Shown: positions 1 to 64,000 of the stretch, piece after piece
Layout: the number at the start of each line of letters is the position of its first letter
Position numbering within the stretch: the stretch's first letter is position 1
Assembly: GCA_016196755.1 (NCBI GenBank)
Contig: JACPXC010000038.1
Location: 1-64,000 of the forward strand
Direction of reading: 5' to 3'
Origin: Elusimicrobiota bacterium
GTDB taxonomy: Bacteria > Elusimicrobiota > Elusimicrobia > UBA1565
DNA: 64,000 bases
The notes under the pieces: generated by a model
What the model was told of the DNA's origin: nothing
The model's input: only the letters and a program-made list of their open reading frames with translations
The model's database searches: none
Program-made: the position numbers and the translations under genes

Positions 1-1512
1 GCCGATGACGACCGGGTTGTTCTTCTCGACGCGCAAGAGCGTCTTGACCATCTGGCGCAGCTCGGCCTTGCGGCCGATCAACGGCGAGGTCTTCGGGTCC
101 AGCACCTTCGCCGTCAGGTTCGTGCCGTACTTGAAGAGGTTCTGCACCTTCTTGTCGCCGGGCTTGATCAGCGGGAAATCCTCGCCCTTGCCGACGGGGA
201 CCGGCGCCTTCTCCTCGAGCTTGGCGACGACCGTGCCCATGAAGGCAAGGGCGGCGGCGAACTCGCGGCCGCTCTCGGTCTCGGGATTCTTGGCGGTGAT
301 CTTCTTGAGGACGCCGCTCAGCCAAGCCGTCGACTCCTTGGCCAGCGGCTTCGGCGACCAGTCGACGCCGACGTAGGAATCCTGCAGCTCCGCCAGCACC
401 GCCTTGGCCTTGACGGCGTCCGCGGGCTGGTCGGTCAGCTTGACGATCTTGTCGAGATAGGAGCGCAGCAGCTCCAGGCCGGCGTTGTCCCGGAGGACCG
501 TCGCCTGGGCGAGCTCGGCGACGGCCTCGGGCTTGGAGTGGTCGATCGACCCCGCGTAGAGCGAGACCGCGGCGCGCAGGGTGTTGAAGGCCTTGGCCTG
601 GGGGATGGCGCCGCCCTCGTTGAGCTGCCCTAGACCCTTGCGGGTCATGGCCCGGGCGGATTCGATCGACGACGTGTCGACGCCGGCGGAGATGATGATG
701 GGGTCCCCGAAGGTGTTCTCGGACGGGAAATCGACGAAGATGCGCATGCCGTTGGCCAGCGCGGCGACGCGGCCTTCGCGGGCCAGGAAACCGACCGCGC
801 GCTCCGCGGCCTCATGCGGCACGCCGGCCAGGTCGGCGATGACCTCCTGGACCTCGCGCGGCATGGCCTCGCCGGGCTTGAGGCTCTCGCGCATCGCGCG
901 CAGGAAGGCCTGCACGGCCTCGCGGGACGGCTCGCCGTGGGGGGCGGCGTCGTCGATCCCGTTGACGGCGGCGGGCATGGCCCCGCCGAAGAAGCGCGCG
1001 CCGTCGAAGCGGGCGCCGATCCGCCCGAGGCTGCCGGCCACGGATCTGAGCATGCCGAGCGCGCCCTTGGGAGCCCGCGCGGCCGCGCCGGTCGCGCCGT
1101 TCTTCGCGGCGGCGCGCGCCGCCGCCTGCACCGAGGCGCGCGGCAGGGAAACCGCCGCGGCAGGCGCGGCGGCGGCGGGCAGCGCCGCGATGCGCGCGGC
1201 AGGCGACGCGGCGGGAAGGGCGCTCGCGGCGGCGGCCGGGACGGCACGGGCGGCCGCGACCGACGGGCCTGCCACCGAGGGCAGATTCAGAGAAGCAGCG
1301 GGCAGAAGAGAGGCCGCGGTGGGCGCCGACAGCGAGAGGTTCGGCATGCCGGCCTGGACCGGGGCCACCGGGAGGACGGGCGTGGAGGCGGCCGCGCCCG
1401 CGCGGCCCGCGATGACCTGGGCGAAGGCCGAGTAGCAGCCGGTGCCGGGAGAGAGCGCCACGAGCGCCGCCGCCAAGGCGACAGCCGTCCCACGCTTCAC
1501 TCTATAGGTCAT
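1..1512 (-). CDS. Exported ClpA/ClpB-like AAA+ protein, N-terminal part (runs off the left edge)
   Basis: The frame is open from an ATG at 1512 to the window edge, giving 504 visible residues. It starts with a signal peptide (basic MTYRVKR, hydrophobic Ala/Leu core, likely cut before Gln in AFA-QVIAG). An Ala/Pro-rich linker follows to about residue 130, then a roughly 300-residue helical region I do not recognise. The last visible residues contain SPLIGRKAELRQM and then VEKNNPVVIG. This matches the segment just before the Walker A of ClpA/B/C first AAA+ modules (DPVIGRxxEI...KNNPxLIGEPGVGKT). The Walker A itself would lie just outside the window, so ATPase competence cannot be judged. GGGAGG sits 4-5 nt before the ATG and supports the start. 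An exported Clp-family ATPase is unusual because the family is normally cytoplasmic; the leader could also act as a membrane anchor. Confidence 0.75.
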   Translation of the reverse strand, partial: MTYRVKRGTAVALAAALVALSPGTGCYSAFAQVIAGRAGAAASTPVLPVAPVQAGMPNLSLSAPTAASLLPAASLNLPSVAGPSVAAARAVPAAAASALPAASPAARIAALPAAAAPAAAVSLPRASVQAAARAAAKNGATGAAARAPKGALGMLRSVAGSLGRIGARFDGARFFGGAMPAAVNGIDDAAPHGEPSREAVQAFLRAMRESLKPGEAMPREVQEVIADLAGVPHEAAERAVGFLAREGRVAALANGMRIFVDFPSENTFGDPIIISAGVDTSSIESARAMTRKGLGQLNEGGAIPQAKAFNTLRAAVSLYAGSIDHSKPEAVAELAQATVLRDNAGLELLRSYLDKIVKLTDQPADAVKAKAVLAELQDSYVGVDWSPKPLAKESTAWLSGVLKKITAKNPETESGREFAAALAFMGTVVAKLEEKAPVPVGKGEDFPLIKPGDKKVQNLFKYGTNLTAKVLDPKTSPLIGRKAELRQMVKTLLRVEKNNPVVIG

Positions 1513-1522
1513 CGGCCCTCCC

Positions 1523-1546
1523 ATTCCCCTTTAGTTTATGGGGAAT
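1523..1546 (-). promoter_or_regulatory. Leader hairpin next to the Shine-Dalgarno of the AAA+ gene
   Basis: ATTCCCC (1523-1529) and GGGGAAT (1540-1546) form a perfect 7-bp stem with a 10-nt loop. The hairpin lies immediately 5' of the GGGAGG ribosome-binding site on the minus strand. It could modulate translation; no function is shown. Confidence 0.3.
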
Positions 1547-1619
1547 CGGCTCTAGGAGGGAGGGCTATTAAGGGAAGGGAGCCCGGATTATTCGGCCTAG
1601 GCCTACGGACCCGGAGGGC

Positions 1620-2639
1620 CTAGCCGCCGATGGCGTTCATCGCGCGGTCGGGCCGGTGGAAGCCCGGAAGGCCGATGAGGTGGCCCGGGCCCTTACGGGA
1701 CACGGCGTCGGCCATGATCAAGGCCAGCTCGGCGTCGCCAGCCCCCGCGCGCAGCGGCCCGCGCAGGTCGGCGCCTCGCTCGGCGAACAGGCAGGTCCGG
1801 AACGTGCCGTCGGCCGTGACACGGACGCGGTCGCAGTCCGCGCAGAAGGCGCGCGTCACGGGGGCGATGACGGCAAACGAGCCGCGGCCGTCGGCATAGT
1901 CGTAGGACACCGAGGTGGAGTGGGCCGCGCCGGGCCGCTCCACGGCCGCAAAGCGCGCGATGACCGCGGCGGCGATCTCGGAGGCCGGCACCATGAGCGA
2001 ACGGTCCCAGATGGCGTCGCCCTCGAGCGGCATGAACTCGATGAAGCGGAGCTCGCGTCCCGTGCGGCGGCCCCACGCCGCCAGGTCGGCGACCTGCGAA
2101 TCGTTGACGCCCCGCATCACGACGCAGTTGACCTTGATGGGACCGAAGCCCGCCGCCTCGGCGGCGTCGAGCCCGGCCAGGGTGTCGGAGAGGCCGTCGA
2201 CGCGCGCCATCGCGCGGTAGGTCCCGGCGTCGAGCGAGTCGAGGCTGACGGTGACGCGGTCGAGGCCGGCGGCCTTGAGCGCGGCGGCCTGCGCGGCCAG
2301 GCGCGTCCCGTTGGTCGTCATAGCGACCTCGGCGAGCCCGGGGACGGCCTTGAGCAGCGCCACGAAGCGGTGCACGTCGCGCCGGATGAGCGGCTCGCCG
2401 CCCGTGACGCGGACCTGGGTCACGCCGCGCGAGGCCGCGACGGCGGCGAGGCGGGCCAGTTCCTCGTAGCTCAGCAGCTCGGCGCGCGGCAGCCAGACCG
2501 GGCGCTCCGGCATGCAGTAGACGCAGCGCAGGTCGCAGCGGTCGGTCACCGAGACGCGCAGCTTGCGCGCGGCGCGCCCGAAGCCGTCTAGGAGAGCAGG
2601 CGGTCGGCTAGCCACGTGGAGGCCTGGCGCGTCAGCCAC
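1620..2639 (-). CDS. moaA: GTP 3',8-cyclase MoaA (molybdenum cofactor biosynthesis)
   Basis: This is a radical-SAM enzyme of 339 residues, the usual MoaA length. With MoaC it converts GTP to cyclic pyranopterin monophosphate in the cytoplasm, the first step of molybdopterin synthesis. The N-terminal [4Fe-4S] motif is visible as SVTDRCDLRCVYCMPE (CxxxCxxC). The C-terminal cluster cysteines lie in FCADCDRVRV...RTCLF, and the protein ends in the family's conserved Gly-Gly (AIGG). The listed start overlaps the upstream hydrolase gene by 52 nt. A GTG near 2615 (VASRPPALLDGFGR) would shorten the overlap and still precede the conserved DGFGR segment. No other moa genes are in the window. Confidence 0.95.
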   Translation of the reverse strand: MADAPGLHVASRPPALLDGFGRAARKLRVSVTDRCDLRCVYCMPERPVWLPRAELLSYEELARLAAVAASRGVTQVRVTGGEPLIRRDVHRFVALLKAVPGLAEVAMTTNGTRLAAQAAALKAAGLDRVTVSLDSLDAGTYRAMARVDGLSDTLAGLDAAEAAGFGPIKVNCVVMRGVNDSQVADLAAWGRRTGRELRFIEFMPLEGDAIWDRSLMVPASEIAAAVIARFAAVERPGAAHSTSVSYDYADGRGSFAVIAPVTRAFCADCDRVRVTADGTFRTCLFAERGADLRGPLRAGAGDAELALIMADAVSRKGPGHLIGLPGFHRPDRAMNAIGG

Positions 2640-3331
2640 GGCCGGCGGTCGAGGAAGGCGTGGGTGGCGCCGCGCGCCGCGACCAGGCGCGCGCGGGCGC
2701 CCGCCGCGGCGAGGAGGCGCCGCGACACGGCAAACGGCACGACGTCGTCTTTGGTGCCGTGGACGATGAGGATCGGACAGCCGCGCCGGCCGACGGCGGC
2801 GGCGGGGTCGTCGCGGCGGACGCTCTCGGCGAAGTCGCGCGCCATCGCCGGCAGGGGCGGGACCCTCAGCGGGCCCGACATGCGCGCCAGCGTGCGCTTC
2901 ATCTCGGGGCCGACCATCTCGGGGCCGCCCACCGGCGCCACGACGGCCACGGCCTTGAGCGAGGCGATCCGGCCGCCCAGGTTGAGCGCGGTCCAGCCGC
3001 CCATCGAGAAGCCGAAGACGGCCAGGCGCTTCGGGTCGACATACTCGAGCGTCGCCAGTTCCTTCAACGCGGCCTCGGCCTGGCTCAGCAGGGTCGAGAA
3101 CCGGTAGGTCCCGCCCGAGCCCCAGCTCCCGGCGAAGTACGGGGCAAAGCTGGCCACGCCGCGCGCCAGGAGAGCGCGTTGGACGTCGACGTTCTTCTCC
3201 GAGCCGGGGAAGCCGTGCAGGAACAGCACCCCAGGCGCCCGGCGGCCCGCGGCCAGCGCGGGACGATTCTGGACGCCGACCATCTTGAGGCCGCGCCAGC
3301 GCCAGACCAGGGAACCGCTATGGGGCTGCAC
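2588..3331 (-). CDS. Alpha/beta hydrolase (dienelactone hydrolase/acyl-peptidase-like)
   Basis: This is a cytoplasmic serine hydrolase of about 247 residues; the substrate is unknown. Visible features are the oxyanion-hole segment FLHGFPGSEKN, the nucleophile elbow GFSMGG, the acid region ILIVHGTKDDVVPF and the catalytic-His region ATHAFLDRR, so the triad is complete. The start is uncertain. The longest frame begins at 3445 but would overlap the divergent sigma-factor gene by 80 nt. I chose GTG 3331; ATG 3367 and ATG 3283 are alternatives, and none has a clear Shine-Dalgarno. The gene overlaps moaA downstream. A peptidase, esterase or lipase role are all possible. Confidence 0.8.
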   Translation of the reverse strand: MQPHSGSLVWRWRGLKMVGVQNRPALAAGRRAPGVLFLHGFPGSEKNVDVQRALLARGVASFAPYFAGSWGSGGTYRFSTLLSQAEAALKELATLEYVDPKRLAVFGFSMGGWTALNLGGRIASLKAVAVVAPVGGPEMVGPEMKRTLARMSGPLRVPPLPAMARDFAESVRRDDPAAAVGRRGCPILIVHGTKDDVVPFAVSRRLLAAAGARARLVAARGATHAFLDRRPWLTRQASTWLADRLLS

Positions 3332-3365
3332 AGGGATTATTAAATAATATCCTAGAGAATCCCGC

Positions 3366-3962
3366 ATGGAAGAAAATGTGGCCGGCAAACGTATGGTTGA
3401 CGAGGGCTCCGCAGGCTCGGCAACCGTGGACGACGCCAAAACCACTGTCGAACGCTATACGCCGCACGCGTACGCCTTGGCATTCCGTCTCACCGGCAAC
3501 CAGGCCGACGCCTGGGACTTGGCGCAGAACGCCATGCTCAGGGTCCTGCGGAGCTACTCGACCTATGACCCAAGCTACACGATGGAGCAGTGGCTCAGCC
3601 GGATCGTGCGCAACCTCTTCATCGACCAGAAGCGCTCGGAGCAGCGCCGCCGCGAGTCGCCGCTCGAAAGCGGCGACGCCGACGACGAGCGGCTCGCCCA
3701 TGCCGACACACTGCCCGACCCGTCGGCGGGACCGGAGAGGGAGTCGGACAAGACCGACGAGGCCGCCGTCGTGCGCCGGGCCGTCGCGGCCCTGCCCGTG
3801 GAGATGTCCATGGCCGTGAGCCTCGTGGACATCCAAGGCCAGTCTTACGAGGAGGCCTCCAAGGCCTTGGAGATCCCGATCTCCACCTTGGGGGTGCGCG
3901 TCTACCGCGGGCGCAAGCTCCTGCGCGCGGCGCTCAAAGGATATTGGGAGGGACGAGCATGA
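3366..3962 (+). CDS. ECF-type RNA polymerase sigma factor
   Basis: The protein has 198 residues. Region 2 (about residues 28-95) shows the typical AYALAFRLTGNQADAWDLAQ and WLSRIVRNLFIDQKRSEQRR. An acidic linker follows, then region 4 with AVAALPVEMSMAVSLVDIQG and the helix-turn-helix SYEEASKALEIPISTLGVRV. It should direct RNA polymerase to a small extracytoplasmic-stress-type regulon. The stop codon overlaps the start of the downstream zinc-finger gene (ATGA), the classic sigma/anti-sigma arrangement. The upstream region is AT-rich (3332-3355), but no confident -35/-10 pair could be picked. Confidence 0.95.
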   Translation: MEENVAGKRMVDEGSAGSATVDDAKTTVERYTPHAYALAFRLTGNQADAWDLAQNAMLRVLRSYSTYDPSYTMEQWLSRIVRNLFIDQKRSEQRRRESPLESGDADDERLAHADTLPDPSAGPERESDKTDEAAVVRRAVAALPVEMSMAVSLVDIQGQSYEEASKALEIPISTLGVRVYRGRKLLRAALKGYWEGRA

Positions 3963-4327
3963 CCCGTTGGCTGCGCTGCTGGGAGACCCGGAACCTCCTC
4001 GACCTCTTCGTCGACGGACGCCTGACCCGCGACCAGGGGCACCGCGTGGAAGACCACCTGGCCGCCTGCCCGGCCTGCGCGCTCGAGCTCGAGGGCCTAA
4101 AACCCCTGCCGCTCTCGGCCGGGGCGCCGCCAGCCATGCCCGCCGGCCTGGCGGCCGCCATCCTAAAGGAGTTCGAGGGCGGCGCCGCTCCGGAGCTGCC
4201 GAGCTGGAGGCTGAGCCCCGCGCAGGCGGCCGGTCTCGCCGCGGCCGCGCTGCTGCTCCTGGCCCAGACCGTGCCCGGCCCCGTCACGCGGGCCGTCCAG
4301 CGTCCCGCCGCGGAGGCCCTGCCATGA
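3959..4327 (+). CDS. Zinc-finger anti-sigma factor
   Basis: This 122-residue protein has an N-terminal zinc-binding anti-sigma fold: His33-x3-Cys37-x2-Cys40 in HLAACPAC. A single hydrophobic segment (about residues 88-108, AAGLAAAALLLLAQTVPG) follows, with a short tail. By family analogy it holds the adjacent ECF sigma factor inactive at the inner membrane until a signal arrives. The gene starts inside the sigma stop codon, and its own stop (TGA 4325-4327) overlaps the ATG of the next gene (4324). The three genes should therefore be translationally coupled. Confidence 0.88.
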   Translation: MTRWLRCWETRNLLDLFVDGRLTRDQGHRVEDHLAACPACALELEGLKPLPLSAGAPPAMPAGLAAAILKEFEGGAAPELPSWRLSPAQAAGLAAAALLLLAQTVPGPVTRAVQRPAAEALP

Positions 4328-6051
4328 ACGCTCGGCTCGTGGCGTTTTTCGATTCGGCGCTGGAGGCCTGCCTGCTCGTCCTGGCCTTCGTCCTGCCGCT
4401 GGCCGTCGAGCTCAAGGCCTACGACCCCTACTCCCTCAAGGCGGCCCTGCTGGCGGCAGGTTCGGCGCTGGCCGCCGGCCTGTGGCTGGCCCGCGCGCTC
4501 GAGGCCGGACGCGTCGAGGTCCCCGCGCCGCGCGCCGGGCTGGCGGGCTTGGGCGCCCTGCTCCTGGTCTGGACCGTCCTGCGCGGCGGCGCGGGCGAAG
4601 CCGGCGCGGTCCGGGCCGCCGGTCCGGCGCTCTTCCTGATAGCCCTGCTCGGCCCAGGCTCGGCGGGCTTCGCGCGCTCCCTGTGCTGGGCCGCGCTGTC
4701 GGCCGCCGCGCTGGCCGGCGGCTATGCCGTCACCGCCCGCCTCGGGCTCGACCCCCTGCCCTGGCAGCCGACCGCGGGCACGCTGGGCTCGCCGGGCCTC
4801 CTAGCCGCGGCGCTCTTGGCCGCCGTCCCGCTGGCCGCGCCCCTTCTGCTCGATCCCGAGGCCCCTGGCTATCGGCGGGCGCTGGCCGGGTTCTTGGGCG
4901 CCGTCTGCGTCGCCGGCCTGGCGGCGGCCGCCGCCGCGCTCGATGCCGCGGCGCTGGCCGCGGCGATGCCGGCCAAGGCCGAGGCCGTGCGCGCCGCCGC
5001 CGCGATGCTGCTCCAGAGCCCGTGGTCCGGCATCGGGGCGGGCGAACTGCCGATCCGCCTGCTCTGGGGACGCCCCGAAGCCGCCGCGGCGCTCCTGCCC
5101 GTCCCCCCCTCGGAACCGCTGGCCACCGCCGCGGAGTTGGGCCTGCCGGCCGCCGCGCTGTGGGGCGTCCTCATCCTGGGCTCGGTCTCGCTGGCCCTGC
5201 TCGACGCCCGGCGGCGTCTGGCGGCGGGCGACAAGCGCAACGCCTCGCTGGCCGGCGCGCAGGGCGCGTCGCTCATCCTCCTGGTGGGAGCCGGGCTCCT
5301 GACCGGGGCCAGCTACGCCCCGGCGCCCGGGGTCTGGCTCTGGCTCCTGGCCGGCTCGGCCGCGGCCCTGGCCCTCGAGGAAGGCGCCTCGGTCGTGCGC
5401 GCCCTGCCCCTCCCTCTGCCGCCCGCGCCGCGCCGCCTCCTGATGCTCCCTCTGGCCGCGGCGGTGGCCGTCTTGACCGCCGGCCCCCTGCTCCGCGCGG
5501 CCGACCAGCTGCGCCTCAACCGCGGCGCCGCCGAGGAGGAGGCGGGCGAGGGCGGCCGCGCGCTGGAACTCTACCGATCCATCGCCCCCGACTCGCTGAG
5601 CGGCCTCCAGGCCCGCTTGCGCGGGACGCGCATCCTCCTCGAGGGCGAAGGGACCGCCGCGGCCGAGGAGGCCCGCGCCTTCATCGCCCAAGCCGCCGCG
5701 GTCGACGCCCGCTTCGGGGACGTCCTCTACCTGCGCGCCGAGGCCGACCGCCGCCGCAAGGCTTGGGCCGAGGCGGCCAAGGGCTTCGAGCTCTACGCCG
5801 CCCTCAACCCCGCCGACGCGCGGACCTACAAGCCGCTGGCGGAGCTCCGCCAGACCCTGGGCGACCGCCAAGCCGCCGTCGACGCCGCCCAGGCCCTCGT
5901 ACGCCTGAGCCCGGAGAGCCCCGAGGCCTGGCGCTTCTATGCCGAGCAGGTCCATACCATCGACCCGGACGCCGCGCGCCCGCTCTACAAGAAGGCCGCC
6001 CAGGTCCAAGACCTGGCCACCACCCGCAGGGACACCCAGCTCATCCCGTAG
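4324..6051 (+). CDS. O-antigen-ligase-like polytopic membrane protein with C-terminal TPRs
   Basis: The protein has 575 residues. About ten hydrophobic segments occupy residues 10-400, beginning LLVLAFVLPLAVELKAYDPY, the usual opening of O-antigen ligase/Wzy-type proteins. The segment GIGAGELPIRLLWG...EPLATAAELGLPAAALWG resembles the Wzy_C signature (GxGxGxF...HNxxLxxxxExGxxG). Catalytic residues are hard to place, and the central His of the HN motif seems absent. After the last membrane segment, residues 400-575 are helical repeats of TPR type. The start overlaps the anti-sigma stop by 4 nt. It may be a polymerase/ligase or a sensor serving the sigma/anti-sigma pair; the function is unproven. 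Confidence 0.72.
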   Translation: MNARLVAFFDSALEACLLVLAFVLPLAVELKAYDPYSLKAALLAAGSALAAGLWLARALEAGRVEVPAPRAGLAGLGALLLVWTVLRGGAGEAGAVRAAGPALFLIALLGPGSAGFARSLCWAALSAAALAGGYAVTARLGLDPLPWQPTAGTLGSPGLLAAALLAAVPLAAPLLLDPEAPGYRRALAGFLGAVCVAGLAAAAAALDAAALAAAMPAKAEAVRAAAAMLLQSPWSGIGAGELPIRLLWGRPEAAAALLPVPPSEPLATAAELGLPAAALWGVLILGSVSLALLDARRRLAAGDKRNASLAGAQGASLILLVGAGLLTGASYAPAPGVWLWLLAGSAAALALEEGASVVRALPLPLPPAPRRLLMLPLAAAVAVLTAGPLLRAADQLRLNRGAAEEEAGEGGRALELYRSIAPDSLSGLQARLRGTRILLEGEGTAAAEEARAFIAQAAAVDARFGDVLYLRAEADRRRKAWAEAAKGFELYAALNPADARTYKPLAELRQTLGDRQAAVDAAQALVRLSPESPEAWRFYAEQVHTIDPDAARPLYKKAAQVQDLATTRRDTQLIP

Positions 6052-6073
6052 CAAGTAAACGCAACGCGCCTGG

Positions 6074-6090
6074 CACCGATACTTTCGGTG
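6074..6090. repeat. Short intergenic inverted repeat
   Basis: CACCGA-N5-TCGGTG lies inside CTGGCACCGATACTTTCGG in the 111-nt gap after the membrane TPR gene. It is too short and lacks a T-run to be called a terminator. It resembles dispersed extragenic palindromes, but only one copy is seen in this window. Confidence 0.3.
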
Positions 6091-6162
6091 ACATGGGGTG
6101 ACACGGGAGCCGTTGGATTGGTCCGGAGGCGGAGGTAACCTATAGACGAGGGGGAGGTCCCC

Positions 6163-7074
6163 ATGACCCGCCACGTCCCTGCTCGCCGCATCCTCGTCCC
6201 GATCGACTTCTCGCCGCTGTCGCTCAACGCTCTGCGCGCGGCGATGGCGCTCGGGGACCGTTTCGGCAGCCTGCTGCAGTTGCTCTTCGTCCTCGAGCCC
6301 GAGCAGCCCACCGCCATGGGCATGGCCGGCCTCGGCATCGCGGCGTTTCCAATGATCGACTCCGCGCCGACGCTCAAGGCGGCGCGCGAGCGCCTCAAGA
6401 AGGAGTCCTCGGGCTACGCCGGGCCGGTGACGCTCCGCGCCGTCGTCGGCTCCGCGGTGGCGACGATTCAGCGCGCCGCGCTCAGCGGGCGGGCCGATAT
6501 GATCGTGATGGGGACGCACGGCCGCCAAGGCCTCAAGCGGGTCCTATTCGGCTCGACGGCGGAATCGGTGGTCCGCGGCTCCGCCGTCCCGGTCCTGACC
6601 GTGCATGGCGGCAAGCGGCCGCTCCAACTGCGCCGCCTGCTATGCCCGTTCAACATGACTCCGCACGCCGAACGGACCTTGGCCTACGCCAACGCCCTGG
6701 CGCAAGAGCTGGGGGCCGCCCTGACGGTGCTCTACGTGCGCGGCGAGCACGATTGGGAGGAGGACCAGCGGCTCGAGCTGAGGGCGCGCCTGCGCCAGAC
6801 GCTGGGCTCGCGCGGCAGTCACCTCGACCTGCGCATCGTGCCGGGCCGCTCGCCCGAGGAGGCCATCGTCCGGGAGGCGGGGCGCGGCTACGACGCCGTA
6901 GTCCTCTGCGAGCACCCTCTGGCGTGGTCGCCCAGCCAGCTCATGGGCAGCACGGCCGAGAAGACCGTGCGGGACTGCGACGTGCCGGTGCTCTCGGTGC
7001 CCGTGCGGGCCGGCGTGGTGCCGCGCTGGGCCGCCGCGCGCCGTCCGGCCGGCAAGGGAGGCGTCCTGATCTAG
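6163..7074 (+). CDS. Universal stress protein with two UspA domains
   Basis: The protein has 303 residues with two UspA folds in tandem. Domain 1 (about 5-145) begins RILVPIDFSPLSLNALRAA and carries the ATP-binding motif MGTHGRQGLKRVLFGSTAE (GxxGx9G(S/T)). Domain 2 (about 150-285) begins RRLLCPFNMTPHAERTL and ends MGSTAEKTVRDCDVPVLSV, with a degenerate nucleotide-binding loop. It is probably a cytoplasmic stress or ATP-sensing protein. GGGGGAGG lies 5 nt before the ATG and gives a strong start. It appears to be a single-gene unit, with the next gene convergent. Confidence 0.93.
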   Translation: MTRHVPARRILVPIDFSPLSLNALRAAMALGDRFGSLLQLLFVLEPEQPTAMGMAGLGIAAFPMIDSAPTLKAARERLKKESSGYAGPVTLRAVVGSAVATIQRAALSGRADMIVMGTHGRQGLKRVLFGSTAESVVRGSAVPVLTVHGGKRPLQLRRLLCPFNMTPHAERTLAYANALAQELGAALTVLYVRGEHDWEEDQRLELRARLRQTLGSRGSHLDLRIVPGRSPEEAIVREAGRGYDAVVLCEHPLAWSPSQLMGSTAEKTVRDCDVPVLSVPVRAGVVPRWAAARRPAGKGGVLI

Positions 7075-7086
7075 AGAGAGCGCCAG

Positions 7087-7623
7087 CTATTCGTCTCGCG
7101 TCCCGCGCCAGGCGCGCAGGAACTCGGCGAGACCGACGGCCGCGGCCAGACCGATCAACCCCCGACCGGCCAGGTCCCAGCCTCCTAACCTGAGGCCGAA
7201 GGCTTCGATGGTGCCCACCCCCGCCGTAAGGACGGCCGCACGGTGGAGTTCTCCAGCCACGAAGACCAGGACGCCAGCGACCAACAAGACGGCCGGGAGC
7301 ACCGACCAACCCTGCGGGGTCCTGAGCGACAAGAGGGCAGCCGCCTTAGCGCGCGGCGCCGCAACGGGCCGCAAGGGGTCATGGGACTCCTTGCTGGGGG
7401 GAAGGGCGAGTTGGGGCGGCTTGACCCGCGGCGGCAACACCGCGACGAACTCCACGAAGCCTCGGCGTTCGGCCAGGCGGAGCGCGGCCCAGGCTCCGAC
7501 GGCGGAGAGACTCGGCAGTACCTCCCAACCGGTAATGCCGCCCAAGAGCAGGCCGAAGACGCTGAATCCGGCGCTCGTCCCCACGATGTCCGCGACCCGA
7601 GACAACACGACAGGGAGCTTCAC
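7087..7623 (-). CDS. Hypothetical multi-pass membrane protein
   Basis: This frame of 178 residues starts at GTG 7623, preceded by a usable ribosome-binding site (AGGAA about 8 nt upstream); an ATG at 7686 is an alternative. Hydrophobic stretches are seen around residues 16-45 (GFSVFGLLLGGITGWEVL and onward), 110-135 (LPAVLLVAGVLVFVAGEL) and 145-168. A Pro/Arg-rich loop separates the first two. No family was recognised. It is convergent with the universal stress protein gene, and its 5' side faces the gene-free region with the twin repeat units. Confidence 0.55.
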   Translation of the reverse strand: MKLPVVLSRVADIVGTSAGFSVFGLLLGGITGWEVLPSLSAVGAWAALRLAERRGFVEFVAVLPPRVKPPQLALPPSKESHDPLRPVAAPRAKAAALLSLRTPQGWSVLPAVLLVAGVLVFVAGELHRAAVLTAGVGTIEAFGLRLGGWDLAGRGLIGLAAAVGLAEFLRAWRGTRDE

Positions 7624-7721
7624 GGAACGATTCCTGCGGAGCGGCGGACCCTGAAAGCGCGGAACAAGCTTCCTATGGAGACCCATGTTTGCAGTAAATG
7701 TAAGGGCGAACCCCCGGATAA

Positions 7722-7939
7722 TCAAGCGGCCGCCCCTGCAAGTTCCCGGGGTTTGGGAGGCGGGTTGTTCACCGGGACAGCAGAGTTTACGCGCCTCGGG
7801 CGCGTGGATCCTCGAATTGCCGAACGGCCGGCAGGAACGGAGAACGGCGGAAGGGTCTAGGCGAACTGCGTGCACGCTTCGCGCACAAAAAGTGGCGACA
7901 TGATTGTCGATTAGCGCTGGTTTTTTAATCGATATTTTT
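7722..7939 (+). ncRNA. Left unit of the twin inverted elements (putative structured RNA with terminator)
   Basis: The unit begins around TCAAGC (7722). It contains block A (GTTCCCGGGGTTTG) and block B, which is itself a hairpin (ACGCGCC-TCG-GGCGCGT, 7789-7805). Block C follows, with an internal palindrome GCGTGCACGC. The unit ends in a hairpin followed by a T-run (7907-7939). The same ordered blocks recur on the opposite strand at 8198-7962. A small open frame reads through it (LRASGAW...), and the partner shows the same residues, so a decayed coding origin cannot be excluded. No promoter was identified. That it is a transcribed RNA is an inference. Confidence 0.35.
7907..7939 (+). terminator. 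Terminator-like hairpin of the left unit
   Basis: TCGATTA (7907-7913) pairs with TAATCGA (7926-7932) across a 12-nt loop, and TATTTTT follows on the plus strand. The stem is AT-rich, so strength is doubtful. Confidence 0.4.
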
Positions 7940-7945
7940 AAGAAT

Positions 7946-7961
7946 CCTCCAGCGCTGGAGG
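7946..7961. repeat. Perfect 16-bp palindrome between the two convergent units
   Basis: CCTCCAGCGCTGGAGG is fully self-complementary and sits exactly between the two terminator-like hairpins. Its core AGCGCTGG also occurs at 7913-7920, in the loop of the left hairpin. It could be a protein-binding site or a recombination junction. Confidence 0.6.
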
Positions 7962-7995
7962 AAAATAAAAAATTCCGCTTTGCCCGTAAGCGGAA
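7962..7995 (-). terminator. Rho-independent terminator of the right unit
   Basis: Read on the minus strand, TTCCGCTT (7995-7988) and AAGCGGAA (7980-7973) form a perfect 8-bp stem with a 7-nt loop. TTTTTTATTTT (7972-7962) follows. This is a textbook intrinsic terminator for a minus-strand transcript arising from the gene-free region, yet no minus-strand gene lies immediately upstream. That supports the right unit being transcribed. Confidence 0.65.
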
Positions 7996-17400: not shown

Positions 17401-17494
17401 GCGCTGCCACGCGCCCGACGACCTGCGCCCAGCCTTCCCCTCCCGACAGGATGACGAGGGTGGCGCTGAGCAGGGTCGCTATGAGTCGCTTCAT
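11459..17494 (-). CDS. Giant exported protein with an HExxH motif and two complete subtilisin (S8) domains
   Basis: The protein has 2011 residues. A signal peptide (MKRLIATLLSATLVILSGG, cut near GWA-QVVGR) leads into an Ala/Pro/Val linker to about 150. Two membrane segments lie at about 230-260 and 295-325. A zinc-protease-type motif HELSHYALD starts at residue 404. Subtilase 1 spans about 820-1110 with Asp in YDIDTG, His in GHGSHKAG, Asn in SAGNAG and Ser about 1077 in GTSMSNP. HEAT-like repeats occupy about 1265-1450. Subtilase 2 spans about 1640-1960 with Asp in HLDEGG, His in SHGTHG, Asn in AAGNEG and Ser about 1881 in SGTSMAAP. Both S8 triads are complete. ATG 17494 was chosen because it begins the signal peptide and lies 2 nt after the upstream stop. 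It is probably membrane-bound and faces the periplasm or exterior; substrates are unknown. Confidence 0.9.
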   Translation of the reverse strand: MKRLIATLLSATLVILSGGEGWAQVVGRVAAPAAPVAPGMGAAGAAPVLAPAPVSLSVAPLSSPRLSAPGLSVPVVSPALPKVSAMPSVAAPAAIAAPVAPVQAVPAAVAAPAAAEAPAIGGAAPATKAVPKTTPSRSFAAMLKSLSLPSLVSPSASSAGRQDAERDFARRVGGSAVTDGPAVAAAETLFQPRGAAGLVRLSGAMNAVAPETPGAAPKTSEAALPRDIARSPAPVRHRSAYFPIALAAASAAVLALMAGLPLAVDAVMSWFPSFSTMGDGLVGAPLPGAGVAAVLLGAAAVTAALTALYAAWDFALFTFAVARREPVSDAEFWAFMKKEIRRWNLHPSVAASLLGTGPGRGLLKAWRPTNRFESLSFGFTAGGSIWRRPELARSPWLFRWVLKHELSHYALDKGRGPPQGSGFLFRGWDFIISELQARVKEWRTAGSLSRLRIPVLERVLHDAQVSLDLGADYDALIIHPGTHETRNPQTFRELSGRRARVIALETGVPGAEPKAAAFVGSAVHRESDLAPRAEGLLQVLERKGYNERFRLVVYPQSFGVLPSGGTREGAKLDAALKQLDDLSLLRRKLAISGPAVFEDGTPEARRLEELAQQFGRRPKKGPNAGAIKTMLDDMFFKTARAGLADVQAAAVLERLYQSIDYKGTLLMPFAPGETGLDTVQRLVRYWQGSDGGSFQLSRVDLPEGGHVIVARKLEPRVDLWINPKAEGRVLGSVTRVFNHSRADQEAYLSEAGFDAQELTRFRNAGMRVKHVFGPEHGSRIYVSVKRSHAKALKRYGAEAGFRLDPSRAGYELHLRTSGPIQNVDKAWALGLDGSGGRIYDIDTGLDVDHPDFSDRAMKSVDFTNEGPEDWVGHGSHKAGISYANGAVYRGMAPKAEGRMGKVFSQSGVGASDGDIMAAAVDAMQWDADVVSLSLGSPGTVDSALAKFFSELSRRKNKRGHFPIVTASAGNAGPFNETRSQPSSGEFVTAVAAAAKSEDDGVPEISFYSSVGPALDKRWSRARWRRPYGLTALGGDVTTPPGVVDVYEHGIESVKSKDMPAGASDSADGKGTRMSGTSMSNPMVAAVALLVKQAALRVLTEGSPAHTFFMENLPRAATLILMRSSKDMGVPLFFQEGGFIDAEAAVQLAASSFGGDLLSWPRRLAQALTSVFRSSGASQPEGGAAPWDWMARAQAVWGLEDRPYVSAEAAKKEFLAAKALEARSGPTDAPSEDETHAEQIKGELGNQANAVFDRAFNSARAAAAGELAAALKDEVWLVRFYAAFALANHRTPEAAMALAEAAISDPEPRVRQAAFLALAETPSYAADDALRGALGDPRADVRMWGAYALARHGDSSGIDRLSAAATHQDKRVRMSAVWLLGRLGTRAPPAAADALTARAVGEGERGVVRHVAVASLAEIANAKPDSVTNETILGLLAASGPKNFALTRTISKFFSAVSRSSEARRRMGEEPLRGAIVAFINTYKAHANAEGALGQMIRLLARIVNVPIDLPTPLPDPNGTGVPGVDSLRGPVHLIVEMPESGARIARFQDFRGQVPGAALESASTFGLDTETLNRHDAALQAAMPVSQTVWMSVPAPKVMALRTELESRGFTVRRAGPMYRLLKETGPLSGLPEARESRALSGDGVLVVHLDEGGDTDHPAIPAARIAHRRNFIAEEGGPEDVQSESVSHGTHGMGIIGGKDDSPYTGMAPGVRFAVGKVLGAQGGSEATVMAGLEWAASLVADPLKEPVLVNLSLGGPGAPDSALGRLVDALRLRNITVVAAAGNEGPMEDTVSSPANAPLAISVGAVDKAKSLTDYSSRGRKGTALVSWLDFGGAVFFGLPNPYEIVSALNRRLSEAMAEEPVAVKWGGKALYHFMSGTSMAAPHTTGKLALLTERLLKAFREKGRGLPTGYAFYLEGVVERTAEAVPGGSEAVGAGLFDLAKALSVLDAELGDPDAVAASSEAAMRQAQEKHGARLAPPAPAGWLRRLTGTVFSSVWSTVWGSLTAFLR

Positions 17495-17496
17495 GG

Positions 17497-18609
17497 TCAG
17501 CGGATGAAGATGAGCTCCGGCTGGCGCTCGCGCGCGGTCTTTTTGGGCGCCGGCGCGGCCTCGGTCTTGTCCCAGGTCCAATAGCGGTCGAGGCGCGGCC
17601 GGGACGCGGGGCGCGGCGACTCCTCAAGCGCCGCGGTCAGGGATTCCTTGCGGTTGCGGCCTTGGCGCACGAGGGCGCTCGTGGCGCCCATCTTGAACGG
17701 AGCCGCTAGGCCGGTGGAGACGACGAAGGAGCTGCCGGAGTTCGGCCCGATGGCCTTGATCTCTGTGTTCATGAACAGCTTGAAGAAGGACCCGTCGCGC
17801 TGAAATCCCAGGATGACCCGCCCGTTGTCGGGCGCCGGATCATTGGAGGCGCGGCCGACGTATGTTGGGATGGCGGGAGTCTGCCACTGGGCCTCGAGCT
17901 TGCCGCTGACCGACCCGATGGCGCGGTTGTAGCCGAAGCCCGCGAAGGGGATGTACTTCCCGAACGCTTGGCTGGCCACGAGGTTCATGCCGAAGGAGCG
18001 CACGTCCCACTCCATCGTGCCGAAGTTCGTCGAGTCGGCGTTGAAACCCGGGGTCAGCTCGATGTTCTTGTATTCGTTGCGGAAGTTGAAGTAGCCGAAA
18101 GTGTGGTTGTAGACCGCGGAGACGCTGAGCAGGGGGCGGTGCCCGCCCATGAAATGGCGGCGCAGGGAGACGCCCAGGGTATTGGACTGGCCATCGCCGG
18201 TCGTCGTAGGCGAGAGCTTGTAGTTGTCGGGCGTCGTCATGTTCGCGAACCGAAAACCCATGTCGGTGCGCCCGGGCATGCCCATACGCATGTGGAAAGT
18301 GAGGTTCGGGAACATCATCCGGTCGGGCAGAGACTCGTCCGGCTTCTTCTCGGCCAAGGACGCCACCTGCAGCTGCGGGAAGGCCCCTTTGTTGAACGGC
18401 AGCAAACCCACCCCTAGGCTGACGTCCGGTTGGAGGCGCCAGGCGCGCATCTCGGTGGGCGGGTCAAACGAAGATCCCGCGTTGAAACCTAGTCCATCGG
18501 CAGTCTGCTTGGTCAGCCAGTTCATGATGCGGCCGTAGTCCTCTGCCATCGACGGGTTGTTCTGGGCGCCGGCCGAGGTCGCGCCGAAGGCGCCCAGGGC
18601 CGCCGCCAA
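17497..18609 (-). CDS. Probable outer-membrane beta-barrel protein coupled to the giant protease
   Basis: The protein has 370 residues: a signal-like N-terminus ending AGA-QNNPSM, then many alternating aromatic/glycine strands (MGFRFANM, SVSAVYNHTFGYFNF, FAGFGYNRAIGS) typical of a barrel. A charged C-terminal tail of about 50 residues follows. The stop codon is 2 nt before the ATG of the giant protease, so the two should be coupled. The start is odd. The only standard in-frame start is TTG 18609, which would leave a signal peptide without a basic n-region. The frame continues upstream as HKALAAALAAALG, and an ACG at 18639 preceded by GAGG would restore a normal leader. A role in protease export or anchoring is an inference. 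Confidence 0.75.
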   Translation of the reverse strand: MAAALGAFGATSAGAQNNPSMAEDYGRIMNWLTKQTADGLGFNAGSSFDPPTEMRAWRLQPDVSLGVGLLPFNKGAFPQLQVASLAEKKPDESLPDRMMFPNLTFHMRMGMPGRTDMGFRFANMTTPDNYKLSPTTTGDGQSNTLGVSLRRHFMGGHRPLLSVSAVYNHTFGYFNFRNEYKNIELTPGFNADSTNFGTMEWDVRSFGMNLVASQAFGKYIPFAGFGYNRAIGSVSGKLEAQWQTPAIPTYVGRASNDPAPDNGRVILGFQRDGSFFKLFMNTEIKAIGPNSGSSFVVSTGLAAPFKMGATSALVRQGRNRKESLTAALEESPRPASRPRLDRYWTWDKTEAAPAPKKTARERQPELIFIR

Positions 18610-18617
18610 GGCTGCGG

Positions 18618-18773
18618 CTAATGCTTTATGGCGTTCCGTGGGACCTCGGTGGTCCAGCGGCAGTTCCTGCGGCCGTGGCCGAAGGAAAGCAGGGTCCGGC
18701 TCCGGGTCTCGACCTTGAGCGTCACGGTCCGAGCCGGGCGCGACATGATGCCGCTGCGTCCATGTTTTCTCAT
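18618..18773 (-). CDS. Small basic protein of 51 residues (tentative)
   Basis: A short frame starts at ATG 18773 with AGGAG about 13 nt upstream, and ends at TAG 18618, just before the beta-barrel reading frame. The product begins MRKHGRSGIMSRPARTVTL and is very basic (Arg/Lys-rich), with one Cys and two Trp/Phe-containing stretches. No family was recognised. The spacing suggests it is the first gene of the barrel-protease transcript or a translated leader that sets up initiation of the barrel gene. It could also be a chance frame. Confidence 0.35.
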   Translation of the reverse strand: MRKHGRSGIMSRPARTVTLKVETRSRTLLSFGHGRRNCRWTTEVPRNAIKH

Positions 18774-19036
18774 TTTCTTGAACTCTTCTCCTGTCTCATT
18801 CTAGCCGCACCCCCCCTCGCTCACATGGGCGCTAGGGCCCACCGTCGACGGGGTAAAGGGCCCAACCTGCCCGGACTGGAGGGCCCAGCGCGACTTAAGG
18901 GCCCGTGAATCCGCGCTTCGCTCGAGGACTGAATTACCTGAAAAATATGTGGGATCGCTAACTTAAGCGGGATTTCATTGGGCCCCAAGTTCCTATGCGC
19001 TCATTCTTTGCAAGAAGGATGGAATCAGGGGGGAAT
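18774..19036. other. Intergenic region with clustered GGGCCC sites
   Basis: This is the divergent region between the barrel operon and the secreted cysteine-rich gene. GGGCCC occurs five times between about 18835 and 18985, four of them within about 70 nt. The part from about 18925 is AT-richer. No confident -35/-10 pair was found. The strong GGGGGGA ribosome-binding site of the plus-strand gene lies at its right end. Confidence 0.5.
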
Positions 19037-19948
19037 ATGAAAATCGCGATATCGCTAGCGGTGAGCATCGCAATCGCATGCGCCCAGGGCCTCCATGCTC
19101 AAGATCTCGGTCAGGCGTTCGACGACATCTCTGGTGCGGCTAGAAGGATGGGGCAATCACTGCAGACCCGCCAAGGCCAGCAGGACAACACCAGGGCGGC
19201 CAGAGCCCCGGAGGTCCATCATGCTCCCGCACTCGTCCATGGACCCGACAACGGCCAAGGCGCCGGGGATGAGTCGTCATTTCGTGCCGGTCCGGAAGAC
19301 CGCTGCGGCAGCGACCAACATCTGTGCGGGGCGGCGACAGCGGTCCGATGTCAGATGTCGGACGGAGACACCAGTTGGCGATACCATGACGCCTCGACCT
19401 GGGGGACCTACGAATACGGCAGCGTGGACAAATGGTTCGGAGGATCCTTCGTCGTGATCGCCAACAAAGACACCCGCACGGACGTCAGCATCAACTGCGT
19501 CACGCATGCCAGCCTCAACAATCGCGGCCGCCATTATTGCGCGGTCACGAAAACGGTCGACAACCCCGGGGCGATCGGCGTATATGGCCGCAGCTCCGTG
19601 GAAGAGCCGCTGCGCTATGGCCGTCGCGGGGAGGTTGTCGGCGGAGGGCAGAGAACTACGGATAGCACGAACGTATGCAACACGAGCCCGACCGGCTGGG
19701 ACATCAAATGCGGGGTGTCGGATTTCAAGCTTGATATCACGAGCCAGGCCGAATCAGAGATCGCCTCGTGGCGCTTCACGCACCACAAATCGGCGGCGCT
19801 GTCTTGGAGCGCGGGGGTGATATCAGAAGTGGAATTCACCGTTCCCCGCACCGGCCTCGGGATCACGGCAGGCCTCAAGGGGGATGCCAAGTTCGGCGAG
19901 AATGACCCGTGGATCAGGGAAGGCACCTGCACCTTGACCGAACGATAG
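19037..19948 (+). CDS. Secreted cysteine-rich protein, function unknown
   Basis: The protein has 303 residues. ATG 19037 is preceded by GGGGGGA and begins a clear signal peptide (MKIAISLAVSIAIACAQ, cut near LHA-QD). A Gln-rich, probably disordered stretch runs to about residue 90. The folded part holds eight cysteines (RCG, LCG, RCQ, NCV, YCA, VCN, KCG, TCT), suggesting four disulfides in an oxidising compartment. Asn/Thr/Ser-rich strands suggest a beta structure. GC content looks lower than in neighbouring genes, which may mean recent acquisition. No family was recognised. It ends just before a bidirectional terminator. Confidence 0.75.
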   Translation: MKIAISLAVSIAIACAQGLHAQDLGQAFDDISGAARRMGQSLQTRQGQQDNTRAARAPEVHHAPALVHGPDNGQGAGDESSFRAGPEDRCGSDQHLCGAATAVRCQMSDGDTSWRYHDASTWGTYEYGSVDKWFGGSFVVIANKDTRTDVSINCVTHASLNNRGRHYCAVTKTVDNPGAIGVYGRSSVEEPLRYGRRGEVVGGGQRTTDSTNVCNTSPTGWDIKCGVSDFKLDITSQAESEIASWRFTHHKSAALSWSAGVISEVEFTVPRTGLGITAGLKGDAKFGENDPWIREGTCTLTER

Positions 19949-19973
19949 GAAGATGACCGAGAAAAAGGCCCCG

Positions 19974-20000
19974 CGACGCGCGGGGCCTTTGATTCCACTT
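19974..20000. terminator. Bidirectional intrinsic terminator
   Basis: AAAGGCCCCGCG (19974-19985) and CGCGGGGCCTTT (19989-20000) form a perfect 12-bp stem with an ACG loop. A/T runs stand on both sides, between convergent genes. Confidence 0.85.
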
Positions 20001-20009
20001 CGGCGCTTG

Positions 20010-20696
20010 CTAGCTGGAGTGGGACTCTTCCGCGGAGATGAGCCCGATCTCGATGCCCTTGACCACGGCCTCGGTCCGGTTCGAGACGTCGAGCTTCTGG
20101 AAGACGCTGTTGAGGTGGTTCTTGATGGTCTTGACGCTGCAGGTCAACGCGGAGGCGATCTCCTTGTTGGCCATTCCCCGGCCCAACAGCGACAGGACCC
20201 GGATCTCGGTCTTGGTCAGAGCGACGAGGGTGGCCTCGGCGGTGGCGTTGGACATCTGGCGCAGGCCCTGGATGAGCTTACCCATGACCGGCTGCGGGAT
20301 CATCACGCCCTCGTTGGCGAAGGTCTTGAGCGCGTTGACGAGCTCCGAGGCGGGGAGCATCTTGGAAAGGTAGCCGTTGGCCCCGGCCTGGATGGCCTCC
20401 ATGACGTGGGCCTCGTCCTCGAAGGAGGAGAGGATCAGGACGTTGGTGTCGGGACATTCCTTGCGGACCTGGCGGGTGGCCGAGATGCCGTCGAGGTGCG
20501 GGAGCTTGATGTCCATGAGGACGACGTTGGGCTTGAGCTTCTTGGCCATCCGCACGGCTTCCTGGCCGTCGGCGGCCTCGCCGACGACGACGACCGACTT
20601 CTCGTTCTCGAGAAGGTCTTTGATGCCTTCGCGGAACAAGGTCTGGTCGTCCGCGATCAGGACCGTGAGCTTCCTCTTCTGTGCGGGCGCGGCCAT
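20010..20696 (-). CDS. NarL/LuxR-family response regulator
   Basis: The protein has 228 residues. The receiver domain (about 8-125) has the acidic pair in LIADDQTLFREG and the phosphoacceptor Asp in VVLMDIKLPHLDG. A LuxR-type helix-turn-helix (about 160-220) shows LTKTEIRVLSLLGRGMANKE and TIKNHLNSVFQKLDVSNR. It probably gives the transcriptional output of the phosphorelay encoded just upstream, where the hybrid kinase gene begins 35 nt away on the same strand. The terminator at 19974-20000 closes the operon. Confidence 0.95.
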   Translation of the reverse strand: MAAPAQKRKLTVLIADDQTLFREGIKDLLENEKSVVVVGEAADGQEAVRMAKKLKPNVVLMDIKLPHLDGISATRQVRKECPDTNVLILSSFEDEAHVMEAIQAGANGYLSKMLPASELVNALKTFANEGVMIPQPVMGKLIQGLRQMSNATAEATLVALTKTEIRVLSLLGRGMANKEIASALTCSVKTIKNHLNSVFQKLDVSNRTEAVVKGIEIGLISAEESHSS

Positions 20697-20731
20697 GTGA
20701 TCCCCCTAAGAACCTATGACGACGGAATCTA

Positions 20732-21847
20732 TCACTTCTTGGACGGTATAGTGAAGAGGAACGCGGCTCCCTTCCCCTTTCCTTCCGACTCCACCCAGAT
20801 CCGGCCCCCGTGGCTGTGGACGATCTCCTTGGAGATCGACAGCCCGAGGCCGAGCCGGCCGCGGGCGGCGTGAGTGCCGGTGGGCTGGTAAAAACTCTCG
20901 AAGATCTTCTGGATCTCCGAGGGGTCGATGCCCTCCCCGGTGTCGCGCACGGCGAAGCGCACCCCGGCCTCGTCCTTTTCGGCCGAGACCTTGACCGAGC
21001 CGCCCTTCGCGGTATGGCGCAGGGCGTTCTCGAGCAGGTTGCTGAGGATCTGGGTCAGGCGGCGCTTGTCGGCCAGGATCTTGGGCAGCCCCTTGCCCAC
21101 CTCGAGGGTGAGCTGGATCGAGCGCTGGGCGGCGCGGACCTGGTGGCCGCCGGCCGAGTCCTCGACGACCTTCGCGGGGTCCTGGAGGTCCTTCTCGAGC
21201 CGGAACTTGCCCGACTCGATGGAGGCCCAGTCGACTAAGTCCTCGATGAGGCGCGAGAGCTGGGAGATCCCGTTGAGGATGTAATGCATGCGCTTCTTCT
21301 GGTCCTCGCTGGGGTTGAGGCTGCCCATCAGCATCTCGAAGGAGACCTGCAGGGTCATCAGCGAGTTCGAGAGGTCGTGCGAGGCCATCGAGAGGAACTT
21401 GGACTTCATGTTCGAGAGGTACAGGAGCTGCTCGTTGGCCTTGCGCAGGTCCTCGATGAGGCGGCGGTTGTCCTGGATGAGCCGCAGCTTCTCGACGGCC
21501 TTGGCGATGGCGCGGCGCAGGACGTCGAAGTCGACGGGCTTGACGAGGAAATCGTAGACCGACTCGCGTATGGCCTTGAGCGCGGTGTCGAGCGAGGCGT
21601 GCGCCGTCAGCATCAGGATCTCGCTCTGGGTGTTGACCTTGCGGATGTCGCGGATGACGTCGATCCCGGTGGCGTCGGGGAGGTTGAAGTCCATGAGGAT
21701 CACGTCGAAGAAGCCCGTGACGACCGCCTTCATGGCGTCGGCGCCGGTGCCCGCCTCGACGACCTCGTAGCCCTCCAACTCGAGGTTGTCGCGCACGCTC
21801 TCGCGCAGGTTGGCGTCATCGTCGACGACTAGGATGCGGACTGCCAT
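20732..21847 (-). CDS. Soluble response-regulator/histidine-kinase hybrid (REC-HisKA-HATPase)
   Basis: The protein has 371 residues. An N-terminal receiver has RILVVDDDANLRES with Asp in VILMDFNLPDATG and Lys in LVKPVD. A short coiled helix follows, then HisKA with the phospho-His near residue 154 (SMASHDLSNSL) and an HATPase domain (NLLENALRHT N-box, VRDTGEGI G1, GRLGLGLSI G2). It has no membrane segment, so it is cytoplasmic and probably takes phosphate from the upstream membrane kinase. The start ATG lies 1 nt after the stop of that kinase gene, so the two are coupled. Confidence 0.94.
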   Translation of the reverse strand: MAVRILVVDDDANLRESVRDNLELEGYEVVEAGTGADAMKAVVTGFFDVILMDFNLPDATGIDVIRDIRKVNTQSEILMLTAHASLDTALKAIRESVYDFLVKPVDFDVLRRAIAKAVEKLRLIQDNRRLIEDLRKANEQLLYLSNMKSKFLSMASHDLSNSLMTLQVSFEMLMGSLNPSEDQKKRMHYILNGISQLSRLIEDLVDWASIESGKFRLEKDLQDPAKVVEDSAGGHQVRAAQRSIQLTLEVGKGLPKILADKRRLTQILSNLLENALRHTAKGGSVKVSAEKDEAGVRFAVRDTGEGIDPSEIQKIFESFYQPTGTHAARGRLGLGLSISKEIVHSHGGRIWVESEGKGKGAAFLFTIPSKK

Positions 21848-21848
21848 T

Positions 21849-23879
21849 TCAGGTTCCTTGCGGCCGAGTGCCGGGCATGGCTCGGGCCGTCTGTGGGGGT
21901 TCGGTGCGCGCCGCCGGCGAGGCCGGCGCGGTGATGGGAGGCTTCACGGCGGGACGGGCGGCGGCCCCGGCCTGAGAGGGCTGGGAGGGGCGGTTCGGGT
22001 CGAAGAGCGGGAGGAACAGGCTGAAGGTCGTCCCGCGGCCGATCTCGGTGGCCACGTCGATGCGGCCGCCGTGCCCGTCGGCGACTTTCTTGACGACGGC
22101 CAGGCCCAAGCCGGTGCCGCGGGCCTTGGTCGTATAGAACGGCGTGAAGATCTTCTCGAGGACGTCCTGCGGGATGCCCGGCCCCGTGTCGCCGATGTCG
22201 AGACGCACCCAGCCCTTCTCGACGATGGAGGTCGCCACCCGCACGGCGCCCTGCTGGGGCATGACCTCGATGCCGTTGCCGATGAGGTTGCGCACCGCCT
22301 GCTTCATCTGGTCCTGGTCGATGGCCACCACCGGGTCGCGGGCGTCGAGCGATTTCTCGACGCGGATGTGGGGCGGGAACGGGTAGACCGAGAGGACCTC
22401 GTCGATCCAGCCATTGAGCTTGGTGACCTCGGGCTTCATCTCGCGCGTGCGCGAGTAGGTCAGGATCTCGTCGATGATCGAGTTCGCCTGCTTGACCTCG
22501 GACTGGATGATCGAGATGTGGCGCTCGATCTTGGGGTCGATCGTCGCCTCCTTCGCCATCTTGGTCTTGATGAAGAAGATCGAGTTGTTGATGACGGCCA
22601 GCGGGTTGCGTATCTCATGGCCGACGACCGAGGCCATCTGCCCGATGGCGGCCAGGCGTTCCTTCTTGATGAGCTCGTCCTGGGCCGCCTTGAGCTCGCG
22701 CGTACGCGCCTCGACGCGGCGCTCGAGGTCGCGGCCGTACTTGGTCAGCTCCTCCTTGGCGTGCAGGAGCTCGCCGGTCTTCTCCTTGAGCGAGTCCGAC
22801 ATCTGGACGAAGGATTGGGCGAGGTCGCCGATCTCGTCGTTGGTCAGGGTCATCTCCGGCAGGTCCTCGAAGCGGCCGGCGGTCAGGTGCTCGGCCGCCT
22901 GCTGGAGCACCCGGATGGGCTGGGTGATATGGCCGGCCACGGCGAGGGAGAGCAGCAGGGTGATGACGACGACCCACAGGAGGACCCTGAGGACCTGGGC
23001 CTTCATCTGCGTGGCCGCGAGGTAGGCGCTCTCGATGGGCTGCTGGACGTAGACGATCCAGCCCACGTCCTTGATCTCGGCGAAGGCGCCGAGGACCCGC
23101 GTGCCGTCCGAGAGCGCGACCTCGCCTCCGCCGCGCTTGGCGGTCTGGGTCAGGATGACCTTCAATATCTCCTCGGGCAGGCGCGCGTCGGTCTTGAACG
23201 CCTCGGCGGGGTTGGAGTGGGCCACGAGGAAGCTGTCGCGCACGTCGCCGGCCACGACGGCCGCCTGGCTGCGGCCCTTCTCCGGGAACTCCTGGCGCAG
23301 CATCTGGGAGAGGCCGTTGAGGCTGACCCGGCCGAGCAGCACCCCGCGCTTGACGGTCTGCCCGACGCCCGACTCGAGGATGGGGACGGCCAAGGTCAGG
23401 GTGGGATAGAGCCCTTGGAAGCGGGTGAGCCCCCCCATGTAGTCCCCCTTGTCGAGCGCGGCGCGGAAGGAGTCCTGGTCGGCGAAGTCGCGCATCTGGG
23501 GGGCGGCCCCCAGGAAGCGCCCCATACGGACCGTCTCGCGGCCCGCGGCGTCGAACACCGAGACCTCGAGGAAGGCCGCGTGCTGCTGCATGACGCGGTT
23601 TAGGTGCCGCTCCTGCTTGACCGGGTCCATCGTCGCGAAGCCCTCGAGGCGCGAGGCGATGGTCAGGACGGTCTTGAAGGTCGAGGTGTAGTTGGAGACC
23701 GTCTCGGCAAATCCCACCGCCAGCGACTGCTGGTGGCGCAGGGACTCCTCCTTGAGGACGGTCTGGGAGATGTCGATGAGGTGCCAGCCCACCACGCCCA
23801 TCGGGGCAAGCGAGATGAGCAGAAACCAGAGCAGGAACTTATATGCGAGCTTGCCGCGCCCGCGAATGGCCTCAGCCAT
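21849..23879 (-). CDS. Membrane sensor histidine kinase (Cache-HAMP-HisKA-HATPase)
   Basis: The protein has 676 residues. TM1 is at about 13-34; a large periplasmic double-Cache-like sensor spans about 35-315 (SVFDAAGRETVRMG, AVPILES). TM2 is at about 318-340 (VLLWVVVITLLLSLAVAG), followed by HAMP (ITQPIRVLQQAAEHLTAGRF) and a coiled coil. HisKA has the phospho-His near 420 (VVGHEIRNPLA), and the ATPase domain shows NLIGNGIEVM, IGDTGPGIP and GTGLGLAVVKK. The C-terminal tail (about 45 residues) is Pro/Ala-rich. It autophosphorylates in response to an unknown periplasmic ligand. Confidence 0.95.
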   Translation of the reverse strand: MAEAIRGRGKLAYKFLLWFLLISLAPMGVVGWHLIDISQTVLKEESLRHQQSLAVGFAETVSNYTSTFKTVLTIASRLEGFATMDPVKQERHLNRVMQQHAAFLEVSVFDAAGRETVRMGRFLGAAPQMRDFADQDSFRAALDKGDYMGGLTRFQGLYPTLTLAVPILESGVGQTVKRGVLLGRVSLNGLSQMLRQEFPEKGRSQAAVVAGDVRDSFLVAHSNPAEAFKTDARLPEEILKVILTQTAKRGGGEVALSDGTRVLGAFAEIKDVGWIVYVQQPIESAYLAATQMKAQVLRVLLWVVVITLLLSLAVAGHITQPIRVLQQAAEHLTAGRFEDLPEMTLTNDEIGDLAQSFVQMSDSLKEKTGELLHAKEELTKYGRDLERRVEARTRELKAAQDELIKKERLAAIGQMASVVGHEIRNPLAVINNSIFFIKTKMAKEATIDPKIERHISIIQSEVKQANSIIDEILTYSRTREMKPEVTKLNGWIDEVLSVYPFPPHIRVEKSLDARDPVVAIDQDQMKQAVRNLIGNGIEVMPQQGAVRVATSIVEKGWVRLDIGDTGPGIPQDVLEKIFTPFYTTKARGTGLGLAVVKKVADGHGGRIDVATEIGRGTTFSLFLPLFDPNRPSQPSQAGAAARPAVKPPITAPASPAARTEPPQTARAMPGTRPQGT

Positions 23880-23909
23880 CGCTCCCCGTCTTCCCCGCGG
23901 CCGGGATCC

Positions 23910-24296
23910 CTACGACCTGCCGCGCGACAAGAGCTGGCGGATGCGCACCGAGAGCTCTTGGAGGTCGAAAGGCTTGGTCAGGTACTCGTCGGCGCCCAAC
24001 TCGAAGCCCTGGGTCTTCTCCTCGGCGGAGAGGAAGCGCCCGGTCATCATGATGAGGATCGTCTCCCGCGAGTGCTTGCGCAGCTCCTGGCAGATCTGGA
24101 AGCCCGAGGAGTCCGGCAGTTGGATGTCCATGATGACGACCATCGGGTTGTTCTTCTTGGCGGTGGCGATGCCGTCGGCGGCCGCCCCGGCCTGGAGGCA
24201 CTCGAAGCCGTCGAGCTCGAGGACCTCGGCCAGGCTCTCGCGCAGGTGCGCGTCGTCGTCGATCACGAGGAGCTTCACGGGCTGATTCTGGGCCAT
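23910..24296 (-). CDS. Single-domain response regulator (CheY-like)
   Basis: This is a receiver domain alone, 128 residues, with LLVIDDDAHLRES, phosphoacceptor Asp in VVIMDIQLPDSSG, the Thr switch in ILIMMTG and Lys in YLTKPFDLQEL. With no output domain it probably acts as a phosphate shuttle or sink between the membrane kinase (30 nt downstream) and the other receivers in the cluster. Confidence 0.93.
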   Translation of the reverse strand: MAQNQPVKLLVIDDDAHLRESLAEVLELDGFECLQAGAAADGIATAKKNNPMVVIMDIQLPDSSGFQICQELRKHSRETILIMMTGRFLSAEEKTQGFELGADEYLTKPFDLQELSVRIRQLLSRGRS

Positions 24297-24306
24297 GGAT
24301 GATCTC

Positions 24307-25095
24307 CTAGAGCGCGCCGGGCGGGATGAGCTTGTAGCCTACGCAGGGGACGGTGGTGATGTAGCGGGCGGCCTTATCGAGCTTCTCGCGCAGGCGGCGG
24401 ACGTGGACGTCGACGGTGCGCGGCGAGCCGAAATAGTTGTAGCCCCAGACGCGCTCGATGAGGTAGGGGCGGCTTAAGACGCGGTTGGGGGAGCTTAAGA
24501 AAACGTAGAGCAGGTCGAGCTCCTTGGAGGTCAGGGGCACGTTCTTGCCGGCCACGTGCAGGGTGTAGCTGGTGAGGTTGAGCTCGATGGTGCCCATCTT
24601 GATGACTTCTTCCTGGGGCTTGGACATCGTACGGTGCAGGACCGCCTTGACGCGGGCCACGCACTCGGCGACGTCCTGGTCGAGGGTCAGGCACTCGTCG
24701 GTCCCGGCCTGGAAGAACAGGATCCTGGGGTTCTGCTTGACCACCGGCTGCATCCCGGGCATGCCCGGGCGGGCGGCCGGCGTGCCGAAGCCCGCGGGAA
24801 GGCGCCGGACCCCGGGGGTCTCGACCGGGTAGGCCGACTGGTGGTCGAGCAGGGCCACGATGGCCATCGAGCGGGTCGGCCCGCGGCCGCGCAGGGTCTT
24901 GACCATGTCGAGCCCGTCGGCGTCGGCCAACTGCTGCCCCAGGAGCAGGAGGTCGCAGGGCTTCTGCGCGAACAGGGCGGTGAGCTCCTTGGCGCGCTGC
25001 ACGACGGTCGTCGTGTAGCCGTTGCGGCCCAGGGCCTCGAGGAGGACCCCGGCCCGGTTGGGGTCCCGCATCGCGCAGACGATGTTGAGGCGCAA
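24307..25095 (-). CDS. Atypical OmpR/PhoB-type regulator lacking the phosphoacceptor Asp
   Basis: The protein has 262 residues. The N-terminal half has a receiver-like fold, but the acidic pocket is missing (IVCAMRDPNR). The phosphoacceptor position reads DLLLLGQQLAD, Gly instead of Asp. A Pro/Gly/Met-rich insertion (PARPGMPGMQPVV) interrupts it near residue 105. The C-terminal winged helix (about 165-262) is intact: LTSKELDLLYVFLS, YLIERVWGYNYFGSPRTVDV, VGYKL. It should bind DNA without phosphorylation control. The TTG start at 25095 lies 3 nt after the upstream stop (TAG 25101-25099), indicating coupling. Confidence 0.88.
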   Translation of the reverse strand: MRLNIVCAMRDPNRAGVLLEALGRNGYTTTVVQRAKELTALFAQKPCDLLLLGQQLADADGLDMVKTLRGRGPTRSMAIVALLDHQSAYPVETPGVRRLPAGFGTPAARPGMPGMQPVVKQNPRILFFQAGTDECLTLDQDVAECVARVKAVLHRTMSKPQEEVIKMGTIELNLTSYTLHVAGKNVPLTSKELDLLYVFLSSPNRVLSRPYLIERVWGYNYFGSPRTVDVHVRRLREKLDKAARYITTVPCVGYKLIPPGAL

Positions 25096-25098
25096 GGC

Positions 25099-25536
25099 CT
25101 AGGCCTCGGATCCCTGGTCGCCGCCCGCTTCCTCGATCTCGATCTCGATGGCCCCGGCCTGCATGGAGCCCGCGAAGAGGTTGTAGAGGGCCGCGACCAC
25201 CAGGACCAGGGCCTCCATGAGGACGGTGTAGAGCAGGGCGAAGAACAAGGTGGAGACGAGCTTCCACGGCAGGCTGGCGCCGCCCAACTGGGCGTTGGGG
25301 AGGACGATGAAGTTCACGACGCCGCCGAAGAAGCCCAGGGTGGCCAGGACGCCGGTGATGGCGGGCTTGGTGGCCATGAGGACGCCGACGCCGAGGAGGA
25401 TGCCGCCTATGATGGAGAGGGCGCCGAGGCCCCGCGTATAGCCCACGAGGGCCACGGCGAGACCGATGACGGCGGCGGCGATGACTGCGGGGTGGGCCAT
25501 CCAGAACGGATCGATCCGGCGCACACGGTAGCTCAT
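25099..25536 (-). CDS. Four-pass inner-membrane protein, first gene of the two-component operon
   Basis: The product has 145 residues from ATG 25536 (GGGAG 4 nt upstream). Hydrophobic segments are at about 13-33, 36-53, 58-83 and 91-120 (LVSTLFFALLYTVLMEALVLV), followed by an acidic tail (IEIEIEEAGGDQ). Family not recognised. It sits directly before the atypical regulator with 3 nt spacing and may be a sensor accessory or the protein whose level the system controls. Confidence 0.7.
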   Translation of the reverse strand: MSYRVRRIDPFWMAHPAVIAAAVIGLAVALVGYTRGLGALSIIGGILLGVGVLMATKPAITGVLATLGFFGGVVNFIVLPNAQLGGASLPWKLVSTLFFALLYTVLMEALVLVVAALYNLFAGSMQAGAIEIEIEEAGGDQGSEA

Positions 25537-25643
25537 GGGTCTCCCTGCCGGGCTTCCTTTAAGGAAAGACCGGGCGTGACCCAATATTTATCAAGAATTC
25601 ACTGTTTCCGCAAGGGAAATGTGACGAAGCGTGCCAGGGGGCC

Positions 25644-25671
25644 TTGAAAAGTCTCGGTTTCTTTGTATAAT
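25644..25671 (+). promoter_or_regulatory. Sigma-70-type promoter of the MNT/HEPN pair
   Basis: TTGAAA (25644-25649), a 16-nt spacer and a perfect TATAAT (25666-25671) precede the nucleotidyltransferase ATG by 17 nt. The predicted 5' leader is about 11 nt with no Shine-Dalgarno. Confidence 0.75.
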
Positions 25672-25675
25672 CTAT

Positions 25676-25689
25676 TATCCAATCGGATA
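25676..25689. promoter_or_regulatory. Candidate operator between promoter and MNT start
   Basis: TATCC-AATC-GGATA is an inverted repeat covering the predicted transcription start and the A of the ATG. The encoded protein carries a DNA-binding domain, so autoregulation is plausible. Confidence 0.35.
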
Positions 25690-26327
25690 TGAAAGAATCC
25701 ATTTCGTTGCGCCGCCAGTTAGACGAGATTTTGGGCAGCCGCGCCAAAGTCTCGGTCCTTCGGGTCTTAAATGACGGGCGCCCCGAACTCAACGGGCGCG
25801 AAGTGGCGCGACGGGCCGGCTTGGCCTCCCGCTCGGCGCAGCTCGCGCTGGCGTCGTTGACGCGGATCGGCATCGTGCAAATGAGAGCGGTAGGCAATAA
25901 CCACGTCTTTTCCGTCAATCCGGAGTTTAACCTGTACAAAACGTCTATCCAAGCGGCTTTTGCCGCCGAGAAAGCCGGTCCTGAAGCACTGGCACAGGAT
26001 CTCATCCGGCACCTGCGCGGGGAACCCATCCTCACCTTGGCCTGGTTCGGCAGCGTCGCGCGCGGCCAGCGGGACGCCGGGAGCGACATGGATGTGCTCA
26101 TCGTATTAAAGGATTCCCGTGCCTCGGAAGGAATCCGCAAGGCGCTCGAGGGCCAGGCCGCGTCGCTACGGGAGAAATTCGGCTTCCGCATCGAACTCTA
26201 CGTCCTCGGGGCCAAGGAACTTGCCCGCCGCTTCGACTCAAACGACCTTCTGGTCCGCAACATGGTCAAGGACGCAGTCCTGCTACACGGCAAACCGTTG
26301 TCCGAGGTGCTGCTCGATGCCCCCTAA
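25689..26327 (+). CDS. MNT-type nucleotidyltransferase with N-terminal winged helix (antitoxin-like)
   Basis: The protein has 212 residues. Residues 1-75 form a helix-turn-helix (REVARRAGLASRSAQLALASL). Residues about 110-205 are a minimal nucleotidyltransferase with the signature WFGSVARGQRDAGSDMDVLIV, which supplies the catalytic Asp pair (SDMD). In MNT-HEPN systems this partner neutralises the HEPN RNase, in known cases by AMPylating or otherwise modifying it. The stop overlaps the HEPN start by 11 nt. Codon use is less GC-biased than in neighbours, and the pair interrupts two minus-strand operons, both consistent with horizontal transfer. Confidence 0.88.
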   Translation: MKESISLRRQLDEILGSRAKVSVLRVLNDGRPELNGREVARRAGLASRSAQLALASLTRIGIVQMRAVGNNHVFSVNPEFNLYKTSIQAAFAAEKAGPEALAQDLIRHLRGEPILTLAWFGSVARGQRDAGSDMDVLIVLKDSRASEGIRKALEGQAASLREKFGFRIELYVLGAKELARRFDSNDLLVRNMVKDAVLLHGKPLSEVLLDAP

Positions 26328-26736
26328 ACAGCCGCGGGTTCGTCCGGTATCGGCCGCCGAGGCAGCCGCCTATCTCGACAAAGCCAAGGAGTTCGAGTTG
26401 GCCATGCTCGACGGCTACCGAGCCGAACGTTGGACCGCTGCCGCATTGGCCGGCATCCATGCCGCCATCTCGGCGACCGACGCCGTGCTGGGAAAGCTCG
26501 CCGGACAACGTTCGGCCGGCGAGGACCACCTGATGGTCCTGGATTTCTTGAAAGCCAAACTCTCCGCCAAGATCGGAAAGGGCTCCCTGGACGACCAGCT
26601 CCGGCGGCTGTCGCGGATCTTGGGCATAAAGAACCTGGTCGAATATGAGAGCCGATCCTTCTGCCGGAAGGATTGCGACGGCCTCGTTAAGGATGTCTCG
26701 CGCTACTTGGACTGGGTGAAGTCGCAGTTCATCTGA
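26317..26736 (+). CDS. HEPN-like protein (toxin-like partner of the MNT gene)
   Basis: This all-helical protein of 139 residues begins MPPKQPRVRPVSAAEAAAYL. The central helix pair (DGYRAERWTAAALAGIHAAI, then SATDAVLG) matches the HEPN layout. The canonical Rx4-6H RNase motif is not visible; the closest is RWTAAALAGIH. It may therefore belong to a divergent HEPN subgroup or lack RNase activity. Pairing with the overlapping MNT gene is the strongest evidence for its role. Confidence 0.7.
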   Translation: MPPKQPRVRPVSAAEAAAYLDKAKEFELAMLDGYRAERWTAAALAGIHAAISATDAVLGKLAGQRSAGEDHLMVLDFLKAKLSAKIGKGSLDDQLRRLSRILGIKNLVEYESRSFCRKDCDGLVKDVSRYLDWVKSQFI

Positions 26737-26745
26737 ATCGGCAGT

Positions 26746-27879
26746 TCAAGCCACCGGCCCGCCGGCCGCCGCGCGCTTGGGCTCGAAGAGGATGAGGGTC
26801 CTTCTCAGTTCCCCCTCCTCCTCCAAGTGCACGGCCCGGACGTGGCAGGGCTCCTGACGGAACAGGGTATCGGTCTCGACGACCTGGTTGGGACGGTCCA
26901 GCGCCACGCCCACCAGGCGCAGGACGTCCTGCTGTTGGGAGTCGATGACGTCCAAGAGGTGCAGGCGCGTGTTGGGGTCGGGCTGGTGGGCCAGCGGGAA
27001 ATTCGTGTAGAGGACGGTATTGTCCTCGTCGACGACGATGGCGCGGTGGTTCTTCGAGACGATCGTCATCAGGATGGACTGCCACCAGCGCTGCTCGGCC
27101 ACGCCGCGCTGCTTCTCCTTTACTAGGACGTTGGCGCGTTCAGCTTTCACCTTCTGAAGGAAGGTGGTCAAAGCGGTGGCCAGGTCCCCCACCTCGTCCT
27201 TGCGTGCCACGAACTTGAGCTCGAGGTTCTTGAACGATACGGCCTCCACCGCGTCCCTGAGGTTATGCAGGGGACTGAGCACGAAGTGATGGAGGAAGAA
27301 ATACAAAGGGATGCCCAAGAGGAACAGCACGCCGGCGGCCCCCAGGACGTACTTGTTCATCGCCTGCGCGATGACCTGGTTGACGCCCTTGCGCGACACC
27401 TGCATGTCGACGATGCCGACCACCTCGCCGCGCACCGCCAAGGGGATCGCGATCTCGTAGAACGGCTGGTCGGGCACCGCGCGGACCTTGGGGGTCTTCG
27501 AGGTGTAGGCCTGTTCGATCGAGTTGGTGGGGATCGACACCGCCTGCTGGAACTCGTCGAAGGACTTGCCGATCATCGCCGTGTCCTTGTACCAGCGTAC
27601 CTCGCCGTAGCGGTTGAGGTACACGAGCGACGCCACGCGCTCGTCCTTGGCCAGGGCGTTCGAGATGACGTCGTACTCGTCGAGGGTGATCGCCGACTGG
27701 CGCGTCGAGAGGCCCTTGATGAGCTGGAAGGCGTGGACCTTGACCAGGTCGATGGCCTGCTGTTTGAGCTTCTCGTCGAAGGTCCACTTGAAGAGGTTGT
27801 AGTAGAAGATGCCGCCCAGGAACATCACGTAGACCCCGATGCAGAGGTACCAGAGGAACCACTTCATCGCCAGCTTCAC
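26746..27879 (-). CDS. Membrane sensor with Cache-like and HAMP domains but no kinase
   Basis: The product has 377 residues from GTG 27879, which overlaps the upstream stop as GTGA. TM1 is at about 8-28 (WYLCIGVYVMFLGGIFYY). A periplasmic sensor domain (about 30-180) includes VASLVYLNRYGEVRWYKD and FYEIAIPLAVRGEVVG. TM2 is at about 185-205, then HAMP (LSPLHNLRDAVEAVSFKNLE), a coiled coil and a C-terminal PAS-like domain (AIVVDEDNTVLYTNFP...LLDVID). No kinase, GGDEF or methyl-accepting domain follows. It is the last gene of the Tad-locus transcript and probably relays an envelope signal to a partner protein. Confidence 0.78.
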   Translation of the reverse strand: MKLAMKWFLWYLCIGVYVMFLGGIFYYNLFKWTFDEKLKQQAIDLVKVHAFQLIKGLSTRQSAITLDEYDVISNALAKDERVASLVYLNRYGEVRWYKDTAMIGKSFDEFQQAVSIPTNSIEQAYTSKTPKVRAVPDQPFYEIAIPLAVRGEVVGIVDMQVSRKGVNQVIAQAMNKYVLGAAGVLFLLGIPLYFFLHHFVLSPLHNLRDAVEAVSFKNLELKFVARKDEVGDLATALTTFLQKVKAERANVLVKEKQRGVAEQRWWQSILMTIVSKNHRAIVVDEDNTVLYTNFPLAHQPDPNTRLHLLDVIDSQQQDVLRLVGVALDRPNQVVETDTLFRQEPCHVRAVHLEEEGELRRTLILFEPKRAAAGGPVA

Positions 27880-28412
27880 GGCCGCTCCCCGTAGGAGTTG
27901 TCGATCCGGGACAGCCCGGTGAGGCAGTCCTCGTTCTTGGGGTCGGAGACCCGGCATAGCGACCACTCATCGCGGGCCTTCACGGGGTCGCCCTTCTGGA
28001 ACGCGATGATCCCCTTGTTCCAATGCATGATGGCGACGCGCTTGGCCTGGTCGTCGTCGAGGGGGACGCCCGGGGCGGAGCGGTCCGCCGGGGCCGTTAT
28101 CGTCGCCAGGGTCGCCGCGTGGACGCGCCGCGAGGCCGCCAGCTCGATGAGCAGATTCTCCTCGCGGCGCAGGAGGGAGCGCGCCACCGAGCAGTCCTGA
28201 CGCTCGGGACGCCGGCGCAGGCATTCGTCGAGCTCCTCGGCGGCCAGGGTGTTCTCGCCCGCGGCCAGCGCGGCGGCGGCCTTGGCCCAGCTCGCGGAGG
28301 CTTTTTTGTCGGCGGCGGACGGGGTGAGGCTCAGGACCCAGCGCCCTCCCAACACGAGGCCGCCCATCAGGGCGGCCAGGAGGATGCCCGCTCGGCGGCG
28401 GCGCCGGCTCAC
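27876..28412 (-). CDS. Membrane-anchored small TPR-like protein
   Basis: The protein has 178 residues. GTG 28412 overlaps the upstream stop (GTGA). A basic N-terminus (VSRRRRRAG) precedes one membrane segment at about 8-28, then helical hairpins follow. The C-terminal repeat (about 128-175, HWNKGIIAFQKGDPVKARDE) is clearly homologous to the last repeat of the preceding gene product, and both end near DNSYG/DNSFG. It is probably a paralogous assembly factor of the pilus apparatus. Confidence 0.75.
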   Translation of the reverse strand: MSRRRRRAGILLAALMGGLVLGGRWVLSLTPSAADKKASASWAKAAAALAAGENTLAAEELDECLRRRPERQDCSVARSLLRREENLLIELAASRRVHAATLATITAPADRSAPGVPLDDDQAKRVAIMHWNKGIIAFQKGDPVKARDEWSLCRVSDPKNEDCLTGLSRIDNSYGERP

Positions 28413-29764
28413 ATGCCACCCCCAAACGAGTTGTCGAGGCGCTTGAGGCCTTCGACGCACTCGGTGTTGGTGGGGTCGAACTTCTTGCACAGCAGCCATT
28501 CGTCGCGCGCCTTGGCCGGCTCGTTCTTCTGGAAGTACTTGATGCCCTCGTTCCAATGCTTGATCGCGCGGCGCTTGTCGTCCTCGGTCGGGCCGGTCGG
28601 GGCCGTCTGGGCCGGCTCGGGCTCCGTGGCGTCCAAGGTCTTGGCGGCCTCCTCGGCCTCCCTCCTCTTGCGCTCCTCCTCCTCCTGGCGGAGCCTCTCC
28701 TCGTCGGCGATCCGCTGCTCCTCCTCCTGCCTGCGGCGCTCCTCGGCCATGCGCTTGGCGTCGGCCTCGCGGCGCATCTGGTCGCGCGCGCGGGCCACGA
28801 GGACGTTGGCGCGCCGCGGGTCGTAGCCGAACGTCACCGACTTGTTCCACTCCTTGATGGCGGCGGTGTACTTCCGCTCACGATAGAGCGTGCGGCCCTG
28901 GGCCACGTGCTGCTTGGCGATCTCGAGACGGATCTCCGCGATGAGCTTGGTGGCCTTCTCCGAGCCGGGCTCGATGGTCAGGATCTCGTCGAGGAGTTTG
29001 AGCGCGGAGACGGTCTCGCCCTGGCCGTAGAGGTTGAGGGCGCGCTGGAGCTTCTCGTTGGCCTCCGCGCGGCTGAGCTCGGCCTCGGCCTTGGAGATCG
29101 CGCCGACGAGGCGCGGATACCTGGGGTTGAGGAGGAGGGCGGCGTACCATTGGTCGAGCGAGTCGCGCAGGCGGTGCTGGCGATAAGCGGTCTGGCCGCG
29201 ACGGTAGTGCTCGTCGGCCAGCTCGCCGCGCACCTTCTTGAGCCAGTAGCGCGCCTTGAGGTTGCCGGGCGCGAGCTTGACCGCCTCCTCCCAACGCTGG
29301 GAAGCCTCGACGAGGCGGCCCTGCCGGTAGAGCGCCAGGCCTTCCTCGAAACGGTCCTCGACGAGCTTGCGCTCGGAAAGCATCGGCGCCGAGGCCCCGT
29401 TGAGCTCGACGGCGGCGCGATGCAGGATCGAGGCGTCCTGGAAGGTGGGGTCCATCTGGAGGATCTTCGCGGAGAGGTCGCGCGCCCCGTCGAAGTCGCC
29501 CTGCCGGTAGAGTTGGTAGGCGTTCTCGTAGACCGTGCGCAGGAGCTTGTCGCCGAGCCGTGACTTCTCGAGCTGGATCGTGTAGAGGTACTTGGTCCTG
29601 GCCTGCCCGCTGCCCAGGGGCCCGAGCTGGGTCTTCGAGAAGTCGAGGAACAGGCTCTCCATCGTCGGCCGCCTGTCGACGTCGGCCGCCTCCTTGGCGG
29701 CCGAGGCCGACCACGCCGGGGACGCGGCGAGGAGGACGGCGAGGCCGATCAGCGATCGGGACAT
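28409..29764 (-). CDS. Exported TPR protein with coiled coil (pilus locus)
   Basis: The protein has 451 residues: signal peptide (MSRSLIGLAVLLAASPAWSA), then TPR-like helical pairs from about 80 to 320 (FEEGLALYRQGRLVEASQRW, ALNLYGQGETVSALKLLDEI). A highly charged Arg/Glu coiled coil lies at about 335-385, with a final repeat HWNEGIKYFQKNEPAKARDE. TPR lipoproteins such as TadD assist secretin or pilus assembly in Tad systems. Location right after tadC (TGATG overlap) suggests this protein fills that role, though no lipobox is visible. Confidence 0.8.
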   Translation of the reverse strand: MSRSLIGLAVLLAASPAWSASAAKEAADVDRRPTMESLFLDFSKTQLGPLGSGQARTKYLYTIQLEKSRLGDKLLRTVYENAYQLYRQGDFDGARDLSAKILQMDPTFQDASILHRAAVELNGASAPMLSERKLVEDRFEEGLALYRQGRLVEASQRWEEAVKLAPGNLKARYWLKKVRGELADEHYRRGQTAYRQHRLRDSLDQWYAALLLNPRYPRLVGAISKAEAELSRAEANEKLQRALNLYGQGETVSALKLLDEILTIEPGSEKATKLIAEIRLEIAKQHVAQGRTLYRERKYTAAIKEWNKSVTFGYDPRRANVLVARARDQMRREADAKRMAEERRRQEEEQRIADEERLRQEEEERKRREAEEAAKTLDATEPEPAQTAPTGPTEDDKRRAIKHWNEGIKYFQKNEPAKARDEWLLCKKFDPTNTECVEGLKRLDNSFGGGM

Positions 29765-30660
29765 CAGAAGCCGAGGCCTCCGCTCTGGAAGACGTTCTTC
29801 ATCATCGGCGCCAGCATCAGGATGAACACGGTCGGAAAGATGAAGAGGAAGATCGGGATCAGCATCTTGGTCGCCGCCTGGGCCGCGGCCTTCTCGGCGG
29901 CGTTGAGGCGCCTAAAGCGCATGTCGGCGCCGAAGTTGCGCAGGAGGTCGACGAGGCTGGTGCCCAGCTCGTCGGACTGGATGATGAGGCCCACGAAGGA
30001 GCGGAAGTCCTGGAGCCCGGTGCGCATCGCCAGGCGCCGCAGGGCGTCGCGCCGCGAGTAGCCCAGCGAGATCTCGTTGATCGTGCGCTCGAACTCGACC
30101 TCGAGCTCGGTGCGCTTGCCGGCGGTCTTGATGATGCGCTCGAAGGCCTGCATGTAGTCGAGGCCGGCCTCGATCGTCAAGGCGGCCAGGTCGACGAAGG
30201 ACGGGAAGTTCCGGATGATCTCGCGCTGACGCTCCTCGATGCGGCCCTTGAAGTAGAAGTCCGGCATGAAAAATCCCAACAGCGCCACGCCCAAGCCCAG
30301 CTGCCAGCTCTCCGACATGAAGTAGGTGAATCCCCCCACCATCGCCGCGGCGATCTCCTTCATGTGGAGTATGTTGATCGGCGTCGGCTTCTGAGGCTTG
30401 CCTAGCAGCATGTGCAGGGTCTCGAGCTTGTCGCCCATGCGCAGGTTGTGGACGAGGAAGATGTCGACGCGGTCGATCAGGCCGCCGTTGGGGTTGAGAG
30501 ACTCCCAGGGCGAGATCTCGCCGCCCGGCCCCTTGACCGCGAGGCGGGCCAGGGAGTTCACGTCCTCGACCGGCGGCTGGACGATCCGCATCACCGCCGT
30601 GAAGGCGGCCATCGAGCCCAGCATCCCGATGACGTAGAGGAATATCTGCGTTCCGGTCAT
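29764..30660 (-). CDS. tadC: Tad pilus inner-membrane platform protein TadC
   Basis: The protein has 298 residues with a type II secretion F domain (FPSFVDLAALTIEAGLDYMQ, then DELGTSLVDLLRNFGADMRF). Membrane segments are at about 5-25, 100-120, 130-145 and near the C-terminus (LIPIFLFIFPTVFILML). Paired with TadB, it forms the inner-membrane core that the CpaF/TadA ATPase acts on. It is the second F-domain gene of the locus, 57 nt after tadB. Confidence 0.9.
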   Translation of the reverse strand: MTGTQIFLYVIGMLGSMAAFTAVMRIVQPPVEDVNSLARLAVKGPGGEISPWESLNPNGGLIDRVDIFLVHNLRMGDKLETLHMLLGKPQKPTPINILHMKEIAAAMVGGFTYFMSESWQLGLGVALLGFFMPDFYFKGRIEERQREIIRNFPSFVDLAALTIEAGLDYMQAFERIIKTAGKRTELEVEFERTINEISLGYSRRDALRRLAMRTGLQDFRSFVGLIIQSDELGTSLVDLLRNFGADMRFRRLNAAEKAAAQAATKMLIPIFLFIFPTVFILMLAPMMKNVFQSGGLGF

Positions 30661-30717
30661 GGTCGCCCCCTACGGACGATCGGTCGACCATTTCCTGCGC
30701 TATGCTCGGTCATGGCA

Positions 30718-32235
30718 TCAGACCTGGATGTCCGCGAGCTTACGGACGATGCCCATCCCGATCGTCATCCAGAACGCGCAGAAGACCAGCGTCAGGACTC
30801 CCAGAGGCGTGAAGTAGTAGGCGGCCATGACCTCGGGCTGGAACAGCCACATGAGGACCAGCATCGCCCAGGGCATGAAGCCGACCACCACCGACTGGAT
30901 GCGCTGTTGGGCGGTCAGGGCCTGCGCCTTCTCCTCGAGCTTGCCCTCCTCGCGGACGTTCTCGACGATGCGGTCGAAGATCTTGGTGAGGTTGCCGCCG
31001 ACGCTGCGCTGGATGATGACGGCCTTGATCATGTAGGAGAGCAGGCGCGAGGCGATGCGCTCCTCCATGCCCTGCAGGGCCTTGTCGAACGAGGTGCCCA
31101 GCGAGTAGTTCTTGAGCACCAGGCCGAACTCCTCGGAGATCGGCGGCACGAGGTCCCTCTGGACGAGCTCGAAGCCCTGCACGATGTCGAGGCCCGACTT
31201 GAGGGCGTTGGACATCAGGATCATCGCGTCCATGAGCTGGCCCTCGACGCGCTTGCCGCGCCGGTAGCGCACGTAGCCCAGGACCCACTCCGGCAGGCGG
31301 GCGCCTATGTAGAAGCCCCCGGTGACGAGCAGGATGAAGCCCCAGATGTTGAAGGTCAGGATGCCCAAGAGAAAGCCCGCGACGATGGGGCCGAAGACCA
31401 TGTACTCGACCTTGACCGCGACGAACTGGCGGTTGAAATCCTGGGCCCAGCGCTTCGAGTTCTCGATGCGCTCGTCGAACTTGCCCCAGATGTAGGCCGA
31501 GTTGAGCGCCCCGTAGCTCCAGGCCGCGACAAACAGCAGCGCCACCCCGATGAGCTTCAGGAGCAGCGGGCCGGCCGCCACCTCCTCCTTCTTCTTGCCG
31601 TCCTCCGGCGGGTCGTAGCCGCGCGGCGCCTTCTGGAGGACCAGATAGGCCTGCTGGGTCAGCGCGGCCACCGCCATGACCGACTGGACGTAGAGCTCGG
31701 GGTTCTGGGAGGTCAAGGCGTCGAGCACCGAGTCCATCTCCTTGAGGATCAGGTCGAAATTCGAGATGACGGCCCGCCCGCGCCCCCCGAGCGAGTCGCC
31801 CAGGCGCGCGCGATAGAGCCGATCGAGCGCCATCTGGAAGCGCACGCGGCTGTCCTCGTAGTCCTTGATGAGGACGTACGGCGGAGTCAGGCTGCCGTTG
31901 AACTCGGCGGGGAAAGTCTTGCGGGTGTGCTCGAAGAACTCGTAGAGCACCGAGACCGGGGCCTGCCAGAGCTGGGCCTCGTTGAGGACGCCCTCCTCGG
32001 GGTCCTGCCAGACCGGGCGCTTGAGCATGCCCGGCAGCACCTCGTCGACCCAAGCCGGGGGCTTGAGGTCCGGGGTCCGCTCGAGCTTGAAGTAGTGGTA
32101 GAAGTATTGGGCGCGCGCCTCCGCGCCGGTGTTGGGGTCGATGATCTCCTTGACCTGCTCGCGGGAGAAGCCCTGGGCCGACGCGGAGCCCGCGCCGGCG
32201 ACGGCCAACAGCACGAAGAGTCCCATGGTCTTCAT
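30718..32235 (-). CDS. tadB: Tad pilus inner-membrane platform protein TadB, with exported N-terminal extension
   Basis: The protein has 505 residues, much longer than the usual 300 or so for TadB. The first 230 begin with a signal peptide (cut near ASA-QGF) and a helical exported domain, then TM segments at about 225-245 and 275-315. The F domain occupies about 330-470 (LMDAMILMSNALKSGLDIVQ; RSVGGNLTKIFDRIVENVR), and two further TMs follow at the C-terminus. The start codon overlaps the cpaE-cpaF stop (ATGA). The N-terminal domain may contact the secretin side. Confidence 0.88.
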   Translation of the reverse strand: MKTMGLFVLLAVAGAGSASAQGFSREQVKEIIDPNTGAEARAQYFYHYFKLERTPDLKPPAWVDEVLPGMLKRPVWQDPEEGVLNEAQLWQAPVSVLYEFFEHTRKTFPAEFNGSLTPPYVLIKDYEDSRVRFQMALDRLYRARLGDSLGGRGRAVISNFDLILKEMDSVLDALTSQNPELYVQSVMAVAALTQQAYLVLQKAPRGYDPPEDGKKKEEVAAGPLLLKLIGVALLFVAAWSYGALNSAYIWGKFDERIENSKRWAQDFNRQFVAVKVEYMVFGPIVAGFLLGILTFNIWGFILLVTGGFYIGARLPEWVLGYVRYRRGKRVEGQLMDAMILMSNALKSGLDIVQGFELVQRDLVPPISEEFGLVLKNYSLGTSFDKALQGMEERIASRLLSYMIKAVIIQRSVGGNLTKIFDRIVENVREEGKLEEKAQALTAQQRIQSVVVGFMPWAMLVLMWLFQPEVMAAYYFTPLGVLTLVFCAFWMTIGMGIVRKLADIQV

Positions 32236-34844
32236 CGTCCGCTCCCCCGAAGGTGCTCGTCGGCCCCGGGCTTCTTGTTGAACAGGGCGAAGGGTACCTC
32301 GATACCGTCCAGCTTGAAGTCAGCCATGAACTTCGGCGGCACGCCGCAGCCGGTGAAGAACCCTATCGATTTCCCCTCGCTGTCGACGCCGGTCTGGCAG
32401 TACCGGAACAGGTCCTGGCTCAGCACGGTGTTGCCGTCGCGGCCGGTCAGCTCGGTGACGTAGGTGATGCGGCGCTTGCCGTCGGGAAAGCGGGTCAGCT
32501 GGATGATCATGTGGACGGCCGAGCTCACCATCTCGCGCACCGCCCAGATCGGCAGCTCGGAGGAAGCCATCATGCACATGGCCTCGAGGCGGGTCAGGGC
32601 GTCGCGCGGGGTGTTGGCGTGGATCGTGGCCATCGAGCCTTCGTGGCCGGTGTTCATGGCCTGGAGCATGTCGAAGGCCTCGGAGCCGCGGCACTCGCCG
32701 ACGACGATGCGGTCGGGACGCATGCGCAGGCAGTTCTTGACGAGGTCGCGGATCGTCACCTCGCCCTTGCCTTCGACGTTCGGCGGGCGGGATTCCAGGC
32801 GGATCCAGTGCTCCTGCTGCAATCGAAGCTCGGCCGTGTCCTCGACGGTGATGATGCGCTCCCCCTCGGGGATGTAGTTCGACAACATGTTCAGGAAGGT
32901 GGTCTTGCCGGTGCCGGTACCGCCCGAGATGATGACCGACTTCTTGATGTGGATGCAGGCGGCCAGAAAGTCGAGCATCTCCTGCTCGATCGAGCCCATC
33001 TTGACGAGGATGTCCCCGGTGAACGGCTTCTTCGAGAAGCGCCGGATGGTCAGCGACGCTCCCGACACCGCCAGCGGCGGGATGATGGCGTTGACGCGCG
33101 AGCCGTCCTTGAGGCGGGCGTCGACGAGCGGCACGGACTCGTCGATGCGGCGTCCGACGGGTGCTACGATGCGCTTGATGACCTGGATGACCTGCTCGTC
33201 GTCGCGGAAGCGCAGCGAGGTCAGCACCAGCTTGCCCTTCTGCTCGATGTAGACCTTGTCCGGGGCGTTGACCATGATCTCGTTGATGCTCTGGTCGCGC
33301 ATCAGCGTCTCGAGCGGACCCAAGCCCAAGATCTCGTCGATGAGCTCCTCGACGAAGCGCGAGCGCATATCGCGCGAGAGCGGGAGGTTGGTCTCCTTGG
33401 CCAGAAGGTTGTCGATGATGACGCCGACCTTCTTGCGCGTCTCGTCGTCCTCCTTGGCGCCCTCGCCGATGCGGATGCGCTCGGTCTCCATCGCGGTGAC
33501 GACGTTCTTATGAACCTTGCCCTTGAGCTCGTCCCAGAACTCCGGGACGTCGGTGCGCTTGACGACGGTCTTGCCCTCGCTGTTGGTGGTCGTGACGATC
33601 TGCATCCCGCCGCCGCCGCCCCCGCCGCCGGTGCCGCCGTTCCAGCCGAGACCGACGCCGCCCTCGATGTTCGAGCCCGAGGCCGCCGCCGCCCAGTCCT
33701 TGGCGTGGGGCTTGGCCTCCATCACCACGCCCAAGAGCGGCCGCAGCGCCTTCACCCAGTCGGACTGGGGCTGCTCGACGACCAGGACCCGCGCGGTGTT
33801 GGCGAACTCCGGGAGCAGGTCCTCCCAGGGCATGTAAGAGAGCACGCGCTTGTTCATAGCCTGGAAGAAGCGCTCGACTTCCTTGGGTGCCAGGGCGCCC
33901 GGGAGGTTGCCCTCGTTGATGACGACCTCGAAGCGCTCCAGCGGGAAGTGCAGGGTCTTGAGCTCCTGGAACATGTTGTAGGTGGCCTCGAAGTGGGCGC
34001 GCTGGGGCAGGCAGGTCCAGAACACCACGTCGGCCAGGTCGAACGAGAATATCTGCATCGGGAAATAGGGGTCGACGTCGATGAAGAGGTCGTAGGACTG
34101 GTTGAGGCTCTCGAGGATGGGGACGATCTGGCTGGGCTGGAGCGAGGCGGCGTCGGTGCGGGAACTCCCCAGCGGCAGGACGCCCACCCCCCACTGAGAG
34201 ATCGGCACGCGGCCTTTGAGCAGCTTCGAGAGGACGTTGACGTCCTTGCCCACCGTCTGTGTGAGGCTCGATAGCGTGGGCGGCTGGAGGTTGAGCATGA
34301 ACGATAGCTCGTTGCGGCACAAAGGGTCCAAGTGCACGACGATGACGTTGCGGCTCTGCGTCCCCGCCCAGGCCAGCGCCAGGTTGAGGGCGATCGTGGT
34401 CTTGCCGACCCCCTCTTTGGGGCCCGAGAAGACGATGACCCGGCCCACGTTCTTGGGCTGGCCGGTCATGGTCGCGGGCGCGCTCGCGCGCGTAGGAGCG
34501 GGGAGGGTGGACGGCGGCGGCACCATGGTGGGCCCGGCGCCGAACGGCGGCGGCGCGAAGGCCGGAGGCGGGGCGGCGGCCGGCGGGGCGAAGGCGGGCG
34601 GAGCCCCCGGCGGGACGAAGGCGGGAGGCGAGAAGGCGGGAGGCGAGAAGGCGGGAGGGCCGGCCGGCGGAGCGAAGGCCGGCGGCGAGAATGGGGGCGC
34701 CTGGACGGGCGGCAGGGACGGCGCCGGGGTCGGTATGCCCGGCGTCGGCAGGATCATCGGCGCCGGGCGCGGCGCGGGAGCCCCCGCGGGCTTGGGCGAC
34801 AAGCCCGGCGGCATGAAGATCCCCGGCGGTTTCTGTTCAGCCAT
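32232..34844 (-). CDS. CpaE-CpaF (TadZ-TadA) fusion: ParA-like ATPase joined to the Tad secretion ATPase
   Basis: The protein has 870 residues. Residues 1-130 are a Pro/Ala-rich linker with repeated FxPPAFxPP units. A ParA/MinD-like domain follows with a deviant Walker A (GPKEGVGKTT, about residue 146) and LDPLCRNELSFM, typical of CpaE/TadZ localisation factors. From about 450 a complete type II/IV secretion ATPase is present: INEIMVNAPDKVYIEQKG, Walker A SGGTGTGKTTFLNML (about 645), Asp box VEDTAELRLQQEHW, Walker B region PDRIVVGECRG and His box MATIHANT. It would power pilus assembly at the inner membrane and position it at once. These two functions are usually encoded separately. Confidence 0.93.
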   Translation of the reverse strand: MAEQKPPGIFMPPGLSPKPAGAPAPRPAPMILPTPGIPTPAPSLPPVQAPPFSPPAFAPPAGPPAFSPPAFSPPAFVPPGAPPAFAPPAAAPPPAFAPPPFGAGPTMVPPPSTLPAPTRASAPATMTGQPKNVGRVIVFSGPKEGVGKTTIALNLALAWAGTQSRNVIVVHLDPLCRNELSFMLNLQPPTLSSLTQTVGKDVNVLSKLLKGRVPISQWGVGVLPLGSSRTDAASLQPSQIVPILESLNQSYDLFIDVDPYFPMQIFSFDLADVVFWTCLPQRAHFEATYNMFQELKTLHFPLERFEVVINEGNLPGALAPKEVERFFQAMNKRVLSYMPWEDLLPEFANTARVLVVEQPQSDWVKALRPLLGVVMEAKPHAKDWAAAASGSNIEGGVGLGWNGGTGGGGGGGGMQIVTTTNSEGKTVVKRTDVPEFWDELKGKVHKNVVTAMETERIRIGEGAKEDDETRKKVGVIIDNLLAKETNLPLSRDMRSRFVEELIDEILGLGPLETLMRDQSINEIMVNAPDKVYIEQKGKLVLTSLRFRDDEQVIQVIKRIVAPVGRRIDESVPLVDARLKDGSRVNAIIPPLAVSGASLTIRRFSKKPFTGDILVKMGSIEQEMLDFLAACIHIKKSVIISGGTGTGKTTFLNMLSNYIPEGERIITVEDTAELRLQQEHWIRLESRPPNVEGKGEVTIRDLVKNCLRMRPDRIVVGECRGSEAFDMLQAMNTGHEGSMATIHANTPRDALTRLEAMCMMASSELPIWAVREMVSSAVHMIIQLTRFPDGKRRITYVTELTGRDGNTVLSQDLFRYCQTGVDSEGKSIGFFTGCGVPPKFMADFKLDGIEVPFALFNKKPGADEHLRGSGR

Positions 34845-34854
34845 CTCGCTTAAG

Positions 34855-35640
34855 TCACTCCACGATCTCCAGCGTCACGAAAAGGAAGAGCGACTTCTGC
34901 TCCTCGAGCACGCTCGTCGTGGTGAAGAGCGCTCCGAGGATCGGGATCCGCCCGATGAAAGGGACCCTGGTCTTGGTGATGCCCTTGGAGCTCGACTTGA
35001 GGCCGCCGATGACGATCGTCTCTCCGGACTTGATCTCGACCTCGGTCTGGATCTGGCGCGTGACGATCGACGGCACGGTGGTATTGCCGACCGTCACCGG
35101 CTTGGAGAAGTCGGGATTCGAGACCTCGAGCTGCAGTTGGGCGTCGATGTGGTCCTTCTTGTTCGGGTTGATGACCGGGAGGATGTTGAGGATGACGCCG
35201 AACTTCTTGAACTCGACGCCGACGCCCTGGTTGTTGGTGACCGGATAGGGCTGGTCGCCTCCGACCACGAAGTTGGCCTGCACGGCGTTCTTGGTGATGA
35301 TCTTGGGGTTGGACAAGAGTTGGGCCTTGCCCTCGGTCTCGAGCATCTTGAGCGAGGTCTGCAGTTGGGTCAGGCGCTCGAAGTTGCCCACCTTGATGAT
35401 GCCCGGGATCGGGGTCTTCTCGGCGAAATTGATGCCGGTCGTGAACGGTCCCCAGGAGAACCCGATCTCCTTGGACACCGACCCGGCGATCTCGACGACG
35501 TCCGCGCTCACGGCCACCATGGACTCCGATTGGTCTACGCCTTCCTCTTCCGCCGCCTCCTGGGCGCCCGCGCCGACCCCTCCCAAGAGGAGGAGGGCCG
35601 CGGTCAGGGGCGCCCAGAGTCTACGCTGATGCCGATTCAT
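34855..35640 (-). CDS. Short Tad secretin (CpaC/RcpA-like)
   Basis: The protein has 261 residues with a signal peptide (cut near GAGA-QE). The whole product is the secretin beta domain (VSADVVEIAGSVSKEIGF, LLSNPKIITKNAVQANFVVG, VEIKSGETIVIGGLKSS, VPFIGRIPILGALFTT). The usual BON/N-terminal periplasmic domains are absent; typical RcpA/CpaC proteins are 400-600 residues. It should still form the outer-membrane pore but must contact the inner machinery through another protein. It lies 10 nt upstream of the CpaE-CpaF gene. Confidence 0.88.
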   Translation of the reverse strand: MNRHQRRLWAPLTAALLLLGGVGAGAQEAAEEEGVDQSESMVAVSADVVEIAGSVSKEIGFSWGPFTTGINFAEKTPIPGIIKVGNFERLTQLQTSLKMLETEGKAQLLSNPKIITKNAVQANFVVGGDQPYPVTNNQGVGVEFKKFGVILNILPVINPNKKDHIDAQLQLEVSNPDFSKPVTVGNTTVPSIVTRQIQTEVEIKSGETIVIGGLKSSSKGITKTRVPFIGRIPILGALFTTTSVLEEQKSLFLFVTLEIVE

Positions 35641-35661
35641 GGTGTCTCATCTCGTTTTCCG

Positions 35662-35682
35662 CGGCCGGGCTTGTCCCGGCCG
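35662..35682 (-). other. Intercistronic hairpin between cpaB and the secretin gene
   Basis: CGGCCGGG and CCCGGCCG form a perfect 8-bp stem with a 5-nt loop in the 48-nt gap. There is no T-run, so it is more likely an mRNA processing or stability element than a terminator. Confidence 0.4.
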
Positions 35683-35688
35683 GCGGTA

Positions 35689-36444
35689 CTAACGGAAAAG
35701 CTTCCTGAAGCTCGCCATCTCCATCGGGTGCATCTCGATGTCGCCCAAGCCCCGGAGGATGACGGTGATGTCGCCCTGCTTCATCGCCAGCGAGAGATAC
35801 TGGGCCTCGTTGGGGTTGAGCGCCACGCTCACGATGCCCTTCTCGGCGAAGGCCGCCGACTGCTTGTCGTCTTTCTCGGCCTCGCCGAACTGCTTGGCCG
35901 TCATGCCCTGGCCGAGGTTGCCGCCCACGCCGAGGACCAGGACGTTCTGCAGGATGGTCGCCGTGACCTTCTCCTTGCGGTTGTCGGCCATGAGCGCGTC
36001 GAAGGTGACGAGGATGTCGACGCGGTCGCCGGGCTTGATGAGCTTGAGCAGGTCCGCCTCGACCGGCACCACGGCACCCCGGTAGCCCGGCGGGATCTTG
36101 ACGCTCAGGCCCGAGGTGGGCGAGAGCGAGGTCAGGGAGGACTGCGTGATCTGGTTGCCCTTGGGGATGCGCACCCGGGTCACCAGGTTGGCGATCTGCT
36201 TGACGTCGGAGGGCACCTTGATCTCGACGGCGTCCTGCGACATGAACTTGCGCGGCACGGCCTTGGTCTGCACGAGGTCCTCCTTGAGGAGCGTGCGCTC
36301 CGGGAGGTCGACGCGCGAGACCAGCACGGTCGCGTTCTCATAGGACTGCGAGAGCTGTTTCTCGCGGCTGGTCAGCACCATGAGGTAGACGACGGCCGCG
36401 CCGACCGCCAGCACCAGGGGTACGAGGACGCCTTTCTTTTCCAT
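35689..36444 (-). CDS. cpaB: Tad pilus assembly protein CpaB/RcpC
   Basis: The protein has 251 residues. An N-terminal membrane segment (VLVPLVLAVGAAVVYLMVL) is followed by an SAF domain (VLVSRVDLPERTLLKEDLVQ) and the CpaB/RcpC domain (PGDRVDILVTFDAL, ILQNVLVLGVG, SVALNPNEAQYLSLAMKQGD). It is a periplasmic partner that stabilises the secretin or binds peptidoglycan in Tad systems. ATG 36444 is the natural start; tadE ends 21 nt upstream. Confidence 0.92.
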   Translation of the reverse strand: MEKKGVLVPLVLAVGAAVVYLMVLTSREKQLSQSYENATVLVSRVDLPERTLLKEDLVQTKAVPRKFMSQDAVEIKVPSDVKQIANLVTRVRIPKGNQITQSSLTSLSPTSGLSVKIPPGYRGAVVPVEADLLKLIKPGDRVDILVTFDALMADNRKEKVTATILQNVLVLGVGGNLGQGMTAKQFGEAEKDDKQSAAFAEKGIVSVALNPNEAQYLSLAMKQGDITVILRGLGDIEMHPMEMASFRKLFR

Positions 36445-36465
36445 GATGTCACCCTTGCCGTGAGT

Positions 36466-36960
36466 TCATTTGAACAAAGGACGCTCGATCGGCATCCGCA
36501 CTTCGGCCACGAGCGTCCGGTACTGCCTGTCTCTGGTGTTCGAGAGTATGAAGCCCGTCATCGGAAAGATCATGGGGATGCGGTGCACGACCGTCACCTT
36601 GACGTCGTAGTTGGGGCAGCCCTCCTGCGGGTCGGTCAGCGTGCGCTCCGGCACGGCGGAGAGCTGAGGCGACGGGTAGGGGGCCCGGGGCGGAAACATG
36701 GCGTTGACGATCTTCGACATCTTGGAGGCGTTGATGACCGGCGGCGGACAGCCCGGCGCCGCGTAGGCCGAGGCCGTCAGCGAGCCGATGCGCGCGGCCT
36801 CGTAGGCCGCGTGATGCAGCAGGATGGTGCGGAAGGCGAGGTGCCCGGTCTCCATGACCGTGAAGATCAGGAGCAGGAAGACAGGCAGCATGAGGAGCAC
36901 CTCGACCAGTACCTGGCCGCGGCTCCTCTTGCGCCCTCTCTGCGACGTCTGCCGGATCAC
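36466..36960 (-). CDS. tadE: TadE-like minor pseudopilin
   Basis: The product has 164 residues from GTG 36960 with AGGAG 7 nt upstream. A longer TTG start at 36996 would lie inside a hairpin and is rejected. The TadE signature is GQVLVEVLLMLPVFLLLIFT (residues about 15-35), a prepilin-like hydrophobic N-terminus. A predicted extracytoplasmic domain follows with two Cys (GCPPP, EGCPN). It is a likely minor component or assembly initiator of the pilus. Confidence 0.85.
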   Translation of the reverse strand: MIRQTSQRGRKRSRGQVLVEVLLMLPVFLLLIFTVMETGHLAFRTILLHHAAYEAARIGSLTASAYAAPGCPPPVINASKMSKIVNAMFPPRAPYPSPQLSAVPERTLTDPQEGCPNYDVKVTVVHRIPMIFPMTGFILSNTRDRQYRTLVAEVRMPIERPLFK

Positions 36961-36980
36961 CCATGTCTCCTGCCGCCCAT

Positions 36981-37012
36981 CCCGGGCCCGGCGCAAGCGC
37001 GCCGGGCCCGGG
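36981..37012 (-). other. Very stable hairpin downstream of the major pilin gene
   Basis: A perfect 14-bp GC stem (CCCGGGCCCGGCGC and its complement) with an AAGC loop lies between the Flp pilin stop (37026) and the tadE start (36960). No T-run follows. Such elements can protect pilin mRNA from 3' decay or reduce read-through, giving far more pilin than downstream products. Confidence 0.6.
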
Positions 37013-37025
37013 ACAGGGGCCTCTT

Positions 37026-37247
37026 CTAGCCCGAGCCCACCGTCGACGCCGCGCCCGAGATCATCCCCATGATCTGGTTGAAGATGCCGCTGATCTGGGG
37101 CTTGAACATCTTGCCGATGACGAGGATCACGCCGACGATCACCGCGAGCATCATCAGATACTCGACGGTGTTCTGTCCGCGCTCACTCCGCATGCGGCCG
37201 GCCACCTCGGCCAGCCTAGCTTTGAGCCTTTCGCGCATTGCCCTCAT
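37026..37247 (-). CDS. flp: Flp-type major pilin
   Basis: The product has 73 residues from ATG 37247 with a strong GGAGGGAG ribosome-binding site. The N-terminal leader is basic (MRAMRERLKARLAEV) and ends in the Flp processing region MRSERGQNTVEYLMMLAVIV, with the conserved Glu at mature position 5 if cut after RG. One hydrophobic helix follows, then a short polar tail (GMISGAASTVGSG). It is the probable pilus subunit. No TadV prepilin peptidase gene is in the window. Confidence 0.9.
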   Translation of the reverse strand: MRAMRERLKARLAEVAGRMRSERGQNTVEYLMMLAVIVGVILVIGKMFKPQISGIFNQIMGMISGAASTVGSG

Positions 37248-37264
37248 GTGCTCCCTCCCGTGCG

Positions 37265-37441
37265 TCAATAGTACGCCGTCAATATGGCAGAGCCAGCCGA
37301 GATGAAGTACTTGCGCAGGCTGGTTTGGAGAACCTTGTACATCCCGGTAAAAAGGAACAGGAGCATCGCCGTCATCAGCAGATACTCGACCACCGCCTGG
37401 CCGCTGAGGGCCCGGCGTACGCCTCGCCGACGGGTATTCAT
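37265..37441 (-). CDS. Second Flp/TadE-like small pilin
   Basis: The product has 58 residues from ATG 37441 (MNTRRRGVRRALSGQAVVEY). SGQAVVEYLLMTAMLLFLFTG matches the prepilin N-terminal helix, with cleavage expected before QAVVE. The tail (LRKYFISAGSAILTAYY) is short and aromatic. An alternative ATG at 37507 overlaps the upstream stop (TGATG) and would add 22 residues, making an unusually long leader. It is probably a minor pilin or tip protein. Confidence 0.75.
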   Translation of the reverse strand: MNTRRRGVRRALSGQAVVEYLLMTAMLLFLFTGMYKVLQTSLRKYFISAGSAILTAYY

Positions 37442-37506
37442 ATAAGGAAGAACTCTTGTCGGAAGTGTAAACGGATTCCCGAGCACCGTCAAGGAACCGT
37501 GGACCA

Positions 37507-38484
37507 TCAGAATTTCACCTTCATCTGGATCATGTCGGCGGTCCCCAGGGCCCCGTAGGAGACCAAGGAGTAGTCGAAGGTCATGCCGTAGCCGAAGGCC
37601 TGGGCCGTGTACATGCCGAGGCCGAAGCTGAGCTTGGGGGAGCCGATGAGCGGAAACAAGAAGCTGCGGTCCTCCTTGAGGACCTGCCCCAGGTCGTCGG
37701 CCGAGTAATAGCCTATGCGCAGGAAGATCTGTCCCACCTGCATGAGGTCCTCGGGCAGCATGAACTCGCCGCCCATCCCCAGGCGCACCGGCCCGTCCGA
37801 GGGCTTGCTGACCTCGATCGAGGTGGTCAGCAGGTCGAACATCTTGATGGCCGCTCCGCCGCGCGTGACGGAGGCGATCCGCGAGGAGCCGCCGCCGAAG
37901 TTCTGGGACGAGAAGCCGAAGGTGATGAACTGGTTGGGCTTGAGCAGGGCGCCGAAGTCGCCGGCCATGACGTTGTGGATGGTCCCGGCGTTGTCCTCGT
38001 GGGCGACCTTGACGGCGCCGCCCAGGAAGAGCTTCTCGTACCAGAACGACCGCCCCACCCCGAGGGTGCCGAAACCGTCCTGGACGCGGACGTCCTGGCC
38101 CTGCAGGGGGACGCCGCGCGAGTCGCGGATCTCGAAGCCGTCCACCGAAAGGTAGCCGAAGTTGACGCCCAGCACCGTGCGGCCCAGGGGGTGGGCATAG
38201 GCCATGTAGAACGGCGAGTCGATGTCCTGGATGTGGCGCATGTAGCCGTAGGCGATCTCGCGCTGCTGGGTGAGGGCCAGGCCGGCCGGGTTCCAATTGA
38301 GCGCGTCGGAGCCCTCGGCCAGGGCGACGTAGGCGCGGCCCAGGGCCATCGCCCGGGCGCTGCCGATGCCGACCTTCATGAAGGAGGCGCCGCCGGTGCC
38401 GGCCGCGGGGTCGATGGCGCGCGCCGGCGCCGCCGCCAGGAGGGCGAGGAGGACCGGCAGCAGGGCCAAGGCGCCGCGCCTCAT
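37507..38484 (-). CDS. PorV/PorQ-like outer-membrane beta-barrel protein
   Basis: The protein has 325 residues: signal peptide (LLPVLLALLAAAPARA), then the typical PorV-like opening GTGGASFMKVGIGSARAMAL and ALAEGSDALNWNPAGLAL. Repeated amphipathic strands follow (FLRIGYYSADDLG, LSFGLGMYTAQAFGYGMTF) with a terminal aromatic residue (KVKF). In Bacteroidetes such proteins shuttle type IX cargo. Here it precedes the pilin genes, and its start overlaps the stop of the giant FlgD-Ig gene (ATGA), suggesting the two act together at the outer membrane. Confidence 0.85.
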   Translation of the reverse strand: MRRGALALLPVLLALLAAAPARAIDPAAGTGGASFMKVGIGSARAMALGRAYVALAEGSDALNWNPAGLALTQQREIAYGYMRHIQDIDSPFYMAYAHPLGRTVLGVNFGYLSVDGFEIRDSRGVPLQGQDVRVQDGFGTLGVGRSFWYEKLFLGGAVKVAHEDNAGTIHNVMAGDFGALLKPNQFITFGFSSQNFGGGSSRIASVTRGGAAIKMFDLLTTSIEVSKPSDGPVRLGMGGEFMLPEDLMQVGQIFLRIGYYSADDLGQVLKEDRSFLFPLIGSPKLSFGLGMYTAQAFGYGMTFDYSLVSYGALGTADMIQMKVKF

Positions 38485-41400
38485 GGGATCAGCATCTTCT
38501 TGACGATCTGGAACAGCGACTTCTCGCCGCGCGTGCCCTCTTCCCGGATCAGGGCGAAATAGACGCCGTGGGCCACTTTGCGGCCGTGCTGGTTCGACTT
38601 GTCCCAGACGTAGTTGATGTAGGTGTCCGCGGCCTGCACCCCGAAGTCCTTGTCGAGCACCTGCTCGCCGGCGATGTTGTAGATCTTGAGCGTGACCCGC
38701 CCCTGCAGCGGCGAGTAGATCTTGAAGGTGGCCGTGGCGTCCCTGAGCGGGTTCGGATAGACGAAGGTGTTGGCGAAGAAGTCGGACTCCGGGGCCAGGG
38801 ACCCGCCGCGCACCACCGGCACCTCGGCGATGATCAGGTCCTCGGCCAGGGCCGACCCCGGGGCGACGTTGCCCGTGATGGTGTCGATCGAGTCGATGGA
38901 GGTCGAGCCGACGATCTTGAAGATGTAGTTGCCGTCGGGGACTATCGCCAAGGACTCGTCGGTCCCGTCCCAGATCTCGGACACCTCGGCGCGCGCCGGG
39001 CGCACGCCGGTGATGCGCTTGACGAGGCTGCGGGACTCCGGCGGCGTGGGGTTGCCGTTGGGGTCGAAGGTCGTCCCGGGCCGGTAGATCTTGATCGCCA
39101 CCTTCATCGTCTCGGAGACCTGATAGGCCAGCAGGGCGTTGCCGAACTCAGGACGCAGAGGGCTCACCGCCACGTCGTAGATGCGCAGGGGATTGACCGA
39201 GACCGTCATCTGGGCGGTCGAGCCCGACGACAGGGTGGAGGCCAGGTCCTCGGCCACGGCGCGCACGGTGTAGAAGCCCGGCTCGACGAAACTGCCCTGG
39301 TCGTTGCGGCCGTCCCAGAACTCCTTATTGAGGATGTTGGAGTCGCGGACCTGTCCCGAGATCAGGGTCTTGACCACCGAGGCCCCGACCGACTGCTTGA
39401 GTACCTGGATCGTCACCGAGGACTGCCGGGTCAGGGAGTAGCCGACCTCATAGGGAGGCAGGGAGATCGTCTGGCTCGAGTTAAACAGCGTCGGGAAGGT
39501 CGGGACGACGTTGAACTGCGGGAAGACGATCGAGCCGCGCGCGACGGTGAGGTTGCCGAAGATCTGGTCGGTGGCGAAATACTTGGGTGTTGTGGTCGAC
39601 TGCGCGGACAGCACGAAGACGTAGAGGCCGTCGGGGACGAACAGGCCGTCGATGTCGCGGCCGTCCCAGAACTCGGTGACGCGCAGGCGGCCGGGCCGCA
39701 TGCCCTTGATGGTGACCAGCGGCCGGGCGTTGGCGCCGTTGAGCGTGATCTGGGCGCAGTTGTTGGGCTCCGTGGTGCCGCAGGGCGGCCAGGTGGCCGA
39801 GGAGCCGCTGATGACCGTGCCGGGCGGATAGATGTTCCAGGCCACCAGCATGGGCTGGGAGAGCTGGTAGCTCAAGGTCAGCACGTCGGTCGCCCCGGTC
39901 AAGAGCGGCGTCGTCGTCACGTCGGCTATCCGGAACGCGTTGACGAAGAAAAGCGACGTCGTCGTCGCCACCTTGACCGGGAAGAAGGGGTCGGCCGCCG
40001 TGAGCTGGACCAGATAGGGTCCCGAGGAGACCCACAGCCCGGCGTCGTCGGTGGGGATGACCCAGCGCTCGCGGTTGAGGAAGTTGCCCGGCCGGATCTC
40101 GTTGGTGATGAGGGTCTTGACCAGGTTGCTCCCGCCGCCGTTGAAGATCTTGATCGTCACCAGCGCCTCGCGCGAGAGCGAGTAGCTGAAGGTGAAGGGG
40201 TCGAGGCCCGCCACCGGCGGCGAGGAGCCGATCACCGTCGAGGCCGGTCCGATCTGACTGATGGTCACCATGCCGCGCGCGATGGTCAAAAACCCGCTGC
40301 GCGCGATCGAGGACCAGATGCGCTTGTCGGAGGCCACGCTGTTGAACGGAAAGCCGTTCTGCGACGGCAGGGAGGCGTAGATGACGAAGACGTAGTCGCC
40401 GTCCGGCATGATGTTGCCGCTGGCGTCCCGGCCGTCCCAGAAGCTGATGACGGACTTGCGGAAGTCCTTCTGCTCCTCGATGTGGCGGATGGGGTTGGCG
40501 GTGGCTCCGAAGTCCTTCTTGGCCCCCAGTTGGCCGAGGGCCGAGAGGGGATTTACGTCGGGGATGACCGTGGCGTCGTTGACGCTGTTGAGGCCGCGCG
40601 TGAAGGCGGTGCCCGGCGGGAAGATGTCGATATAGACGTTGCCCGGCTCGGTGATGGCGTAGCTCAGCACCGCCAGGGAGGTCGATTGGTCGGTCAGCGG
40701 CTGGACCCGGATGTCGGTGATCTGCAGGGTGTCGAGGGCGATCTGGCGGGTGACGGCGGCGCTCAGGTCGGGCCCGAACTGGTCGCGGGCGAAGGACTGC
40801 AGGGTGGCGAGATAGACGCCGGGGGGGCCCAGGTCGCCGTTCTCGAAGCGGCCGTTCCAGGCGTCGCCGTTCTGCAGGGTGCCGCTGGGGATGCCTTCGC
40901 CCACCCGCGGCAGGCCGTCGACGACGGTGCGGATGGTCTGCACGCTGAGGTTCTGCTGGACCTGCGAGATGGTGAGGAACATCGTCGCGTCCTTGGCCAA
41001 GCGGTAGGTCAGGTTGTAGGGCTCGGCCGCGACGCCGGTGATGTCGCCCACGACGGTCGGGGAGGCGCGCACCACGTGGACGTCGGTCACGTCGACGATG
41101 ATCGGCTTCTCGTCGACGACGACCAGGTTGGCGTCCCGGGTGAAGCCGCCCGGATAGGCGCGGGTCTGGGTGATGTTGATGTTGCCGCTGGCCCCGGTCT
41201 GGTTGGTCGCCACCGTGGCGCGAAAGCCATACTGGCCGTTGGACTTGCCGAACTCGCCCTGGATGTTGATCGAACCGTCCCACATCACGCAGAACGGCGG
41301 CAAGAGGACCCCGTTGGTGTTGGAGCCGCCGGGGATCTGCCCGGGGTTGTCGACGAAGAAGGTGCGCAGGGGCGGGGTGGAGCCCGCGTCGAGCGGGTTG

Positions 41401-41840
41401 GAGCCCTGCTGGAACTTGAACACCTCGAAGTTGACGAAGTCGAGGGCGAAGGGGGTGTTGCCGGGCTGGGTGTTCGACCAGCCGATCTTGACGCACAGGA
41501 ACACGCGGGCGTTGCAGACGTTGCGCTCGAGGTCCCCCGGCGGGATGAGCGCGTTGTTGTTGCACTCGGTGATGCCGGTCGTGTCGATGCGCGCGAATTC
41601 GATGTGCGGGTCGTTGGAGATGCTGCCGTCCTGGGGGCTCAGGGGACGGTTGAAGGCGCCGTCGTCGCAGCTGATCTGGCTGCCGTTGATGATCGAGCAG
41701 CGTCCGCCGCCCAGCGGGGAGTGTACCCACATCGAGTCGATGAGGACCTGCTGGGCCGCCGCCGGGGCGGTCGCCGCCAGGACGAGCGCGAACGTCCAAA
41801 GACGGGCCACGCCCGCCGGCGCGCGACGCTGGTGCCGCAT
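38481..41840 (-). CDS. Giant exported protein with repeated FlgD-like Ig modules
   Basis: The protein has 1119 residues. The signal peptide is cut near AAA-QQV; an upstream TTG start at 41852 would add MIGS. A roughly 230-residue N-terminal beta domain holds paired cysteines (RCSIINGSQISCDDG). At least five FlgD-like modules follow, recognisable by W(D/N)GR...PDGxYxF (FWDGRDASGNIMPDGDYVFV; EFWDGRNDQGSFVEPGFY). The C-terminal domain (VYPNPLRDATATFKIYSPLQ, VTLKIYNIAGE, VAHGVYFALIREEG) is the FlgD-Ig/T9SS-like end module. It is likely surface-exposed, perhaps an adhesin or cap-like scaffold associated with the PorV-like barrel. Confidence 0.85.
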   Translation of the reverse strand: MRHQRRAPAGVARLWTFALVLAATAPAAAQQVLIDSMWVHSPLGGGRCSIINGSQISCDDGAFNRPLSPQDGSISNDPHIEFARIDTTGITECNNNALIPPGDLERNVCNARVFLCVKIGWSNTQPGNTPFALDFVNFEVFKFQQGSNPLDAGSTPPLRTFFVDNPGQIPGGSNTNGVLLPPFCVMWDGSINIQGEFGKSNGQYGFRATVATNQTGASGNINITQTRAYPGGFTRDANLVVVDEKPIIVDVTDVHVVRASPTVVGDITGVAAEPYNLTYRLAKDATMFLTISQVQQNLSVQTIRTVVDGLPRVGEGIPSGTLQNGDAWNGRFENGDLGPPGVYLATLQSFARDQFGPDLSAAVTRQIALDTLQITDIRVQPLTDQSTSLAVLSYAITEPGNVYIDIFPPGTAFTRGLNSVNDATVIPDVNPLSALGQLGAKKDFGATANPIRHIEEQKDFRKSVISFWDGRDASGNIMPDGDYVFVIYASLPSQNGFPFNSVASDKRIWSSIARSGFLTIARGMVTISQIGPASTVIGSSPPVAGLDPFTFSYSLSREALVTIKIFNGGGSNLVKTLITNEIRPGNFLNRERWVIPTDDAGLWVSSGPYLVQLTAADPFFPVKVATTTSLFFVNAFRIADVTTTPLLTGATDVLTLSYQLSQPMLVAWNIYPPGTVISGSSATWPPCGTTEPNNCAQITLNGANARPLVTIKGMRPGRLRVTEFWDGRDIDGLFVPDGLYVFVLSAQSTTTPKYFATDQIFGNLTVARGSIVFPQFNVVPTFPTLFNSSQTISLPPYEVGYSLTRQSSVTIQVLKQSVGASVVKTLISGQVRDSNILNKEFWDGRNDQGSFVEPGFYTVRAVAEDLASTLSSGSTAQMTVSVNPLRIYDVAVSPLRPEFGNALLAYQVSETMKVAIKIYRPGTTFDPNGNPTPPESRSLVKRITGVRPARAEVSEIWDGTDESLAIVPDGNYIFKIVGSTSIDSIDTITGNVAPGSALAEDLIIAEVPVVRGGSLAPESDFFANTFVYPNPLRDATATFKIYSPLQGRVTLKIYNIAGEQVLDKDFGVQAADTYINYVWDKSNQHGRKVAHGVYFALIREEGTRGEKSLFQIVKKMLIP

Positions 41841-41948
41841 GCTCCCGATCAAGGTATTGCCGCCACTCGAGAGAATGGTAGGCCGAATTGATGGCGGTTT
41901 GGTTTCACAATTGTTAACCCTAAGTAAACGGACGCGGCGGGCGGAAGG

Positions 41949-43853
41949 CTAAAAGCCCTCCAAACGGCGCAGGTTCGCCAAGGCGTCGCCCTGCCCCTTG
42001 TTCCAGGATAACGACTTCCTGTAGAGCGCCGCCGCGGCCGTACGGTCCCCGCGCTTCTCGGCCAGGCGGCCCAGGTTGTTGAGGAGGTCCGCGCCGACGG
42101 CGGCGCGGGCGTCGGGGCCCACCGCCGACAGGGCCGCCCTATAGGCGCTTTCGGCGCCGACCAGGTCGCCCGCGGTCTCGAGGGTCCAGCCCAGGGTGAA
42201 GAGCGGCTGGGCCTGACCGGGCGCCAGGCTGGCGGCAGCGCGGGCCTCGCCGGCCGCATCGGCTAGGCGGCCGACGCGGGCCAGCGCATAGGCGGCCAAG
42301 AGGCGCGCGTTGACGCCGCCCGGCGCCGCCGTCGTGGAGCGCGCCAGCTCCGCCAGGAGGGCCGCGCCCCCGTTGGGCCTGGCCAGGGCCTCCTCCACCC
42401 ATTGGTGGTGTCCCCGCCCCGGATAGAGCAGGCGGTAGCCGAGACGCTCGATCACGGCGGCGTTCTCGGGCTTGGCCTTGAGATAGACCATCCCCTCGTC
42501 GTCCCAGTAGACCAGGCGCCAGGCCGGCGACTCGTCGAGCGTTCGCGTGGTCCAAGCGCCGGTGGGATGGCGGCGCACGACGGCGGCGTTGAAAGCCCAG
42601 CGCGCGTCGAGCCCCGCCCAGACCTCGGGCCGGTGCCATGACAGCGCGGCGCGGAAGTGCTCGGCCGGGTACTCGGCGTTGCGCCCGTCGATGAACACCG
42701 GCACGCCGGAGAAGATCAGCGGGCCGCCGCTCTCGTACTCGTTGAACACCGGGCCGGCGACGCCCTCCCGGGCGAGAAAGGCGGCGGCCCCGCGCAGCGC
42801 CGGCTGGGCGGCCAGCGAGACCCCCCCGCCGGGATGCCAGACCGCCCCGGCCGCCGCGGCGATGGCACCCGCCCCCGCCAGGCGCAGGGCCCCGCTCCAA
42901 CGGCCCCAGACGCGCCGCCCCGGCGGCTCCCAGGCCGCGGCCGCGCAGGCCGGCGCGCAGAGCAGAAACAGCGGGATCGAGCGCTCGGCCCAGAAGGCGG
43001 CAGCCAGCGTCCCGGCCGTCCAGACCGCCCAAGGCGAGCCCTGCCGCCAGGCGCGCGGGACGGCCGCCAGGCTCACGAGAAGCCAGAGGCCGAACGGGCG
43101 CCCGAGTTCCCACCACGGCGTGTTCCACTCCTTGATGAGCTCCTTGCCGGGATAGGCCGCGGTGCGCCAAGCCACCTCGAGCACGCCCCAGCCGTGCGGG
43201 TTGAGGAGGACGGCGGCCGCCGCGGCCGCCGAGAGCGCCGCCCAGCGACCGAAGGGGACCTTCGAGTCGCGCAGACGCGCGGCCAAGGCGGCCGAAAGGC
43301 ACATGGCCGGAGCGGCCAGCGCCGCCGCGCCGTGCAGGTTGGCCCAGAGCGCGGTCAGCGGGACGAGCAGCCAGGCCCGCCGCCCCGGCCCGTCGCCGAA
43401 GCGCGCGCCGAGGATGAGGGCCGCCAGCCCGATGCAGGATAGGTCGAAGATGAACGGCCGCTCGACGAGCCAGTGGCGCGCCGACAGCGCGGCCAGGACG
43501 CAGAGCAGGGCGCTCCAGACCGGCGACTTCTTCCCCCACCGCCACACCAAGCCGTAGCCCAAGGCCGCGACGGCTCCCTTAAAGAGGATGAGGGCGGCGG
43601 CTCCGCCGGCGCTCCATACGCCCCAGAACAGCGCCTGCGAGAGCCACTCGAAGCTGACCCACGGCCGGCCCGTCAGAACAAATGAGAATGGCTCGCCTTT
43701 AGGGATGCCCGACTGGAAGACGAGGCGGCCGGCGGCCAGGTGCCACCAGGTGTCGGGGTCGCGGACCGCCATCGCCCCGAGGAGGACGACGGCTGAGGCG
43801 AGGAGCGCCAAGGAAACGGGCGCGACCCAACGGTTCTCCCGCCGCTCCTCCAT
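41949..43853 (-). CDS. GT-C-like polytopic membrane protein with C-terminal TPRs
   Basis: The protein has 634 residues with about ten membrane segments in residues 12-355. The first periplasmic loop carries RDPDTWWHLAAGRLV, GEPFSFV and RPWVSFEWLSQ, as in bacterial GT-C/ArnT-like proteins, where an Asp in loop 1 is catalytic. The C-terminal part (about 360-634) contains a small mixed domain and then TPR repeats (PLFTLGWTLETAGDLVGAES). It may transfer a sugar from a polyprenyl carrier to exported proteins or glycans near the pilus; this is an inference. It lies 55 nt after the haem dioxygenase gene's start side boundary's neighbour, on the same strand, and 108 nt before the FlgD-Ig gene. Confidence 0.7.
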   Translation of the reverse strand: MEERRENRWVAPVSLALLASAVVLLGAMAVRDPDTWWHLAAGRLVFQSGIPKGEPFSFVLTGRPWVSFEWLSQALFWGVWSAGGAAALILFKGAVAALGYGLVWRWGKKSPVWSALLCVLAALSARHWLVERPFIFDLSCIGLAALILGARFGDGPGRRAWLLVPLTALWANLHGAAALAAPAMCLSAALAARLRDSKVPFGRWAALSAAAAAAVLLNPHGWGVLEVAWRTAAYPGKELIKEWNTPWWELGRPFGLWLLVSLAAVPRAWRQGSPWAVWTAGTLAAAFWAERSIPLFLLCAPACAAAAWEPPGRRVWGRWSGALRLAGAGAIAAAAGAVWHPGGGVSLAAQPALRGAAAFLAREGVAGPVFNEYESGGPLIFSGVPVFIDGRNAEYPAEHFRAALSWHRPEVWAGLDARWAFNAAVVRRHPTGAWTTRTLDESPAWRLVYWDDEGMVYLKAKPENAAVIERLGYRLLYPGRGHHQWVEEALARPNGGAALLAELARSTTAAPGGVNARLLAAYALARVGRLADAAGEARAAASLAPGQAQPLFTLGWTLETAGDLVGAESAYRAALSAVGPDARAAVGADLLNNLGRLAEKRGDRTAAAALYRKSLSWNKGQGDALANLRRLEGF

Positions 43854-43908
43854 GGGAGGAGTAAAGGAAATTTGACGGCGGTATTTCAGTCCTGCGAACG
43901 GCTCCTAC

Positions 43909-46900
43909 TCAGTGCCGCTCGTAGAAGAAGCCGACGTCGTTGGCGTCGTTCGGGTTGACGATCATCAGCTCGTCGGTGGTGAACACCGGCTTCCAGTTGA
44001 CGATGTCGATGAAGACCCCTATCTTGCCCTCGAGCTTCTCGGCGCCGCGGCCGCCCGTGCCCTTCGGCACGAACACCCACAGGCCCGGGGCCTTCTCGAC
44101 CATGTCAAAGCGCCCGTGGACGTCGTCGGTGGCGAACTCCGCGACGCGGTCCTCGGTCAGGGTCGTGTTGACGGTCTTCTTGAGGTAGTCGCCGCCGGTC
44201 GAATCCTTCGACCAGAAGTACTTGCCCGGGACGTAGTCCTCCCAAGTCGAGCCGGCACCGGCGTTGATGGTGATCGCCTCGACTTCCTCGCCGTCCTTGT
44301 CGCGGCGGATGAGGACTGCGCCCTCCATGCTGCCCGCCGTGGGGAGCTTGAGCTCCGAGGCCGGGACGCTCATGTCGGGAACGATCTCGCCCTTCTCGTC
44401 GACCTTCAGCGTGCGCAGCGCGTAGCGCTGGCCGCCGATGCGCTCGAGCTTGTAGGTGTACATCCTCGGCACCCACTTGGTGATCTGCAGGCGCTCGGGG
44501 CTGGGGATGTTGAGCCGCGTGTAATCGGCCAGGATCGCGTAGTGCGTGCCGACGTTGCGCGGGTCCTCCTTGATGAGGAGGGCCATCACGTCCCTCCCCT
44601 TGGTGTCCTTGGTAGTCCCCTTGAAGCTGCCCACCGGCAGGGGGATGGGGTCCTGCATCGTGGTCTTCTGATAGACCCGCAGCAGCTCGGCCTTGCTGAT
44701 GGCCGGGACGAACTCGAGCTCTTCCGAGACGACCATGTCGGCGTGCTCGGCCAGGATCGCCTGAGCCTGGCGGCCGGCGGCCAGCCAGTTCGACCAGCGC
44801 GTCCAGAGGCTGACGCCCGCCTTGCCCTCGCGGTAGTAGACGTCCTCGCGCATACGGTCGAAGTCGTAGGCCGACATGTACTCGCGGCCGGGGGCGTAGC
44901 GCTTGAAGTCGTCCTCGAACTTCGCCATGTCGACGTCCGCGGCCAGCGCGAACTTGTCGGTCTGCTCCATCCCCTTGCGCATGCGGCTGCGCAGCGTGAT
45001 CTTGAGGTTCCACGCGTCCTCGGCGAAGGCCGTCGACCAGGTATAGGTCGAGATGCCGCTCAACGCCGCGATGGCGACGAGGCCCGCCGTCAGCGGGCTG
45101 CCCGCCGCCCAGGCCAGGAGCGCGAGCTTGGCGCCGGCGATGACGACGCCCAGCGCCGCCACCTTGCCGAGGAAGGCCGCGCGGTTGATCCAGCTCTCGC
45201 CCTTATAGAGGCTCTCGAACATGCGCGTGCGCTTGTCGGTATAGACCTTCTCCCAGACGTTGCGCATGTAGAACAGCGCCAGCATGCGCTTGGCGGCCAA
45301 GGCCAGCGGGACGACGGCCAGCGCCGCCAGCGTGCCGGCCACCAGCCACGGCGTGGCCACGCCGGTCCAGAGCGCGGCGGCCGAGGCCGCGGCCGCCAGG
45401 ACGAAGGTCCGCACATCGGCCTTGAACACGTTGGCCGCGTCGTTCTCCGACTCCTTGAGCAGGCGCTTCGGGAACTTCTCGGCGTCCGGCCACGGCATGA
45501 AGGAGCGGAGGACGCCCTCCATGTGCTCCGCGATGCCCGGGACGTGGCGCCGCTCGGCGCCGAAGATGCCGCCGCCGTGCTCGATCCAGTCCATGCCCTC
45601 CTGGTAGTTCTCGTAGTCGAAGAGCTCTGTCATGTGCCGGTTGCTCTTGACGCGCCGCGGGGCGTTGAGGATGAACTGGTAGTACTGCGGGAAGCTCAAC
45701 GCGAAGCCGGCCGGCTTCGGGTAGGCCAGGATGCCGATGCCCGCGTCGACGCGGTCGATGTCGCCCTCGTACATGGTCTCGATCTCTTTGGCCAGCTCGA
45801 CGTCGCCGCCGGTGAGCTCGAGGAAGGACTTGACCGCCGGCTCGCCCACCGACTCCATGAACTCGTTGAACGTGCCGGTGCCGTCCGTGCGCTCGCGCAG
45901 GAGGTCGAGCTCCGCGAGGTTGGTCGGCTGGCCGTTCTGCTGGTTCTTGAAGGCCGGGATGGTCAGGGCGTTCGGGAAGTTATGCAGCGTGAGGGCTCCC
46001 GCGCTCTTCTTCTGGAAGGAGTAGGCCAGCGCCTCGTAGCCGAACTTCTCGACGATCGGGCGGGTGTTCCCGTGCACGAACTTGAGCAGGTCGATCCGGT
46101 CGAGCGTGCGGCCCGTCTTCGGGTCGAGGATCTCGTAGTCGCTCAGGATCAGCTGGTGGAGCCGGTACACCATCCGGAAGTGCTTGGGCACCTGGAACGG
46201 GCCCTCGTGGTGCTCCCAGCGCGAGCCGGGCATGCCCGAGATCATGTCGTTGTCGCGGATCGGGCGCAACAGCCGACCCAGCCACGGGAAGCGGTAGGAC
46301 ATGCGCATGAGCCAGGTCTTGCGCTTCTGGCCGAGGAGGCCGTTCCAGTCCGCGTCCATGCCCTTCTGGAGCACGGCGTGCTGGAGCAGGTCCTTGGTCC
46401 ACTGGAGGGTGTGGATGCGGGCGATCTGGGCCACGTTGACCTTGCGCGCCATCTGGAAGAGCTTCTCTTCGCTCCAGTCCGGGTGGAAGTAGGCGTAGTA
46501 ATCGGCGATCGCGTTGTGCTCCTTGACGAAGAGCCAGTGCAGGTAGCTCAGGATCGGGTTGTAGTTGTTATTGAAGCCGGTCTGGTCGATGCCTTTCTTC
46601 TTCGGGTCCTCGGGGAGGTTCCCGTTCTCGTCGAGGCGCATCTTCCCGCCTTTGAACGAGCGCAGGGCGTTTAGCTCGGACTCGTTGGAGCCGTAGAGCT
46701 GGCCCTGGACCCAGGCCTGGACCTTCTCGTTGATCGGGGTCGGGCGGCCGTCGTCGGTGACTCGGGTCGGATCCTTCGAGGTGCGGTCGACGATGCCGAC
46801 GTTGTTCGGCCAGCCGTCGGCCGCGGGGCGCGGGAGGACGTGCGGGTTCTCGGTGATCGGATCGCGCTTCGTGTTGCCGCCGAAGTTGTGGAACTGGAAC

Positions 46901-48090
46901 TGGATCCAGCCGCCGGCCTTGACGTTGAGGATCCCGGCCGGATTGACGATCTCGCGGCCGGTGACCGGGTCGATCTTGCGCAGCATCAGCTTGGCGGCCT
47001 CATGCGCCGACGGACGGGCGTTCTCAGGGTCGGGCTTGACCGACATCGGCGGCAGGTTCGAGCCGACGCGCGTGTTCGGCGTCCCCATCTGCGGATTCTG
47101 GTCGTCAAGCGCCCACTTCGCGTCGGGCAAGTAGCCCTCTTTCGCGGCGGCGGGCATCTTCGTCTTCGGCATCGTGTCGTTGGTGAGATAGTCGTAGGGG
47201 TCGGTCAGCGTGTTGGAGCGCACGTAGCGGATCTTGCCGATCTGATAGAGGAGGCCTGCCCAGGTCGGCCACCAGTCCCAGGAGATCGGGATGATGCGCC
47301 CGAAGAGCTTCGCGATCCCCTGGTTTACGAGCTGAATCCCGGCGTGAAAGGAGTTCCACCAGACGTATTTGACCGGACCGATGCCCTCGCGGACGGACTT
47401 GGGACGGAACATGCCGCCTTCGGCGGGCTTGGCGTCGGAAGGCTGCGAGCCCGCGGCGGCGAGGCCGGAGGGAGCGCGCAGCGGAGCGCCGCCGACGGGA
47501 GAAACGGCGGCTTCGCCGGCGGCGTCAGGCGCGGCGCCGTCGAACTTCGGACCGGCGGCCTGTCCGAGGCCGCCGATCGCCTGCGCGGCGCCGATGGCGC
47601 CGGGACGGGCGGTGCCGGCGGCCTGGTCGCCGCCCTGGAGGCCCAGAGCGGCCGCGGCAGCGTCGCGGCCCGCGGCGCCCATCGGGGCGCCCGGCTGGGC
47701 CGCGGCGGCGGCGGCCGCCGCCGGGTTCGCCGCGGCGGGAATCGAAGCGGCCGACGGGACGGCGGACGGCGTCGGAACGGCGTCCGGCGCAGGGGTCGCG
47801 GGCTGAGCCGCGGCGCCGGCGGAGGCGCGCCGGCGGGGCCGCGGGGTCACGCCGTTGACCGGCAGGGTCGGCGAGACGAGGCCGTTCCGTAGAAAGGAGG
47901 GCGCCAGCGAAGGCGCGGCCACCGAGGCGGCGCCGCCCACCGACATCGCGGGGAGGGCGGGCATGGCGACCCCGACGGGAGCGGAGCCGGCGGCGCGGCC
48001 GATCACCTGCGCCAGGACCCGAGGGTCGGGCAGCGTCGCTACGAGCAGCGCGGCCGAAATCATGACGGAAATCAGTTTTCGCGGATACAT
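43909..48090 (-). CDS. Exported haem peroxidase/alpha-dioxygenase-like enzyme with membrane domain
   Basis: The protein has 1393 residues. The signal peptide (cut near VLA-QVIGR) is followed by an Ala/Pro linker to about residue 200. The animal-haem-peroxidase fold occupies about 330-880. The distal His is predicted at 401 (IQFQFHNFGGN). The substrate-proximal helix reads QLYGSNESELNALRSFKGGK, then HWLFVKEHNAIADYYAYFHP. Tyr642-x-x-His645 (VYRLHQLILSDYEI) reproduces the catalytic Tyr plus proximal His of COX and alpha-dioxygenases. Two hydrophobic segments lie at about 890-935 and 970-1015, and a C-terminal beta domain of about 350 residues follows. GGAGG 4 nt before the ATG supports the start. 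A fatty-acid dioxygenase role is inferred from the Tyr-x-x-His motif. Confidence 0.85.
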   Translation of the reverse strand: MYPRKLISVMISAALLVATLPDPRVLAQVIGRAAGSAPVGVAMPALPAMSVGGAASVAAPSLAPSFLRNGLVSPTLPVNGVTPRPRRRASAGAAAQPATPAPDAVPTPSAVPSAASIPAAANPAAAAAAAAQPGAPMGAAGRDAAAAALGLQGGDQAAGTARPGAIGAAQAIGGLGQAAGPKFDGAAPDAAGEAAVSPVGGAPLRAPSGLAAAGSQPSDAKPAEGGMFRPKSVREGIGPVKYVWWNSFHAGIQLVNQGIAKLFGRIIPISWDWWPTWAGLLYQIGKIRYVRSNTLTDPYDYLTNDTMPKTKMPAAAKEGYLPDAKWALDDQNPQMGTPNTRVGSNLPPMSVKPDPENARPSAHEAAKLMLRKIDPVTGREIVNPAGILNVKAGGWIQFQFHNFGGNTKRDPITENPHVLPRPAADGWPNNVGIVDRTSKDPTRVTDDGRPTPINEKVQAWVQGQLYGSNESELNALRSFKGGKMRLDENGNLPEDPKKKGIDQTGFNNNYNPILSYLHWLFVKEHNAIADYYAYFHPDWSEEKLFQMARKVNVAQIARIHTLQWTKDLLQHAVLQKGMDADWNGLLGQKRKTWLMRMSYRFPWLGRLLRPIRDNDMISGMPGSRWEHHEGPFQVPKHFRMVYRLHQLILSDYEILDPKTGRTLDRIDLLKFVHGNTRPIVEKFGYEALAYSFQKKSAGALTLHNFPNALTIPAFKNQQNGQPTNLAELDLLRERTDGTGTFNEFMESVGEPAVKSFLELTGGDVELAKEIETMYEGDIDRVDAGIGILAYPKPAGFALSFPQYYQFILNAPRRVKSNRHMTELFDYENYQEGMDWIEHGGGIFGAERRHVPGIAEHMEGVLRSFMPWPDAEKFPKRLLKESENDAANVFKADVRTFVLAAAASAAALWTGVATPWLVAGTLAALAVVPLALAAKRMLALFYMRNVWEKVYTDKRTRMFESLYKGESWINRAAFLGKVAALGVVIAGAKLALLAWAAGSPLTAGLVAIAALSGISTYTWSTAFAEDAWNLKITLRSRMRKGMEQTDKFALAADVDMAKFEDDFKRYAPGREYMSAYDFDRMREDVYYREGKAGVSLWTRWSNWLAAGRQAQAILAEHADMVVSEELEFVPAISKAELLRVYQKTTMQDPIPLPVGSFKGTTKDTKGRDVMALLIKEDPRNVGTHYAILADYTRLNIPSPERLQITKWVPRMYTYKLERIGGQRYALRTLKVDEKGEIVPDMSVPASELKLPTAGSMEGAVLIRRDKDGEEVEAITINAGAGSTWEDYVPGKYFWSKDSTGGDYLKKTVNTTLTEDRVAEFATDDVHGRFDMVEKAPGLWVFVPKGTGGRGAEKLEGKIGVFIDIVNWKPVFTTDELMIVNPNDANDVGFFYERH

Positions 48091-48175
48091 TCGTCCTCCA
48101 GATTGGTGACGGATGCTAGTTTTTTACCCCCGCGACCTGAAGGGTCTGGAGACCCGGAGCGCCTCGGCTATACAG

Positions 48176-48191
48176 CCCAGGTCGCCCTGGG
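48176..48191. other. Small hairpin in the gap before the haem dioxygenase gene
   Basis: CCCAGG-TCGC-CCTGGG lies in the 133-nt space between the coiled-coil/propeller gene and the dioxygenase gene. It has no T-run on the minus strand, so it is only a weak attenuator candidate. Confidence 0.25.
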
Positions 48192-48223
48192 TCTTTGGTG
48201 GGAGGTTCCGCGCCGCGGGAGGG

Positions 48224-50041
48224 TCAGCGGCGGACGAGGTACTTATTGAGGACGTGCTGGCCGGCGGCGTCGGTGGACAGGGCCCAGAGCTCGAGCTGCT
48301 GGACGTTCTTCTCGCCGGCGCGGTAGGTGAACAAAAACGACTGGGCGCCGGGCACGAGCGGGGCGGCCTGCTCGAGCTCGAAGGCCTTGCCTTTGAGGCG
48401 CAGGGCGACGAGCTGTTTGCCCTTCGCGTCCCAGGCCCAGAGCTCGTCTTTGTGCCAGCGCAGGGCGGTCAGCGCGGCGTCGAAGCCCACGCTGTAGGTC
48501 TCGACCTGCGCCTCCGCCCCCTCGCCCAGGTGGCGGTAGAGCAGCTTGGTCGCGGCGTCGTAGCTCCACAGGTTCTGCCCGTCGTGGGCCAAGGCGGCCG
48601 GGGCCGGGCCCGGGCTCGGCCAGGCGGCCTCGACGCGTTCCGGCTCGACGATGGCGTGGCGGAGGATGCGGGCCTGGGCGGCGTCCAGGGTGTACATCTT
48701 CCCGGCCCAGACGCTGAGCGAGGCGGGATGATAGGGTCCCTTGGCGGCGACCACGGTCCGGCGCAGGACCGTGGCGGGGTCGCCGGGGTCGCAAGCCGCC
48801 AGCCCGCCGTCCCACTCCGCGACCCAGAGCGCGTCGCCGTCGAAGGCGATCGCCGTCGGGCGGGCGGCCTCCAGGGCGTGCGAGGAGACCAAGGTGAAGT
48901 CGAGCTTGTGGAGCGCGCGCCAGACCGGCACCGCCGCGGCGGCGAGGACGAGGGCGGCGGCCGCGCCGGCCAGCACCCGCCAGTCCCAGCGCCGGGGCGC
49001 CCCGGGCGCTGAGGCGGGGAGTTGAGCCAACTCCGCGGCCTTCGCGGCGGCCTGGCGCATGAAATCGGACATCTTCTCGCCGGCGTCGGAGGAGCGGCGC
49101 AGGATCTCGCTCATCTCCGAGGCGTGCCGCGTCTCGCGCTCCTCGAGCTCGCCGAACTTGAGATGGAAGGCCTCCTTCTCCTGGCGGACCCGGTCCTCCC
49201 AGCTCGCCAACTCCTGCTTCTTGCCCTCCCAGGCCGAGCGCTCGCGGTCCCAGAGCTCCTGCCACTGCTTGCGCTCCTCGGCAAACAGGTTCTGGAGCTC
49301 GTTCATGCGCTCCTCGACGTCCTTGACGCGCTGGAGGGCGCGGCCGCGCTCCTTCTCGGCCTCCTCGCGCTCGCGGCGCTCGACGAGCAGTTGGGAGAGC
49401 GAGGACTCGATGGCGGTCTTGGCCTCGCCCAAGTCCGAGAGCGCCCGCCGCTCAACCCCCTGGGCGGACGCGGCCCGCTCGCGCTCCTTCTCGGCCCGCG
49501 CCTCGAGCTCGCGCAGGCGCAAAAGATAATCCTGCTCGCGCTCGGTCCAGTCGGCCTCGAGCGATTTCCAGCGCGTCTCCTCGGAGTTGAGCCGCCGGCG
49601 GGACTCCTCGGCGATGGTGCGCAGGCGCGCCTCCTCGTCCTTGAGGCGCTCCTGGGCCAGCCGCTTGGCCTCCTCGGCGGCCTCGAGCTCGGCGGCGTAG
49701 CTCACCGTCGCCTGGGTCGTCAACGCCTCGACCGTTTCCTCCCTGCGGCGCAGGCGGTCGAGCTCGGCCGAGGCCTGGCGCAGGCGCTCGCCGAGCTCGG
49801 CCACAGAGCGCTCCTTGAGCTCGAGGAGCTGGGAGAGGCGCAGGACCTCGTCGCGGTGCTGCTTCTTTATGAGCGAGACCGTCTCGAGGGTGACCTCGCG
49901 GGTGATGGCCGGCGAGTCGTAGAGCGAGTACTCCGCGGCGTGATAGGCGGGGGGCGTGAAAGGACTGGCCGGCGGCGTGCCGCCCGCGGTCACCTTGGAC
50001 CACAGCTTGTCGAGCTCCCTGTGGATGTCGTCTGGCGTCAT
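48224..50041 (-). CDS. Cytoplasmic coiled-coil, single TM, periplasmic propeller-like protein
   Basis: The protein has 605 residues. A short N-terminal domain (MTPDDIHRELDKLWSKV) precedes about 270 residues of Glu/Arg/Lys-rich coiled coil (60-335). One membrane segment is at about 355-375 (VLAGAAAALVLAAAAVPVW). The remaining 230 residues are beta-rich, with repeated aromatic blades (GDALWVAEWDGGLAACD, GQNLWSYDAATKLLYRH, DELWAWDAKGKQLVALR). By topology the coil is cytoplasmic and the propeller periplasmic. It is probably a scaffold that links an internal structure to the envelope. Divergent from the TPR gene at 50100, with 58 nt between. Confidence 0.75.
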   Translation of the reverse strand: MTPDDIHRELDKLWSKVTAGGTPPASPFTPPAYHAAEYSLYDSPAITREVTLETVSLIKKQHRDEVLRLSQLLELKERSVAELGERLRQASAELDRLRRREETVEALTTQATVSYAAELEAAEEAKRLAQERLKDEEARLRTIAEESRRRLNSEETRWKSLEADWTEREQDYLLRLRELEARAEKERERAASAQGVERRALSDLGEAKTAIESSLSQLLVERREREEAEKERGRALQRVKDVEERMNELQNLFAEERKQWQELWDRERSAWEGKKQELASWEDRVRQEKEAFHLKFGELEERETRHASEMSEILRRSSDAGEKMSDFMRQAAAKAAELAQLPASAPGAPRRWDWRVLAGAAAALVLAAAAVPVWRALHKLDFTLVSSHALEAARPTAIAFDGDALWVAEWDGGLAACDPGDPATVLRRTVVAAKGPYHPASLSVWAGKMYTLDAAQARILRHAIVEPERVEAAWPSPGPAPAALAHDGQNLWSYDAATKLLYRHLGEGAEAQVETYSVGFDAALTALRWHKDELWAWDAKGKQLVALRLKGKAFELEQAAPLVPGAQSFLFTYRAGEKNVQQLELWALSTDAAGQHVLNKYLVRR

Positions 50042-50099
50042 GGGGCTATGGGATTATGGCCGCAGCGCGTAATCGATTTGTTGCGTAGAATGCAGGAGT

Positions 50100-51983
50100 A
50101 TGGACCGGGCCCCAGTCCTGCTCTCCGAAGCCGCCGCCCACGAAGCGGCCGGGCGCAGGGTCGCGGCCGAGCGTGCCTTGCGCGCCGCGGCGCGGCTCCT
50201 GCCGCAAGCGCGGCTGAACCTGGCCGCCTTCCTTCATAGAGGCGGCAGGGTGGCCGCGGCTGCCAAGGTCTATCGCTCCGCGGCCCGCGGCAGCCTGCGG
50301 CCCCGGGCCCTGCGCGGCCTGGGCGAGTGCCTGTTCGTGCTCGGCCGCCATGCCGAGGCCGCGAAGGCCTTGGCAGGGGCCCAAGACCCCGTCGGCGCGT
50401 TCCTGCTCGGCCTGACGAGCGGGGACCGGGGCGCGCTCCTGCGGGCCGCGCGCGACGTACGTCTGCGCCCCCGCGCGCTGGCCCAGCTCGGGCGCCTCGA
50501 CTTGGACGCCGGGCGGCCGGAGCGAGCCGAGCTCCGCTTCCGGCGAGCCCTTTCGGCGGCGCCAAATGACGCCGGGGCGCTCCTAGGCCTAGGCGAGGCC
50601 AGCCTCAGGCAGGGTCGTCCCGATGAGGCGCGGGACTGGCTGAGGCGGGCGCTGAAGGCCGGGGCCGCTGAAGCCCTGCCGGGATTGGCCCAAGCGACCT
50701 TGGCGTCGGGAAACCCTCGAGAAGCGCTCCGCCTGGCCCGCCGGGCTTTGAACGAGCAGCCCGGGCGCGAAGAGGCCGCCGAGATCTTGGAGCAAGCCCT
50801 GCGGCGCACGGGGCGCCTGGCCGAGGCGGACGCCACGGCCGCCGCTTGGTCCGGCAAGGCCGAGCGCCCCGCGCTCCTGCTCCGTGCCGCCGCGAAGCTC
50901 CTCGACGACGGCCGTTGGGACGCAGCCAGGCGAGCATTCAGGTCCGCGGCGCGCGCCTCGGACGCCCCCGGCCGCGTGCGCGCGTCGGTCTTGGCCGGGG
51001 ATTTCGAGACGGCCGTCCGGACGGCCAAAGCCTCTCCCGCCGCCGCGACGGCGGAGGCGGCGCTGTGGCCGCTGGGCGCCCTGCCGTCGGCCCCGCCCGC
51101 CGAGGCCGTCGAGCGCCTGCTCGCCGGTCTAGGGCGCTCGCGCTGTCCGCGCCCGTATCGAGCCTTGTTCGAGGCGGCCTTCCTCGAGAACCTGGGCCGC
51201 GAAGGCGAAGCTCTTGCGGCGCTTTCCGCCAAAGACCCATGGACCGCGCTGGCGCGCGGCCGCCTGCTCCTTAACGCCGCCGCGCGGCATGAGGAGGCCG
51301 CGGTCTGCCTGGCTCGCGCCGCGAAAGCGGGACTCTGGAAGGCCGAGGGCTGGCTGGCCGAGATCGACCTGTGCCGGGGACGCCGCACGCGCGCGCTGGC
51401 CCGGCTCGGGAAGGTGATCTCCAGGCTAGAAGGGGCCGCGCGCGGCGAGGCCTTGGCGTGGCGCGCGGCCCTGCGCCTCTGGACCGGCGACGCCCGCGGC
51501 GCGCTGTCCGATGCCCGGGGCGGCGGCGCCTTGGGCGCGCGCTTTTCCGCCTGTTGGGAAGGAGCGGCGCTCTTCCTGCTGGGCGACCGGGCCGCGGCGA
51601 AGCGCGCGCTCGACGCCGCGCTGGCCGTCAACCCCGCCGACCGCGAGGCGCTGGTCTGGCGCGCGGAGCTCTTCCGAAAGGCCGGGCGCGTCGCGGCCTC
51701 CCGCGCCGACCTCGAGCGCGCGCTCAGGCTGGAAGCGCGCCCGGTCTGGGCGCTCGTCGATCTGGCCCTGCTCGACGCCGAGGCCGGCGACGACGCGCGG
51801 CTATGGGACAGGCTGCTCGCGATGGGGCCAGCGCTGAATGCCTGGGCCCCGCGCGGAATGGACCCTCTTCGGCTGGGACCGCGCCGGGCCGTCGCCATCC
51901 TCGAACGGGGCCTGAAAAATGCTCGCGGCCTGCGCCGCAGCGAGCGCTACCTAGATCCGCTCTGGGGAGGACCGGGACGCTGA
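50100..51983 (+). CDS. TPR-array protein
   Basis: The protein has 627 residues made almost wholly of TPR-type helical pairs (LRFRRALSAAPNDAGALLGL, WLRRALKAGAAEALPGLAQA, RALDAALAVNPADREALVWR). It has no signal peptide, so it is probably cytoplasmic. It is very rich in Ala, Arg and Leu. No catalytic domain is seen. The ATG at 50100 is preceded by AGGAGT. Divergent transcription with the coiled-coil/propeller gene suggests a shared regulatory region and perhaps a shared complex. Confidence 0.78.
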   Translation: MDRAPVLLSEAAAHEAAGRRVAAERALRAAARLLPQARLNLAAFLHRGGRVAAAAKVYRSAARGSLRPRALRGLGECLFVLGRHAEAAKALAGAQDPVGAFLLGLTSGDRGALLRAARDVRLRPRALAQLGRLDLDAGRPERAELRFRRALSAAPNDAGALLGLGEASLRQGRPDEARDWLRRALKAGAAEALPGLAQATLASGNPREALRLARRALNEQPGREEAAEILEQALRRTGRLAEADATAAAWSGKAERPALLLRAAAKLLDDGRWDAARRAFRSAARASDAPGRVRASVLAGDFETAVRTAKASPAAATAEAALWPLGALPSAPPAEAVERLLAGLGRSRCPRPYRALFEAAFLENLGREGEALAALSAKDPWTALARGRLLLNAAARHEEAAVCLARAAKAGLWKAEGWLAEIDLCRGRRTRALARLGKVISRLEGAARGEALAWRAALRLWTGDARGALSDARGGGALGARFSACWEGAALFLLGDRAAAKRALDAALAVNPADREALVWRAELFRKAGRVAASRADLERALRLEARPVWALVDLALLDAEAGDDARLWDRLLAMGPALNAWAPRGMDPLRLGPRRAVAILERGLKNARGLRRSERYLDPLWGGPGR

Positions 51984-52000
51984 CGGAAGGCGGACAGCAG

Positions 52001-52029
52001 TTGACATGTTACTGTTTATAGTATATAGT
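52001..52029 (+). promoter_or_regulatory. Near-consensus sigma-70 promoter of the ATPase/STAS-like pair
   Basis: A perfect TTGACA (52001-52006), a 17-nt spacer and TATAGT (52024-52029) stand in an AT-rich island. Transcription should begin near 52036, only about 6 nt before the ATG at 52042. Confidence 0.85.
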
Positions 52030-52039
52030 AAACTATAAA
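52015..52039. promoter_or_regulatory. Operator-like inverted repeat over the -10 box
   Basis: TTTATAGT (52015-52022) and ACTATAAA (52032-52039) are perfect inverted 8-mers separated by 9 nt. They span the -10 element and the predicted start site. The first gene encodes a winged-helix protein, so autorepression is the simplest reading. Confidence 0.6.
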
Positions 52040-52041
52040 TA

Positions 52042-52809
52042 ATGAAGACCAGTACGCGCGCTAGGATTCTGGAAATAATTAGGAGTCAGAGCGGGACTCG
52101 CCCTGCTGACTTAGTCAAGACCTTGGCACTGACCCCCCAGGCAGTCCACCGTCACCTTCGGACATTGCTGGCCGAAGGCCGACTCGAGCGTCGTGGGGGA
52201 GGACCCAAGGTCCGATACTTCATCGCTGGAAAGCCGCAGTTGGAACAAGTCCGGGCGTGGTACGGCGCGGAATCGAAGCCCGCAGAGAACCCGCCCGATC
52301 TCATCTGCGAAACCCGTGACGCATTCGCCGGGAGGCTGCCCAGGCTGACCTTGACCGGCTTGGGGCAGGACGATCAGTCGCTGGCGATAGCCGCAGTCGG
52401 CGAGATCGGAAACAACAGTTTTGACCACAACCTTGGCAAATGGAGGGATACCCCCGGATGCTGGTATCAAATCCAATCTACCGGCGGCCGCTTATGGATT
52501 TGCATCGCCGATCGCGGACAAGGCATCCTGAAGTCGTTGGCTCGCGTCGATTCGACGATCAGGGATGACCAGACCGCGCTTGTGACGGCCTTCGAGAAGA
52601 TCTTGTCCGGAAGGGCTCCGGAAAGACGTGGAAACGGTTTGAAGTATGTCAGAAACATCATTACGGGTAAAGATCGCCGTGGGCTCGCATGCCGGTCCGG
52701 CGCCGGACTGGTGGACTACGGAAAGCTCGGCGCGGAGTGCAAGGAGGAACTTGCGGATTTTCCAAAGTCTGAGGGCACGGTCACCTTGATCACTTGGAGC
52801 TTGAAATGA
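52042..52809 (+). CDS. Winged-helix protein with GHKL (histidine-kinase/anti-sigma-like) ATPase domain
   Basis: The protein has 255 residues. Residues 1-75 are a winged helix (RPADLVKTLALTPQAVHRHL, AEGRLERRGGGPKVRYFIAG). Residues about 105-255 form a GHKL ATPase: N-box AVGEIGNNSFDHNLG, G1 box CIADRGQGIL and G2 box RRGNGLKYVRNII. There is no phospho-His domain. It combines DNA binding with an RsbW/SpoIIAB-type ATPase in one chain. The stop overlaps the STAS-like gene (ATGA). Base composition is clearly less GC-rich than its surroundings, and an AT-rich promoter precedes it, suggesting acquisition as a module. Confidence 0.85.
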   Translation: MKTSTRARILEIIRSQSGTRPADLVKTLALTPQAVHRHLRTLLAEGRLERRGGGPKVRYFIAGKPQLEQVRAWYGAESKPAENPPDLICETRDAFAGRLPRLTLTGLGQDDQSLAIAAVGEIGNNSFDHNLGKWRDTPGCWYQIQSTGGRLWICIADRGQGILKSLARVDSTIRDDQTALVTAFEKILSGRAPERRGNGLKYVRNIITGKDRRGLACRSGAGLVDYGKLGAECKEELADFPKSEGTVTLITWSLK

Positions 52810-53087
52810 AAATCCCGCTGAATAAATACGGTCAGATCCTGACATCCCGGCCCGCTGGCCGCGAGGCGGCGCTGGCCATGAAGGCGACCGTCAACCCCGC
52901 CGACGATGAGACTGTCGAATTGGATTTCGAAGGCGTGCTCTCCATCGGTCCGTCCTGGCTAGATGAAGTCCTCAGCTCCCTGCGTGCCGAATTTGGCAGG
53001 GATCGGGTCATCTGCCTCCCGACGAAGAATCCTTCTGTCATCGAGTCATTGAGAGTAGTCGACGCGCATCCACCGCATTCCGAGTGA
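52806..53087 (+). CDS. STAS-like protein (DUF4325 type)
   Basis: The product has 93 residues from ATG 52806, overlapping the ATPase stop. The core ETVELDFEGVLSIGPSWLDE followed by VLSSLRAEFG matches the STAS-like DUF4325 pattern (VxLDFxGVxxIxxSFxDE). These resemble anti-sigma-factor antagonists, and genes of this type commonly follow GHKL ATPases. A direct interaction with the upstream ATPase is therefore likely. A typical phospho-Ser is replaced by the IGPSW segment, where Ser could still serve. Confidence 0.8.
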   Translation: MKIPLNKYGQILTSRPAGREAALAMKATVNPADDETVELDFEGVLSIGPSWLDEVLSSLRAEFGRDRVICLPTKNPSVIESLRVVDAHPPHSE

Positions 53088-53144
53088 GGAAAAGACCGAA
53101 GCCCTCAGGTGAGCGTCAGCAAATCAGCGCGCCGCTGCCGCGGA

Positions 53145-54542
53145 TCAGCGCCGCTGCAGGCTCTGCAGCTCGAGGTTGGCTTCCGACAGGTCCACACCCT
53201 TGCCCTTGAAGTCGGCCAGGATGTTCTTTAAGCGCTCGAGCAGGACCGCGTTCGGCACGCCCTGGAGCTTGAGCTCGTGGTACCGGCGCCACTCGTCGCG
53301 GAAGCGCCCCTCGACGTCGGCCTCGCGCTCGGCGGCCTTGATCCGCCTGCGCTCGCCGTCGAGCTTCTGGAGCTCGGCCTCGGCCCTGCGGCGCCGCTCC
53401 TCGAGCTCTTTGAGCCTGACCGCCTGCTCGGCCCGGCGCGCGCGGTCGGCCGCCATGTCGGCCTCCGCGGCCTTGAGGTCCAAGTCGCGGCGCAGGTCGG
53501 TCATCTCGCCGCGCATGACCCGCAGTTCCTCGGCCAGCTTCCACTGCTTGACCTCGGCGGCCTCGAGCGCGGCCGAGAGGTCGCCGCGGTAGCTCATCTC
53601 GGTGCGCAAAAGACGCTCGTACTCGCCCTCGGGGTCCCAGGCGCCGAACTTGTAGCCCAGGCTGAGCACGTGGCTCCACCGCGAGCCGTGGGCCAGGGGG
53701 ACGCGCACCGCGTAGTCGAGCGACGCGCCGAGCACGCTCCAGCCCGCCCCGACGGTCCAGCTCTTGCCGAGGCTTCCTACCGACAGTCCCGAGCGGCCCG
53801 TCAGCAGGCCGCTCTTGACCGTCGCCCAGGAATACTCGAGGCCGGCCCCCAGCGAGGTGGATGCCCGGCGGGCCGCGGTCGGCTCGCGTTGAGTGAGGTC
53901 GGCGACCGTCGTAAATCGCCGCACGGCGCGCGAGACGCCGAGCTTGATCGACACCGGAGCGCGGTCGGTGACCGGCCCCACGTCGGTGCTCGGCCCGTTG
54001 ATGTTGAGGATCGAGAGGCCGAGCGCGCTCTCGCGCCAGCGGTAGTAGAGCCCGAGGTCGAGGCCCGCCTTCGCCGTGGCGCCGCCGAAGCGCCGCCCGG
54101 AGCGGCCGATGGTCTTGAAGGTGATGCCGGCGTCGAGGGTGCCCGGTCCGAGCTCGCGCCAGGAGCGCGAGCCGAAGCTCAGGCCGATGGAGCGGTCGAG
54201 GGCGACCGGCTCGACGACGTCGTGGGTCCAGCTCAGGCCGAAGGCCCCGCGCAGCCACTGCGTGTCGACCGGGACGACGGCGGCCGCGCCCATGCCGTCG
54301 AGGTCCGTCGGCGAGGCCGGGATCTGGAACAGCCGCCGGTGCGTCACCTCGACGCGCGAGCGGCGGATCTGGCCGATCGCCGCGGGGTTGATCGTCAGGG
54401 CCCCCAGGCCCTCGGCGTCGGCGGTGACCGCGTCGGCCAGGGCCGCCGCGCGCGCGCCGAAGGCCACGTCCTCGGTCGAGGCCGCCGCGGGGGCGGCCGC
54501 CAGCGCCAGAGAGAAGAGCGTGCGGCAAAGCTTCGGGGTCAC
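53145..54542 (-). CDS. Outer-membrane barrel protein with C-terminal periplasmic coiled coil
   Basis: The product has 465 residues from GTG 54542, which overlaps the diguanylate-cyclase stop (GTGA). The signal peptide is LFSLALAAAPAAA. A PorV/UPF0164-like barrel spans about 25-330 (LADAVTADAEGLGALTINPA, LGLSILNINGPSTDVG, VLSLGYKFGAWDPEG). A charged coiled coil occupies about 345-430 (RRAEQAVRLKELEERRRRAE), and a short helical end follows (NILADFKGKGVD). The coil may reach peptidoglycan or the inner membrane. It is the last gene of the envC-ctpA-tsaD transcript. Confidence 0.8.
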   Translation of the reverse strand: MTPKLCRTLFSLALAAAPAAASTEDVAFGARAAALADAVTADAEGLGALTINPAAIGQIRRSRVEVTHRRLFQIPASPTDLDGMGAAAVVPVDTQWLRGAFGLSWTHDVVEPVALDRSIGLSFGSRSWRELGPGTLDAGITFKTIGRSGRRFGGATAKAGLDLGLYYRWRESALGLSILNINGPSTDVGPVTDRAPVSIKLGVSRAVRRFTTVADLTQREPTAARRASTSLGAGLEYSWATVKSGLLTGRSGLSVGSLGKSWTVGAGWSVLGASLDYAVRVPLAHGSRWSHVLSLGYKFGAWDPEGEYERLLRTEMSYRGDLSAALEAAEVKQWKLAEELRVMRGEMTDLRRDLDLKAAEADMAADRARRAEQAVRLKELEERRRRAEAELQKLDGERRRIKAAEREADVEGRFRDEWRRYHELKLQGVPNAVLLERLKNILADFKGKGVDLSEANLELQSLQRR

Positions 54543-56017
54543 CGGTCCGCCGCCGACGGACGCTCGAGCAGGGCCTGGCGGTAGGTGCACACCCCGTCGC
54601 GCCCGCGGGTCTTGACCCAGTAGAGCGCCTCGTCGGCCCTCTGCAGGAGGTCTTCGGCGGTGCGGCCGTCCTCCGGGTAGGAGGCGATGCCGATCGAGGC
54701 GGTCACCGAGAGCTCCTTGGCCGACGAGAACGGCACCGGGATGCGCAGCTCGCGGAGGTCGGCCAGGAGGCGCCCCATGATGTTGGCGGCGTCCTCCGCA
54801 GAGGCCTGCGGGAGGAGGATGACGACCTCGTCGCCGCCGTAGCGGGCCGGGAAGTCGATCTTGCGCAGGCGCTTCAAGATGAGCTTCCCGAACTCCTTGA
54901 GCGCCAGGTCGCCGACCTGGTGCCCGTAGCCGTCGTTGATCCCCTTGAAATGGTCCACGTCGATCATCACGACCGAGAGCGGCGCCCCCCCGCGCTCGAC
55001 ACGGTAGAGCTCCTCCTGGAAGCGCTGGGCGAAGTAGCGCCGGACCGCCAGCCCGGTCAGGTGGTCGTAGAGCGAGAGCGCCTGGACCTCCTCGAAGAGC
55101 CGCTGGTTGTCGACGGCCAGGGCGATCTGCCCGGCGAAGGAGCGCAGGAGTCCGATGTCCTCGCCGGGAATGGTCTGCTGGCTGACCAGGTTGTCGACGA
55201 CCAGCAGGCCGATGTTCTGGCCCTGCACCGAGAGCGGCAGGTAGACCACCCGCTCCTCGTAGCGCTTCATGATGGGGTCGGGCCCCTCGCCGCGCATGAT
55301 GCGCGCGAAGCGGTGGTCGCCCTTGAGCGGGATCTCCTCGCCGCGCAGAGACGACGAGCGGCCGCGCAGGTCCGCCGACACCTCGCCGCGCAGAGCGGAG
55401 CGCTCGCGGTCGAGGAGGTACAGGCGCGCGCGGTCGAGGCAGAAGTGGCGCGTGATCCCCTGCAGGATGAGCTTGACGCCGTCCTCGACGCGCAGGGAGC
55501 TCGCGAAGACGGCGGCGAGGTCGGTCAGAGCCTCAAGGCGCTTGAGCTGGCGGCGGCGCGCCGAGCCGGAGCGGGTGCGCTCGAGGTTCTGGGCCAGCTC
55601 GGCGGCCAAGAGGCCCGCCGTCATGCGCTCCGCGGCGGAGAACGGGCGACGGCTGCTCAGGCGCTCGAAGCGCAGGGTTCCCAGCGCCTCGCCCTCTCCG
55701 GCCACGGAGCGCAGCGGCACGTAGAGCACGGCGTGCGGCGAGACCGCGCTCAAGGAGGCGCGCCGCCCCTCGACGAGGCGCGCCAGCGGCGAGGCATCGG
55801 CCAGGTGGACGACCTCGTCCATCTCGAGCCAGAGCTCGCGGTGCAGCGCGTAGCGCAGTTGGAGGTCCCCGTCGGCGCAGAGGAACACCCCGATGCGGTC
55901 GGCGTGCAGGGCGCGCCCGATGAGACGTACCCCGGCCTCGAGCAGGGCGTCCTCGGTCTGGAACACGCGGTTGAGGCGCGTGTGGATGCGGTAGAGGGTC
56001 TCGTGGCGCGCTTTCAT
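54539..56017 (-). CDS. Diguanylate cyclase with two GAF-like domains
   Basis: The protein has 492 residues. GAF-like domain 1 is at about 8-145 and GAF-like domain 2 at about 165-310 (HFCLDRARLYLLDRE, VVYLPLSVQGQNIGLLVVDN). The GGDEF domain is at about 320-480 with DHLTGLAVRRYF, MIDVDHFKGINDGYGHQVGD and the active-site loop ARYGGDEVVILLP. An inhibitory-site RxxD lies five residues before it (RKIDF), so product feedback is expected. It has no signal peptide or TM: a cytoplasmic c-di-GMP synthase. Its stop codon overlaps the barrel gene start, and its start lies directly after the binding-protein stop. Confidence 0.94.
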   Translation of the reverse strand: MKARHETLYRIHTRLNRVFQTEDALLEAGVRLIGRALHADRIGVFLCADGDLQLRYALHRELWLEMDEVVHLADASPLARLVEGRRASLSAVSPHAVLYVPLRSVAGEGEALGTLRFERLSSRRPFSAAERMTAGLLAAELAQNLERTRSGSARRRQLKRLEALTDLAAVFASSLRVEDGVKLILQGITRHFCLDRARLYLLDRERSALRGEVSADLRGRSSSLRGEEIPLKGDHRFARIMRGEGPDPIMKRYEERVVYLPLSVQGQNIGLLVVDNLVSQQTIPGEDIGLLRSFAGQIALAVDNQRLFEEVQALSLYDHLTGLAVRRYFAQRFQEELYRVERGGAPLSVVMIDVDHFKGINDGYGHQVGDLALKEFGKLILKRLRKIDFPARYGGDEVVILLPQASAEDAANIMGRLLADLRELRIPVPFSSAKELSVTASIGIASYPEDGRTAEDLLQRADEALYWVKTRGRDGVCTYRQALLERPSAADR

Positions 56018-57244
56018 TCAGGCGGCGTGGAAGCTCAGGATGTAGTCGACCTCGCTGGCCGCGTGGATGAGCTCCTCGCGGAGCGTCTCGGGCGACCAGC
56101 GGCGGCGCGCCACCTCGCGCACCTGGCGCTCCATCGAGCGGTCGAAGACCCGCTCGAGCGAGCCCAGGACGCTGAGGTTCGGGATCATGCGCGCGCGCGC
56201 GAAGGCGGCCTCGAAGACGCCGCGCAGGTCGGGGTCCTCGTCGCCCATGACGGCCGGGCCCTCGGCGGCGGGGAAGGCCCCGATGGCGCGCGCGTAGGCC
56301 GAAGCCGGGGAGCCCGAGGAGAGCCAGCGCGCCAGCGCGTAGGCCTCGCGCGGGGCCGGGGTGTTGCGCAGCACGCCCAGGTTCCAGGCGCTCAGGATCG
56401 TGGCCCCGTCGCCCGCCGGGAAGGGCACCGCGCCGATTCGGCCGCGGGCGCGCAGCGCGCTCGCGCGCCGCGGGCCGGCCCGCGGCACGGGCGGCGGCCG
56501 GCGGCCCGAGAACTGCAGGGCGCAGGCGCCCTCGAAGAGGTCGAGCGGGGCCAGGCCGGACTCGCCCTTAAGCGGCATGGCGCCCGAGGCCAGGAGCTTG
56601 AAGTAGTCGGCGATGCCGCGCTCGGCGCGCTCGCGCTGGAACAGGGAGCGAGTGCCGTCGGCCGCGAACAGGTCGCCGCCGCGGCTCCAGACGCAGGGCG
56701 CCACGTCGGCCAGCGACACCGACTCGCGCGGGTTGGGGTTGGCCACCGGGTGCTGGAGCCCGCAGGACGAGAGCGCGCGCTTGGCGGCGCGCCGGCAGAC
56801 CTCCGTGAAGCCCTCCCACGCGGCGAGGTCCTCGGGCGCGCAGCCGGCGGCCTTCAGCGCGTCGCGCCGGTAGTAGAGCACCCGGGCCTCGGCCCACCAG
56901 GGCAGGGAATAGACGTGCGGCGTGCCGTCGAGACGGCACTGCGCGCGCATCGAGGCCGGCCAGCGTCCGAGGTCCAGCCCGGGGTCGAGCTCGCCCAGGT
57001 CGGCCAATACGCCCAGGCGCGCCAAGGTCGAGGTCCAATGGGACGGGATCTGCACGAGGTCCGGCCCCGAGGTCCCTTCCTTGGCCGCGGTGAGCAGGCG
57101 CTCCCAGAGCGTGCGCGGCGTGCGGACCCACACCGAGGCCCGGATCCCGGCGTGCTCACGGTGGAAATCGGACAGGTGCTCGCGCAGGGCCGGCACCGTG
57201 TCGTAGCCGTTGTTGGGCAGGGTCCAGAGCGTGAGCTCGCGCAT
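56018..57244 (-). CDS. Family-1-type solute-binding protein without signal peptide
   Basis: The product has 408 residues from ATG 57244 (MRELTLWTLPNNGYDTVPAL), which overlaps the tsaD stop (TGATG). The fold follows ABC sugar-binding proteins: DLVQIPSHWTSTLARLGVLA, GTPHVYSLPWWAEARVLYYR, DALKAAG, CALQFSG, PFPAGDGATILSAWNLGV. No hydrophobic leader or lipobox precedes the mature start, so the protein should stay in the cytoplasm. No permease or ATPase genes are nearby. Its position before the diguanylate cyclase suggests a cytoplasmic ligand-sensing partner. Confidence 0.82.
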   Translation of the reverse strand: MRELTLWTLPNNGYDTVPALREHLSDFHREHAGIRASVWVRTPRTLWERLLTAAKEGTSGPDLVQIPSHWTSTLARLGVLADLGELDPGLDLGRWPASMRAQCRLDGTPHVYSLPWWAEARVLYYRRDALKAAGCAPEDLAAWEGFTEVCRRAAKRALSSCGLQHPVANPNPRESVSLADVAPCVWSRGGDLFAADGTRSLFQRERAERGIADYFKLLASGAMPLKGESGLAPLDLFEGACALQFSGRRPPPVPRAGPRRASALRARGRIGAVPFPAGDGATILSAWNLGVLRNTPAPREAYALARWLSSGSPASAYARAIGAFPAAEGPAVMGDEDPDLRGVFEAAFARARMIPNLSVLGSLERVFDRSMERQVREVARRRWSPETLREELIHAASEVDYILSFHAA

Positions 57245-58314
57245 CAGCTCCAGCTCCTGATGGGCAGGGCGGGGTCGACGGCGACGGACCCGAGGCGACG
57301 CGCACCGAGACGCAGGGAGCCGGCATGGGCCACCATCGCCGCGTTGTCCGTGCACAAAGACAGCGGCGGGAAACCGGCCGAGAGGCCGGCGGCGGCGGCG
57401 CGCTCGGTCATGAGCGCGCGCAGGCGCCCGTTGGCGGCCACCCCGCCGCCGACCACGATGCGCCGGACCTTGAAACGGCGCGCCGCCTCCAGGGTCTTCA
57501 CGACCAAGGTCTCGACCAAGGCCTCCTGGAAAGAGGCACAGAGGCCGGCCGTGAAGCGCTCCGGCGGAGGTACCGCCACCGGCGTCGCCGGCCGCACGCG
57601 GCCCGTGCCGGCGTAGCCCGCGTCGCGGACATGGTAGAGCACGGCGGTCTTGAGGCCCGAGAACGAGAAGTCCCAGGTGCCCGGAAGGAGCGGGCGCGGG
57701 AAAGCCACAGCGGCCGGGTCGCCCTTGCGCGCCAGGCGGTCGACGGCCGGCCCGCCCGGATAGCCCAGCCCCAGGAACTTGGCCACCTTGTCGAAGGCCT
57801 CCCCGGCCGCGTCGTCGCGCGTGCGGCCGAGGACGCGATAGCGCCCCGGGCCCTTCACGAGCACCAGCTCGGTGTGGCCTCCCGAGACGATGAGGGCGAG
57901 GAATGGAGGCTTCGCGGGCTCGACTAGGTCCAGCGCCAAAGCATGGGCCTCGAGATGGTTGACGCCGATGAGCGGCAGGGAGTGGGCTCGGGCCAGCGCC
58001 TCGGCGGCGACGCGTCCGACCAGGAGCGCGCCGGCCAGCCCGGGCCCGCGCGTGAAGGCGACGCCGTCGACGAGGCTCCCCAACCGCGACGCTCGGCCGC
58101 GGGCCCCGAAGGCGCGGCGCAGCGCCTCCGCGACGACCGGGCCGATCCGCTCGCAGTGCGCCCGGCTGGCCAGCTCGGGGACCACGCCCTTATAGCCGGC
58201 GTGCAGAGCCACCTGCGAGGAGACCACGCTCGAGAGGGCCCGGCCGCCGGAGACGACGGCGGCCGAGGTCTCGTCGCAGGAGGTCTCGATGCCGAGGACC
58301 GTCTTATGCCCCAT
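57244..58314 (-). CDS. tsaD: tRNA N6-adenosine threonylcarbamoyltransferase TsaD
   Basis: The protein has 356 residues. It transfers threonylcarbamoyl to A37 of ANN-decoding tRNAs with TsaB/TsaE. Diagnostic motifs are GIETSCDETSAAVV, VPELASRAHCERI, the metal-binding VNHLEAHAL, IVSGGHTELVLV and VGGGVAANGRLR near the C-terminus. The start (ATG 58314) overlaps the stop of the ctpA-like gene, and the stop overlaps the next start; both overlaps are TGATG. Confidence 0.97.
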   Translation of the reverse strand: MGHKTVLGIETSCDETSAAVVSGGRALSSVVSSQVALHAGYKGVVPELASRAHCERIGPVVAEALRRAFGARGRASRLGSLVDGVAFTRGPGLAGALLVGRVAAEALARAHSLPLIGVNHLEAHALALDLVEPAKPPFLALIVSGGHTELVLVKGPGRYRVLGRTRDDAAGEAFDKVAKFLGLGYPGGPAVDRLARKGDPAAVAFPRPLLPGTWDFSFSGLKTAVLYHVRDAGYAGTGRVRPATPVAVPPPERFTAGLCASFQEALVETLVVKTLEAARRFKVRRIVVGGGVAANGRLRALMTERAAAAGLSAGFPPLSLCTDNAAMVAHAGSLRLGARRLGSVAVDPALPIRSWS

Positions 58315-59615
58315 CAGCCGTCGGTGACGTTGAGATGGGACAGCACCTCGCGGGCGCGCAGGAGCTCGAGGGCACGCTCGAGCGCCGAGTCCTGGACCTG
58401 GCTCTCTTTCTTGATCACCGACTTCGGGTCCCGTCCGGGCTCGTAGACCTCGTCGGCCTGCTGCTGGAGCTTGGCCTCGGTCTCCCGGGTGACGGGGACC
58501 AGGATGTCGGGCATGATCCCGCCCGTCCCCTTCTTCTCGTCGCGCATGATGCCGCGCCCCGAGGGCGTATAGTACTTCGCCACGGTCAGCCGCAGGCCCG
58601 AACCGTCGGGCAGGGGGATGACCGACTGGACGCTGGCCTTGCCGAAGGTCTTCTCGCCGACGATGACGGCCCGCTTGTGGTCCTGGAGCGCGCCGGTGAC
58701 GATCTCGCTGCCGGAGGCCGAGCCGCCGTTGACGAGCACCACCATCGGGATGCCGCCGTACTGGGCCTTCGACGAGGAGCGGAATTCCTGCTTGTTCTCG
58801 GTGCGCCGGCCCTGGGTGTAGACGATGAGCTTCGAGTCGCCGAGGAAGTAGGAGGCCACATCGACCGCGGCGGTCAGCAGGCCCCCCGGGTTGTTGCGCA
58901 GGTCGAGCACCATAGACGTGGCGCCGGCCTTCTTGAGCTTCTCGAGCGCGGCGCCGGTCTCCTCGGTGGTCTGGGCGCTGAACTCGATGATGCGCACGTA
59001 GCCGGTCTTGTCCTGCAGCATGCGCGACTGCACGCTCTGGATCTTGATGACCTCGCGGACGATCGAGAAGTCCTTCATCGTCCACTCCGGCTTGTCCTCG
59101 GCGGCCAGATTGCGGGCCACCTGGAGCTTGACCGGCGTGCCGGGCTTGCCGCGCAGCTTCTTGACCGCGTCGGAGAGTCCCAGGCCCTTGGTGCTCTCGT
59201 CCTCGATCTTGACGATGCGGTCCTGGGGCAGGACGCCGACCTTGTAGGCCGGCGTACCGGGCAGCGGGGTGATGACGGTCAGCCATTCCTCGCGCATGCC
59301 GATGCGGATCCCCAAGCCCCCGAACTGCCCCTCGGTCTCGGTCTTCACGTCCTTGTGGAGTTCCGGGTCCATGAACTGTGAAAAAGGATCGAGGGTCCCC
59401 ACCATGCCGCGGGCCGCCCCGTAGATGAGGTCCTTGGACTGGACCTCCTCGACGTAGTTCTCCTTGATGTAGTCGAGGATGTCCACGATGAGCTTGAGCT
59501 GCTCGTAGGTCTTGTCCACCGAGGCGTGGGCCTTGGGCAGGAGGAAGACCGCCAGGGCCAATAACGCCGCCAGGCCCGCCGCCTTCTTCACGAGACTTCG
59601 CGCGTTGCGTTGCAT
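58314..59615 (-). CDS. C-terminal processing peptidase (S41, CtpA-like)
   Basis: The protein has 433 residues. The N-terminal signal/anchor segment is LAALLALAVFLLPKAHA. A PDZ domain (about 105-190, FGGLGIRIGMREEWLTVITP) is followed by the S41 core with LDLRNNPGGLLTAAVDVA, the catalytic Ser in VNGGSASGSEIV (about 300) and Lys in GEKTFGKASVQ. It cleaves exported proteins near their C-termini, often controlling murein hydrolases, which fits the FtsX-EnvC gene upstream. AGGAG 7 nt before ATG 59615 sets the start. Confidence 0.95.
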   Translation of the reverse strand: MQRNARSLVKKAAGLAALLALAVFLLPKAHASVDKTYEQLKLIVDILDYIKENYVEEVQSKDLIYGAARGMVGTLDPFSQFMDPELHKDVKTETEGQFGGLGIRIGMREEWLTVITPLPGTPAYKVGVLPQDRIVKIEDESTKGLGLSDAVKKLRGKPGTPVKLQVARNLAAEDKPEWTMKDFSIVREVIKIQSVQSRMLQDKTGYVRIIEFSAQTTEETGAALEKLKKAGATSMVLDLRNNPGGLLTAAVDVASYFLGDSKLIVYTQGRRTENKQEFRSSSKAQYGGIPMVVLVNGGSASGSEIVTGALQDHKRAVIVGEKTFGKASVQSVIPLPDGSGLRLTVAKYYTPSGRGIMRDEKKGTGGIMPDILVPVTRETEAKLQQQADEVYEPGRDPKSVIKKESQVQDSALERALELLRAREVLSHLNVTDG

Positions 59616-59626
59616 GTTCACTCCTG

Positions 59627-61522
59627 TCACGGCTTGAGCCAGCGCAGCGGGTCGAGGGCACGGCCCGCCTGCCTCAGCTCGAGATAGACCTTGTTCCCCG
59701 CCGCCTTGCCCAGCACGGCCTCGGGACGCACGCGCGTCCCTTTGGCCTGGAGGGGTCCCTGCAGATGACCGTAGATGGAGTAGAAGCCCCCGCCATGGTT
59801 GACGATGACGACGTTCCCGTAGGAACGGAAGGGCCCCGAGAAGATGATCTCGCCGGGGAGCACCGGACGCACGACGGCGCCGGCGGCCGGCGCGGCGATC
59901 TCCACGCCGTTGTGGACGGTCCAGGTGCCGAGCTCGGGGACCCGGCGCTTGCCGAAGCGGCTGACGACCTTGCCGGCCAGCGGCCAAGGCAGCGAGCGGG
60001 CCTTGACCGGCGGATCGGCGCGATAGGCCGCCTGCGCGGACTTGGGCTCGCGCTTCTCGAGCTCGCGGACAAGGCTCGTCAGCGCGCGGCGCGACTCCTC
60101 GAGCCCGCGGATGCGCGCCTCGGCCTCACCCATGCGGCGGGTCGTCTCGGCGAAGGTCTCGCGCGCCTTCGCTCCGGACTTGCGCGCGCGCTCGAGCTCG
60201 GAGAGCTCGGAGCGCGTCTTCCGGCTCAGGGCGGCGCGGCGGCGCTCCGCGGCGGCGTGCTCGGTGGCCGTGCGCCGATGCTCGGCGCTGACCCCGCCGA
60301 GGTAGGCGGTCTTGGCGTGGACCGCGCCGCGCCGCACGGCGTCCTCGAGCACGCCCACGGTGCCGGCCGAGGCCAGCAAGGTCTCGCGGCGGGAATAGTC
60401 GGAGAGCTCGCGGGCCAGGCGGCGGCGCACCTCGGCTCGGGCCAGGTCCAGGGTGGCCAGGCGGCCGCCCAGCGAGCGCCGCGTGCCGTCAGCCTCGTCG
60501 GACTGGCGGCGCAGGGAGGCGATGCGCGACTCGAGCCGGCCCTGCTTGCGCCGGGTCTGGCCCAGCTCCCTCTCGGCCTTGCCGGCCTCCGCGCGGAAGC
60601 GCTCGGCCTCGCCTTTCGCCTTCTCGAGCTCTCGCGTCAAGGCCTGGAGTTCGCGCTTGTGCTTGGCGGCCGGCTCGGCCGCCCGCCCGGGCAGGGCCCA
60701 GGCAGCGGCGAAAAGGGTCAGGGCCACGGCCGCCGCGCGGCGCTCCCGTCCCCGGCTGGCCGGCCCGGCGGCGGGCTCGCTAGCCGCGCGCCAAGCCAGG
60801 ATGAAGAGGGTGCACAAAGCCAGCGCGCCGGCCTGGACCGCCGGCTCGGGCCAGGCGGGATTCCAAGCCGCCGCGGGCCGCGCCGCCGCGGCCGCCGCCA
60901 GCGCTCCGGCGCACCAGCCGCCGGCCGCGGCCAGCGCCGCTCCGGCGGAGCGCCGCGCGCCTTCGGCGAGGGTCCCCGAGCGCCAGGCGCCCCAGAGCCA
61001 GGCCGCCGCCGCCGCGCCCGCCAGGCAGGCCGCGGCCCCAAGCACGAGCCGCGCCCAGCGCGCATAGAATTGGAGTTCGACGACGGCGCGGGCGGCCGGA
61101 GCCGAATACGAGACCTCGGCCAGCTCGCCGATGGCCTCCGCGGCCTTGACCCATTCCGCAGCCTGCGCCACCTGGCCCGCGGCCAGGCGCGCCTCGAAGA
61201 AGCCGGGGACGGGGTTCTCGCCGATGAGGGCCACAGCCTGGGGAAATCCCGGGTCGCGCTCGGCCAGGCGCTCGACGACGCGGGCCGGGGAGACGTAGTC
61301 GACCGTCTCGGTGCCGGGCAGGGCCAGCAGGCGCTCCTCGACCACGCCGCGCCGCTCCTCGTCGACGCCAGCCTCGAGCGCGGCGACCACGCGAAAATCC
61401 CCGCGGACCGCGGCCTCGAGGGCGCGGGACTGGGCCTCGAGGATGAGCAGGCTCTCGCCGAGCAGGCCGGCCATGACGGCGGCCAAGAAGACGCGGGAAT
61501 TCACCCGCCGGATAGCGGACAT
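59627..61522 (-). CDS. FtsX-EnvC fusion protein (division amidase activator)
   Basis: The protein has 631 residues. Residues 1-245 look like FtsX: TM1 (11-29), an extracytoplasmic domain (EERLLALPGTETVDYVSPAR, ENPVPGFFEARLAAG) and TM2-TM4 (about 154-245). A fifth hydrophobic stretch (262-282, VALTLFAAAWALPGRA) resembles a former EnvC signal peptide. A long coiled coil (285-480) and a LytM/M23 domain (500-631) follow. The M23 metal sites are degraded (HNGVE instead of HxxxD; VYLELRQ without His), as in regulatory EnvC. It should couple FtsE-driven changes to amidase activation in one chain; ftsE itself is not in the window. Confidence 0.85.
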   Translation of the reverse strand: MSAIRRVNSRVFLAAVMAGLLGESLLILEAQSRALEAAVRGDFRVVAALEAGVDEERRGVVEERLLALPGTETVDYVSPARVVERLAERDPGFPQAVALIGENPVPGFFEARLAAGQVAQAAEWVKAAEAIGELAEVSYSAPAARAVVELQFYARWARLVLGAAACLAGAAAAAWLWGAWRSGTLAEGARRSAGAALAAAGGWCAGALAAAAAARPAAAWNPAWPEPAVQAGALALCTLFILAWRAASEPAAGPASRGRERRAAAVALTLFAAAWALPGRAAEPAAKHKRELQALTRELEKAKGEAERFRAEAGKAERELGQTRRKQGRLESRIASLRRQSDEADGTRRSLGGRLATLDLARAEVRRRLARELSDYSRRETLLASAGTVGVLEDAVRRGAVHAKTAYLGGVSAEHRRTATEHAAAERRRAALSRKTRSELSELERARKSGAKARETFAETTRRMGEAEARIRGLEESRRALTSLVRELEKREPKSAQAAYRADPPVKARSLPWPLAGKVVSRFGKRRVPELGTWTVHNGVEIAAPAAGAVVRPVLPGEIIFSGPFRSYGNVVIVNHGGGFYSIYGHLQGPLQAKGTRVRPEAVLGKAAGNKVYLELRQAGRALDPLRWLKP

Positions 61523-61535
61523 GAGGTTACTTTAA

Positions 61536-61564
61536 TATTTATCGGCATTCTTCGGCCCTGTCAA
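61536..61564 (-). promoter_or_regulatory. Sigma-70 promoter of the ftsX-envC/ctpA/tsaD operon
   Basis: On the minus strand, TTGACA (61564-61559), a 17-nt spacer and TAAATA (61541-61536) lie just before ATG 61522. The predicted leader is about 7 nt. Confidence 0.75.
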
Positions 61565-61590
61565 TATCTTCCTTAATATCTTCCTTAATA
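61563..61590. repeat. 12-bp tandem repeat upstream of the operon promoter
   Basis: AATATCTTCCTT occurs twice head-to-tail (61563-61574 and 61575-61586), followed by AATA. It abuts the -35 box of the minus-strand promoter and could be an activator or repressor binding site. Confidence 0.55.
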
Positions 61591-61607
61591 CGGCGGACGA
61601 CGGCGGG

Positions 61608-62957
61608 CTATTTCGAGCGGGAACGGCGGTTGAAGAAGGGGCCGGAGGAGGCGATCAGGAAGAGCACGAAGGCTAAGAAATAGGCGGGATGCTCGTTGAC
61701 GGCCTGGCGCAGGGCTTGACGCCAGGCCGGCACCGGCTCGGGAGCGGGGCGGACCGGGCCGTCGCCGGCGTACGGGGCGACCTTCGCCACCGACGGGTCG
61801 GAGAGCAGGGTGCCCATCGCGCGGACCGGGATGCGTCCCAGGACGACGATGACGGTCTGGTCCGTGCCGGGTACCTTCTGGTAGGCCAGTGGGCGCTCGA
61901 GTTGGAACGAGGCGTTCTGGGCCAGCCGCGCGGCCGCCTCCTTAAGGGCCTCCATCGGCGCGACGCCGGGCGGGATGCGCAGGCCGACTAAAAGGCTGGT
62001 CTCGCCTTGGGCGACCGGGGCCGAGACGCCCGGCCCGTACTCGACGCGTCGGACGCCGGGGGCCATCGACAGCGCGGTGAGCTGGCCCGGATGCACGGTC
62101 CCGGACAGGACGGCCTTCGCGCGCAGCTTGCCGATGAAGCGCGGCTCGACGGCCGCGTCGACCTCGAAACCGACCCGGCGGCCCAATTCTGCGGCGGACG
62201 CGCGCCATTCGCCCGGAGTCTCCTTGATATCGACCTCGACCTCGACGGCTTGGCGGACAGGCAGCGGCTTGGGGAAGGTCGCGCGGGCGGGCAGACCGTC
62301 CGTCGCGGCAGGCATTCGCACGCCGGCGTCCTGGCTCAAGATGTGGGATGCGTAATCGCGCTCGCCGAGCTCGCGCGCGGTCGACGGCGAGGCGGCCCGG
62401 ACGTCCTGCGACGGGAGCAGCAGCGGGCGGCTGAGGCCCGACCAGAGCGAGTAGCGCTCGGGAGAGACCGCGGCCGGCGCGTCCTTGAGGCCTTCGTCGG
62501 CCTCGGCGGCGTCGGCCTCGGCACGCTGGCGCCGTGCGCGTCGCGCCGGAGACTCAGGACCGGGCCAGACCCAGTGCTGGACGCGCTCGTACACGGTCTC
62601 GTCGGCTTCCGCCCTGGCAACCGCTGCGGCGGCCTCCGCGCGCGGGGGGTCCTGCTCCGGCAGCGTCATCGGCTTGCCTTCCGGCAGGGGAGGCGGCGTC
62701 GTCGCCGGGTCGCCCTTCGGCTCGGGAGTAGGACTCTTAGGGAAGGCCTGCTCGTCGGGGACGCCCACCGCCGGCTGGCCGCCCGCGTGATGCGACGCGG
62801 ACTCGCGATAGTCGCCTTCCTCGGGTCCGACGGGGCAGGGCCCGCCGAAGGTCTTGAGCTTGAACCCGCCGCCCGAGGGCTTTTGGCAGGCCGGCGCCGG
62901 AGCCGCGGAAACGGTGCCGACCAGCGCGAGACAGGCCATTAGGCCCACTAAAATCAT
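61608..62957 (-). CDS. Exported protein with Pro-rich linker and C-terminal membrane anchor
   Basis: The protein has 449 residues: signal peptide (MILVGLMACLALVGTVSA), a Pro/Glu/Ala-rich low-complexity stretch to about 210, and a beta/alpha domain (about 215-400) with two similar halves (EVDIKETPGEWRASAAELGR; LVGLRIPPGVAPMEALKEAA). A C-terminal hydrophobic segment (AYFLAFVLFLIASSGPFF) and a basic tail (NRRSRSK) follow. The halves resemble small ferredoxin-like helper domains that measure numerical variables, but no family was assigned. Topology: periplasmic body with a C-terminal anchor. A TATAAT at 62970-62965 ends 7 nt before the ATG. Confidence 0.7.
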   Translation of the reverse strand: MILVGLMACLALVGTVSAAPAPACQKPSGGGFKLKTFGGPCPVGPEEGDYRESASHHAGGQPAVGVPDEQAFPKSPTPEPKGDPATTPPPLPEGKPMTLPEQDPPRAEAAAAVARAEADETVYERVQHWVWPGPESPARRARRQRAEADAAEADEGLKDAPAAVSPERYSLWSGLSRPLLLPSQDVRAASPSTARELGERDYASHILSQDAGVRMPAATDGLPARATFPKPLPVRQAVEVEVDIKETPGEWRASAAELGRRVGFEVDAAVEPRFIGKLRAKAVLSGTVHPGQLTALSMAPGVRRVEYGPGVSAPVAQGETSLLVGLRIPPGVAPMEALKEAAARLAQNASFQLERPLAYQKVPGTDQTVIVVLGRIPVRAMGTLLSDPSVAKVAPYAGDGPVRPAPEPVPAWRQALRQAVNEHPAYFLAFVLFLIASSGPFFNRRSRSK

Positions 62958-62964
62958 AGGTCTG

Positions 62965-62992
62965 ATTATACTATGGGGCTGCGCGGTTTCGA
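62965..62992 (-). promoter_or_regulatory. Promoter for a leaderless transcript
   Basis: TATAAT (62970-62965, minus strand) with TCGAAA 16 nt further upstream (62992-62987) places transcription start at or within 1-2 nt of ATG 62957. The -10 box is perfect; the -35 box matches 4 of 6 positions. Confidence 0.55.
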
Positions 62993-64000
62993 CGACGCTC
63001 CAACCCCAGCCAGAGCAGGACGCCCAGGGCGGAACCCAGCGCCAGGCTGTGGGTCGATCTGAGCAGGCTGGTCTCGAATGGGACGCCGGCGCGAGTCAGA
63101 GAGAGGACCGCCCCTGGGAGTGCCGCCAAGCCGGCGAACAGCCAGGGGCGGGGGTCGGGGGCCGACTCTTCCGCGGTCGTCGGGCGCAGGCTCTCGGCGT
63201 AGAGGCAGAACCCCGCCGTAAGCGCGGGGATCCCGATGAAGATCTCCGGCCAGCGCGCCGGCGCCCACCACCACGACGGCCGCCACGACGCCATCGCGCT
63301 CAGGCCGAAGGCCCAGCGCGCCACCGGCTCGGGCGGCACGATCAGAAACGCCGCCCCGGCGGCCGCCGCGGCCAGGCGCAGGAGCGCGCCGCGCTCGCGG
63401 CGCGCCAGCGCCCGCTGGTCGCCGGGCTCGGCCAGCCAAAGGCCGACGAAGCCCGCGGCGCAGCTCAGTCCGGCCGCGGCGTCCGCCCAGCCCGGGACGC
63501 GCCCCCCGCCGGAGAGGAAGGCCCGGGCTACCGCCCCCGAAAGGCCGACGCAGAGCGCGGTCGCCGCCAGGCCGCCCAAGGCCTCGTGGAGCGGCGCCGC
63601 CTCGGGGAGCAGGCGCGCGCGCACGAGGCGGCGCACCGCGGCCAGTCCCTGCCGCAAAGACCACAGCGCTCCAAGGACGACCACCGCGAAGGCGGCCGCG
63701 GCGCGGGCCGCGCGCTCGAGCGCTCCTTGACGGCGCGGCTCGAAGAGCCGGGACGGCCAGGCCGGGGCCGTGCCTTCCCGGCGCAGGCCGCGCGCAAGCC
63801 CGCGCAGGCCGTCGAACGCGGCCTCGGGAGAGGACTGCGGGTCGAGGCGTATGACGGCCAATCCCGCCCCGCGCCCCGCGACGCGGCGCAGGAACTCGGC
63901 CAGCGGGACGTCGACGGGCACCTCGGCCGTCGTCATCGCGGCGAAGGACGCCGCCACGGCCGCCTCGCCGTCTGGGACGGCGACCGCCAGGCGTCGCGCG
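62971..64000 (-). CDS. Polytopic membrane protein, C-terminal part (continues past the right edge)
   Basis: The frame is open to the window edge (about 343 residues visible). A GTG at 63957 could be an internal start, but the upstream codons read as a continuous protein (RRLAVAVPDGEAAVAAS), so the gene is taken as partial. A soluble segment (LAVIRLDPQSSPEAAFDGLR) is followed by seven to eight hydrophobic segments. The layout of a soluble domain ending in an RL-x-P strand plus C-terminal TMs loosely recalls DUF5693-type membrane proteins; this is weak. It ends 13 nt before the next gene. Confidence 0.6.
   Translation of the reverse strand, partial: ARRLAVAVPDGEAAVAASFAAMTTAEVPVDVPLAEFLRRVAGRGAGLAVIRLDPQSSPEAAFDGLRGLARGLRREGTAPAWPSRLFEPRRQGALERAARAAAAFAVVVLGALWSLRQGLAAVRRLVRARLLPEAAPLHEALGGLAATALCVGLSGAVARAFLSGGGRVPGWADAAAGLSCAAGFVGLWLAEPGDQRALARRERGALLRLAAAAAGAAFLIVPPEPVARWAFGLSAMASWRPSWWWAPARWPEIFIGIPALTAGFCLYAESLRPTTAEESAPDPRPWLFAGLAALPGAVLSLTRAGVPFETSLLRSTHSLALGSALGVLLWLGLERRRNRAAP

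Follow-up and report, generated by a model that had tools for sequence, protein, structure and literature searches.

A 2026 study (PMC13373217) described two bacterial switches built on a kinase and a STAS protein, CapK-CapS and VapK-VapS-VapC. CapK, activated by single-stranded DNA, phosphorylates a STAS serine of the repressor CapS, which autoregulates, and the CapKS pair is followed by an immune operon in 348 of 443 cases; VapS is the antitoxin of a PIN toxin (PMC13373217). Activation by single-stranded DNA in CapKS and VapKSC involves a conserved aromatic residue, Trp68 in CapK, and the role of the CapK HTH was left open by the authors, whose HTH deletion and reporter experiments had capK under the trc promoter (PMC13373217).

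In a 64,000-nt window of an Elusimicrobiota genome, the whole stretch of DNA analysed here, the open reading frames define a two-gene operon (52001-53087, + strand), hereafter the module, that is a rewired relative of these newly reported switches for bacterial stress and phage defence. Its first gene (52042-52809, + strand) encodes P1, a 255-aa winged-helix and GHKL kinase-like protein, and its second (52806-53087, + strand) encodes P2, a 93-aa STAS-like protein of Pfam family PF14213 (DUF4325). The P1 stop and P2 start codons overlap by 4 nt in an ATGA (52806-52809, + strand), as stated in the original prediction, an earlier reading of this DNA from its letters. In VapK-VapS, too, a GHKL kinase precedes a STAS protein of the DUF4325 family that has a conserved serine (PMC13373217), but VapK contains a STAS domain and lacks a DNA-binding one, whereas P1 has a winged helix and no STAS domain, and VapKSC includes the gene for the VapC (PIN) toxin, whereas the window holds none and the module has no third gene. 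CapK-CapS resembles the module in its kinase-STAS pairing and in a palindrome that overlaps the -10 element, and the autoregulation by CapS has a predicted counterpart here, but its repressor is the STAS protein (CapS, STAS-wHTH), whereas in the module only the kinase carries a DNA-binding domain and P2 is STAS only; CapK itself is an HTH-STAS-GHKL protein, whereas P1 lacks the STAS domain; and the immune operon behind CapKS contrasts with a next gene on the opposite strand behind the module. Because its wiring differs from both CapKS and VapKSC, we class the module as a variant apart from either.

The SpoIIAB-SpoIIAA and RsbW-RsbV pairs resemble the module in the folds of both proteins, the conserved N-box and the serine, but their kinases carry no DNA-binding domain, and the linked sigma factor and PP2C phosphatase of the Rsb and SpoIIA systems have no recurrent equivalent at module homologues. 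Phage and plasmid GHKL + DUF4325 pairs (PHROG 3364 and 5816) have the same domain pair in accessory positions, but their GHKL proteins, of about 300 aa, lack the winged helix and are only distantly similar. On plasmid P5 of Deinococcus gobiensis (4423-6775), an annotated HTH regulator and ATP-binding, STAS-like and PIN proteins are encoded one after another, giving this plasmid an operon that resembles VapKSC. The literature on DUF4325 yielded passing mentions and none on function, and that on PF14213 yielded none.

Our favoured reading, which we consider probable from the sequence comparisons and structure models below, is that the module is a self-contained, mobile and autoregulated kinase-STAS partner switch. 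P1 would bind a repeat over its own promoter and repress the operon, and P2 would be both its STAS partner and its substrate, bound by the GHKL domain and phosphorylated at Ser50. The binding or release of P2 would then change the grip of P1 on the operator, so that the pair would set its own level.

Predicted structures of P1 and P2

The AlphaFold2 model of P1, built with an alignment of 59 homologues (pLDDT 93), comprises a winged helix-turn-helix (residues 1-63), a short helix and a GHKL domain (residues 91-255), a layout that leaves no room for a STAS domain. The winged helix (52042-52230, + strand) scores over the cut-off for Pfam HTH_24, and in the model it matches ArsR, MarR and Z-alpha winged helices with Z 10-12. 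Z-alpha domains, like ArsR/MarR proteins, can be superposed on it, the former to about 1 A, and the likeness to Z-alpha is probably one of shared fold only. The linker helix (residues 64-90; 52231-52311, + strand) contains Trp73, which is invariant in 59/59 aligned homologues, including proteins without a DNA-binding domain. The Pfam HATPase_c score of the remainder is weak and below threshold (14.3 vs a cut-off of 26.4), with the N, G1 and G2 boxes intact: the N-box EIGNNSFDHN (E121...N125...H129; 52402-52431, + strand), the G1 box DRGQG (residues 157-161; 52510-52524, + strand) and the G2 box RGNGL (residues 196-200; 52627-52641, + strand). ATP-site residues are invariant across the 59 homologues, as are E121, N125, H129 and N130 of the N-box. 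In structure, the GHKL part most resembles SpoIIAB (1l0o, Z 12.6; 1til, Z 12.5; 132 residues, 3.0 A), and RsbW (6m37) matches with Z 10.6. By its motifs and model, then, P1 is predicted to have a GHKL anti-sigma-type kinase-like fold, and the claim that the ATPase carries its own DNA-binding domain is borne out by the fusion of a winged helix to GHKL.

P2 is a STAS protein throughout its 93 aa, with no DNA-binding domain, and scores 37.1 bits against a gathering cut-off of 23 for PF14213. A fragment of Escherichia VapS matches the same family at 2.6e-14, which ties P2 and VapS to DUF4325 together, and a search of PDB sequences with the P2 profile also ranked VapS first, at a weak E of 0.11. 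Foldseek alone returned no significant match for the AlphaFold2 model of P2 (alignment of 64 homologues, pLDDT 92); in a second look with VIA-align, STAS proteins led the list with Z 5-7.5 (3t6o 7.5, RsbS 6.6, SpoIIAA 6.0, RsfB 5.8), values that are middling (under 8) and with which the Pfam assignment agrees. Ser50 of P2 (GPSWLDE; codon 52953-52955, + strand) is invariant in 64/64 homologues and occupies the place of the phospho-serine in SpoIIAA. It lies ten residues past a conserved Asp of P2, the same distance that separates the SpoIIAA phospho-serine from its own conserved Asp. The original prediction had recognized both components of a partner switch here, which the structure models bear out as a SpoIIAB-like GHKL protein and a SpoIIAA-like STAS protein.

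From these conserved positions P1 probably phosphorylates P2 at Ser50, as CapK does CapS at the equivalent STAS serine (PMC13373217), although a kinase and a plain ATPase are inseparable by sequence. The glutamate and asparagine of the N-box are common to GHKL kinases and ATPases, and this lack of kinase specificity within GHKL would suit an ATP-driven clamp or ATPase, in which the ATP state alone gates DNA binding and P2 is an unphosphorylated regulatory subunit. We consider such a clamp improbable, as the domain's neighbours in structure are kinases that act on STAS proteins and the phospho-acceptor position is occupied in every aligned homologue by the same serine, Ser50. The same neighbours, with SpoIIAB and RsbW as the top matches of the GHKL domain and STAS antagonists as those of P2, could instead point to a classical anti-sigma and anti-anti-sigma pair, in which P1 sequesters a sigma factor, P2 frees it and the winged helix only autoregulates. 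However, no sigma factor or phosphatase gene was recurrently linked to the pair in 80 homologous loci and the module's own genome contains no SpoIIE phosphatase, and we regard this as the least likely of the alternatives considered. Two PP2C_2 proteins are present in that genome alongside the absence of the SpoIIE family, and 12 Patescibacteria hosts searched for SpoIIE as well as PP2C_2 phosphatases had neither. Without a SpoIIE-type enzyme, a switch of the classical reversible kind would have to rely on some other phosphatase or be reset by new synthesis.

Promoter, operator and DNA-binding domain

The module begins with a -35 hexamer TTGACA (52001-52006, + strand) and, after a 17-nt spacer, a -10 hexamer TATAGT (52024-52029, + strand) that ends 12 nt before the P1 start codon. 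This promoter matches the consensus at 11/12 positions, and a promoter scan found 2 promoter-like sites vs 0.2 expected. A perfect 8-bp inverted repeat with a 9-nt spacer (52015-52039; arms TTTATAGT at 52015-52022 and ACTATAAA at 52032-52039) overlies the promoter spacer and the -10 hexamer, and it represents a diverged form of the operator found across the family, ATAGTTTATAGTTTA-N3-TAAACTATAAACTAT. There is no Shine-Dalgarno-like sequence before P1, nor before any of 34 winged-helix homologues (0/34), which together with the -10 only 12 nt from the ATG makes a near-leaderless mRNA a fair prediction. The promoter with its overlying repeat and the short leader had all been noted in the original prediction, as had the placing of the pair under an operator, and the repeat is conserved at the promoter in related genomes. 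This conservation of pair and operator, along with low dN/dS relative to the nearest homologue (~0.11 for P1 and ~0.08 for P2), indicates that the module is more than a chance arrangement, and both genes are under purifying selection.

We found that the operator type changes together with the DNA-binding domain. Among the loci compared, 35 encode winged helix + GHKL, 16 a MerR-type HTH + GHKL (Pfam MerR, 3e-13) and 25 GHKL alone. In winged-helix forms, 7-bp repeats arranged as palindromes immediately precede the start codon, with the family operator as the full form, whereas MerR-type forms have 10-bp direct repeats upstream, such as TTTGCATAGA. The upstream 7-bp periodicity was 0.50 in 34 winged-helix forms vs 0.31 in domain-less forms (p 1.5e-8) and the 10-bp periodicity 0.45 in 16 MerR forms vs 0.31 (p 7e-4), p-values that are optimistic because the homologues are related and independence is overstated; the contrast between architecture classes is plain despite this kinship. 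Neither periodicity was seen upstream of the 25 domain-less forms, nor in any class when control stretches lying a further 150 and 300 nt upstream were examined. The winged-helix forms occupy separate parts of the tree, an Elusimicrobia-Bdellovibrionota group and Magasanikbacteria, and an ATAGT repeat is common to both. This co-change is a new finding, and, like the genome-wide confinement of the operator described below, it lay beyond the view of the original prediction.

It is very likely that P1 binds this operator, and only slightly less so that it represses its own promoter. Within the 4.6-Mb genome, the repeat occurs once at the module at up to 3 mismatches, with a single 3-mismatch site elsewhere, and across Elusimicrobiota the full operator (<=3 mismatches) was present in 13/97 genomes, once in each. 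Coordinates compared by hand place all 13 sites next to the module or, in one genome (G012), next to its remnant. The half-operator gave 13/14 matches at the module in 22 scanned host genomes, and the MerR-type repeat 9/9 in the host genomes scanned, counts that reflect fixed mismatch limits, which diverged sites would escape. The DNA-binding domain thus seems to serve autoregulation only and control of DNA by P1 looks limited to the module itself, so that any wider effect on the cell must use protein contacts of P1 or P2 or the dose of the module.

Distribution and genomic context

The module has the lowest GC of the 64 one-kb bins in the window (57.2% vs 69.4% for the whole), in keeping with the distinct base composition originally described. 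It lies between a TPR-protein gene upstream (50100-51983, GC 76%) and a gene on the opposite strand downstream (53145-54590). In two genomes of the same genus the module is absent from this site: a 3.1-kb segment holding the TPR-protein gene and the module (50042-53148) is missing, and the genes that flank it adjoin each other in both, although the exact insertion borders are not definable because the flanking intergenic DNA has diverged. The TPR gene has no close counterpart at the site in these same-genus genomes and only distant relatives in the genomes searched.

Matches were found in 21/97 related genomes (own included), comprising 17 full-length winged-helix forms, 3 without that domain and 1 remnant. 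In the remnant (1440-2000 of locus L024, in G012) the P1 start codon and the bulk of that gene are gone, but the operator and P2 are intact. A scan of one genome per species yielded 419 relatives, the best 80 of which come from Elusimicrobiota, Bdellovibrionota, Myxococcota and many Patescibacteria, and P2 directly follows P1 in 80/80 testable loci. A quick-method tree built from the GHKL and STAS parts places three Elusimicrobia copies inside a Bdellovibrionota/Myxococcota group with support of 95-98, a position that points to transfer between phyla. The pair is therefore mobile, patchy in Elusimicrobiota and common to several phyla, and the portability that had been proposed holds in its spread as well as in its absence from the same site in two congeners. 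No plasmid or phage carriage was found for P1 of this subfamily; plasmids gave one weak match to P2, and among viral contigs a single distant relative of P1 lay at the end of a contig. The module's own genome holds a second kinase-STAS pair (contig C10, 85297-88461), in which a GHKL protein of 320 aa, extended by an additional N-terminal region, precedes a 145-aa ORF that contains a DUF4325 domain, a VapK-VapS-like layout with no PIN gene in the stretch examined, and a 430-aa chain that combines GHKL and DUF4325-like domains (contig C47, 353-1645).

The main rival to a partner switch is an addiction pair of the toxin-antitoxin kind, in which free kinase P1 would be harmful, P2 would act as both antidote and sink, and the DNA-binding domain of P1 together with P2 would control the promoter in type II style. 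The anatomy is type II-like, with overlapping genes and a DNA-binding domain on one partner, and the operator at its own promoter only, the lack of cargo, the patchy spread and the insertion among housekeeping genes would all suit such a pair. The remnant in G012, which kept operator and P2 without P1, is as expected if P2 is harmless, but it is a single event. The relative VapS is an antitoxin (PMC13373217), but the toxin role in VapKSC falls to a separate PIN protein, which the module lacks, and neither P1 nor P2 has a toxin domain. We consider an addiction pair a possible but distinctly less likely explanation than the partner switch.

The original prediction had also considered that an unrelated third gene might be consistently linked to the pair. 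Across the 80 loci we found no recurrent third gene beyond clade-level synteny and common families (TrmB, Fic). In four loci of a Magasanikbacteria clade (L047, L048, L054 and L056) P2 is followed, at a gap of <25 nt in 3/4, by a gene that is presumably rmuC-like. PADLOC defence families showed no excess within 2.5 kb of homologous pairs vs 6-9.5 kb away (PADLOC and Pfam, 145 proteins each, with crude gene calls). A defence-island reading was rejected on this lack of difference between near and far neighbours, and the suggestion of a defence-type module accordingly found no backing in the neighbourhood survey. A defence or toxin-antitoxin function could nevertheless apply to the pair, since CapKS and VapKSC, the closest relatives that have been characterised, are systems of this kind (PMC13373217). 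It might also act as a CapKS-type controller that regulates near or distant genes on a signal such as DNA damage, as suggested by the gene close behind the pair in one Magasanikbacteria clade and by the closest characterised kinase-STAS pairs, which act so (PMC13373217). We think this improbable, as there is no second operator near or far, the downstream genes differ from locus to locus and defence families are not enriched near the pair.

Implications for kinase-STAS pairs

Returning to the partner switch, we regard the influence of P2 on DNA binding by P1 as a tentative part of the scheme, which may or may not hold. For the trigger, single-stranded DNA is a guess on the precedent of CapK, and a rather doubtful one; Trp73 would be our guess for its contact. 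It is also conceivable, if unlikely, that the module represents a class of mobile, self-addressed kinase modules with an exchangeable DNA-binding domain, an operator only of their own, a STAS substrate and no PP2C phosphatase, acting as toxin-antitoxin or defence units.

Pairs with DUF4325 occur widely in Patescibacteria, phages and plasmids, and for most of them no function has been assigned. In the pairs compared here the kinase-STAS pair is rewired, with a DNA-binding domain of two exchangeable types on the kinase rather than on the substrate, and the operator follows the domain. The module offers a clean case of a kinase as its own predicted repressor, and this suggests to us a role for the CapK HTH, namely autoregulation at the native capK promoter, a role that would escape notice with capK under the trc promoter.
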